From Pseudomonadota bacterium (GTDB lineage: Bacteria; Desulfobacterota; Desulfobulbia; Desulfobulbales; JAGXFP01): DNA of 44,338 nt. Within the stretch, counting starts at the first letter, position 1. Every line of letters begins with the position of its first letter. The stretch covers positions 1 to 44,338 of the forward strand of contig JAHJAA010000004.1 of assembly GCA_018814305.1 (NCBI GenBank), given 5' to 3'. This document shows, piece by piece, positions 1 to 44,338 of the stretch. The notes beneath the pieces are model-generated. The model was not told where the DNA came from and ran no database searches. It saw nothing but the letters and a program-made list of their open reading frames with translations. The position numbers and the translations under genes are program-made.

Positions 1-118
1 GGCCTGCGACTTTGCCACACGGAGACTCACAACCCCCGGTTACCCGGACGCTGCCTCCGGTCGCTAGCAAGGTGTACGGACAACTCCTTGCGCCAGACTT
101 TAACTGACTGGAATTACA

Positions 119-133
119 GCCGTTTTACACGGC
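119..133. repeat. Small hairpin (GCCGT/ACGGC), possible REP-like remnant
   Basis: A perfect 5-bp stem, GCCGT and ACGGC, encloses a 5-nt loop just upstream of the RAYT-type transposase scrap. RAYT transposases are known to sit beside the REP hairpins they act on. Assigning this hairpin to that role is inference from position only. Confidence 0.25.
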
Positions 134-145
134 ATACGGTCAGGC

Positions 146-173
146 TTGACATTTTGACATTCTTGGTGATAAG
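146..173 (+). promoter_or_regulatory. Possible promoter of the transposase remnant
   Basis: TTGACA at 146-151 and GATAAG at 168-173 are separated by 16 nt, ten bases before the ATG of the transposase scrap. The -35 is perfect and the -10 is weak (4 of 6). Confidence 0.3.
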
Positions 174-182
174 TTGTTAATC

Positions 183-262
183 ATGGCAAGGAAACCACGG
201 ATACATTACCCTGGCGCTTTTTATCCGTCATGCTACGTGGCAATGGCGGTCAGAATATATTT
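183..262 (+). pseudogene. N-terminal fragment of a REP-associated (Y1/RAYT-type) transposase, frameshifted
   Basis: Starting at ATG 183 the reading frame gives MARKPRIHYPGAFY, the typical beginning of REP-associated tyrosine transposases of the IS200/IS605-like Y1 superfamily. The next conserved block (VMLRGNGGQNIF) continues in a different frame, so one or two bases have been lost near 222-226. The catalytic HUH motif and tyrosine are absent because the IS3-family element starts at 263, and no continuation is visible on its far side. It is a dead scrap of about 27 codons. The family assignment rests on the conserved N-terminal signature. Confidence 0.6.
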
Positions 263-296
263 TGATCCTCCCCCGAAATTGTGGACACTCGGTTAA
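263..296 (+). repeat. Left terminal inverted repeat of the IS3-family element
   Basis: This end matches the reverse complement of 1398-1431 at about 26 of 34 positions, including a shared GTGGACAC core. It begins with TGA, as IS3-family ends typically begin with TG. Confidence 0.8.
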
Positions 297-328
297 GTCG
301 TTATATTGGAAACGACAGGAGGGAAAAA

Positions 329-637
329 ATGAGTGTTCAAGAAAGAAGGAAATACGATCAAGATTTCAAGAGAAATGCTGTTTTGTTATGCTCAGAGCCT
401 GTCCGGAAGGTCGCAGAAGTTGCTGATAATCTTGGAATAAACAAAGATCTGCTCTATCGTTGGCGACGAGAATACCATAAGGGCCAAGGGAAATATGCTT
501 TCCCTGGTCATGGTCGGGAGGCACTGACAGAAGATCAGAAACGGATCCGGGAATTAGAAAATCGGTTGAAAGACACCGAAATGGAACGAGATATATTAAA
601 AAAAGCCATGGCCATCTTCAGCAGGGCATCGAAATGA
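329..637 (+). CDS. IS3-family transposase OrfA
   Basis: A 102-aa helix-turn-helix protein that binds the element's ends. The N-terminal half carries the IS3/IS911-type HTH (RKYDQDFKRNAV, then VAEVADNLGINKDLLYRWRR). The C-terminal part (about 70-95) is a leucine-zipper-like coiled coil ending in ERDILKKAMAIF. I chose ATG 329 because AGGAGGG at 317-323 lies 5 nt before it; an in-frame GTG at 281 lies inside the inverted repeat region and has no such site. The TGA stop overlaps the orfB ATG in an ATGA junction, and an A7 run just upstream could allow a -1 shift to make the OrfAB fusion known for this family. Confidence 0.88.
   Translation: MSVQERRKYDQDFKRNAVLLCSEPVRKVAEVADNLGINKDLLYRWRREYHKGQGKYAFPGHGREALTEDQKRIRELENRLKDTEMERDILKKAMAIFSRASK
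598..604 (+). promoter_or_regulatory. Candidate -1 ribosomal frameshift site (A7)
   Basis: Seven A residues read as A AAA AAA in the OrfA frame, followed by G. A -1 slip here enters the orfB frame, which is open from 604 to the orfB ATG at 634. IS3-family elements are known to make their active transposase by this kind of shift. Use of this site is inferred. Confidence 0.5.
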
Positions 638-1401
638 GATATCAGTTTATTAAGGAGAATCGCTCCTCATTTCCGGAGAAGAAGGTGTGCCAGGTATTCA
701 AGATATCCCCGAGCGGTTATTACCGATGGCGCCAGAATCCATTATCCAATCGCAGGATCAAGAACGAACGATTAAAGGAACGTATTCGAGAACTCTATAA
801 TGAGCATGACGGAATGGCCGGGAGTCCAATGATTACTGAGGATCTCCGAAATGAACCCGTTGCCCCGAATCTCCTGAACAGAGAGTTCACCGTATCAGCA
901 CCAAATATCGCTTGGGTAAGTGACATCACTTATATAAGAGTAGGTAATCGTTGGCATTATCTCACTGTATTCATAGATTTATTTTCACGAATTATCGTTG
1001 GCTGGGATCTTAGCTGCTCCCTTGAACGGCATTCAATGCTTCGGGCCTTTCAGAAAGCTCTCTTGCGGAGAAATCCAGGGGAGGGATTACTTGTTCATAG
1101 CGACCGGGGAGTTCAATACGCCAGCAAGGATTTCAGAGAGTTATTACAGAAGAAGAACTTTATCCAAAGCATGAGTCGGAAAGGGAACTGTTGGGACAAT
1201 GCCGTGGCAGAGTCATTTTTTCACACTTTGAAAACGCAACTCGTCTTTCATAGACGGTTCCGCGACAAAAATGAAGCAGAGCAAGCTCTCTTCAATTATA
1301 TCGAGGCATATTATAATCGAAGAAGGCGTCATTCCACGAATGGCTATCAATCGCCTGCCATGTTTGAATACGAATGGATTGTTAAGAGCAAAGTGGCTTA
1401 A
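634..1401 (+). CDS. IS3-family transposase OrfB with internal in-frame deletion
   Basis: DDE-type integrase-fold catalytic subunit, 255 aa, of the rve superfamily. The acidic triad is present: D97 (WVSDITYI), D157 (VHSDRGVQYAS) and E193 (DNAVAESFF), as is the C-terminal YYNRRRRHS block. The usual length is about 285-295 aa. Here MITEDLRN (67-73) joins directly to EPVAPNLL, so the roughly 35-40-residue HTH_21 segment normally between these blocks is missing without loss of frame. The catalytic core looks intact, but loss of this DNA-contacting segment probably disables transposition unless another copy acts in trans. Translation may be by the overlapping ATG or by frameshifting from OrfA. Confidence 0.85.
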   Translation: MRYQFIKENRSSFPEKKVCQVFKISPSGYYRWRQNPLSNRRIKNERLKERIRELYNEHDGMAGSPMITEDLRNEPVAPNLLNREFTVSAPNIAWVSDITYIRVGNRWHYLTVFIDLFSRIIVGWDLSCSLERHSMLRAFQKALLRRNPGEGLLVHSDRGVQYASKDFRELLQKKNFIQSMSRKGNCWDNAVAESFFHTLKTQLVFHRRFRDKNEAEQALFNYIEAYYNRRRRHSTNGYQSPAMFEYEWIVKSKVA

Positions 1402-1431
1402 CTTGGTGTCCACTAATTCGGGGAAGGACGA
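1398..1431 (-). repeat. Right terminal inverted repeat of the IS3-family element
   Basis: Reverse-complement partner of the left end. The orfB stop codon (TAA, 1399-1401) lies inside this repeat, a common compact arrangement in IS3-family elements. Confidence 0.8.
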
Positions 1432-1449
1432 TTTCAATTCATCAAGTCA

Positions 1450-1525
1450 TTGAAAGTACAACTCATCAGGGCTTTGCTTGGCAAGCCGCCTAATTCGGCT
1501 GGAAGGACTGGATCAATTACTATTC
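1450..1525 (+). pseudogene. Decayed partial copy of the adjacent response-regulator gene
   Basis: Bases 1481-1525 match 2051-2095, inside the intact response-regulator gene, at 41 of 45 positions. The similarity extends weakly upstream (ACTCATC at 1461 versus 2041) but with a 10-base insertion. The frame is disrupted and neither a receiver aspartate nor an HD-GYP motif is present. I read this as the remnant of a tandem duplication or of a paralogous response regulator, truncated on its left by the insertion sequence. The rest, up to 1681, shows nothing definite. Confidence 0.55.
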
Positions 1526-1681
1526 TGAAAACTGGCACCCCTTCGATCTGCTCCGCCGCCAGACCTCATAATCCGCCACAGGCCTCCTTCTTCCTTGACG
1601 TCCGGTTCACTTTTAACGCAGAATATTGGGTAGTGCTTGGTGCTCTTTATCTTTAACACAACACGAGCCTGGCGGAAAAAA

Positions 1682-2716
1682 ATGGACCCCTTCCTTGATA
1701 CCCACACCGTTCTCCTTATTGAAGATGAACCGACCCAACGGCGTCTTGTTTCAAATCAATTATCCCAGCGCGGCTTTGAGGTGCTGGAGGCGGCAAATGG
1801 CCGAGAGGGCCTTTTTTGCTGGCGGGAAAACCCAAAAATCCGCCTGGTGATCACCGACCTTCAGATGCCGGAAATGGATGGATTCGAGGTCATCAGGACC
1901 ATCCGCCAAGAAGAAAGCCGCTACACCTATATCATCGTCCTCACCGGCCTCGACAACCGTAAGGCCCTAGTTGAGGCCATGGAACTCGGGGCGGATGACT
2001 TTCTTCATAAACCGGTCCACGGTGACGAGTTAAAACTCAGACTCATCGGGGCAAGCCGCCTGATTCGGCTTGAAGGTCTGGATCAATTAGTATTCGGCCT
2101 GGCCGAAATGGCCGGCTCCAGAAGCGGAGAGACCGGTCTCCATCTGCGCCGCGTCCAGGAGTACTGTCGACTTCTGGCCACCAATTTGATGCAATCAAGA
2201 CCGGAACTCCAGTTGACTCCGGCACTCGTCAATGATATGGCCACGGTCAGCTCACTCCACGACATCGGCAAGGTGGGGATACCCGATGCCATTTTGCACA
2301 AACCTGACCGACTGACCGATGAAGAGTACGAACAGATGAAGAGGCATACCACCATTGGCGGAAAACTACTTTGGGATCTCTATCAGGAGAACGGTTCGAA
2401 CTTTTTGAAGATGGCCTATCAGATCGCCGTCGGACACCATGAAAAATGGGACGGGACTGGCTATCCAAGAGGGATGAAGGGGGAAGAAATTCCTCTGGCC
2501 GCAAGAATCATGGCCCTGGCGGATGTTTATGATGCCCTGACCTCGACCCGTTGTTATAAAGACGCCTTTTCGGCAGAGCGGGCCAAGGCTATCCTCATTG
2601 AGGGAAACGGAACACAATTCGATCCGAAACTCCTTGAATCCTTCCTGGCCTCTGAAAACGATTGGCTCAAGGTTAAGGCGCAAATTGAGCGAGAAACGAC
2701 GAATGTTTTGGATTAA
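1682..2716 (+). CDS. Response regulator with HD-GYP phosphodiesterase output
   Basis: A 344-aa two-domain signalling protein. Residues 8-122 form a receiver domain with acidic pocket E14-D15, phospho-acceptor D59 (VITDLQMPEMDG), T88 and K110. Residues about 138-330 are an HD-GYP domain with H193-D194 (HDIGKVGIP), H252-H253 and the GTGYP signature at 258-262, then DVYDALTS. HD-GYP proteins hydrolyse cyclic di-GMP, so phosphorylation at D59 probably sets c-di-GMP turnover. ATG 1682 places the start just before the receiver fold; an upstream in-frame GTG at 1637 would add 15 unconserved residues. No partner kinase is adjacent. A partial decayed copy lies upstream. Confidence 0.88.
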   Translation: MDPFLDTHTVLLIEDEPTQRRLVSNQLSQRGFEVLEAANGREGLFCWRENPKIRLVITDLQMPEMDGFEVIRTIRQEESRYTYIIVLTGLDNRKALVEAMELGADDFLHKPVHGDELKLRLIGASRLIRLEGLDQLVFGLAEMAGSRSGETGLHLRRVQEYCRLLATNLMQSRPELQLTPALVNDMATVSSLHDIGKVGIPDAILHKPDRLTDEEYEQMKRHTTIGGKLLWDLYQENGSNFLKMAYQIAVGHHEKWDGTGYPRGMKGEEIPLAARIMALADVYDALTSTRCYKDAFSAERAKAILIEGNGTQFDPKLLESFLASENDWLKVKAQIERETTNVLD

Positions 2717-2815
2717 CCAGTTTCAAAACCCCTCTGCCCCCCACGAAAAGTGGTTGGCCCATGGCAAGGGCATAGAATAAATCCTTACAGTACAAATCTA
2801 TCACCTGAAATTCCA

Positions 2816-2916
2816 GGAGACAGCCAGAGAGATAAGGCTCAAACCTAAGACCCCGTAGGAATCATCTCCGAGGTCTCCGTTACAAATAAAAGAACCGGTC
2901 GAAAAGACCGGTTCTT
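2816..2916 (+). ncRNA. Candidate structured RNA ending in a terminator-like hairpin
   Basis: In the gap between two convergent genes, three nested pairings fit a multi-branched fold: GGAGAC (2816-2821) with GTCTCC (2873-2878) as closing stem, AGCC (2822-2825) with GGCT (2836-2839), and CCTA (2844-2847) with TAGG (2856-2859). A strong 11-bp hairpin follows at 2890-2916. It could be a small RNA, the 3' UTR of the HD-GYP gene, or chance. It does not match the c-di-GMP riboswitch core as I know it. Only a weak promoter-like pair (TTGGCC 2754, AATAAA 2776) precedes it. Confidence 0.25.
2882..2916 (-). terminator. Rho-independent terminator of the yajC operon
   Basis: A perfect 11-bp stem (2890-2900 with 2906-2916) closes a 5-nt loop. 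Read leftward it is followed by TTTATTTG, giving a usable U-tract 40 bases after the yajC stop. The rightward side lacks a clear U-tract, so termination of the HD-GYP transcript here is less certain. Confidence 0.75.
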
Positions 2917-2955
2917 CTGCATTATTCCATTCACGATGGGAAGTTACTTAGTCCC

Positions 2956-3309
2956 TCAACCACCACCGATCTGACTGGGGGCAACCTCGCCACCAGCATT
3001 GCCGCCCGTAGCGGGTGAGCCTGCGATGTACTGCCGAGAGATCTTGATCTTAACATTATCGGCAATCTCCAAGGTAACCACTGAATCGGTAATCCCGGTG
3101 ATCTTCCCGTGGATACCGCCATTGGTCATCACGGTATCACCCTTTTTCAAGTTTGAGACAAACTTCTGGTGTTCCTTGACCTTTTTCTGCTGGGGTCGAA
3201 TCAGCAGGAAATAAAAAATCACAAAGATCAGGATCAGCGGCAGAAACGAGGCAATCCCCCCCGGGCCTGCGGAAGGTGCAACATCTGCGGCATAGGCTAA
3301 ACTGGTCAT
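2956..3309 (-). CDS. yajC: YajC, SecDF-associated translocase subunit
   Basis: A 117-aa inner-membrane protein of the Sec holotranslocon (SecDF-YajC). One membrane helix (about 19-37, rich in L/I/F) is followed by the family signature RPQQKKVKEHQ and a small beta-rich cytoplasmic domain (KGDTVMTNGGIHGKI). The start at 3309 is set by GGAGG five bases upstream; the more distal ATG at 3321 overlaps that site. The C-terminus is Gly-rich. It follows tgt by 39 bases, the common tgt-yajC order, but a terminator comes next, so secD and secF are not co-transcribed here. Confidence 0.93.
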   Translation of the reverse strand: MTSLAYAADVAPSAGPGGIASFLPLILIFVIFYFLLIRPQQKKVKEHQKFVSNLKKGDTVMTNGGIHGKITGITDSVVTLEIADNVKIKISRQYIAGSPATGGNAGGEVAPSQIGGG

Positions 3310-3348
3310 AACATCCTCCATGGCAAAAATTATGAAAAACTCATTGGT

Positions 3349-5167
<1,819 letters not shown>

Positions 5168-5199
5168 GAAATATCCTTTTTTGTGTTTTTCGAAAAAGA

Positions 5200-6294
5200 T
5201 CAAATATCCAGAAAGGTGGTATCACTATTCAACAGTTCACAACCTTCAGGGGTTACCACCACCATGTTCTCAAGCCGGATGCCACCCCAGCCGGGTAGAT
5301 ATATTCCCGGTTCAACGGTGACCACCATCCCGGGTTTCAGTTGTTTTCGGTTGCGGAAACTCAGTGAGGGGGCCTCATGAACCGCGAGTCCGACTCCATG
5401 CCCCAGACCGTGACCGAAAGCCTCGCCATACCCGGCCTCGGTAATGATCCGGCGGGCCGCCATATCCACCTCCAGGCCTGTCCTTCCGGGACGGATGGCC
5501 TTGATCCCAGCCAACTGCGCCTTCCGGACCAGACGAAAAAGCTTTCGGGTCTTCTGAGCGATACGCCCCAGCACCACCGTCCTGGTCATATCGGAACAGT
5601 ATCCGTCAAGAACCAATCCCATGTCGATGACGATGGGCTCACCCTCGACCAGTGGACGATCACCGGGAACCGCATGGGGCAGCGCCCCATTGGGACCAGC
5701 TGCCACAATAGTTTCGAAGGAAGGGCCGGAAGCCCCCCGCTCCCGCATGAGCGTTTCGATCCGGATGGCCACCTGACGCTCGGTCATCCCCGGTCGAAGT
5801 GACTTGAAGACCTCAATAAAGACCTCTTCATTCAACCGGACCGCCCGGCGAATCAAGGCAAGCTCTCCAGGATCTTTGCAGGTTCGTTGCTTTTCGATCA
5901 ACCCGGTGATCGGAATCAGCTCAATGGCCAACATATCGGCCAGCTCCTGGAGTTTTCTGGCCGTCTGGAACAACAAATAATGGCCTTCAAAGGCCAATCG
6001 CTTGATCCCCAACCGGGGCAACTCTGTTTTCAGCAGATCCAGTAGACCCTTTTTGTAGATGCATATCTCAAAGCCTTTGGTATCGGCCAGAGCCTGTTGT
6101 TGGTAGCGAAAGTCCGTCAACAGAAATGGGGGATCACCGGACAGGATCAGCAAGGACCCGGAACTCTCCGAGATATTCATATCCGTAGCCGTAAAACCAC
6201 TCAGATAACGGCGATTCTCCGGCTGGGTCACTAAAAAGGCATCAACCTTCCGCCTCTTCAGGGCCGCCTGGAAGCAATGTATCGGGGACTCCAT
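5200..6294 (-). CDS. pepP: Xaa-Pro aminopeptidase (M24 family)
   Basis: A 364-aa cytoplasmic metallopeptidase that removes an N-terminal residue preceding proline. The N-terminal creatinase-like domain spans about 5-135. The C-terminal pita-bread domain has all five metal ligands: D224 (VIDMG), D235 (YCSDMTRTV), H299 ([10 protein letters not shown]), E328 ([10 protein letters not shown]) and E342 (IRLEN). The length is typical of short bacterial PepP/YqhT-type enzymes; a general Xaa-Pro dipeptidase activity cannot be excluded. It begins 3 bases after the preceding small gene and is part of the same leftward operon as rph, tgt and yajC. Confidence 0.92.
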
Positions 6295-6297
6295 GCC

Positions 6298-6513
6298 TTA
6301 CTCCAAGGGGAGGGAAAAATGGATGGTAAAGGACTGACCCTGACTGTCGCAACGGCGCTTCAGATCCTGGACCGAGTCCATGAAAGAGTCGGCACTCAGT
6401 GCAACAGCGTCGGTATTCAACGAACCGATGGTCGCTCCCCATCGTCCAGCCCACTCAGTTAAAAGTGGGTCTACCGATGCACCACCAGGTTCAAAGGAAA
6501 AACAACCTTTCAT
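6298..6513 (-). CDS. Small hypothetical protein, 71 aa
   Basis: I do not recognise this gene. Its ATG shares one base with the stop of the upstream gene (TGATG), and its own stop lies 3 bases before pepP, so it is very probably translated. A GTG one codon further up is also possible. The product has one Gly/Pro-rich N-terminal stretch (CFSFEPGGASVDP), no signal peptide or membrane segment, and a short amphipathic helix (about 43-56). Tight coupling on both sides is the main evidence that it is real. Confidence 0.65.
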   Translation of the reverse strand: MKGCFSFEPGGASVDPLLTEWAGRWGATIGSLNTDAVALSADSFMDSVQDLKRRCDSQGQSFTIHFSLPLE

Positions 6514-7106
6514 CACCCTGCCATCAGGATCTGTTCGATCAACTGTTTATGCTGATCCACGGCCTGACCATATTGCCCATTCAACTGCTCGGTTATCTTG
6601 GCCCATTCCTCCTGAAATTTCGGATGCTGGGATGGTTTCAGTTTCATCCGCATCCCGGTCTGTTGAGCCAAGGTCCCCTCAACTTGCTCCATCTGCTGGG
6701 CAAAAGCAGCCTCCAGTTGCTCTCGGATCTGCTCCTTATGCTGGATATAACGATCCAATATTTTTTTTAACTCCGCCAGTGCGGGCAAGAGTTCACCATG
6801 GCCGGCACCGGCAGCAACCAGCCCATTCATGGCAAGCTCAGCCCCGACCAGCTGTTCCTTCTCCCGGGGCAGCACGATATGCCTGAGCAAAACCCCGATC
6901 AATCCCTGGACAAAGGCAGAGCGATCCGCCCCGGGACGTCCTGCGATTAGGCCGGCAAGGTCAATTGCCTCACCACGAAGAAACCCGGCCGCCGCCCGCA
7001 TTCCCTCCTTACTGGCCTCCTCCGCACCTCCGTCGTCACTGGGTTCCCCGGCCATCTGGGCGGCCCGGGCCATCACCATATCCATGGTACTTTTTATCAC
7101 GGCCAT
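6513..7106 (-). CDS. Hypothetical helical protein, first gene of the pepP-rph-tgt-yajC operon
   Basis: A 197-aa protein I cannot assign to a characterised family. The N-terminus (MAVIKSTMDMVMARAAQMAG) resembles short conserved proteins of unknown function in delta-proteobacteria, but that is memory rather than a search. It is almost entirely helical, Ala/Gln/Glu-rich, with a probable coiled coil at about 110-155 and no membrane segment. Start ATG 7106 is set by AGGAG with 6-nt spacing. Its stop overlaps the next start. A soluble scaffolding role would fit, but no function can be read from the sequence. Confidence 0.75.
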   Translation of the reverse strand: MAVIKSTMDMVMARAAQMAGEPSDDGGAEEASKEGMRAAAGFLRGEAIDLAGLIAGRPGADRSAFVQGLIGVLLRHIVLPREKEQLVGAELAMNGLVAAGAGHGELLPALAELKKILDRYIQHKEQIREQLEAAFAQQMEQVEGTLAQQTGMRMKLKPSQHPKFQEEWAKITEQLNGQYGQAVDQHKQLIEQILMAG

Positions 7107-7312
7107 ATCCAACTCCTTACACTATCAATTTTTTTAGTGACTTATACCTGGAATACAATCAGAAAAAACAAGAATTCCAAAAAACATACTGCTCCTAATA
7201 CTTTGCAGACTGCTGTCAAGGCACTTATTTCCGGTTTTATCCGGATTAGTAAACCATCCCCCTGGGTGAAAAAAGGTCTATCAGCCGGGTTCTGGGAACC
7301 GTTCAGTAATTC

Positions 7313-9412
7313 TCAGCGGGGAAAGGCCGCTGGAATCCCGCCGTCCACCGGCAAGGTGGCGCCGGTGGTCGGGGTCAACTCCGAGGCGAAGAAAACAACC
7401 CCATTGCCCACATGATCGGCATGCACCGCAGCTTTCAGTAAATTGCGCTGACGATAATATTCCTTCAATCCCTCCGGATCAAGATTCCGGGAACGCATCC
7501 GATCGGGACCCACCACATCCCAGAGCCCCGAGGAAATTCCCTCGTCGTCAAAGATGGCATCGGCATTAATCATGTTCACCCGGACCCCCATTTCGGCCAG
7601 TTCCAGGGCGGCGATCTTACCCAATTGATGGGCGCCGGCCTTGGATGCGCTATAGGCCCCGAATGCAGCTCCGGGATCAAAAACATTTTTAGAACTGTTA
7701 ATCACAATGGAACCACCGATGGACTGCCGCCGAAATATCGGGATTACCGCCTTGATCACATTAAAAACCCCCTTTAGATTGACGTCGATGACCTGTTGAA
7801 ATTTGGCTTCATCAAGTTCGGCCAGAGTCGCGACATGGGCAACTCCGGCGTTGGGCACCAGAATATCAAGCCCGCCGGCCGTGGCAACCAGATGGGCAAA
7901 CGACTTCCTAACCGAAACCGGATCAGCGACATCCATCACCAGGGGCGAGATCATTTCCGGGGAAAACTGCTGCTGCAGTTTACGACAAACCTTATCCAGC
8001 CGGACCTCATCGATATCGCTCATAAAGACCCGGGCTCCGGCTTTGAGCAGCTGGCGACCAATCCCCAGGGCAATGGCCCCACCGCCACCGGTGACCAGGG
8101 CAACCCTGCCTTGGAGTGGCCGGGGTCGCCCCTTCCCCAGCTTGGCCTGTTCCAGGCTCCAATATTCCATGTCGAAGATATAACTTTCATCAAGCTCTTG
8201 ATACGAGCCGATTGCGGCAGACCGAACCTTGGCCCGCACAGTATGCTCGGCAATATCCGCAGCAATGCCTGCCGCCCTTGGGGTCTCACCCACTGCCACA
8301 ATCCCCAGACCACGAACAAGAATCACCCGGGGCATGGAATCGAGCCGAATTCTTTCAACCTGCTTGGCATGGAGTTGTTCGCTGAAATAACGAATATAGC
8401 GCTCCTGATAGAGCGTAATCGCGGTTCGAATACGGGTGCCAGCCGTTTCCTCATCCTCCGCTCCGGTAAAATCAAGAAAGGCCGGATAGTTCTTGGTCCT
8501 GATCACATGGTCCGGAGTCAAAACACCGCTGACCAGGAGTGATTCAGCATCCGGTCGGGCCAAGGCCGCCTTGATTTCCGGAGTGGAACGCACCTCCAGG
8601 CTGAAGTGTTGCCGTCCCCGGTCGGTATCAACCCGGGCCAAGGCCCCCCGCAATAGGGGGAGAATCATTGCAGGATCAGGCTCTACCGGTTCCCCCTCGC
8701 TGGATAGGGAGGACGAATACAGGGCCATCTTCCCAGCAATGAACTGCTCCGCCCGACTCACATAATCAATCATCCGGTCATAGCTGGTCCGGGCGTCCTC
8801 TCCAAAGGTGAAGATTCCATGATTCATCAGAATAATCGCCTCCGCCTCAGGCTGTGCCTCATGAAGATCGGCAATGGCCTTGGCCAGAGGAAACCCGGGC
8901 ATGATAAAAGGGAGAACGGCAATTTTATCACCCAGGGCTTGAATCAAGAGTTGCTCCGCCTCAAGCTGATTGGTCAGGGTGACCACTGCGTCAGCATGGG
9001 TATGATCAATAAAGCGATGGGGCAAAAAGGCATGAACCAGGGTCTCGATGGAAGGCGTCGGAGCAGAGGCCTCCAGCAGATGGGTGCGAAACTGATTCAC
9101 CATCTCCTCATCACTCATAGCCCCGAGGACTCGAAGTTTCCTGAGATACTCAAGTTCCAAGGCCGGCAGCCCCGGGGGTTCAATATCACCCAGATCCCAT
9201 CCACTGCCCTTGACACAGATGACCGGCAACTCCCGATCGAGAATATCCGTCATGATAGTTTTCACCGAGGTATTGCCACCACCGTGGAGAACCAGGTCGG
9301 ACTCAATGCCGATCAACTTAGAGGTATAAACCCTCAAGGCCAAATCTTTTGGAATATCTGGGTAAAGCGCCACATAGCGCTCCGCCTCCTGCTCATCATA
9401 ACGATTCTTCAT
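7313..9412 (-). CDS. Bifunctional class II aldolase / short-chain dehydrogenase
   Basis: A 699-aa fusion of two sugar-metabolism domains, like the RhaD-AdhB (YuxG) type that cleaves rhamnulose-1-phosphate and converts the lactaldehyde. Residues about 10-235 are a class II aldolase/adducin fold with catalytic-type E123 (PSIET) and zinc-type H137, H139 (DHTHAD) and H198 (MNHGI). Residues about 433-695 are an SDR Rossmann fold with VTGGGGAIALGIG (439-452), D466, NAG (521-523), a serine near 573 and Y587-X3-K591. The true substrate is not evident, since no rhamnose genes are near. ATG 9412 has GGAGA close upstream. It follows the antiporter by 52 bases. Confidence 0.88.
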   Translation of the reverse strand: MKNRYDEQEAERYVALYPDIPKDLALRVYTSKLIGIESDLVLHGGGNTSVKTIMTDILDRELPVICVKGSGWDLGDIEPPGLPALELEYLRKLRVLGAMSDEEMVNQFRTHLLEASAPTPSIETLVHAFLPHRFIDHTHADAVVTLTNQLEAEQLLIQALGDKIAVLPFIMPGFPLAKAIADLHEAQPEAEAIILMNHGIFTFGEDARTSYDRMIDYVSRAEQFIAGKMALYSSSLSSEGEPVEPDPAMILPLLRGALARVDTDRGRQHFSLEVRSTPEIKAALARPDAESLLVSGVLTPDHVIRTKNYPAFLDFTGAEDEETAGTRIRTAITLYQERYIRYFSEQLHAKQVERIRLDSMPRVILVRGLGIVAVGETPRAAGIAADIAEHTVRAKVRSAAIGSYQELDESYIFDMEYWSLEQAKLGKGRPRPLQGRVALVTGGGGAIALGIGRQLLKAGARVFMSDIDEVRLDKVCRKLQQQFSPEMISPLVMDVADPVSVRKSFAHLVATAGGLDILVPNAGVAHVATLAELDEAKFQQVIDVNLKGVFNVIKAVIPIFRRQSIGGSIVINSSKNVFDPGAAFGAYSASKAGAHQLGKIAALELAEMGVRVNMINADAIFDDEGISSGLWDVVGPDRMRSRNLDPEGLKEYYRQRNLLKAAVHADHVGNGVVFFASELTPTTGATLPVDGGIPAAFPR

Positions 9413-9464
9413 CTTTCTCCATTCCCCTTTAAAAACCTCACGGACCGATATGTTAAACCCCTTG

Positions 9465-10430
9465 CTACCCTACCAGAATCCAGACATAGCTGCCATAGGC
9501 GGCAAGCATCATAAATCCGGACAAACGACTGACCTGCCCCCGAAATATAAGAAGCGGCAGCAGAAAGAGCATCAACCCGATCATCATCGGCAGATCACGG
9601 TAGAGGAGGTCACTACTCAAGGCGAAAGGACGCAGGGCGGCGGTGCCCCCCATGACCATCATCAGATTAAAGAGATTACTGCCGATAATATTGCCGATCA
9701 ATATTTCATTATGACCGCGACGGATTGCCGATAGCGATGAAGCCAACTCCGGCAGGGAGGTCCCCACCGCGGCAATGGTCAAACCGATGACCAACTCAGA
9801 AATCCCGACATGACGTGCAACATCCACCGCGCCGTCGATGAACAGATTTGAACCGTACGCCAACATGATCAAACCCGCAATCTGCAGCCCTATGATCATA
9901 AAATTCGACTCCCTCCCCACCACCTTGGGGAGATCGCTCAGTTCAGCAACTTCAAATCTCCCCCCCCCGAAACAGGACTGCACGGTATTCCAGATGAGAT
10001 ACGCAACCAGGGCAATCCCGATCCATCGATAAAAATAGCCGCCGACAACAACCAAGGCAATCAGGCAACTGACCCCCAATACCATGAACAACTCTTTCCT
10101 GATCCCGGCAAAATGGACCGGTACCGGTCGAATCAGGGCGGCAATCCCCAAGATCAGACCAATATTGGCAATATTACTGCCAATGACATTGCCGATCATG
10201 ATATCAGCGTGATCGGCGAAGGTGGCGACCAGGCTAACGAACAGCTCAGGCAACGAGGTCCCGAAGGCCACAACGGTCAATCCGACAACCATCGGCCGCA
10301 TCCCGTGGCGCAGGGCAAAACGGGATGCCCCTGAAACCAGAGCCTCACCCCCTCCGATCAATAGAATTAATCCGGCAATGAGGGCTACGAACGACAGGCC
10401 GAGAGACGCAAAATTCGGTTCATATTCCAT
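9465..10430 (-). CDS. Calcium/sodium antiporter of the CaCA family (YrbG-like)
   Basis: A 321-aa inner-membrane exchanger with about ten helices. The two inverted alpha-repeats are clear: G57-TSLPE with GNVIGSN (80-86), and G223-TSLPE with GNIIGSN (246-252). These ion-binding motifs define the Ca2+:cation antiporters. A hydrophilic loop lies between the halves at about 153-176. The ion couple (Na+ or K+ against Ca2+) cannot be read directly. It sits between an unrecognised gene and the aldolase/SDR gene, all leftward, with small gaps that allow co-transcription. Confidence 0.92.
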   Translation of the reverse strand: MEYEPNFASLGLSFVALIAGLILLIGGGEALVSGASRFALRHGMRPMVVGLTVVAFGTSLPELFVSLVATFADHADIMIGNVIGSNIANIGLILGIAALIRPVPVHFAGIRKELFMVLGVSCLIALVVVGGYFYRWIGIALVAYLIWNTVQSCFGGGRFEVAELSDLPKVVGRESNFMIIGLQIAGLIMLAYGSNLFIDGAVDVARHVGISELVIGLTIAAVGTSLPELASSLSAIRRGHNEILIGNIIGSNLFNLMMVMGGTAALRPFALSSDLLYRDLPMMIGLMLFLLPLLIFRGQVSRLSGFMMLAAYGSYVWILVG

Positions 10431-10500
10431 GTGAGTTCTTTACATAACAAATCAGGACAGGACGCACCGAAGGAACCTGGTGACGGCCGCAATGGGTGAA

Positions 10501-11259
10501 TTACGGAAAATTGCCAGAATGCACTTTCAGGGCTTCTTCCGCAAGCTTTTTCAAGGACCGTCGGATCCGGGTCAAAGGAATAAGGGGCGGGATCACCGGC
10601 AACTGGTGTTCAAGAGGATCCGGCGGCACCACCCTCAGTTTCCGTTCAAGCTCTTCATTACCCCGACCTTGGGGCGGGGGTTGAAAGTGAGATGCTGTTT
10701 GGCTTGGTTCGAGGTTCCTGAGGAAACCCATGATACTGCCGATATCATTTTTCCGATAAAACAATTTGATTTCCTCGTTGATGAATTCGCGGGTCTCCAG
10801 GAGCTCCCCATACTTCTCCCGATAATCATCAACATGGTCGACCAAAAGAGCATAACTCCCGAAAAACAAATTCGTAAACCGACCGGCCCGGGTCAGCCCT
10901 CGGCCCTTGATCCCCTCGAAGACCCGGGACTTGATAGTTGGCGAGCTGACCAGATACTCGTCATAAAAAATCTCCTCACGCAGTCCGGTCAAGGTTAAAA
11001 ATTCGTTGATCAGCCGCCGATCCCGAAGGATAATATAGATCCGCACCAGATCGAAACAGATCAATTGCTCGGAGGTCATGACATGACGTTGGATTTTTAA
11101 GGCCAGATCCTGTTTATCCTCTTCGATCAGTTTTCGAAAACCGAAATACCGCTCAGCGATTTCTCTTTTAATTTCATATGTCAGGACCCTGGAAATATCC
11201 ACATCCATGGCCACACCCGTATTTAGACGTATGGATAGCCGATGGTCATTGATCGCCAT
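10501..11259 (-). CDS. Hypothetical protein, 252 aa
   Basis: I do not recognise this protein. It is soluble, has no signal peptide, and is rich in charged helices (about 20-170), with repeated Arg/Glu-rich patches (DLVRIYIILRDRRLINEFL) and a Pro-rich linker near 195-230. ATG 11259 (MAINDHRLSIRL) has AAGGA upstream; a further in-frame ATG at 11337 lies in a repeat-like non-coding region and is less likely. It is first in a leftward run with a cation antiporter and an aldolase/SDR, which gives no clear hint of function. Confidence 0.7.
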   Translation of the reverse strand: MAINDHRLSIRLNTGVAMDVDISRVLTYEIKREIAERYFGFRKLIEEDKQDLALKIQRHVMTSEQLICFDLVRIYIILRDRRLINEFLTLTGLREEIFYDEYLVSSPTIKSRVFEGIKGRGLTRAGRFTNLFFGSYALLVDHVDDYREKYGELLETREFINEEIKLFYRKNDIGSIMGFLRNLEPSQTASHFQPPPQGRGNEELERKLRVVPPDPLEHQLPVIPPLIPLTRIRRSLKKLAEEALKVHSGNFP

Positions 11260-11314
11260 CGTTCTTTTTCCTTGACACTCTACCCTTTTTGATTGAACAA
11301 ATGCAATCTGTGTC

Positions 11315-11467
11315 GTAACTATCCAGCTGCACTCCATCTGCGCTCGATTCGGCCTTCCAGCATACCGATGTATAGCTGAAAGACCTCATTGAGCGCACCT
11401 GAAGCACATCTGAACAGTTACATTCCGGTGGTTTTTGGTCATTTCCGGCATTAAGCTGGATAATTAC
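11315..11467. repeat. MITE-like inverted-repeat unit or insertion-sequence remnant
   Basis: The outer ends (11315-11328 and 11454-11467) are inverted copies built on AACTATCCAGCT and AGCTGGATAATT, with 1-2 mismatches. Inside, GCGCTC and GAGCGC and an imperfect CTTCCAGC/GCTGAAAG pair form further nested complementarity. No ORF longer than about 40 codons lies within. It fills most of the gap between the divergent 252-aa gene and dnaG. The size (about 150 bp) and symmetry suggest a miniature element or the fused ends of a lost insertion sequence. Confidence 0.4.
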
Positions 11468-11555
11468 TCTGTGTCAACCATTCCTCCGGGAATCTTATAT
11501 CGATAATTTACCATCCCCGGTCCCCTTCAGGGACCATACGCTCATATCGAGGACA

Positions 11556-13352
11556 ATGACCGCTTCATCATTCCAGGAAAACGCCGTCCAACAGGTCAAG
11601 GATGCCGCCAATATCGTTGAGATTGTCGGTGAACACGTCCAATTGAAAAAAGCAGGTGCCACGTACAAAGGCCTCTGTCCCTTCCATGGGGAAAAAACCC
11701 CCTCCTTCAATGTCAATCCGAACCGTAATTCGTATCACTGCTTTGGATGCAGCGAGGGTGGGGACGTCATCGATTTCTATATGAAGTATCATAACGTGAC
11801 CTTCCCCGAAGCCCTCAAGGCCCTGGCCCAACGGTACGGAATCGTCCTTCCTGAAAAGGCCCTTTCCCATGAAGAACGAGCCCGGGCCAATCGAAGAACC
11901 GACCTCTATACTGTTCTTCAGGATGCCACCCTGGTTTTCCATACCCTATTGCTGGACGATCCCCGGGCGGCCGGGGCTCGAAAATACCTGGAGGACCGCG
12001 AGATCCCCGACAACGTCATCAGGGATTTTCAACTGGGGTATGCTCCCGACAGTTGGGACCTCCTTGTCCGCCGCTATACTAAACCGGAACAGCTCGATTT
12101 GGCCACAGAGGCTGGCCTTCTGGTAAAAAAAGACCAGGGAGGCTGGTTTGACCGATTCCGCAATCGCCTGCTCTGTCCGATCATGACCACGACCGGACAG
12201 GTGGCTGGATTCAGCGGCCGGATTCTCGGAGACGGCCAACCCAAATATCTAAATTCTTCTGAAAACCAGGTCTATGACAAAAGCAGCCTGCTCTTTGGTC
12301 TCTTTCAAAACCGCAAATCCATCAGAGAGCATGATTGCTGTATTCTAGTCGAAGGCAATTTTGACCTGTTGGCCATGGCTGCCAAGGGCTTAAACTATGC
12401 CGCCGCCCCCCTGGGTACAGCCCTCACCCGGAAACAGATCCGGACCATCAAGGGCTATGCCGGAAAAATCATTCTCCTCTTTGACGGCGATCAGGCCGGC
12501 ATGAAAGCCGCCGGACGGTCCGTGCCTCTCTTTCTGGCCGAACAGGTAGACGCCAGGATCTGCCTACTGCCCGAGGGAGAAGATCCGGACAGTTTTGTTC
12601 GTCGCCATGGACCTGAGCGCCTCACCAAGATACTTGAAAACTCCATGGCACTCCCCGAGTACCTGTTCCAGCGCTGGGCAAAACTATACGGCCTGGGACT
12701 CACCGGCAAAGGCAAAATAGTTACGGAACTTCAGACTCTGGCCAAAGACCTTGATGACAGCCATGCCCAGAAGACCGTTTTCCTGGCCCATTTCAGCCAG
12801 AAACTTGGAATCCCATTGGATCGCCTGACCACCACAACCAAAGCGAGTCACCCTTCGCCTCCAACCGGCGACAACCGGGGCGTTTCTCAACTCAAAACCA
12901 CGACTTTCACCCTGCCACTCAAGCAAAAACAGTTGCTTGAATTTTTAATTATTTTCCCAGAATACTTGCAAAAATTCAGAGAAGCTGGCATTGAACAAGT
13001 AATCACCAGTCAGGCGGGCAAAAAAATTCTGAGCAATTTGATTGCTTTAAAATCCGAGGGGGCTTTGGAACCGGAACGCCTGCTGGACCTTGTAGAAGGG
13101 GCGGAAAGATCCTTCATTTCCAGACTTCTGGTGGCGTCACCTGATTACTCTGATGAGGAAAGGGAAAAACAGGCCGTCGAAAAACTGGACTGGCTCGAAA
13201 AAAATCGCTTCAAGATCCTGCAACAGGACCTCACCCAACGCATTGATGAGGCCCAGAAGACCGGGAACATCCCTCTTTGCCTGGAACTGATTGCCCGAAA
13301 AAAGGCTCTGAAGGAAACGATTCAGCACGGCGACCAGGAACCTGAAGCGTAA
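11556..13352 (+). CDS. dnaG: DNA primase
   Basis: A 598-aa replication primase that makes RNA primers for DnaB-driven forks. The CHC2 zinc ribbon is C41, H44, C62, C65 (CPFHGEKTPSF, YHCFGC). The RNA-polymerase core with TOPRIM motif spans about 125-370, with E266 (VEGNFD in place of the common EGYMD), D310 and D312 (LFDGDQAG). The C-terminal third, which binds DnaB, is divergent as usual. ATG 11556 has GAGGA nearby. It is followed 21 bases later by rpoD, the ancestral macromolecular-synthesis order without rpsU. Confidence 0.97.
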   Translation: MTASSFQENAVQQVKDAANIVEIVGEHVQLKKAGATYKGLCPFHGEKTPSFNVNPNRNSYHCFGCSEGGDVIDFYMKYHNVTFPEALKALAQRYGIVLPEKALSHEERARANRRTDLYTVLQDATLVFHTLLLDDPRAAGARKYLEDREIPDNVIRDFQLGYAPDSWDLLVRRYTKPEQLDLATEAGLLVKKDQGGWFDRFRNRLLCPIMTTTGQVAGFSGRILGDGQPKYLNSSENQVYDKSSLLFGLFQNRKSIREHDCCILVEGNFDLLAMAAKGLNYAAAPLGTALTRKQIRTIKGYAGKIILLFDGDQAGMKAAGRSVPLFLAEQVDARICLLPEGEDPDSFVRRHGPERLTKILENSMALPEYLFQRWAKLYGLGLTGKGKIVTELQTLAKDLDDSHAQKTVFLAHFSQKLGIPLDRLTTTTKASHPSPPTGDNRGVSQLKTTTFTLPLKQKQLLEFLIIFPEYLQKFREAGIEQVITSQAGKKILSNLIALKSEGALEPERLLDLVEGAERSFISRLLVASPDYSDEEREKQAVEKLDWLEKNRFKILQQDLTQRIDEAQKTGNIPLCLELIARKKALKETIQHGDQEPEA

Positions 13353-13373
13353 CATTTTTGTCGGAGTACCTCA

Positions 13374-14996
13374 GTGGCAGGCGACAAATCAACCAAAAGA
13401 GATAATAGAAAGTCTTCCAGGCATAGGCGCCTTGAGCCTGAGCCGTTGAACATCGACGATCAAAACGATGACACGAGCTGGGACGACGATGACGAATTTT
13501 CGCTGGAAAACCCTGATAAACTATCCAGTTCCATGGGGGATGATAGTGAATTCGGTGATGACCTCGCGGACAGTATAAACCGTGGTCAGATAGACGGTCT
13601 CGATTATATCACCCCTGAGAACCTTGACCCGGTCAAGGTGTATCTCCGAGAAATGGGCTCCGTCTCCCTGCTCTCTTCCAAGCAGGAGATCGAACTCGCC
13701 AAACAAATCGAAAAGGGCGAACGCCTTGTTCAAAGTGTGGTAATCGCAACACCTATCGCCCTGGCTTTTCTCAAAAAAATCGTTACCGAACTCAAAGACC
13801 AGAACCTTGCCATCTCAGATGTTCTTCGCGGCATCAATGACGCCGATCCAAAAGTCGCAGATGAAATACGGGAACGGTTCATCTGGCAGATTTCCGAGGC
13901 CGAGCGCCTGGAACGGGAAATGGTCGCCTTCCGGAAAGACCTCTTTCAACCGGACATCGACCAGGAATCCTTCATGAAGGCAATCATCCGGATTGAGCGG
14001 AATGAAAATGCGGTGATCCGACTATTTCAGGATGACCGCATTCACCAAAAATATATTGAAGATATTGTAAAGAAGGTACGAAAACTCGCAAAGATCATGG
14101 AAGAAGCCCACAACCGGGCGGAAAAAGAGAAGGAAGGCTCGGCAAACACTGTGTCTCATCCAACCGCTGACGAGTTGCGCCTTCATATGATAGAAAGCAA
14201 ACACGGCATTGACTATGATGCCCTGGAAAAAATCATTGAAAAAGTCAACCTTGGCCACGACTCCATCCGCCAGGCAAAAAACTGCTTGGTCCAGGCCAAT
14301 CTTCGACTCGTCGTCAGCATTGCCAAGAAATACGCCAATCGAGGGCTTCAGTTACTTGACCTCATCCAGGAAGGCAATATCGGGTTGATGAAGGCTGTGG
14401 AAAAATTCGAGTACCGCCGAGGCTATAAGTTCAGTACCTACGCAACCTGGTGGATTCGTCAAGGTATTACCCGGGCCATCGCCGACCAGGGTAAGACCAT
14501 CCGTATCCCGGTGCACATGATCGATACCATTAATCGCCTGCTCAAATCTTCAAAGAAACTCTATCGCGACAATGGCCAGGAACCGGATCCAGCCGAACTG
14601 GCCAAAGAACTTGATATTGATGTGGAAAAGGTAAAAGCCATTCTAAAAATCGCCAAGGAGCCGATTTCTCTGGACGCCCCGATCGGAAGCGGCGAGGATA
14701 GCTTTCTGGCCGACTTTATCGAAGACGAAGACTCTGTGTCGCCACAGGAAGCCACAATGCAGAATAGTCTGCGCAAGAGCCTTGATACAGTTCTTGCCAC
14801 TTTGACCCCACGCGAAGAGAGTATTTTACGGATGCGTTTCGGCATTGATACTGAAGTCGACCTGACCCTTGAAGAAGTTGGGCGGAACTTCTCGGTTACC
14901 AGAGAAAGGATCCGGCAAATCGAAGCCAAGGCCATCAAAAAGCTCAAACACCCAAACCGGAAGATGCTGCTGGCTAGTTTTGATGAGGATCGCTAA
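13374..14996 (+). CDS. rpoD: RNA polymerase primary sigma factor (sigma70)
   Basis: A 540-aa housekeeping sigma factor. The N-terminus is short and very acidic (DDDDEF near 37-42). Region 1.2 starts at [13 protein letters not shown] (85-97). A non-conserved insert covers about 115-265. Regions 2.1-2.4 span about 307-370 ([27 protein letters not shown]), region 3 about 375-450, and region 4 ends with [20 protein letters not shown] (498-517). The start is GTG 13374, with GGAG about 10 bases upstream. Co-transcription with dnaG is likely. It reads the TTGACA/TATAAT-like promoters noted in this window. Confidence 0.97.
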
Positions 14997-15259
14997 CGTC
15001 CGTCCAAAGTTTATGGCGATGGTCTTGCTGACTCCTGCGCAGCCATTCTCTTTTCCCATGCAATACAGGCTCCGACAGTTGAAGAGTCTAATGCAAACCC
15101 CTCATATAATTACCAACCATCTTTCGCGGCGCTCATCCCGCCAAGCTCCCCCGGCAAGAGACTGGTACCAAGTGCTTCCTCTATAAATTGTGACAAATTT
15201 CCACCCGTATCCAAAACGCTTAGCTTCCCGCATCCGAAGACTGAAAACCAAGAAATTTA
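14997..15259. other. Intergenic region without recognisable genes
   Basis: Between rpoD and the dprA promoter I see no gene, no tRNA and no strong terminator. Open frames here are short and run over neighbouring genes. Confidence 0.5.
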
Positions 15260-15287
15260 TTGACACGGGGAAACCGTGCTATATAGT
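15260..15287 (+). promoter_or_regulatory. Sigma70 promoter of dprA
   Basis: TTGACA (15260-15265), a 16-nt spacer and TATAGT (15282-15287). The predicted start near 15294 leaves a leader of about 40 nt before the dprA ATG. It is one of the best promoter matches in the window. Confidence 0.75.
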
Positions 15288-15334
15288 TTTGCCTGTTTTT
15301 ATCATCGGAATACATCCGGACCATTGGAACCATC

Positions 15335-16459
15335 ATGACAGACCCTGCAGACTGGCTGACCCTCGCTCTGACCCCAGGGCTTGGTCCGGTCGGATGTAAA
15401 ATTTTACTCGAACACTTCGTTACCCCCGAGGCAATATTCACTGCTTCCCGGCAAGCGTTGGGGGCGGTGAAAGGCCTCTCTAAATCAGTGATTGGGGCGA
15501 TCGGTCATGATGCGCCAAGAAAGGCAGCCACCCTTGAATTAGCCAAAATAAAGCAAGAAGGGATCACCCTGCTGGGCCTGGATGATCCGGCATACCCCCC
15601 CTTGTTACGTACAATACATGACCCACCAATGGCTCTGTATGTAAAAGGGGATCCCGAGATTTTATCACAGCCGACGGTTGGACTGGTTGGCTCCAGGGCT
15701 GCCAGTTCCTACGGATTGGAGATGGCGACTCTTCTTGGCCGCCAACTGGCCAGGGCTGGATATACCACAGTCAGCGGCTTAGCTCTCGGTATAGATACCG
15801 CTGTCCACAAGGGCAGCCTGCAAGATGGAGGAACCTCCATTGCGGTGCTTGGATGCGGTGTAGATGTGGTCTATCCCCGCCAAAACGAAGCGCTTTTCCT
15901 CGCCATTGCCCGAACCGGCGCCGTTGTTTCTGAGTATCCCTTGGGGACCAAACCCGAAGGTTTTCGTTTTCCGGCGCGAAATCGAATTATCAGTGGACTC
16001 TCCTTGGGTGTCGTCGTTGTTGAGGCGACAAGACGTTCGGGCTCCCTTATCACGGCGAATCTGGCTTTAGAGCAGGGAAGAGAGGTTTTTGCAATACCAG
16101 GCAGGATGGATTCAATTAAAAGTGAAGGTGCCCATCGGTTACTCCAGGAAGGCGCTAAACTGATCATGAATTCGGCTGATATTCTTCGAGAATTACCGCC
16201 CTCCGATGGTCTTTGCCGGATAAAAAAACCGGCAACAGACGCTTCTGTTATCCGCCAGGAAGAAGTGGTCAGCCCAGGGGAGCAACAAATTTTAGCATGT
16301 CTCGAGGTTTATCCCCAAGGAATCGACGAAATAATCGCCAACAGCGGTTTCCGGGTCCAACAGGTCAACGAATTTTTACTCTTGTTGGAGCTTAAAGGGT
16401 TATGCGAATCCCTCCCCGGCCATCTCTATCGCAAGACCTGCAGCGTCGATCAACAATAA
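15335..16459 (+). CDS. dprA: DNA-processing protein DprA/Smf
   Basis: A 374-aa cytoplasmic single-strand-DNA-binding protein that loads RecA during natural transformation. Residues about 5-70 form the SAM/HhH-like N-domain. About 75-290 form the Rossmann-like core with GSRAASSYG (119-127), SGLALGID (147-154), FPARNRIISGL (212-222) and SGSLITA (235-241). The C-terminal part (about 310-370) is the winged-helix DprA domain. It is full length. It has its own strong promoter and is followed by topA, a frequent dprA-topA neighbourhood. Confidence 0.95.
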   Translation: MTDPADWLTLALTPGLGPVGCKILLEHFVTPEAIFTASRQALGAVKGLSKSVIGAIGHDAPRKAATLELAKIKQEGITLLGLDDPAYPPLLRTIHDPPMALYVKGDPEILSQPTVGLVGSRAASSYGLEMATLLGRQLARAGYTTVSGLALGIDTAVHKGSLQDGGTSIAVLGCGVDVVYPRQNEALFLAIARTGAVVSEYPLGTKPEGFRFPARNRIISGLSLGVVVVEATRRSGSLITANLALEQGREVFAIPGRMDSIKSEGAHRLLQEGAKLIMNSADILRELPPSDGLCRIKKPATDASVIRQEEVVSPGEQQILACLEVYPQGIDEIIANSGFRVQQVNEFLLLLELKGLCESLPGHLYRKTCSVDQQ

Positions 16460-16528
16460 TGAACGATCGGACTGCATATACGTGCCCCGGATAACTCGAT
16501 GGACTGACTACACATTGAAACCAAAGCC

Positions 16529-16556
16529 TTGTCCACAATGATTATTATGATATAAA
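16529..16556 (+). promoter_or_regulatory. Sigma70 promoter of topA
   Basis: TTGTCC (16529-16534), a 16-nt spacer and TATAAA (16551-16556). The predicted start falls near 16563, at the foot of a hairpin, about 67 nt before the topA ATG. Confidence 0.6.
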
Positions 16557-16560
16557 TTCA

Positions 16561-16600
16561 GCACCTTTGACTTCCTTGCGGATTGAAGGAACTCCGGTGC
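16561..16600 (+). promoter_or_regulatory. Hairpin at the predicted 5' end of topA mRNA (or dprA terminator)
   Basis: GCACC (16561-16565) pairs with GGTGC (16596-16600), and TTCCTT (16572-16577) with AAGGAA (16586-16591), around an 8-nt loop. Because the predicted topA start is at its foot, it may stabilise or regulate the topA message. CCCTTTT follows some 9 bases later, so a weak dprA terminator is an alternative. Confidence 0.35.
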
Positions 16601-16629
16601 CCTGAGCCCTTTTACTTTGAGTTGAGGTT

Positions 16630-18921
16630 ATGACAAAATCCCTTATTATCGTTGAGTCTCCGGCCAAGGCCAGAACTCTTCAGCGTTATCTTGGCAAGTC
16701 CTTTACCGTTAAGGCCTCGGTCGGTCATATTCGTGACCTGCCGGTTAATACCTTAGGTGTTGATCTGGAAAACGATTTTGCCCCCCAGTATGTGACTATC
16801 CGAGGGAAGAGCAAAATTATCAATGACCTGAAAGCTTCAGCAAGAAAAGCTGACGAAATCTACCTGGCTCCTGACCCCGACCGAGAGGGCGAAGCAATTG
16901 CCTTTCATATTGCCCAATGCCTGGAGAATATCAAAAAACCCATCCATCGAGCCCTGTTTCATGAACTGACAAAAAAGGCTATTTTGGAAGCCATTAAACA
17001 ATCTTCGGAGTTAAATACCAAACTCTTCGAGGCCCAACAGGCCAGACGAATCCTGGATCGCCTGGTCGGCTATCAAATATCTCCTCTGCTTTGGGAAAAG
17101 GTTCGCCGTGGTCTAAGTGCCGGTCGTGTCCAATCGGTGGCCGTCCGGATGATCTGTGAACGAGATAGGGCGATTAAGGCATTTATTGAAGAAGAGTATT
17201 GGAGCATAACCACCATCCTTGAAGGAGCTGTCCCTCCCGAATTCACAGCTCAACTCGATACAATCTCCGGTAAAAAACTGTCCGCAAGACAACGGGTCGG
17301 TGATCAAAATCAGGCGGAATCAATCTGCCGTGAGCTTCAAACTACCGAATTCACGATCGCCGGGGTCGAGAAAAAAAGAAAAAAAAGGCATCCTGCTCCT
17401 CCCTTTATTACCAGTACCATGCAAATGGAGGCCAATCGCAAGCTCCGTTTTACCGCCAAAAAAACCATGACCCTTGCTCAACGCCTTTATGAGGGTATTG
17501 AACTTGGCAGTGAAGGTCCTACCGGGCTTATTACTTACATGCGTACTGACTCAACCAGAATCAGTAATGACGCCATTGCCTCCGCCCGCGAGTATATTTC
17601 CGGAGCATTCGGCAAAGACTTTCTGCCACCCCAACCCCTTATTTATAAAACCAAAAAATCGGCCCAGGATGCCCATGAGGCGGTCCGTCCAACCGATATC
17701 AACAATACCCCTGAGCAGATGGCCGCCTTTCTAGACAAAGACATGCTGGCCCTCTATTCATTGATCTGGAAACGATTTGTAGCTTGTCAGATGTCTTCGG
17801 CCGAATACGACCAGACCACCATTAAGGTCAACGCCGGCATCTACGGTTTAAAAACCACCGGCTCAGTGATGCGGTTTCTCGGCTTTATGAAACTGTACGT
17901 GGAAAGCGAGGATGATCAACCAAAAGAAGAAGGTCCGGCCAATGGCGGCGATGCTAATGAGGCGATCCTACCCGATCTGAAAACCGGGGACCTGGTCCGC
18001 CTTAATAAAATTACCCCGGCCCAACATTTCACTCAGCCTCCGCCTTATTACACGGAAGCAACCCTGGTTAAGGCCCTTGAAGAAAACGGCGTTGGCCGAC
18101 CAAGCACCTATGCCTCAATTATTTCAACAATCCAGGATAAGGAATACGTTACCCTGAACAAACGCCGGTTTGAGCCAACCGATCTCGGCCTTCTGGTCAA
18201 CGACCTTCTCGTTGAACATTTCCCAAAGATTCTTGAGGTTGAATTTACCGCTGAGATGGAAAAACAGTTGGATCAAGTCGAGGAAGGGACCCGGGAATGG
18301 CGTCAGATCCTCAGGGAATTTTATGGACCTTTCCTGGAAACATTGACCAAGGCCCGTCTGGAGATGAAATCGGTAAAAAAAACCACCATCCCAACCGACA
18401 TCCCCTGTTCCATTTGCGAGGGGAAAATGGTCATCCGCTGGGGCCGAAACGGAGAATTTCTGGCGTGTGAAAAGTTCCCGGAGTGCAAGAACACCCGCGA
18501 TTTCACCAAGGATGCCGAGGGAAAGGTAATTCCGGTCGACCGCCTGGAACCGGAGGCGACCAACGAGACCTGTGAAAAATGCGGGCTGCCAATGGTCTAC
18601 AAGCAGGGGCGCTACGGAAAATTTCTTGCCTGTTCCGGTTACCCGGCTTGTCGTCACATCAAGGCGCAGACCACCGGGGTCTCCTGCCCTGAACCGGGAT
18701 GCACCGGTGAACTCGTTCAAAAAATCTCCAAACGAGGCAAGGTCTTTTACAGTTGCAGTCGTTATCCCAAATGCACATACGCAATTTGGGATAAGCCGAT
18801 CAACGAACCATGCCCGCTATGCAACTCCCCATTTCTCGTGGAAAGCAATACAAAAAAAGACGGTCACCGACTTAAATGCCCTGTGACAACGTGCACCTAT
18901 TTCCGAGACATTGACGAATAA
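16630..18921 (+). CDS. topA: DNA topoisomerase I (type IA)
   Basis: A 763-aa enzyme that relaxes negative supercoils by single-strand passage. The TOPRIM domain has E9 (IVESPAKA) and D82, D84, E86 (PDPDREGEA). The active-site tyrosine is Y303 (GLITYMRTDSTRI). The C-terminal region from about 595 carries four Cys4 zinc-ribbon repeats (CSIC...CEKFPEC, CEKC...CSGYPAC, CPEPGC...CSRYPKC, CPLC...CPVTTC), a common number for proteobacterial TopA. ATG 16630 has GAGG 2-3 bases upstream. It is full length. Confidence 0.97.
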   Translation: MTKSLIIVESPAKARTLQRYLGKSFTVKASVGHIRDLPVNTLGVDLENDFAPQYVTIRGKSKIINDLKASARKADEIYLAPDPDREGEAIAFHIAQCLENIKKPIHRALFHELTKKAILEAIKQSSELNTKLFEAQQARRILDRLVGYQISPLLWEKVRRGLSAGRVQSVAVRMICERDRAIKAFIEEEYWSITTILEGAVPPEFTAQLDTISGKKLSARQRVGDQNQAESICRELQTTEFTIAGVEKKRKKRHPAPPFITSTMQMEANRKLRFTAKKTMTLAQRLYEGIELGSEGPTGLITYMRTDSTRISNDAIASAREYISGAFGKDFLPPQPLIYKTKKSAQDAHEAVRPTDINNTPEQMAAFLDKDMLALYSLIWKRFVACQMSSAEYDQTTIKVNAGIYGLKTTGSVMRFLGFMKLYVESEDDQPKEEGPANGGDANEAILPDLKTGDLVRLNKITPAQHFTQPPPYYTEATLVKALEENGVGRPSTYASIISTIQDKEYVTLNKRRFEPTDLGLLVNDLLVEHFPKILEVEFTAEMEKQLDQVEEGTREWRQILREFYGPFLETLTKARLEMKSVKKTTIPTDIPCSICEGKMVIRWGRNGEFLACEKFPECKNTRDFTKDAEGKVIPVDRLEPEATNETCEKCGLPMVYKQGRYGKFLACSGYPACRHIKAQTTGVSCPEPGCTGELVQKISKRGKVFYSCSRYPKCTYAIWDKPINEPCPLCNSPFLVESNTKKDGHRLKCPVTTCTYFRDIDE

Positions 18922-18966
18922 TGAGGCCATGCGATCAGAAAACAATCCTGCCATTAAATAAAAAAT

Positions 18967-18994
18967 TCAAGTCCAGGGAGATTTGGGCCGATAT
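18967..18994 (+). promoter_or_regulatory. Sigma28 (FliA)-type promoter
   Basis: TCAAGTCC (18967-18974), a 12-nt spacer and GCCGATAT (18987-18994), which differs at one base from the flagellar sigma28 -10 consensus GCCGATAA. It lies 40 bases before the ATG of a flagellar rod-like gene, which is the target expected for FliA. TCAAG-type -35 elements are known for FliA promoters in several Gram-negative bacteria. Confidence 0.65.
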
Positions 18995-19034
18995 AACTAT
19001 TGGGAGACTTTATTAGACGAATCGGAGGCAGATT

Positions 19035-19388
19035 ATGATTTCGACAAGTTATTCGGCCTTAAGCGCCTTAAGGGCCTTCAGCAAAAAACTCGATGTAACA
19101 GCCAACAATACGGCAAATGCCGACTCTGATGGTTTCAAAAAATCAAAAGTCACCTTGGAGGAGACTGTCCCGGCGGGCGTTACCTCCAGGGTTGAGACTA
19201 TAACCGATCCCGGCCCCATGGTCTTTGAACAAACCAGCCAGGGCGAAATGCCGGTGGAGAAATCAAATGTAGAGCTGACCGAAGAACTACCAAACCTGCT
19301 CTTAACCCGCCGTTTTTTTCAAGCCAACCTTAAAACGATCGAAACCGAAGGCGAAATGCTCGGGAGTCTTCTCGACATAAAGGGCTAA
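19035..19388 (+). CDS. Orphan flagellar basal-body rod-like protein
   Basis: A 117-aa protein with both ends of the FlgB/C/F/G rod and hook family. The N-terminal Flg_bb_rod motif is SALSALRAFSKKLDVTANNT then ANADSDGFK (7-35). The C-terminal helix is VELTEELPNLLLTRRFFQAN with LKTIETEGEML following. There is almost no middle domain, so it is shorter than FlgC (about 135 aa) and much shorter than FlgG. A strong SD (GGAGG, 19024-19028) precedes the ATG. No other flagellar gene is near; the upstream sigma28-type promoter supports a flagellar role. It could be a divergent FlgC-like subunit or an accessory rod component. It converges with pyrC, stops 4 bases apart. Confidence 0.8.
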   Translation: MISTSYSALSALRAFSKKLDVTANNTANADSDGFKKSKVTLEETVPAGVTSRVETITDPGPMVFEQTSQGEMPVEKSNVELTEELPNLLLTRRFFQANLKTIETEGEMLGSLLDIKG

Positions 19389-19392
19389 CCAA

Positions 19393-20739
19393 TTATCCGG
19401 GAAGCTCAGAGCCCTCAAAACAATTCCAGGTAACGGCTCCTCCCACCATGGTCAACATGGCACGACCGGTCATCTCCATCCCAATGAAAGGTGAATTCCG
19501 ACTTTTAGACAAAATCTTTTCAGCTGTAAAGACGTACTGCACATCGGGATCGATGATTGTCAAGTCGGCCGGACTTCCAGGCTCAAGCCCTCCACCCGGA
19601 ACTTTAAGAATCCGGGCCGGATTCGTTGACATCAAACGCACGAAACCGGAAGGATCAATAATTCCTTCCCTAACAAGTGACAAAGTTAACGGTACAGACG
19701 TTTCCAGGCCGATAATACCATTGGCGGCCAAATCAAATTCACGGTCTTTCTCAAGTCTGCTGTGGGGGGCATGGTCAGTGGCAATGACATCCAAGGTCCC
19801 ATCAGCTAGTCCCTTAATAATAGCCTGCCTGTCTTCTTCCGCCCGCAGGGGGGGATTCATTTTCGCATTCGAATTATATTGCCCCACCGCATCTTCAGTT
19901 AATGTAAAATAATGGGGGGCTGTTTCAGCGGTAACCGGCCACCCCTGAGCCTTTGCCCGCCTGATAAGCTCAACCGACTCGCTGGTGCTGACATGGGCGA
20001 TATGAACAGGCCGGCCGGTATAGGCCGCAAGGGCCAGATCCCGATAAACCATAATACTTTCGGCAACAGCAGGAATGCCGCGCAGGCCTAGACGAGTCGA
20101 AATGACACCATCGTTCATGCACCCACCACGGCTTAAGCTCGGCTCTTCTGCATGGGAAATAACCAGAAGGTCATAATTCCCTGCATATTCCAACGCCCTT
20201 TTAAAGAGTTGGCTATCCGCCACCGGCAGACCATCATCCGAGACCGCGACAACTCCGGCCTGACGCATCTCACCAAATTCAGCAAGCTCCTTCCCTTCAG
20301 CTCCCTTACTGATACACCCCACCGGATAGACACGAGTCCCGGCATCTTTGGCCAGAGCATTAATCAGCGTAGTCACCGCCCGTGAGTCATTAACCGGTTG
20401 GGTATTCGGCATACAGGCCACCGCAGTAAAACCTCCGGCTGCGGCAGCTCGAGTCCCAGAAACAATGGTCTCTTTGTACTCGGCACCAGGCTCCCGGAGA
20501 TGCACATGCATATCAATCAATCCAGGAACCAACCATTTCCCTTTAAGGTCAAGACGAAGGCAATCATCGGGAACTGATAAGGCTTCTGATGGTTCAAAAA
20601 CAGCCTTCACCTTGCCATCTACAACCAGAAGATGAAAACGACCTTCACGGTTATTCCGAGGATCAATAAGATGAGCATTCTCAAAAAGAATAGTCAGGGG
20701 CTTCATTGCCAGTGCAATATCGTGTTGCAAAATACCCAT
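19393..20739 (-). CDS. pyrC: Dihydroorotase (class I)
   Basis: A 448-aa amidohydrolase that cyclises carbamoyl-aspartate in pyrimidine synthesis. Metal ligands are visible: H78-X-H80 (DMHVHLREPG), D169 (SDDG, replacing the carbamylated lysine of class II enzymes), H196, H249 and D322 (ATDHAPHS). Class I enzymes of this kind can form complexes with aspartate transcarbamoylase, and pyrB lies directly upstream. ATG 20739 has GGAGGAG inside the pyrB end, 10-11 bases away; an ATG at 20706 is possible but has no such site. Confidence 0.95.
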   Translation of the reverse strand: MGILQHDIALAMKPLTILFENAHLIDPRNNREGRFHLLVVDGKVKAVFEPSEALSVPDDCLRLDLKGKWLVPGLIDMHVHLREPGAEYKETIVSGTRAAAAGGFTAVACMPNTQPVNDSRAVTTLINALAKDAGTRVYPVGCISKGAEGKELAEFGEMRQAGVVAVSDDGLPVADSQLFKRALEYAGNYDLLVISHAEEPSLSRGGCMNDGVISTRLGLRGIPAVAESIMVYRDLALAAYTGRPVHIAHVSTSESVELIRRAKAQGWPVTAETAPHYFTLTEDAVGQYNSNAKMNPPLRAEEDRQAIIKGLADGTLDVIATDHAPHSRLEKDREFDLAANGIIGLETSVPLTLSLVREGIIDPSGFVRLMSTNPARILKVPGGGLEPGSPADLTIIDPDVQYVFTAEKILSKSRNSPFIGMEMTGRAMLTMVGGAVTWNCFEGSELPG

Positions 20740-20745
20740 GAGGTA

Positions 20746-21705
20746 TCAATCTCCTCCTGCCAGAAGATAGAGTAGAGCCATTCGCACCGCTACTCCATTG
20801 GTCACCTGATCAAGGATGACTGAGTGAGAACCGTCGGCCAAGGCCGGATCCATTTCGACCCCTCGATTGATGGGGCCCGGGTGCATAATGATCACATCCG
20901 GCTTGGCCAGCTTCAAAATATCTTCGGTGATACCGAAAAAAGCGGCATATTCCCTTAACGATGGGATAAGCGGATCGAGTTGCCTCTCCTGCTGAATCCT
21001 GAGCGCCATTATGACATCAGCACCCTTGACAGCCTCTCGAGGAGACAGGCAAACTTGAGCGCCCAATTGTTCAAGATACCGAGGCATCATGGTTGCAGGC
21101 CCACTGACCCGGACCGTCGCCCCCATTTTTGTAAACCCGATGATATCCGAATGGGCGACACGACTATGGGCAATATCGCCGATAATCGCCACCGTCAAGC
21201 CGGCAATAGTCCCCTTTTTCTCCTTGACCGTCATAAGATCAAGCAACCCCTGACTGGGGTGTTCATGGGTCCCGTCTCCAGCATTAATTATTGACGCATC
21301 AAGATGTTTGGCAAGAAGTTGGGCTGCCCCAGAAGAGGAATGCCTGATAATGATAATATCAGGTTTCATCGCTTCAAGATTTAAAGCTGTATCAACTAAC
21401 GTTTCACCCTTGGTGGCACTGCTAGTAGATTTTGATATACTGAATGTATCGGCAGAAAGTCTTTTGGCAGCGATTTCGAATGATAATTTAGTCCTGGTGC
21501 TCGGTTCAAAGAAGAGATTAATAACCGTTCTTCCCCGAAGGGTGGGCACTTTTTTGATTGATCTGTTTGATATTTCCCGAAATGATTCCGCAGTCTGAAT
21601 AACAAGGGAAATATCGTCTTCAGTCAGATTTTCAAGCCCAAGAATGTGCTTATGACGAAAAGTATGTTCTATGCCCATAGTCCCATGAGTTCTTCCATGT
21701 TTCAT
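20746..21705 (-). CDS. pyrB: Aspartate carbamoyltransferase catalytic chain
   Basis: Catalyses carbamoyl-phosphate plus aspartate to carbamoyl-aspartate, the committed step of pyrimidine synthesis. Carbamoyl-phosphate binding motif [12 protein letters not shown], the KGETLVDT loop, and the C-terminal HPGPINRG signature are all present. The start is uncertain: ATG 21705 gives 319 aa, ATG 21678 gives 310 aa (the usual length), and neither has a good SD; an in-frame TTG lies at 21717. No pyrI follows; pyrC does, 6 bases on, suggesting an Aquifex-type catalytic complex. A 20-codon ORF lies in frame directly upstream. Confidence 0.93.
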
Positions 21706-21717
21706 CTCGTTGATCAA

Positions 21718-21780
21718 TCAAATATATTCTCTTCCACCGACATACGTAAAAAGATCCCTGCCGATGAAAGAATCATTCAT
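21718..21780 (-). CDS. Possible pyrB leader peptide, 20 codons
   Basis: ATG 21780 begins MNDSFIGRDLFTYVGGREYI and stops at TGA 21718. A strong GAGGAGA lies about 12 bases before this ATG (about 8 before an adjacent TTG). The next codon after the stop is TTG of the extended pyrB frame. It may be a translated leader, as known for enterobacterial pyrBI attenuation, although I see no attenuator hairpin with a U-tract. Alternatively it is a dead N-terminal extension or chance. Confidence 0.3.
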   Translation of the reverse strand: MNDSFIGRDLFTYVGGREYI

Positions 21781-21821
21781 CAAAACAATACTCTCCTCGT
21801 ACAAATACGACCTTTACGACA

Positions 21822-22454
21822 TTAATGAACAATTTTTCCAATCCGTTTCCATCGAGGGAAGAAGACATCATGATCCCAAGACCAGTAAATCACAAAGGCT
21901 TTACCCTTTACCGCTTTTATATCGACAAATTTCCAGAATCTTGAGTCATGACTATTGTCTCGATTATCCCCCATGACAAAAAGAGAATGCTCCGGAACAA
22001 TGATTGGACCGAAATTATCTCTGGGTTGAATGTCTGAGGAAAAAATACGTTCGTCAAGATAAACCCCGGGATCTTCAGCAATCGGCTCGCCATTGACCAA
22101 GAGTTTTTTTTCAATCATTTCAACTCGGTCACCAGGAAGGCCAATAACTCTTTTGATAAAATCCTGTGAGGGATTCAACGGAAATTTAAAAACGACAATA
22201 TCGTTTCTCTCTGGCAGTTTCACCGGGACCAACACACTCCCAGTAAAAGGATTCTTAATCCCATATATAAATTTACTGACCAGGATATGATCACCGACCA
22301 TCAAGGTTGGAATCATTGACCCTGAAGGAATTTTAAATGCTTGAACAACAAAAGTCCGGATAAACAGAGCCAAAAGCAACGCAATGAGTATTGCTTCGGC
22401 ATACTCTCTGAAAATAGATTTTTTCGGCAACTCAACTTCGGCAACTTCAGTCAA
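21822..22454 (-). CDS. lepB: Signal peptidase I
   Basis: A 210-aa inner-membrane peptidase that removes Sec/Tat signal peptides. One N-terminal membrane helix (about 17-38) precedes the catalytic serine in IPSGSMIPTL (S46 in this numbering), the general-base lysine in DFIKRVIGLPGD (K102), and the conserved GDNRDNSHDSR box. I chose TTG 22454 because GAGGAGA lies 6 bases upstream; a GTG five codons earlier overlaps that SD. It is followed by pyrB with a gap of about 115 bases. Confidence 0.93.
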   Translation of the reverse strand: MTEVAEVELPKKSIFREYAEAILIALLLALFIRTFVVQAFKIPSGSMIPTLMVGDHILVSKFIYGIKNPFTGSVLVPVKLPERNDIVVFKFPLNPSQDFIKRVIGLPGDRVEMIEKKLLVNGEPIAEDPGVYLDERIFSSDIQPRDNFGPIIVPEHSLFVMGDNRDNSHDSRFWKFVDIKAVKGKAFVIYWSWDHDVFFPRWKRIGKIVH

Positions 22455-23061
22455 TTGAATTCTCCTCACTATATAAAAATCGCCTGAGTCCGAAATGGGA
22501 TTTAATCACTTTGAATTCCGGCAAGGCGAAAGACTTTACCCGAGATGAAAGAACAACAGGCTTGTCGACTCACCAACCAAATACTACAGGCCTATGTCAA
22601 AGCAAGAAAAGCTTAACGAAAAAACTAGGATACGAATCCAATTTAAATGGATTTGAGGAAAACAACCGTGCTATTTAATAAGAATAACTAGGGCATCTAA
22701 GCTGATTTGTAGAATAGGAGTCTTCGATTCCTGCAGCAAATGCATGGTAATTCCTAAAATTATCCTAAAAGAACACTAAAATTAAGCTTCTCTCTATCTA
22801 CCTTAACCAAGGCAAAAACTCAAGTTTGTTTACTTTCAAAGTATTTTTAGTTTTAGAATATTATATGTCGATAGCAAAATAAAATGACGGCAAAGGGATT
22901 CTATGCTAATCACGCTTGCCCCTCTCTAAAATATATGCCTTCTGTAAAGGTGATAATGAATACGCGATACGAAGTGAGGGTTGTTTTATTTGAAGCAAAA
23001 CAAAACGGCCATAAACGAAATTCATTAACATTAATAATCGCTAACTAACTCCAACAAATTA

Positions 23062-23105
23062 TATATAACAGCAGAGTACAACATGTTGTGTTCTGCTGTT
23101 ATATA
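23062..23105 (+). repeat. 44-bp near-perfect palindrome
   Basis: The left 22 bases (TATATAACAGCAGA...) and right 22 bases are inverted copies except at two adjacent pairs. In a rightward transcript those two pairs are U-G and G-U wobbles, whereas leftward they would be A-C mismatches. It is therefore an almost continuous 20-bp RNA stem with a tiny loop centred on ACATGT, or a symmetric protein-binding site. No U-tract follows. Confidence 0.7.
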
Positions 23106-23226
23106 GCCACAAAACAAAGCATCTTTTCATCCATTACCATAAGATGAGTGATTAAGAATCAGCGCACCCAGCTCAATAATTTTGGTTTTTTTTTAAGAAT
23201 TACGGAAACTAACGATCAATTTATTC

Positions 23227-23255
23227 TTGACATAATTTTTATTTATGTCTCTAAT
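23227..23255 (+). promoter_or_regulatory. Sigma70-type promoter upstream of pilM
   Basis: TTGACA (23227-23232), a 17-nt spacer and TCTAAT (23250-23255; 5 of 6). It would give a leader of about 225 nt before pilM. It is the best promoter candidate for the pilMNOP-secretin operon. I did not find a sigma54 -24/-12 pair in this stretch. Confidence 0.6.
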
Positions 23256-23486
23256 GGTCTACATAAACAAAAAGCTACTCCAAGAACAGCCTTTAAACAT
23301 ACTGATTTGATTGAGTTTTTTGGGGAAACTCAGCGTGGCACGAAGACCCGACTAAATCGGCTAAAACATTGATAAAACGAGAAAAACGGACATGATCAAC
23401 ACACCCCTACAATCTTTTATTCTTGTTATAGAACGGTTACATTCCATCAACCTTCCCATGAACCGATAACGGCAGGAACAGTCATT

Positions 23487-24578
23487 ATGGGTGGTTTTAA
23501 ATTATCCGACCTTAACTTTAAATTATCTTTCCCCGGAAAGCAGAAGCTAGCCGTTGGCCTGGATATTGGGTCGCATGCCATCAAAGTGTGCCAACTTGAA
23601 TCAGCTGGAGATGGATACAAATTAGTTTCATTAGGAAGTGCAACGCTTCCAGCCGATGCAGTCGAAGATGGCGTTCTGAATGACGCCGAAGCTGTCGGCA
23701 AAGTCCTCGGAACACTGATCAAAAATCTTGGGTTATCCAAGAAAAGGGTAGCTATTTCCATTTCCGGGTATTCCGTTATTGTTAAAAAAATAAATCTGGC
23801 AGTCATGGAAGAAGAGGAACTCGCCTCGCATATCCAGGCTGAAGCCGAACAATATATCCCTTTTGATATCGATGAAGTTTATCTTGACTACCAAGACCTT
23901 CATACCAATACGGATGATGATGATCGGACGGACATCATGCTTGTCGCAGCAAAAAAAGATGTTGTCGACGGTTATCTTACCATGCTCACGGCAGCAGGTT
24001 TAAAAACAGTTGTTGTAGATGTTGACGCCTTTGCCCTTGAGAATGCCTATGGGTATAATTTTGGTGGTGAGGATGAAAATGTGGCACTGGTTGATATCGG
24101 TGCATCTAAAATGAATATCAACATCGTTGCGAAAGGAACATCGGTTCTCGCCAGAGACGTTGTCCTCGGCAGCAGGCTTCTAACCGAACAAATCCAAGGT
24201 CACTTTGATATTTCCTTTGAAGAAGCTGAAGACCTTAAGACAGGAAAGCAAGCCCCCGCCGACAAAAAAGAGGACCTTGAAGAAATTTTTGTTAACACCT
24301 GCACCCAATGGGTTACAGAGGTTAAAAGGGCTCTTGATTTTTATTATTCAAACTACCCGGACGAAACAATTAACCGAGTGGTATTGAGCGGAGGAGGAGC
24401 AAAGGTCAAAGGGCTTGCTAAACTTTTCACAGAAGAGACAGGTATCAAGAGCGAAATATTCAATCCTTTCGCGAGGGCGACTACCGACCCCAGTAAAATT
24501 GATTCTGATTATCTGAAAAATATTGCCCCTGAAATGGCTCTCTCAACTGGACTAGCAACACGTTCATCGGATATTTAA
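23487..24578 (+). CDS. pilM: Type IV pilus assembly protein PilM
   Basis: A 363-aa actin/FtsA-like cytoplasmic ATPase-fold protein that docks on the PilN N-terminus. The nucleotide-binding fold is visible in LAVGLDIGSHAIKV (21-34), VALVDIGASKMNI (about 196-208) and VVLSGGGAKVKGL (about 304-316). The stretch HIQAEAEQYIPFDIDEVYLD is characteristic of PilM. It is first of a pilM-N-O-P run, which forms the inner-membrane alignment complex between the motor and the secretin. Length is typical. AGGAAC lies upstream of the ATG. Confidence 0.93.
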   Translation: MGGFKLSDLNFKLSFPGKQKLAVGLDIGSHAIKVCQLESAGDGYKLVSLGSATLPADAVEDGVLNDAEAVGKVLGTLIKNLGLSKKRVAISISGYSVIVKKINLAVMEEEELASHIQAEAEQYIPFDIDEVYLDYQDLHTNTDDDDRTDIMLVAAKKDVVDGYLTMLTAAGLKTVVVDVDAFALENAYGYNFGGEDENVALVDIGASKMNINIVAKGTSVLARDVVLGSRLLTEQIQGHFDISFEEAEDLKTGKQAPADKKEDLEEIFVNTCTQWVTEVKRALDFYYSNYPDETINRVVLSGGGAKVKGLAKLFTEETGIKSEIFNPFARATTDPSKIDSDYLKNIAPEMALSTGLATRSSDI

Positions 24579-24669
24579 CCATTGGACTCCGAATGAACCC
24601 AAGTTGTATTACCGCGATAAAGCGAAAAAACATTTCCGCCCAGTCATTTCTTAAAGAATCGGGAAGGTT

Positions 24670-25233
24670 ATGATCCAAATAAATTTATTACCTGTTAAAC
24701 AGATTAAACTCAGGATGCAAGTCCGCAATGAGGCGGCAATATTCATCCTGACCCTTTTTATCGTCATCGTCGGATTGACCGGAATGTGTATGGCCAAAAA
24801 CGGGACGATCAAGAGCATGAAAGCAGACAATCAGGAATTAAGTACAAAGAAGGCATCCTATCAACCAATTCTGAACGAGATTGAAAAATTAAAGAAGGAC
24901 AAGGCAGAACAAGAGACCAAACTTGAAGTTATTAAAAAATTAAAAACCGGCTCCCAGACCGCTGTTATGGTACTTGACGAGATTGCCCGGTTAACCTTAA
25001 GTAACCGCCTCTGGCTAGCTTCTCTAACCCAAAACGCCAGCACCTTAAGTGTTGCTGGAACTGCCTTAGACAATGCAACCATTGCCCAATACATGGAACG
25101 AATCAACGCGTCCCCTTTCTTTCTGAATGTGGAACTATCAGGGACATCGCAACTCGTTGTAGCTGGAGCAAAATTGAAATCATTCACCTTGACAATAGCA
25201 ATCGCCCCGCCGGGTACCTCCGGTGGTAAGTAA
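24670..25233 (+). CDS. pilN: Type IV pilus assembly protein PilN
   Basis: A 187-aa inner-membrane protein. The first residues IQINLLPVK form the conserved PilM-binding peptide. One membrane helix (about 22-42) is followed by a coiled coil (about 45-95) and a ferredoxin-like periplasmic domain (LTLSNRLWLASLTQ onward). A 91-base gap without a gene separates it from pilM. Its partner PilO follows 16 bases later. Confidence 0.9.
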   Translation: MIQINLLPVKQIKLRMQVRNEAAIFILTLFIVIVGLTGMCMAKNGTIKSMKADNQELSTKKASYQPILNEIEKLKKDKAEQETKLEVIKKLKTGSQTAVMVLDEIARLTLSNRLWLASLTQNASTLSVAGTALDNATIAQYMERINASPFFLNVELSGTSQLVVAGAKLKSFTLTIAIAPPGTSGGK

Positions 25234-25249
25234 CTAAGGATGCCAAGGA

Positions 25250-25861
25250 ATGCACCCACAGGTTGAAAAAATTAAAAAGGCTTACGAGAATTTTCTCGAC
25301 GAGAAACTTGCCCATATTAATCGGCAATATAAGTTGGGACTTCTTCTTGCTACCCTGATTGTACCGACAGTTTTGGTCTTTTTTTTCTTACTGCGCCCCA
25401 TGGGAGAAGAAATTGACAAACTTGCGAAGGACAATCAATACTTAAAGGGTGAAATTCAGAAAGTTGAGGCCTTAGCTGGAAAACTTGACGAGCATAAAGC
25501 TGAAAAGGCTGAAGTAGAACTTCGCTTAAAGGCAGCCTCACTCCTCCTCCCAAGACAAAAAGAGATTCCTCGACTTCTTACAAGCATATCAGAACAAGGC
25601 ACGAGCTCAGGTCTTGATTTTGTTTCTTTTTATCCGAGAGGGGAACAACCGTCACAGTTTTATTCGATTATTCCTGTTTCCATTACCGTTCTTGGGTCAT
25701 ACCATAAGATAGGTACTTTTTTGGATCGGATCAGCAAATTAAATCGAATCGTTACAGTTAATAGTCTTTCCTTAGGGGGGGCGCAATTGGTTGACAATGA
25801 AATGCGACTTTCTGCTTCACTTGAACTAACCACATATCGTTTTCAAGATAGTGCAAACTAG
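25250..25861 (+). CDS. pilO: Type IV pilus assembly protein PilO
   Basis: A 203-aa inner-membrane protein that pairs with PilN. A short cytoplasmic part (1-27), one membrane helix (about 29-48, ending LRPM), a coiled coil (about 52-95) and a periplasmic ferredoxin-like domain (EIPRLLTSISEQGTSSGLDF onward) are in the order expected. Start ATG 25250 has AAGGA upstream. Confidence 0.9.
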   Translation: MHPQVEKIKKAYENFLDEKLAHINRQYKLGLLLATLIVPTVLVFFFLLRPMGEEIDKLAKDNQYLKGEIQKVEALAGKLDEHKAEKAEVELRLKAASLLLPRQKEIPRLLTSISEQGTSSGLDFVSFYPRGEQPSQFYSIIPVSITVLGSYHKIGTFLDRISKLNRIVTVNSLSLGGAQLVDNEMRLSASLELTTYRFQDSAN

Positions 25862-25887
25862 AAATTTAAAGCGCAACCGGGTCAGTT

Positions 25888-26469
25888 ATGAATTTTTTTA
25901 AAAACAAAGCGATAAATATCTCAGGGGTATTACTCTCCTGTTGCTTCGCACTGACTTTATTTACAACTCCTCTCTTCGGACAAAATCATGCCCAGGATGA
26001 GCTTACGTTTGAGCAATCCGAGCAAACTGTTATGAGTGAGGAGATGTCCGCAGAAAATATTAAAATCACCCGCACCCTTGCTGAACTTTTGAAATCTATG
26101 AACATCAAAGCATTTAGCTATGAAGTTGAGGGAAGACCTGATCCTTTTATGCCTTTTATTTCCGACAGAACTTCTCCGGTTGCATCAGAAACATCTGATA
26201 CTGAAAAACTCACCGGGATGAGGCAGTATGAACCAGGGCAGTTGTCCCTGGTTGCTATCATGCTGTCAGATGATAATCCTATGGCAATGGTACAAGACTC
26301 AGCAGGCAAAGGGTATGTTATAAGACGCGGTACGAAAATCGGCAGGTCCGGTATTGTATCGGACATTATCGGAAATCAGGTTATCATTAAACAGTTGACT
26401 TATTCCATGTCCAAGGAAAGGAAATACAAAACTGTCGAGATGATTTTAAGAAAAGAGGGAGAAAAGTAG
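25888..26469 (+). CDS. pilP: Type IV pilus assembly protein PilP
   Basis: A 193-aa protein linking PilNO to the secretin. The N-terminal hydrophobic segment (about 10-30) has Cys18-Cys19 but no clean lipobox, so it may be a lipoprotein or a plain exported protein. The hallmark RPDPFMPF (82-89) and the C-terminal beta-domain (LVAIMLSDDNPMAMVQDSAG then VIRRGTKIG) identify PilP. Its TAG stop overlaps the GTG of the next gene by one base, implying coupled translation. Confidence 0.9.
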   Translation: MNFFKNKAINISGVLLSCCFALTLFTTPLFGQNHAQDELTFEQSEQTVMSEEMSAENIKITRTLAELLKSMNIKAFSYEVEGRPDPFMPFISDRTSPVASETSDTEKLTGMRQYEPGQLSLVAIMLSDDNPMAMVQDSAGKGYVIRRGTKIGRSGIVSDIIGNQVIIKQLTYSMSKERKYKTVEMILRKEGEK

Positions 26470-28715
26470 TGATATCCTCCATGATGAGTTTACGATCATT
26501 TTTCGGGTGGACTTTTTTATTAATCACACTGTCCGCTTCCTATGCTTTCGGAGCTGTGCCTGTAAAAGAAACAGCAATGGCGCCGAAATCAACGTCCTTC
26601 ACAATTAACAAAATCCAATGGGATCAACTCGGCTCTGATTACATACTCAAAATTGAAGGTGATTCGTCACCAACATATACAATGTATGAACTTTTTGAAC
26701 CCATGAGGGTTATAATTGATATAGCTGATGCGGCAATTGATAGTATGGTTAACCTTCCTTTTGAGATCCAGGGCGGTCCGGTATCCTTTGTCAATGGTAA
26801 AATGTTGGACGACCAAGAACCATTTATTGCGCGAATAGAGATTTATATAACTAATGAATCAACGTATTCAGTTGAAAGATCAAATAACGATATAATCGTC
26901 ACTTTTGCCAATGAAAGTTCGGAAAGCAGCGGTCAGGAAGCAGTTATTAATACTCCCAAAATCCCTCCGGTGGATCCTGAGATTAAGACTGAAACCATGG
27001 CGGGTAATGATAAAATTCAATCTTTGCCGTCTGGCGATTTTGTTGATGAAACTACCATCACAGTAAGTGATCTGATTACAACTACAACCCTGGATACAAT
27101 AGCTGGTATTGAGGCAACGGTTGAAAGTATTGAAATAAATACCAAATCTGAAGAAAACATATCCGCTCGGAACCTCTTTAATATTGAAATAAATCACCAA
27201 CCAAATGAAACATTATTAATGGTCAAAGCAGATGGGCCTATCCAAAATTTCAACGAAATCCTGCTTGGTGAAGACAAATCAACCAACAAACCGAATAGAT
27301 TATTCCTTGACCTGGATAACATCACACTTGTTGGCCCCGAAATACTCAAAGAAAGTGGTACTGCTCTAGCGAGAGTTCGTTTAACCAAAAAGCTCAATGG
27401 CTCTCGAATAATTCTTGATTCCGGACTTGATACTTTATTTGAATACTCAATTCAGGAACAAACTGACGGATTGCTGATAACTATTAAAGAACCTTCTGCG
27501 ACTACTTCTATCCTCGCTGGTATCATCGAAAAAACAGAGCAAACTGAAGTATTTCAAAATAGCCAGGATGTTGCGGCCTTAGATACTCCAAAAGATCAAG
27601 ATTCACTATCTGCCCAAGGTTCAACTAGTTCCCTTCCTTCAAATGGAATTGAATCGGATAGCCCCGAACCCGAACAACCTCAAATTGACTCGAAATCACC
27701 TGCGACCAAATCGGCAGATGATAAAACTCAGAAAAAAGACAATGCCACGTCCAACAGGTTAAGAGACTTTTCCTTTGCAGGATATAATAAAAAAAGGATA
27801 ACCGTAGATTTCTTTAAAATTGATTTACATAATGTGTTCCGATTATTTGGTGAGGTTAGCAACTTAAATATCGTCGTTGATGAATCAGTAGGCGGCACGC
27901 TGACATTAGCTCTAAATGATGTGCCCTGGGATTTTGCCTTAGACATTATTTTAAATTTAAAAGATCTCCAAAAAGAGGAACGGTTTAACACCATTGTCAT
28001 ATCACCAAAAAGCAAAAAATTCACCTGGCCTGAACGTTCTTTGGACACCTTAGAATTTAAAGCGGACTTAGACGTACTGGAAGTTCAAGCCCAGGATGCA
28101 ATTAAAATAAGTAAACGTCAGGAAATTCCGGAAACAGTCATAGAAGCGAAAAAACTCATTCATCAAGCCCAATCACATGAACGTGCAGGTAATTATCAAG
28201 CAGCGTTACCTCTATACGAAGAAGCATTTAAGAAGTGGTCGGACAATATTTTATTAGCACGTCGAATTGCAACTCTCTGTCTTGTTCATATTAACAGTAA
28301 TGCTAAGGCTATACATTACTCAAAAACGGCTTTGCAACTTAACCCCGGTGATACTGAGGCTGCTTTACTCACCGCAATTGGTTTGGCGCGGATGCAAAAG
28401 AAAGTTCAAGCAAAAGAATATTTTGATCTTGCTGTGAGCGGTTCAAAACCTTCCAGCGATGCTTTGGCAAGCTATTCAGCTTTCTGTGAGGAAAATGGGG
28501 ATTTCGATTGTTCCATGACCCTTCTTAAAAAGCATGAAGACCTTCACGGTGATACCCTTGAAACAATGATCAGTCGTGCTAGAATTTTTGATAAACAGGG
28601 TGATCATACAATGGCAATTAATGAATATCAGGCGATCCTGCTCTCCGGATTTTCTCTTCCTGGAGACCTTAAACGATTCATCCAAGGAAGACTGGCCGTA
28701 GCAGTAATGAATTAA
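26469..28715 (+). CDS. AMIN-STN-TPR protein: PilQ-like N-terminal half without the secretin pore
   Basis: A 748-aa exported protein (signal peptide 1-28, probable cut after SYAFG). It has two AMIN-like beta-domains (about 44-148 and 236-341), which bind peptidoglycan in PilQ. A low-complexity linker rich in Ser/Pro/Gln covers about 345-430. An STN/N0-like domain (443-515, KRITVDFFKIDLHNVFRLFG and LALNDVPWDFALDIIL) closely follows the PilQ pattern. Instead of N1 and the secretin barrel, residues about 557-745 are TPR-like helical repeats (ERAGNYQAALPLYEEAF). MSHA systems have a TPR protein, MshN, in this position, but not with these N-domains. The GTG start has GGGAG 8 bases upstream. Confidence 0.85.
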   Translation: MISSMMSLRSFFGWTFLLITLSASYAFGAVPVKETAMAPKSTSFTINKIQWDQLGSDYILKIEGDSSPTYTMYELFEPMRVIIDIADAAIDSMVNLPFEIQGGPVSFVNGKMLDDQEPFIARIEIYITNESTYSVERSNNDIIVTFANESSESSGQEAVINTPKIPPVDPEIKTETMAGNDKIQSLPSGDFVDETTITVSDLITTTTLDTIAGIEATVESIEINTKSEENISARNLFNIEINHQPNETLLMVKADGPIQNFNEILLGEDKSTNKPNRLFLDLDNITLVGPEILKESGTALARVRLTKKLNGSRIILDSGLDTLFEYSIQEQTDGLLITIKEPSATTSILAGIIEKTEQTEVFQNSQDVAALDTPKDQDSLSAQGSTSSLPSNGIESDSPEPEQPQIDSKSPATKSADDKTQKKDNATSNRLRDFSFAGYNKKRITVDFFKIDLHNVFRLFGEVSNLNIVVDESVGGTLTLALNDVPWDFALDIILNLKDLQKEERFNTIVISPKSKKFTWPERSLDTLEFKADLDVLEVQAQDAIKISKRQEIPETVIEAKKLIHQAQSHERAGNYQAALPLYEEAFKKWSDNILLARRIATLCLVHINSNAKAIHYSKTALQLNPGDTEAALLTAIGLARMQKKVQAKEYFDLAVSGSKPSSDALASYSAFCEENGDFDCSMTLLKKHEDLHGDTLETMISRARIFDKQGDHTMAINEYQAILLSGFSLPGDLKRFIQGRLAVAVMN

Positions 28716-28755
28716 AATGGGTTATTCTCACAAGGAAAAAAGAGAGAATTCTATT

Positions 28756-30441
28756 ATGAGACACGCACAGAAACGAATATCATGGGCTATTGCTGTTTTC
28801 TTAATGACAGCCCTCTTGTCCTGCACACCGAGCACTCCTCCACTCCAGGAGCGCGAAGTTAGCTCATCATCTGAATCAACCTCGCAGTTAAAGGCTGGTT
28901 CGATTGATGGAACAAAACCAAACAGTACAGCAAGTTCCTTGTCCGCACAGAATGGTGAGGCCCAAGCGAGTCTTCCTGTTAGATTCCAGACCCCATCATA
29001 TTCACTCAATCCAGATGATGAAAGTCTCACTCCAATGGGAGATAATGAAGAATTCGTAGTAAAAGTAGGAGCTGATATCTCTTCAACAACGGGTCCAGTC
29101 CTCCTCCGTGACATAATGAAGAGACTAGCTTCTTTAAAAAACATGAATATTAGTTGGGCAAGTGATGTTGATCAATACTCATTTGTTGATGTAGACATTC
29201 GAGCCGACGATGATTTTTTCAATGCCATCGATAATCTACTCAGACAACGTGATTACTTTCATGAAGTACAGGGAAATACCATTGTAATCAAATACAAAGA
29301 GACCAGAAAGTTTCATTTAGCAATGCCGTTCACTTCATCCAAATACTCAACTGCTCTTGGAGGTGATGTATTAGGATCCACTAAAGATACCAATATTAAA
29401 GGGAGTATGGAATTAACGAGTGAAGGTAATACTTTCGATATTTGGTTAAACATCAAAAACAATCTTGATCAAGTATTGCAAATTTGGGAAAACACTCAAG
29501 CTAATACCCCCCCTCCAACCCCAAAATCAACTGATGAAACAGGGGCCGCCGGATCAGCTGGAGTCCAAGATGCGGTAAAAGTATCACAACCTCAATCGGC
29601 CAAAGGATATTACACGATTGATAAGCCGATTGGTCTAATAACAGTTACTGCGCCCCGTTTGGTTTTGGAAAAGGTGGATAATTATCTGACCAATTTGAAA
29701 AAGGAATTGTATAAACAGATTTCGATCGAAGCAAAGATATTAGAAGTTACAGTTACTAACGAAAGGAAAACGGGTATCGATTGGAGTGATTTGCTCAGTG
29801 GTGGTTTATTTGATTTCACCATGCAGTTCGGTGACAGTAGTTTTAATCAACCACTTGGTCCGTCAGGAAGTCGAATGTTTACTATTGGTGCAAAAAACTT
29901 TAACCTTCTTTTAACTGCTATCGAAAAACAAGGAAATACTAAAATTCTAGCCAATCCTAAACTCAGTGTTATGAATGGCCAACCGGCAATGATTAATGTC
30001 GGTGAAAGTGTAACCTATATTGAATCGGTAACTTCAACCGTAAGTGAAGGTATTGTCACCTATACCGTAAATACTTCAAGTGTGATGTCGGGTTTAGGAA
30101 TGTCTGTGATCGCAACAATTCTAGATAATAATGAGGTTATTTTGAATCTTACCCCTGTAACCTCCAAACTTGATAAGCCCATTGAATACAAAAATTTCGG
30201 CGGAAATAATCAGGTTGGTTTGCCAGTTGTGAATCTTCGTGAGATGAGCACACTGGTCAGAGTTAAAAATGGGGAAATGTTAATCATTGGAGGATTAATT
30301 GATACAACTGATGATAACAATGATACCGAAGTCCCTCTTTTAGGTCGCATACCTATCATTAAAAACTTTTTCAGTAGTGATAGCAAAATTAAAGCAAACA
30401 AAGAGTTGATTATTTTGCTCAGGCCTCAGATAATTTCTTAA
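28756..30441 (+). CDS. Outer-membrane secretin lipoprotein, MshL/PilQ-like
   Basis: A 561-aa lipoprotein (lipobox LLSC, acylated C23) that should form the outer-membrane gate. An STN/N0-type domain (about 111-180: LLRDIMKRLASLKNMNISWA), a secretin N-domain and the barrel domain from about 310 are present. The barrel has ILEVTVTNERKTGIDWSDLL, ILANPKLSVMNGQPAMINVG, and the signature around EMLIIGGLIDTTDDNNDTEV then PLLGRIPIIKNFFSS. AMIN domains are missing and sit in the previous gene. I chose ATG 28756, which leads straight into the signal peptide and has GAGAG upstream; ATG 28717 lacks an SD. The closest type by memory is MSHA-pilus MshL. Confidence 0.88.
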   Translation: MRHAQKRISWAIAVFLMTALLSCTPSTPPLQEREVSSSSESTSQLKAGSIDGTKPNSTASSLSAQNGEAQASLPVRFQTPSYSLNPDDESLTPMGDNEEFVVKVGADISSTTGPVLLRDIMKRLASLKNMNISWASDVDQYSFVDVDIRADDDFFNAIDNLLRQRDYFHEVQGNTIVIKYKETRKFHLAMPFTSSKYSTALGGDVLGSTKDTNIKGSMELTSEGNTFDIWLNIKNNLDQVLQIWENTQANTPPPTPKSTDETGAAGSAGVQDAVKVSQPQSAKGYYTIDKPIGLITVTAPRLVLEKVDNYLTNLKKELYKQISIEAKILEVTVTNERKTGIDWSDLLSGGLFDFTMQFGDSSFNQPLGPSGSRMFTIGAKNFNLLLTAIEKQGNTKILANPKLSVMNGQPAMINVGESVTYIESVTSTVSEGIVTYTVNTSSVMSGLGMSVIATILDNNEVILNLTPVTSKLDKPIEYKNFGGNNQVGLPVVNLREMSTLVRVKNGEMLIIGGLIDTTDDNNDTEVPLLGRIPIIKNFFSSDSKIKANKELIILLRPQIIS

Positions 30442-30499
30442 AGCATCCAATGAAATTATGGTTGTCATTCAATCAAGTATAAAGAAAGGAGAATACGTC

Positions 30500-31516
30500 A
30501 TGCCCGCCATTAAATCCATAGCCATCGGGGTTTTGGCATTCATGCTCTCCGGTTGCGGTCAGTTGGTTTCCGAGAAACTTACAGTATCGAATACTGCACC
30601 GGCGCCAAAGTGTACAACCGGACTAAAAATGGTGATCATGCCACTTGCTGATTACTCCTATATGGAGGATGCAATAACAGCACAAAGACGAAATCGTGCG
30701 ATAATGGAAACTTTGAATGATGAACTCATATCAAAAGGTGTCCTATTACCTATCCAAGAAGACGTTATGCACTATCTGGTTGGGAAGAACATTATAAAAT
30801 CCAATCCCGCAAACAATGGTGGTTCTAAAACCGATGCATATTTGGACCAGGAAATGTCTACAGGTGGTTGGTCGACCAGCATGCAAAATGCAATTGGGCA
30901 GTTAATTGCTGAAAATTCCGCCCACGAAAATTCCTCAGCCGATTCGACAATAGCCCTCGACAATGAAACTCTAGGGAAAATTGCCGGCGATTTCAATGCT
31001 GATTTGGTTATGAGAGGTCGTATTATCAAATACCAAATTGATAATGAAAATTCTTGGTCTCCTTTAAAGAAGGGTATGTTACCAGTGCTATTCGGTGGAA
31101 CCAGTCGTCTGTTATTCGGTGTAGCTAAGACTGAGAATTACGACATGTTAAACACTGTCACTGTTGGGGCTCTTGCCGGTGCAATTGCCGGTAATGACGC
31201 AACAACACCATATACGTATGCCGACAAAATTGATCCCTCAGGGGCGAATAGCGTTGCTTGGGGCATAGCAGGAGCAGGCCTTGGGTATCTGGCCAATCAG
31301 GGTGGAAAAACCAATCGTGCAACAGTGCAGTTAAGATTATGGGTTCAGAATCCTCAAACAGGTGCGGTCGTCTGGACAAACCGTGCTGTTGTCAAGGTCA
31401 CCCCACAGACAATTTTTGCTGACTCGGAACCTGAGCATCTATTTACAACCGCTATCAATCAGGCTGTCAGTTCGCTGGTTAATGATTTTGTAGCACAAAC
31501 CGCCAAGACATTATGA
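30500..31516 (+). CDS. CsgG/LpoB-like outer-membrane lipoprotein
   Basis: A 338-aa lipoprotein: signal 1-18, lipobox LSGC with C19. The fold suggested by LKMVIMPLADYSYM, repeated charged helices, IAGDFNADLVMRGRIIKYQI and VQLRLWVQNPQTGAVVWTNR is that of the CsgG/LpoB/TolB-N superfamily. A Gly/Ala-rich hydrophobic stretch (about 215-265, VGALAGAIAGND and GIAGAGLGYLANQGG) is a probable membrane-inserting segment. ATG 30500 is set by AAGGAG with 8-nt spacing. It follows the secretin by 58 bases and probably works with it, for example as an outer-membrane accessory lipoprotein. Whether it forms a CsgG-like pore cannot be told. Confidence 0.65.
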   Translation: MPAIKSIAIGVLAFMLSGCGQLVSEKLTVSNTAPAPKCTTGLKMVIMPLADYSYMEDAITAQRRNRAIMETLNDELISKGVLLPIQEDVMHYLVGKNIIKSNPANNGGSKTDAYLDQEMSTGGWSTSMQNAIGQLIAENSAHENSSADSTIALDNETLGKIAGDFNADLVMRGRIIKYQIDNENSWSPLKKGMLPVLFGGTSRLLFGVAKTENYDMLNTVTVGALAGAIAGNDATTPYTYADKIDPSGANSVAWGIAGAGLGYLANQGGKTNRATVQLRLWVQNPQTGAVVWTNRAVVKVTPQTIFADSEPEHLFTTAINQAVSSLVNDFVAQTAKTL

Positions 31517-31579
31517 TTTAAAAGATAGATCCACCTTGGTGATCCGGAATACAAAACGAGCTGACATTCATAACCCCAA

Positions 31580-34500
31580 GTGAAAGCGATGCTAATGAAT
31601 ATGATAGAATCAAAGTTCAGTTTCATAACCCTGGCGAAGTTATTTGTTCTTTTCGCCTGCACCCTAGTGCTTATTTCCTGCAATGGAGGTGGAACTCCGC
31701 CCCCTCCAGGATCGACGGATGGGAGTACATCGCTTTCCTTATCGGTTTCACAAACTTCTGTAAAGACCGACAATTCCGATTCTGCAACTGTTACAGCCAC
31801 TATCCTCAAGAATAATACTCCCATGGCCGGGGTAACCGTTCGATTTGCGGCCACTGCAGGCCAGATTAATACCACAAGTTTAATTACAGATGCCAATGGT
31901 ACCGCCAGTGTCACTTTTACTTCCGGTACAGTCAGTAAGGCCAATCGAGAAGCTACGATTACCGCAAGTGCCAGTGGATATAATACAGCTTCAATTCCAG
32001 TAAAAATTAGTGGTACCTATATCTCAGCCGAAACATCAAAATCCCAACTCGAAGTTGGCAATTCAGGGACATTAACTATTACGGTTAAAGATGGCGGTGA
32101 TATAGGAGTATACAACGCGGATGTCACAATAGCTCAAATCTCCGGAAACGGTTCGATGAATCTATCGGCAGCTACTGGAAAAACAGACGCTACTGGTGCT
32201 TTAAGTATTACCTACACAGCTGTATCTGACGGAAGTGTTGTATTACAAGTTAGTGCCCTCGGGGCTCAGACCCAGAGTACAATTGCCATAGGGTCGACCG
32301 ATAATGATGTACCAGAACCAGAAAAACCCGGTGAAGCTTCAACCATAATACTCTCCAGCACAAGTCCTACTCCAGCTATCGTTGGAATAGCAGGTGGTGG
32401 TGTTCAAGAATCCATTTCTATTAATTTTTTGGTCGTTGATATTAACAATGAGCCCGCAACTGAATTCTATCTGGTCGATTTCAGTATCCTTAACGGTGGT
32501 TTAAATGGTGGAGAAGCCCTCAATAATATCCAAGATACTACTGATTCCAATGCTATCGCCACAACGGTTTTCAATGCAGGAACCAAGGCTGGAACAGTCC
32601 AGATTCGGGCATCATTAACCAATGATCCAACTATTTTTGCCGATATTTCTGTTACGATTACCGGAGGTTTGCCCAGCGGCAATGCTTTAGGGTTATCTGC
32701 AACCCCATTAAATATTCAAGGCCGAAAAACCTGGGGACTCACCCAAGATATTAGAGTCAGTGTTGCTGATTATTATAGCAACCCAGTTGCACCAAATGCT
32801 CAGGTTCAGATGCAATCAGATTTTGCGGAGACTACCGGCACAGCACTTTTCGTTCCTGATTCTGGGGGACATTCATCATCAGCGAATGTTCAACTCACCA
32901 CAGGACCTCCCAACCCAATTGACGGTTTTGTTGAGGTGGTTGGGCAAACCATCGGGGGAAGTTATTCCAAGGTATTATCTTTGGCCGTTGATCCTAACAA
33001 TTCCAATATAATTTATGCGGGATCAGATGGGGGGGGTATTTTTAAATCCTCTGATGGTGGGACAAATTGGAACAATATCGGCTCGCCATTAAAAGAAATC
33101 GGCGCTGCTAAGTTTAAAAATCTAACGGGAACTCTTGTTCGTGATATTATAATCGACTCAAATAACTCCAGTGTAGTTTATGCCGCTACTGATAAGGGAG
33201 TTTTTGTGACAACCAATAGCGGGGAAGCCTGGCATACCCTCACTGGTCTTCGCAGAATCGAGGGTGATTACCTTGGTTTAACCACTGGGTCCTATTACAC
33301 TTTATTCATGACCTATCCCGAATATTATGACGGCTACGGAGAAATATTTGAATTTAGTTACGCACATAGTGGTTCAAGGTCACGAACAAAAATCTATGTA
33401 AATGGCAGCGAGGTTGATAATTATCTCATCTCTGGAAATATGATTCAATTTGTTTCAGCCAACTCCCCGTTGGCATCAGGGTATGTTATCTCAGCTGATT
33501 ATGATACATCTTCCTCGTTACCAAACAAACCGGTTTACGCTCTGGCTATTGATCCAACCCCAACCGATTTCGATGTTGCGCTTGGACATGCTAAGACAAT
33601 TTATGCCGGGATTTATGGAGATGGGGTATGGAAAACTTCAAATGGCGGTAAATCATGGAAAAAGATTTCAACCATGGCTCCAGGACAAGGTGTAACGTTC
33701 GGCAGAAATGTCCTTACTATGGAAATTAATTCTCTTTCTCCTTCCGAATTATTTGCCGGGACTGATGGAGAGGGACTCTTCCACAGTATAGATAGTGGCT
33801 TGACTTGGACTAAAATGACCGGAACTATCTCCAATTCCATTAATGAAACCGAGGTCAGGGATATTACCATAGCCCCACTTAGCGGTAAGGTTAATGATAT
33901 ATGGATTGCCGGGAAAAATGGAATTCATTATTCCAATGACGGGGGGGCCTCTTGGCGAACCCCTTCGATAAATGTTCAAAATTCAGACCCTAATAACACT
34001 GATGTTCGTGCCATTGTTCGAGACCCTGTAGATGCTACTCTTTATGCTGCCACCTTCGGTAATGTATTAGATCGTTCATCACCCCATGGCGGCATTTTTT
34101 CATCAACCGATGGCGGCGAGACATGGAGCAAAACCTCTGATATTTCATCGGTTACCGGGGCCCACACCATCGAAGCCTTAGCCATCGCTGGTCAAAGTGG
34201 CAATGATCTTCTGATAGCTGGCACTGAAGGTAGATCAGTGTACATTAGTAATGATAGTGGTCAAAATTGGAATAAAAAGAACGGAACAAACTCAGCAAGT
34301 ATAACGAATACCCTTTTTACCACGATCCGGCTTCTTCACTCTGGCCCTATGTCTGGGATTGGCTTTGAACAACTGCTCTGCGGATATTATCAAGGAGCAG
34401 GAGTATGTGGTGAAATATGGGCTGGCGAATCAGCACAGTTTTACGTCGATATATCCGATGATTTAGGTCACACTTTAACCAGCGGAACATCTTATGCGGC

Positions 34501-35044
34501 CACCGCAAGTCCCGGAATACTTACCGGAACAATTTCCGAGACCTTACCTGACGCCACATACGGAAATACAGATTATTACCATACGTGGTATAACGAACCC
34601 ACCCTTACTGAAGATACGGTTGGGGAGTTCACTATCAATGTTAATGGAAGTAATGGAACCAGTAGTCTGAAAGTCGGCTTACTGCTCAGAGCTAAATTAC
34701 AAGGTCGCTCTGGAGAAGACGCAGTGCCTTCTCTAGCCCTTTCCATTTCAGCTACAGGTAACAGCACTTCTACATCACTGAATGGATATGGTGGTTCAGG
34801 TGGCCCTTATGAATATGGTTCTTCTAGTTCTAGGGGATCTATTGATAGCAATGGAAATTACTCTTATTCGAATAATGGCTTAATTGCTGGTGATACAGAT
34901 ACTGACACCATTAGCATTTATGACTTAAATATGTGTTATGGCGACGTTAATACTTGCGGAGGAGTTCTTCATTCTTGCAGTTCTTACCTCGAAACGTGTC
35001 GTTCTATACAAATACCTGTTGAAATATCCAAAGAAGCTCTGTAA
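31580..35044 (+). CDS. Large lipoprotein: Ig-like (Big_1) domains plus beta-propeller
   Basis: 1154 aa. Signal peptide with lipobox LISC (C34), then a Gly/Pro linker. Four Ig-like units fill about 48-470; the first two are clearly of the Big_1/invasin kind (NNTPMAGVTVRFAATAGQIN, ITDANGTASVTF). About 470-905 is a propeller with seven Asp-boxes (SSDGGTNW, TTNSGEAW, TSNGGKSW, SIDSGLTW, SNDGGASW, STDGGETW, SNDSGQNW), interrupted at about 560-650 by a Tyr-rich insert. A further beta-domain (about 945-1085) and a tail with four cysteines (1120-1140) follow. Probably a surface or periplasmic adhesin-like partner of the pilus machine. The GTG start lacks a clear SD; ATGs at 31589, 31595 and 31601 are alternatives. 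Confidence 0.8.
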   Translation: MKAMLMNMIESKFSFITLAKLFVLFACTLVLISCNGGGTPPPPGSTDGSTSLSLSVSQTSVKTDNSDSATVTATILKNNTPMAGVTVRFAATAGQINTTSLITDANGTASVTFTSGTVSKANREATITASASGYNTASIPVKISGTYISAETSKSQLEVGNSGTLTITVKDGGDIGVYNADVTIAQISGNGSMNLSAATGKTDATGALSITYTAVSDGSVVLQVSALGAQTQSTIAIGSTDNDVPEPEKPGEASTIILSSTSPTPAIVGIAGGGVQESISINFLVVDINNEPATEFYLVDFSILNGGLNGGEALNNIQDTTDSNAIATTVFNAGTKAGTVQIRASLTNDPTIFADISVTITGGLPSGNALGLSATPLNIQGRKTWGLTQDIRVSVADYYSNPVAPNAQVQMQSDFAETTGTALFVPDSGGHSSSANVQLTTGPPNPIDGFVEVVGQTIGGSYSKVLSLAVDPNNSNIIYAGSDGGGIFKSSDGGTNWNNIGSPLKEIGAAKFKNLTGTLVRDIIIDSNNSSVVYAATDKGVFVTTNSGEAWHTLTGLRRIEGDYLGLTTGSYYTLFMTYPEYYDGYGEIFEFSYAHSGSRSRTKIYVNGSEVDNYLISGNMIQFVSANSPLASGYVISADYDTSSSLPNKPVYALAIDPTPTDFDVALGHAKTIYAGIYGDGVWKTSNGGKSWKKISTMAPGQGVTFGRNVLTMEINSLSPSELFAGTDGEGLFHSIDSGLTWTKMTGTISNSINETEVRDITIAPLSGKVNDIWIAGKNGIHYSNDGGASWRTPSINVQNSDPNNTDVRAIVRDPVDATLYAATFGNVLDRSSPHGGIFSSTDGGETWSKTSDISSVTGAHTIEALAIAGQSGNDLLIAGTEGRSVYISNDSGQNWNKKNGTNSASITNTLFTTIRLLHSGPMSGIGFEQLLCGYYQGAGVCGEIWAGESAQFYVDISDDLGHTLTSGTSYAATASPGILTGTISETLPDATYGNTDYYHTWYNEPTLTEDTVGEFTINVNGSNGTSSLKVGLLLRAKLQGRSGEDAVPSLALSISATGNSTSTSLNGYGGSGGPYEYGSSSSRGSIDSNGNYSYSNNGLIAGDTDTDTISIYDLNMCYGDVNTCGGVLHSCSSYLETCRSIQIPVEISKEAL

Positions 35045-35055
35045 TTGATTCAGTC

Positions 35056-35093
35056 ATACCCCCCCCCTCGATAAATATCGTGGGGGGGGGTAT
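35056..35093. terminator. C9/G9 hairpin between convergent genes
   Basis: A 17-bp stem with one T-T mismatch encloses a 4-nt loop (aaat). It contains nine consecutive C on one side and nine consecutive G on the other. It sits 12 bases after the lipoprotein stop and 16 before the secB stop. There is no real U-tract on either side, but the stem is strong enough to act as a bidirectional transcript end. Confidence 0.6.
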
Positions 35094-35108
35094 TCAATAC
35101 CGATAATT

Positions 35109-35594
35109 CTACTGTTGTTTTTCACTTGCCTCTTTCTGCTTCCGGCTGTTCTCATACAGAGCCATAAAGTTCACCGGTTCCATCAAAAAGGGAATGTAAC
35201 CTCCATCCACCGCCACCTGACTCATGATCTGGCGACTGAACGGGAAAAGTAAGGTCGGACAATCCACGGCCAAAAGCCTTGGCAGATGTTCCTGGGGGAT
35301 ATTCTTCAACAGGAAGATGGCGGCATGCTCAATCTCGATCAGGAACATGGTTTTATCATCACTACTGCCATCCTTGACCGTTGCGGTGATGGCCAGGGAA
35401 ATCTCCCAATGATCGTTTTCAATGGGTCGATTTCTGAGCTCAAGATTAAGATCGACCTTTGGATTGTTATTCTGGGTCAGAAAGACCGCCGGAGCATTGG
35501 GGCTTTCGAATGAGAGGTCTTTCAGGTACATCTTCTGCATCCGAAACTGGGGAACGTTTTCTTCAGTGGTTTGGGGTTCTTTCTCTTCAGTCAT
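35109..35594 (-). CDS. secB: Protein-export chaperone SecB
   Basis: A 161-aa cytoplasmic homotetrameric chaperone that keeps precursors unfolded and hands them to SecA. The core (FRMQKMYLKDLSFESPNAP near 17-35, KVDLNLELRNRPI, IEIEHAAIFLLKNI, CPTLLFPFSRQIMSQVAVDG, FLMEPVNFMALYEN) matches SecB throughout. Termini are charged and variable. ATG 35594 has AAGGAT 6-7 bases upstream. It is separated by 91 bases from uvrA on the same strand. Confidence 0.95.
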   Translation of the reverse strand: MTEEKEPQTTEENVPQFRMQKMYLKDLSFESPNAPAVFLTQNNNPKVDLNLELRNRPIENDHWEISLAITATVKDGSSDDKTMFLIEIEHAAIFLLKNIPQEHLPRLLAVDCPTLLFPFSRQIMSQVAVDGGYIPFLMEPVNFMALYENSRKQKEASEKQQ

Positions 35595-35685
35595 TATTCT
35601 ATCCTTATTTTTTAGTGGTAAATAAAACTCCTCACTTCATACCAAGCAGAAAGGATTATTGATCCTCAAAGGGTAAGAAACTATT

Positions 35686-38571
35686 CTATATCCCTGTTTT
35701 CTGCAACTCCTTCTGTAAAAAATGGCCCGTATGTGACGCGGGAACCAGGGCGACCTCCTCCGGGGTTCCACAGGCCACAATTTCACCACCTTCATCTCCG
35801 CCTTCAGGCCCGAGATCGATCACGTAATCCGCCGTTTTAATCACATCAAGGTTGTGTTCAATAATAACAATGGTATTGCCGCTATCCGCAAGCCGCTGAA
35901 GAACTGCCAATAAATTCTTAATATCATCCGGATGAAGGCCGGTGGTCGGCTCATCAAGAATATAGAGGGTTTTACCGGTACTTCGCTTGGTTAACTCGCG
36001 AGCCAACTTTATCCGCTGCGCCTCACCACCGGAAAGAGTCAAAGAAGACTGGCCCAGGGCAACGTAACCAAGCCCCACATCAAACAGGGTCTGCGAACGA
36101 GCCTTTAACACTGGGACCCGATTAAAAAACGCCAGAGCCTCTTCCACATTCATGGCCAGAATCTCGGCAATATTTTTCCCACGATAGCGAATTTCGAGGG
36201 TTTCTCGATTATAACGCCGACCTTCGCACGTATCGCAGGTAACATAGATATCCGGGAGGAAATGCATCACAATTTTAATGACCCCCTCACCTTCGCACGC
36301 CTCACACCGTCCCCCCTTGATATTAAAGCTGAAACGTCCAGGCCGATATCCTCTCGCCCTGGATTCGGGAAGCCGGGCCAACAGTTCACGAACCGGGGTT
36401 AATACTCCGGTGTACGTTGCAGGGTTCGAACGAGGAGTCCTGCCAATGGGGCTTTGATCGATATCAATAATCTTATCAATGGTCTGAAAATTACCCAACT
36501 TGACCCCGAATTTTTCAGGAGCTGTACCACCCTGGAGAAACTTCATTGCATAGCGATATAAAGTTTCAATAACCAAGGAACTTTTACCTGAACCAGACAC
36601 CCCGGTAACACAGGTGATCAGACCGGTGGGGATCCGAACCGTTATTTTCTTCAGATTATTGACCTGGGCGTCTTGAATAAGAAGCCATTGACGTTTTTTG
36701 GGAAGTGGTCTCCTCTTTTCTGGAATTTCGATGCTGAGTCGACCTGATAAATACCCCCCGGTTAAAGACCCAGAAGAGGCCAATAAACCTTTGACGTCTC
36801 CACTATAAACCACCTCCCCGCCATGAACTCCTGCGCCAGGCCCCATATCGAGGATATGATCTGCCGCCATAATCGTGTCGGCATCATGTTCAACCACGAT
36901 CACGGTATTCCCCAACTCCCGGAGATTGATCAGGGTCTCAATCAGGCGTTGGTTATCGCGTTGGTGGAGGCCAATACTTGGTTCATCAAGGATATAAAGA
37001 ACCCCGGCCAGCCGTGACCCAATCTGGGAAGCCAACCGTATCCTCTGCGCCTCACCCCCGGAGAGGGTTGAAGCGGTTCGTTTGAGCGAAAGATAGCCAA
37101 GGCCCACGTTTTCTAAAAAAGAAAGCCGATCGTTGATTTCTCGGGTCACCCGATCAGCGATCAATTCTTCCTGAGGACGTAAAGAGATATCGAGCAAAGC
37201 CTGTCTGAGTTTGACAATTGACAGGTTGGTTAATTGATCAATCGACCACGCTCCGACCTTCACCGCCAAGGCTTCTGGGCGGAGCCTGGCCCCCTGGCAG
37301 GCAGGACAGACCTGTTCATTCATATAGTTGGCCAGTTCATCTCTGATAAAGCTGGATGAAGTCTCAATAAAACGACGGGCGAGGCTGGGTACAACCCCTT
37401 CAAAGACCCCGGTTGTCGTGGTATGGCGCTGATTTCGTCGGTATTCGAACTCGATCTCTTCATTCCCGGAACCATTCAAAAGAATCCGCTGAACAGTGGC
37501 TGATAATTTTTTAAACGGTTGATCAAGATCAAAGTGATAATGGCGGGCCAGAGCCTCAAGTTGTTGGCCGTAAATCGAGGCCTCACCGGAATTAAACCGC
37601 TTAAATCGGCCCGAACCACCCGAGAGCCGCCATGGATCTCCCCAGGGGACCAGAGCCCCCTGGCGAATGCTGAGGGTTGAATCCGGGACCACCAGATCAG
37701 GATCAAAAAACTGTTTTACCCCCAGTCCCTTACACTCAAAACAGGCCCCATGGGGGTTATTGAAAGAGAAAAGCCTGGGTGACAACTCCGGCATACTTCT
37801 ACCACAGGAAATACAGGCAGCTCTCTCACTAAATAAGGTATCTATATCCCGATCCGGAAAATTTACCAACAGGACTCCGTTGGACAAGGCGACTGCCGTA
37901 CCGATTGAATCGGTTAGTCGGCGCTCGGAGCCCTCTTTCATAACCCATCGATCAACCACAACCTCGATATGATGTCGAAGATTGCGATCTAAAACGATAT
38001 CCTCTTCAAGATTATAAAATTGACCATTTACCCTGACCCTGACGTACCCGTCTTTTTTCAATCGACCGAACAATTCACGATGTTCGCCTTTGCGGCCATC
38101 AACCACGGGAGCCAGAATCATGAGTTTGGTGCCCACTGGCTCCTGTAAAAGGCTATCCACCATGTCCTGGATGGACTGGGGCGAAATCTCTTGCCCACAA
38201 TCAGGACAGTAGGGATGGCCAACCCGGGCGAACAACAGCCTAAGATAATCATAAATTTCCGTAATGGTCCCGACGGTTGAACGGGGATTACGACTGGTGG
38301 TTCTTTGTTCAATGGATACTGCAGGCGACAACCCTTCCAGTGAATCGACATCGGGCTTTTCCATCTGGCCGAGAAACTGCCGGGCATAGGTGGAAAGGGA
38401 TTCAACATAGCGTCGCTGCCCCTCTGCATACAGGGTATCAAAGGCCAAGGTGGACTTACCTGACCCGGACAGTCCACAGAAAACGATCAAACGATTCCGC
38501 GGCAGATCAATATCGATATTTTTGAGGTTATGCATCCGGGCACCCCGGATCTTAATCAGGTTTGGTTCCAA
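35686..38571 (-). CDS. uvrA: Excinuclease ABC subunit A
   Basis: The damage-recognition ATPase of nucleotide-excision repair, 961 aa. Two ABC modules: Walker A GLSGSGKS (about 33-40) and GVSGSGKS (about 650), two LSGGEAQRI signatures, and Walker B segments [12 protein letters not shown] and [12 protein letters not shown]. Zinc cysteines are visible in CISCGRSM...CFEC, CPAC and CEACEGEGV...CDTCEG. The start is probably TTG 38571, with GGGGAG 9 bases upstream, giving [20 protein letters not shown] 38580 touches that SD. It begins within 20 bases of the rsmB stop, so the two are likely co-transcribed. Confidence 0.97.
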
Positions 38572-38586
38572 AGCATCCAACTCCCC

Positions 38587-39981
38587 TTAAATTCCCTGAA
38601 AGAGCAACCGAGCCCCGAAAAAACCATCAAGGCCCTGATCTGGGCGGCTCCGAAAGAATCCGGTTTCATCAACAAGCTGGGCACTGTTTTCAGATAAATA
38701 TTTCCGACAGTCATCAACCCTGAAATCCGATCTTCCCCGAAGGAAAAGAGCCACAACATCCTCGTTTTCTTCCGGCTCCATGCTACAGGTCACATAGACC
38801 AGAATCCCGCCACAGGCCAACAACCCAGCTCCAGCGGTCAAAAGGGCCAACTGTTTGGCCTGATACTCTTGCAGGCTTTCTTCGGTTCGATTCCACCGGA
38901 TATCCGGATGTCGCCGCACCACCCCGAGACCGGAGCACGGTGCATCAATCAAGACTCCGTTATATCCCTTTGAAATCTCAGGAGACAACGTTTCCAGTTT
39001 ACAGCAGGATCTTTCAACCCTCTCCAATAACCCCAATCGCTCAAGATTCTGTCCCAAGCGTTGAAACCGAAGGGCATCAGGCTCCACCGCAACCAAGTGG
39101 CCACCTTCGGGAAGCAGTGAGGCCAACGCCGAGGTTTTTCCCCCGAGACCAGCACACCCGTCAAGATACCTGGCTCCTGATTGCAAGGGACCCATTAATA
39201 GAGTTGCCAATTGGGCCGCCTCATCCTGCACCTGAAAATGTCCTTCCCAAAAACCAGGCACTGCTTCAACCGCTCCCCGAGCCCCTGCCAGTTTGACAGA
39301 GTCGGGAGCAAACGAACCTGGCCTGGCCGAAATACCGGCCCCCTGCAATTGGCCGAGAAAATCTGTCACGGATATCCCGTGAACCCGCAGGGTAAGATCA
39401 GGTTCCTGATTATTGCTTCGACAGATCTCTCCGGTTATCTCTTGACCATAACGCTTCAGCCATCGCTCATAAAGCCATTGAGGATGACTGAAGAGACAAT
39501 GCCCTGGTATTGTCCCGGTATCATCCGGTTGACCTGCTTGTGGTAAACTTTCGCGGACCCGTCCAATCTTGCGTAACAATCCATTGACAAATCCTTTGAT
39601 CCACTGGGGTTGACGGGCCTGCTGCAACAATTTGACGGTTTCATTAACCGCAGCGGAAGGAGGGATTCGATCAAGGAAAAGGAGTTGATAGAGCCCAAGC
39701 CGCAAAGCCTGTCTGACCAACGGCTTCATTTTGGGTATTGGATGGGAGGAATAGTGTCCCAAAACCCAATCAAGATACCCTTGCCAGCGGACCACACCTT
39801 GAACCAGGGCAAGAAACAACCCAGCATCCCGCTCATCGGCAAAGGGGGTTTCCATGGCCTGGTCGCGAAAATAATCAATGGGCGCCATTGTTGCCTCCCA
39901 GCCCACGAGAAGGGTTAATGCCCTTTGACGAGAGCTCATACCAGTCCGACGATCAGCGTCACCCATGGCAAATCCACACAT
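38587..39981 (-). CDS. rsmB: 16S rRNA m5C967 methyltransferase RsmB
   Basis: A 464-aa enzyme. Residues about 16-142 form the NusB-like RNA-binding domain; the C-terminal part is a Rossmann methyltransferase with SAM motif YLDGCAGLGGKT (272-283; many homologues have CAAPGGK), APCSGLG (C349) and the nucleophile C399 in VTCSMEPEENE. The start is uncertain: ATGs at 39981, 39966 and 39939 all lie before the conserved region and none has a clear SD. It follows pgeF on the same strand after an 89-base gap holding a possible terminator. Confidence 0.93.
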   Translation of the reverse strand: MCGFAMGDADRRTGMSSRQRALTLLVGWEATMAPIDYFRDQAMETPFADERDAGLFLALVQGVVRWQGYLDWVLGHYSSHPIPKMKPLVRQALRLGLYQLLFLDRIPPSAAVNETVKLLQQARQPQWIKGFVNGLLRKIGRVRESLPQAGQPDDTGTIPGHCLFSHPQWLYERWLKRYGQEITGEICRSNNQEPDLTLRVHGISVTDFLGQLQGAGISARPGSFAPDSVKLAGARGAVEAVPGFWEGHFQVQDEAAQLATLLMGPLQSGARYLDGCAGLGGKTSALASLLPEGGHLVAVEPDALRFQRLGQNLERLGLLERVERSCCKLETLSPEISKGYNGVLIDAPCSGLGVVRRHPDIRWNRTEESLQEYQAKQLALLTAGAGLLACGGILVYVTCSMEPEENEDVVALFLRGRSDFRVDDCRKYLSENSAQLVDETGFFRSRPDQGLDGFFGARLLFQGI

Positions 39982-40004
39982 TGGAAACTAACGGGAAAAA
40001 AACA

Positions 40005-40039
40005 ACAAAGGGGCGGAACAAAAAGGAATTCAATTCCGC
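40005..40039 (-). terminator. Possible terminator of pgeF
   Basis: Reading leftward, GCGGAA and TTCCGC (40034-40039 and 40013-40018) form a 6-bp stem around a 15-nt loop, followed by CCCTTTGTTG and then T7. The stem is short and the loop long, so this is tentative. Confidence 0.35.
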
Positions 40040-40070
40040 AATGAAAAGACATTCGAGAAAGGTAAACACT

Positions 40071-40829
40071 CTAATCCTGGATGGCAACCACCGTAGCAAA
40101 ACGCCCGGTGTCCTGATCTCGACGAAATGAAAAATAATTCGAATCACAACGGGTACAGATTTCGATCCGGTGAATATTGACAGGACTCAGTCCACACTCT
40201 GCCAGTTGAAAACGACTGATTGCCGGAAAATCAAAATAATCATTATTACCTTTAAATCTATGCATCCATGAAGGCAGGGTCGTCCGGTATCCCCGGAACT
40301 CGGCACAGCAAGCCCCTAAAGACGGACTGATCACCCCGATTATATCAGCAGGTTGACATGAGAACTCTCTCGTCATGACATCAATGGTCTTACCAAGAAT
40401 CCCATTGACTGACCCCTTCCATCCGACATGGGCAACAGCCGCAACCTTCATAAAAGGATCAAAGAGGGTCACGGCCTGGCAATCGGCTTGTTGAATCATC
40501 AGGGCCTGGGTGGTATTGGAGACGATGGCGTCATACCCGGGAACCTCCCGATCTTCAGGCAGAAGTCTCGTGGCAGACAGAACCTGATCACCGTGGACCT
40601 GACCCAGTGAAAGTAAGGAGGGGATACCGAGGACCTTCTTGATTCTTTGGCGATTCTCGCCAACATGATCACCCCGGTCTCCAACGTTTACGCTTACATT
40701 AAGGGAGTCATACGGAGTTCGACTCACCCCTCCATGACGTTGAAAAAACACGGATCGAATCCCGCCACCCTTGAAGATCCCGGAATAATCCTGATAAAAT
40801 ATGCCATCCCTGCAGGCCTGGTTTTGCAT
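40071..40829 (-). CDS. pgeF: Laccase-domain purine nucleoside phosphorylase (YfiH/PgeF)
   Basis: A 252-aa member of the multicopper-oxidase-like YlmD/YfiH family. The zinc-type residues H79 (GQVHGD), C117 (QADCQAV) and H134 (AHVGWKG) are present, as is FFQRHGGVS near the N-terminus and the C-terminal CTRCDSNYFSFRRD. Family members are reported to act on purine nucleosides or to edit peptidoglycan precursors; which applies here cannot be told. The ATG has no clear SD, but the conserved part starts at about residue 22. It begins 24 bases after the YfaZ-like gene. Confidence 0.9.
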   Translation of the reverse strand: MQNQACRDGIFYQDYSGIFKGGGIRSVFFQRHGGVSRTPYDSLNVSVNVGDRGDHVGENRQRIKKVLGIPSLLSLGQVHGDQVLSATRLLPEDREVPGYDAIVSNTTQALMIQQADCQAVTLFDPFMKVAAVAHVGWKGSVNGILGKTIDVMTREFSCQPADIIGVISPSLGACCAEFRGYRTTLPSWMHRFKGNNDYFDFPAISRFQLAECGLSPVNIHRIEICTRCDSNYFSFRRDQDTGRFATVVAIQD

Positions 40830-40853
40830 ATCAACAGCGCCGACCAGAACCCA

Positions 40854-41420
40854 TCAGAAGGACAGGGTAATTCCGCCTCGAACAGTCTCATCAAGGGACT
40901 GATTCCCATGGATTTCAACCGTGGCCCGGATATTGGAGTACCCAATAAAAACAGTAGCCCGCGGGGCGACCGCATACGCAATACGAACTCCAAAATCCTG
41001 CATCCTGATCCCATCCATAAAGGTAAAGACCTTGGGACAATAATACAAGGTCGACTCAATACTGAGACCGTGCAGCCCTGGCACGATATACAGGAAACCA
41101 CCACCCAAGGAACCGGCCGCAATATCATCTACATCAGCGGAAACATAGTAGCCCTTGATCCCGGCAATGATTGAGAGTCCGGGGACATTCCCGACCTTAC
41201 CGGTCACATCAAGACCAGCTCCAAACAGTTTGGTGTTTTCACGATCATTATAGATACCCTCAATAATCGTCAGGGATGATCCTCGCTCGTCTCGACTGAG
41301 AATTTGCTCAAGAACAACCTCAACGCTATAGTCATTAAAGCCTACACCCAGCGTTCCGGCATGGGCACCGGTGACCACAAGCAATGTGAAAAGGATAGGA
41401 AGAAAGATAATTTTTTTCAT
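40854..41420 (-). CDS. YfaZ-like outer-membrane beta-barrel protein
   Basis: A 188-aa exported protein with a clear signal peptide (cut after AHA, residue 21). The mature part is a succession of alternating amphipathic strands rich in Gly/Tyr/Val, ending in an aromatic residue (GGITLSF), as in small outer-membrane barrels. Its overall character fits the YfaZ family, an outer-membrane family of unknown function. AAGAGGCA precedes the ATG. It is followed closely by pgeF on the same strand, probably without functional link. Confidence 0.65.
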   Translation of the reverse strand: MKKIIFLPILFTLLVVTGAHAGTLGVGFNDYSVEVVLEQILSRDERGSSLTIIEGIYNDRENTKLFGAGLDVTGKVGNVPGLSIIAGIKGYYVSADVDDIAAGSLGGGFLYIVPGLHGLSIESTLYYCPKVFTFMDGIRMQDFGVRIAYAVAPRATVFIGYSNIRATVEIHGNQSLDETVRGGITLSF

Positions 41421-41607
41421 TAGTGCCTCTTGGTATAGACGATGCTGAAGGAGGGGCCACGAAGAGTGTCAACCCTGCGCTGAAATCCCTTCGACAAAAA
41501 CCCGGATCAAGTATGGAACCGCTCCCGGAAGGGAAAAACTAAGGGAAATATGACATAAAGACCAGCGGACTGCAATGGCAGTTTTTACAGGCCGATTTAG
41601 CCTCCCC

Positions 41608-41646
41608 ATAAAAGAGGGGGGAAGTCCCATCCCGGGACTTCCCCCC
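41608..41646 (-). terminator. Strong terminator of the DUF3373 porin gene
   Basis: A perfect 13-bp stem (41616-41628 with 41634-41646, G6AAGTCCC type) with a 5-nt loop. Read leftward it is followed by TCTTTTAT. It lies about 30 bases after the porin stop. Confidence 0.85.
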
Positions 41647-41677
41647 AAAGGAGAAAGAAGAAAATCAAATAAAAATC

Positions 41678-43576
41678 TTAGAACCAAGCCTCCATGGAGA
41701 GATAGACCTGATCCATGGTGTCAACCGGCACGTAAAATTGAGCGTTCAGCGGGTCATTCTGCAAGTCATCAATCTTCAAAGGCTCGCCCAGCCAGAAACC
41801 ACTGCCGGTATAGTCATACTGATAGTGCTGATACCCCAACCGGATAAAGGCCTTGGCAAAACGAGAGATGGCGTCGCCCGCTGGAATGTCATAGATGGCA
41901 TAGACTTCTGCAACATTTCCACGGGTGGCAAGCTTTGAGGCATACAGATCATCATGACCCGGGGTGAAGGAGATCCAGTACTGAGATCCCCAGTTATACT
42001 CAGCACCCAATTTCAGACCCAGATCATCGATATCATACCGCACACCGGCATACACCGAGTAGCCATCCTGGGCTTTTGGTTCCGCCCACCATGAACCAAG
42101 GAGACTGGTACCCATCTCGTCAACGCCACGCGGATCGGTATGACTCCACCCGGCGGTAACAAAATAATTAAGATTGTCCAACTTGCTCATGTAGACCGAC
42201 GAGGTATGGAAGATATTACCCAGATTTTCCCGGTCAAGCTGAAGGTTCATGTTTTCCTTCAGAGGATTGTATTGGGTGTTGTCCTGCTCCCATTTTGAAA
42301 ATTCCAACGGGTTTACGAAGGTGATATTATCCGGGACGTTGAACATGTTGAAGGCGCCGAAGGATTGAAAATTAAAGAATCGATCACCCTTGCTGTAGAC
42401 ATCCCAGCTAATTCCGCCGAAATCCACATCATCCAGTCCGTCACCATCGGTATTGGGGCCGGATTCGAAACCACGACCGAAACAGAGCCGAACCCGCCCA
42501 GGGGCATCTTGCATCCCGAACAGATTATTGTAGGCATAGCCCAGGGAGAGGCCATCAAAAGGATAATCCATATAACTGACCGGGGTGGCCATCTTCTGAC
42601 CGGTACCCATCCGCAGATGGGCCGGGGGACCATCGGTGACCGGGCGGCGTCCAATGGAGAACCATACCGGCATGCCGCCGATATTGTTCCAGTTCATAAA
42701 GGCACGATCAACCCGCAAGACTGAATCCTGGGGCTGCCGGGCAGCACTGCCGTCAAAGGCCAGTGAGCTGAGCATGAAAGGCCCACCGCCGTTACCGGCA
42801 TTGTAGTTATAATCAACGGTATTGTTCTGCATACCCCAAACCTTATACATCCCGAGCCGCGCCTTAAACTCGACATTTTCCATGGCTTTAACGCGCATAT
42901 TGAAGCGAAAACGGTTGGTGTAGGTGGTATCGTTACTGTAGGTATCCGCCTGTTTAGGGGAGTAGCCAATGGAAGCAAAGACTGCGGCCCGAGTTGCAGG
43001 GCTCATTTGTTTCATAAACCCAGAAAGATATTCGGCATTAGCGAATGCCCCAGTCAACATATACAGGGGGGCGCCCTGCCCGGCCATCTGAGCGAGCATG
43101 CCCTGAACTTCAGCATTCCCAAAAATTGACCACAGGACGTCCGCATCGGTCTGGGAAAGATAGCCCCCAGTGACCATGGCTCCATCCCAGGCCGCCTTAC
43201 TACCAAGCATAGGCCCCATTGCGGCCATCATATCCCCAACGGTACTGGTATTGGCGTCTAAACCAAATCCCGGCAGCAGGGGAACAAAATTGCCCCCGGC
43301 GGCCAGAACATCATTGATTCCCCGAGCCACATCCAAGGCATTATAGTAACTGGGGGCATCCGCCGTTACCATATCGGCCCGAAAGCGAAAATCTCCGGAA
43401 AATTCAAATCGGGAGGACAGATCCCAGCTTTCAGCACGCTCATTCACCGTGGTAAGGGCATTTTCAAGCTCACTGATCCTTTGTTCCAGTTCCTCGGTGG
43501 TTGGAGCGGCAAGTGCCACTGCAGGCATTGCCAGCGCCCCTGCGATTACCAGCGAAGAAAGTCTTTTCACTACCAT
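41678..43576 (-). CDS. DUF3373-family outer-membrane porin-like protein
   Basis: A 632-aa exported protein. The signal peptide ends at about ALA (residue 23). A short coiled coil (TTEELEQRISELENALTTVN, 26-45) follows, as in trimeric or peptidoglycan-tethered porins. The rest is a long beta-rich barrel with many aromatic strand ends, and the C-terminus is a classical barrel end (YLSMEAWF). The internal pattern (DFRFRADM, FRFNMRVKAMENVEFKARLG, VDRAFMNWNN, FSIGRRPVTDGPP) matches DUF3373 proteins of delta/epsilon-proteobacteria. Substrate unknown. AAAGGAGA lies 6 bases before the ATG. An ArsR-family gene lies 176 bases upstream on the same strand. Confidence 0.85.
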   Translation of the reverse strand: MVVKRLSSLVIAGALAMPAVALAAPTTEELEQRISELENALTTVNERAESWDLSSRFEFSGDFRFRADMVTADAPSYYNALDVARGINDVLAAGGNFVPLLPGFGLDANTSTVGDMMAAMGPMLGSKAAWDGAMVTGGYLSQTDADVLWSIFGNAEVQGMLAQMAGQGAPLYMLTGAFANAEYLSGFMKQMSPATRAAVFASIGYSPKQADTYSNDTTYTNRFRFNMRVKAMENVEFKARLGMYKVWGMQNNTVDYNYNAGNGGGPFMLSSLAFDGSAARQPQDSVLRVDRAFMNWNNIGGMPVWFSIGRRPVTDGPPAHLRMGTGQKMATPVSYMDYPFDGLSLGYAYNNLFGMQDAPGRVRLCFGRGFESGPNTDGDGLDDVDFGGISWDVYSKGDRFFNFQSFGAFNMFNVPDNITFVNPLEFSKWEQDNTQYNPLKENMNLQLDRENLGNIFHTSSVYMSKLDNLNYFVTAGWSHTDPRGVDEMGTSLLGSWWAEPKAQDGYSVYAGVRYDIDDLGLKLGAEYNWGSQYWISFTPGHDDLYASKLATRGNVAEVYAIYDIPAGDAISRFAKAFIRLGYQHYQYDYTGSGFWLGEPLKIDDLQNDPLNAQFYVPVDTMDQVYLSMEAWF

Positions 43577-43752
43577 GAGATGTCTCCTTTGTTCCTTTGA
43601 ATACTCTGCGGACTGGATTCCCCAGCCCTCCTCCTCAACACAAAGCGCCTCACTCTACCCACTATCTTTCGATATTTTAAATGTTCAATCTTTCCCCAAA
43701 AATTCAACACGCCAGATATGAACAAGCTATCAACACCTATTTTCTCCGCCAA

Positions 43753-44067
43753 TTAACCCTTTTTACATGAAAACTTATTCACCACACAGAGCATGATACT
43801 GGCCAGGGCAGGTTCTGCGATGCTATAAAAAATCTTCCTGCTCTCACGGCGGCTGGCCAGCAAACCCCGGTCTTTTAACAGCCTAAGATGCTCAGACGCC
43901 ATATGACTGGGGATATCACACAACTCGGCAAGCTCCCCCACCGAGCACTCCTGCTGCAAAAGGACATAGATCATTCGGAGCCGACACGGATGGGCAATGG
44001 TCCTCAAACACTCGGAAGCCATCTCAAGCGATGCCTGATCAAGAAGGTTAAGTTTATCAAAGTTCAT
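43753..44067 (-). CDS. ArsR-family transcriptional regulator
   Basis: A 104-aa winged-helix repressor. Residues about 15-95 form the ArsR fold (LRTIAHPCRLRMIYVLLQQE, SVGELAELCDIPSHMASEHL, LRLLKDRGLLASRRESRKIF). The CxC metal site of classical ArsR (ELCVCDL) is not conserved. Instead, cysteines 20, 28, 41, 50, 94 and 101 are spread over the helices, a pattern that could suit dithiol or persulfide sensing as in SqrR/BigR relatives, but this is inference. It probably controls itself and perhaps the porin downstream. No SD is visible before its ATG, and the promoter places the transcript start close to that ATG. Confidence 0.9.
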   Translation of the reverse strand: MNFDKLNLLDQASLEMASECLRTIAHPCRLRMIYVLLQQECSVGELAELCDIPSHMASEHLRLLKDRGLLASRRESRKIFYSIAEPALASIMLCVVNKFSCKKG

Positions 44068-44102
44068 ATTAATCTATATATCTAAATATCCCGACATGTC
44101 AA
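44066..44102 (-). promoter_or_regulatory. Promoter and operator-like palindrome of the ArsR-family gene
   Basis: Leftward TTGACA (44102-44097), a 16-nt spacer and TATATA (44080-44075). The predicted start falls at about 44068, one base before the ATG. The -10 lies inside an imperfect 24-bp AT-rich palindrome (44066-44089, arms ATATT/AATAT), a natural operator position for autorepression. Confidence 0.55.
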
Positions 44103-44240
44103 TATTTATCTCCCCCTCAATGTGATAGTCGCTTATAAACTCCACTCCATTTAACTACCGCTTATATCGAAGATGTTTCTTTGAGACTAGCACACTCTTT
44201 AATGGTGTTGAAAAGACTCAATGAATATTCAATGAAAACG

Positions 44241-44269
44241 GTTACATAAGACAGAAAAGCCTCTATAAT
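44241..44269 (+). promoter_or_regulatory. Promoter of the right-edge insertion sequence
   Basis: GTTACA (44241-44246; 4 of 6), a 17-nt spacer and a perfect TATAAT (44264-44269). The predicted start lies near 44276, about 44 nt before the ATG of the truncated gene. Confidence 0.5.
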
Positions 44270-44319
44270 GACAAGGGAGTCCCTACCAAAAGAAACCCTG
44301 ACCAAAACGGAGGCTTTTC
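44254..44319 (+). promoter_or_regulatory. Inverted repeat sequestering the ribosome binding site
   Basis: GAAAAGCCTC (44254-44263) is the perfect reverse complement of GAGGCTTTTC (44310-44319), which holds the SD (GGAGG, 44309-44313) and ends at the base before the ATG. The left arm lies between -35 and -10 of the element's own promoter, so only transcripts entering from outside would contain both arms. Confidence 0.6.
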
Positions 44320-44338
44320 ATGCACCATAAGAATATCA
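44320..44338 (+). CDS. Start of a truncated gene, probably an insertion-sequence transposase
   Basis: ATG 44320 begins MHHKNI and runs off the window. The GGAGG 6 bases upstream and the SD-masking inverted repeat are typical of transposase starts. The family cannot be fixed from six residues; an IS4-like type is a guess. Confidence 0.4.

Follow-up and report, generated by a model that had tools for sequence, protein, structure and literature searches.

Type IVa pilus machines are generally assumed to have the single-chain PilQ as their fixed outer part, and the secretins of type IVb and MSHA pili function without the PilQ front half. PilP binds the N0 domain of PilQ (PMC3441751), and the AMIN part of PilQ binds peptidoglycan and brings PilMNOP to the septum via PilP, before the secretin is assembled (PMC5285504). 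In a further system TadD, a TPR lipoprotein, assembles and places its secretin (PMC10499894). A broad survey of type IV filaments found secretins to be little exchanged between systems (PMC6668835). The operon described here looks like an exception to this rule: its type IVa pilus genes come with a replaced pore and a predicted adaptor derived from PilQ. A search of the open literature, subscription journals lying outside its scope, returned no description of this variant.

Two genes in the place of pilQ

The window analyzed here is a stretch of 44,338 nucleotides from a Desulfobulbales genome (assembly GCA_018814305.1, contig JAHJAA010000004.1), in which a tightly packed run of genes, from pilM to a gene denoted C352, lies on one strand (+). 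The alignment complex is represented by pilM, its actin-like cytoplasmic part (23487..24578; TIGR01175, 284 bits against a cut-off of 133), pilN (24670..25233; Pfam PilN, 60.5 bits), pilO (25250..25861; Pfam PilO, 128.9 bits) and pilP, the expected partner of a PilQ-type N0 domain (25888..26469; Pfam PilP, 26.2 bits, narrowly above the cut-off of 25.6), so that all four genes are present upstream of gene A with matches above the cut-offs of the Pfam or NCBIfam models. Gene A (26469..28715) overlaps the pilP stop by 1 base, and its own stop lies 1 base from the start of gene B (28717..30441); re-location of the open reading frames placed both genes behind pilMNOP, where the initial annotation had them. 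Two PilT-family ATPases above cut-off are encoded elsewhere in the genome, outside the operon, which suggests a retractile pilus.

The last gene of the run, C352 (30458..31516), codes for a putative lipoprotein of 352 aa without a Pfam match and is the gene behind B in roughly half of the loci from Desulfobulbales. Genes of the same type are located between pilP and gene A in one other locus (L149, 10618-11808) and after a canonical PilQ in another (L154, 12462-13670); judged by these neighborhoods, C352 is likely to be an undescribed accessory of both architectures. The pilus operon is adjoined by a gene (31580-35044) for a putative surface lipoprotein of 1154 aa with Ig-like (Big_1) and BNR/sortilin-type repeats; genes related to it occur only in several close relatives.

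The 748-aa product of gene A consists of a signal peptide, two AMIN domains, a PilQ-type N0 domain and a TPR domain. A Pfam search of the whole protein detected AMIN in two stretches (E = 2.5e-8), STN (1.2e-7) and TPR (1.2e-7), and no Secretin domain, and the AlphaFold model, confident except in disordered linkers, contains two beta domains, an N0 fold and 11 helices at the corresponding positions. AMIN domain 1 (residues 44-147; 26598..26909) encompasses the Pfam match at residues 60-144, AMIN domain 2 (residues 235-340; 27171..27488) corresponds to the second Pfam stretch, the N0 domain (residues 443-513; 27795..28007) is supported by the STN match, by similarity to PilQ N0 and by its conservation, and the 11 helices form the TPR domain (residues 555-747; 28131..28709). 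This domain make-up is the one initially read from the gene; the TsaP-like role that had also been considered for it found no backing, the Pfam search having returned no LysM match.

The AMIN-N0 half of gene A descends from PilQ. Its similarity to the Myxococcus xanthus PilQ extends over the AMIN-N0 part at an E value of 7e-46, matches to Pseudomonas aeruginosa PilQ and to the solved N0 of Neisseria PilQ were likewise obtained, and the top Foldseek match is again M. xanthus PilQ. The NCBIfam PilQ model TIGR02515 aligns with residues 442-558 only, and a search of plasmids with gene A retrieved nothing beyond N0-sized matches, all to PilQ. A profile built from the gene A N0 domain retrieved 11 of 11 canonical PilQ N0 domains with 44-77 bits and did not retrieve any gene B protein; every A carries the PilQ-type N0, and no B does. 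It is also the most conserved part of either protein, with a mean majority share of 0.86, followed by the N0-like domain of B (0.77), the TPR domain (0.62), the B barrel (0.61) and AMIN domain 1 (0.50).

The fold match of the TPR domain is less specific. Over about 190 residues it superimposes on PilF and PilW (Z scores of 18.1 and 18.0, respectively) and it also matches the fold of MamA, but many unrelated generic TPR proteins fit at similar Z scores and fill the match list of the fold search. A lipobox-like motif is present in only 3 of 76 A proteins, so A is not a lipoprotein. The PilF model TIGR02521 gave no match above its cut-off in this genome, nor did it in 14 control genomes, and we accordingly discarded the missing PilF as an argument.

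Origin of the gene B secretin

Gene B, 574 aa long, contains a Pfam Secretin domain (133.7 bits) whose barrel spans residues 401-573 (29917..30435), and it passes, narrowly, the cut-off of the MshL model TIGR02519 (254 against 250.2 bits), in agreement with the initial reading of the barrel as a separate MshL-like lipoprotein. Scores fall far below cut-off for the NCBIfam PilQ model (122.9 against 284.35 bits), the type IVb model TIGR02520 (94.1 against 287.65 bits) and the GspD model. Lipobox-like motifs were detected in 59 of 70 B proteins. The structural model of B is weaker than that of A (mean pLDDT 65.5) and shows an N0-like unit, N1 and the barrel; among PDB structures, the type IVb pilus protein BfpB matches it best. 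The STN domain previously ascribed to gene B has no Pfam match, although the model does place an N0-like unit at about residues 116-200 (29062..29316). This unit is not of the PilQ type, and a profile made from it retrieves B proteins only. Matches to TcpQ, weak throughout (best E = 0.005), occur inside 20 of 34 B homologs.

In a phylogenetic tree of the last 300 residues of secretins, in which some sequences form long branches, all 19 B secretins fall into one group (88/96) and a further group unites the barrels of PilQ and GspD (100/99). A clade constrained to hold B together with PilQ is strongly rejected (log-likelihood lower by 84.9, p-AU 6e-143, some branches of the set being long), and the B group is placed, again with long branches, beside a type IVb-like secretin and a Deferribacter plasmid secretin. 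A PilQ origin of the gene B barrel thus appears very unlikely, and gene B is, as judged from sequence comparison, a lipoprotein secretin of MshL/type IVb descent whose exact place among these is loose given the long branches. Since B does not group with the PilQ barrels, the barrel was replaced rather than cut off, with the PilQ front half kept and joined to TPRs. The initial description of a PilQ function split over two genes therefore holds insofar as PilQ parts lie on two adjacent genes, throughout the order, and is misleading with regard to the barrel, which is not PilQ-derived; plain fission of PilQ is rejected by the secretin tree and the AU test, to be read with caution given the long branches in part of the set.

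The narrow pass of the MshL cut-off might be taken to mean that A and B make up an MSHA-type system, with MshL and an MshN-like TPR protein, and in Legionella a TPR protein is indeed encoded two genes behind mshL. Gene A has no alignable similarity to that Legionella protein, however, and the tree does not place Legionella MshL within the B group. Furthermore, no MshM-type ATPase gene lies beside gene B, where the next gene, C352, encodes no ATPase, whereas true PilM, PilN, PilO and PilP are encoded upstream and A carries the PilQ AMIN-N0 part. With Legionella as the comparison, the absence of the gene set speaks against membership of the operon in an MSHA system, and we regard this reading as highly improbable.

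Distribution of the arrangement and other secretins of the genome

Homologs of gene A were found in 55 of 58 relatives and, with intact frames, in 134 of the 145 genomes sampled from the class, all belonging in this sample to one order, which the labels of named loci indicate to be Desulfobulbales. A scan of named genomes yielded 80 A loci, labeled mostly as Desulfobulbales, Desulfobulbaceae, Desulfocapsaceae, Desulfurivibrionaceae or just deltaproteobacteria and including the cultured genera Desulfogranum, Desulfoprunum, Desulforhopalus and Desulfobulbus. Wherever the contig reaches, these loci share the order pilMNOP-A-B, frequently flanked, like that of the window, by lepB-pyrB-pyrC upstream and uvrA downstream. 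Of 75 loci that could be scored, 73 have gene B immediately behind gene A; the remaining two have gene A read in two frames, again with gene B as its next neighbor. This survey of pilMNOP neighborhoods, which the initial annotation had proposed, shows an arrangement that is stable across the order. It also bears on the reading of A and B as the pieces of a PilQ that was recently broken or underwent fission, or as an assembly error. The two genes do occupy the PilQ position, and TIGR02515 matches A in front and B behind, but the frames are intact and conserved, TPRs stand where N1 and barrel would be expected, and the B barrel is not derived from PilQ. A broken or misassembled PilQ is ruled out by the conservation of A and B, and we give this explanation practically no weight.

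The genome encodes five secretins including gene B. Three of these (L010, L011 and L012, on contigs 48, 70 and 35, respectively) lie among GspE-, GspF- and pseudopilin-like genes and have GspD-like neighbors, as read from the sequence; this genome thus seems to carry three type II secretion-like systems. Contig 35 also harbors a gene (L169, 933-5339) for a protein of 1468 aa that, as judged from its sequence, resembles PilY1; pilin-like genes and a gene for a PilB-like ATPase lie next to it.

The fifth secretin, on contig 24, is short and PilQ-like and lacks AMIN; with its pieces joined, it passes the PilQ cut-off (288.8 against 284.35 bits). One could therefore propose that PilMNOP of the window uses this secretin and that A and B belong elsewhere. 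The contig 24 gene is, however, part of a cluster of its own (L013, 4492-12658) with PilN- and PilO-like genes, a T2SSE ATPase, a T2SSF/PilC-like gene and several genes for N-methylation pilins. Moreover, of the 59 near-complete genomes from the order, only 20 have any PilQ match above cut-off and 39 have none, while A and B stay with pilMNOP. All five inspected PilQ-hit loci with a clear frame comprise short secretins, with no AMIN detected, among their own pilus-like genes. The complete pilQ elsewhere in the genome that the initial annotation had named as a possible alternative partner of this pilMNOP was thus not found, the sole other PilQ-like secretin residing in a separate cluster, and service of the contig 24 secretin to the window PilMNOP is unlikely, to the point that we would attach only a slight probability to it. 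Clusters resembling that of contig 24 recur in the order.

Beyond the order, a sample of the phylum comprising 198 genomes, 8 of them Desulfobulbales, contained at least eight non-Desulfobulbales genomes with a barrel-less N0-TPR protein. All eight of these A loci have a full-length B as the next gene, and pilP precedes A directly or, in a single case, with C352 in between. Pfam detected no AMIN in six of the eight proteins; the remaining two score above and just below the cut-off, respectively. Because AMIN is mostly absent outside the order and N0-TPR and B stay, the variant has N0-TPR together with B as its invariant core, and AMIN comes and goes. Eleven contrast loci of the phylum have, in the same place, a one-piece N0-secretin PilQ, in most cases with AMIN. 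On a PilM-PilN-PilO tree the variant requires two to three state changes. In one family, represented by two genomes, PilMNO group with those of genomes with canonical PilQ (96/85), while B groups with B of the other non-Desulfobulbales lineage (96/84). This mismatch hints, in a thin sampling, that A and B can move jointly into another pilMNOP operon; the tree of A, which has no outgroup, neither backs nor opposes such a transfer.

A possible division of labor and comparison with known systems

Taken together with the AMIN, PilP and TadD precedents, the restriction of the PilQ-type N0 to A and its outstanding conservation lead us to propose A as an adaptor. The operon would build the type IVa alignment complex PilMNOP, with an outer-membrane exit made of two proteins in place of PilQ. 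Gene B would provide a lipid-anchored pore; by homology, the AMIN domains of A would hold peptidoglycan and its PilQ-type N0 would dock onto PilP; and the TPR domain, standing where the barrel was lost, might link A to B in the manner of a PilF- or TadD-like secretin helper, as adjacency and fold suggest. A and B would then act in one pilus. We consider this two-protein exit, with B as the pore and A as a PilQ without barrel connecting wall, PilP and B, to be a reasonably probable model, in which A most likely is the adaptor coupling the cell wall and PilP to B. The adaptor idea of the initial annotation, which combined the N-terminal part of PilQ with an MshN- or PilF-like TPR domain, would fit all the data. 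Counted against the model are the N0-like domain of B, which might dock PilP itself, the unspecific fold match of the TPR domain, the fact that A, unlike PilF and TadD, is not a lipoprotein, and the second PilQ-like secretin in the genome.

The chief competing explanation is that PilQ is replaced by B alone, which would dock PilP through an N0-like domain of its own, with A serving as an accessory that is bound to the wall and acts in positioning or regulation rather than as a coupler. The good conservation of that domain (0.77) speaks for it, as does the precedent of type IVb and MSHA secretins. Yet the known PilP receptor, the PilQ-type N0, is solely on A, where it is the most conserved part (0.86), and the loss of AMIN from six of the eight non-Desulfobulbales A proteins that keep N0-TPR argues against a mere wall anchor. 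We therefore regard this explanation as rather unlikely and prefer A as the adaptor. A broader and more tentative proposal, for which we would claim somewhat less than even chances, is that of an order-wide PilQ-less type IVa pilus, in which the PilQ-derived N0-TPR adaptor would let PilMNOP drive a foreign secretin of the MSHA/type IVb type and the pair would move between operons as a cassette.

That a whole sulfur-cycling order changed the pore and kept the PilQ docking half illustrates a way in which the exit channel of a pilus machine can be exchanged. Binding of the wall, docking to PilP and formation of the pore would be on different genes and each separately testable, and genome surveys that seek a one-piece PilQ will miss or misname such pili.

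Among the known systems, PilQ of M. xanthus, P. aeruginosa and N. meningitidis shares with the A-B pair the place behind pilMNOP and the homologous AMIN and N0 domains of A; A differs in having neither N1 nor barrel and in ending with TPRs, the pore being a separate lipoprotein that is not PilQ. MshL, the secretin of the MSHA pilus, resembles B in the narrow pass of its model, but the MSHA gene set is absent here and Legionella MshL stands apart from the B group. BfpB and other type IVb secretins are lipoproteins like B, and BfpB is its best structural match, whereas B remains below the TIGR02520 cut-off and has PilMNOP, not a type IVb set, as its partner. The TPR secretin helpers PilF/PilW and TadD/MshN have a TPR domain of similar length and fold, yet A carries AMIN-N0 and is not a lipoprotein, and the TPR match is unspecific. 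The nearest architectural cousin, likened by description, is PflA of the Campylobacter flagellar motor, in which an AMIN-like domain is followed by TPRs and which works beside PilMNO homologs (PMC11870540); it differs from A in its 17 TPRs, in having no N0 described and in being flagellar. The AMIN-N0-TPR proteins might resemble intermediates toward such AMIN-TPR flagellar scaffolds.
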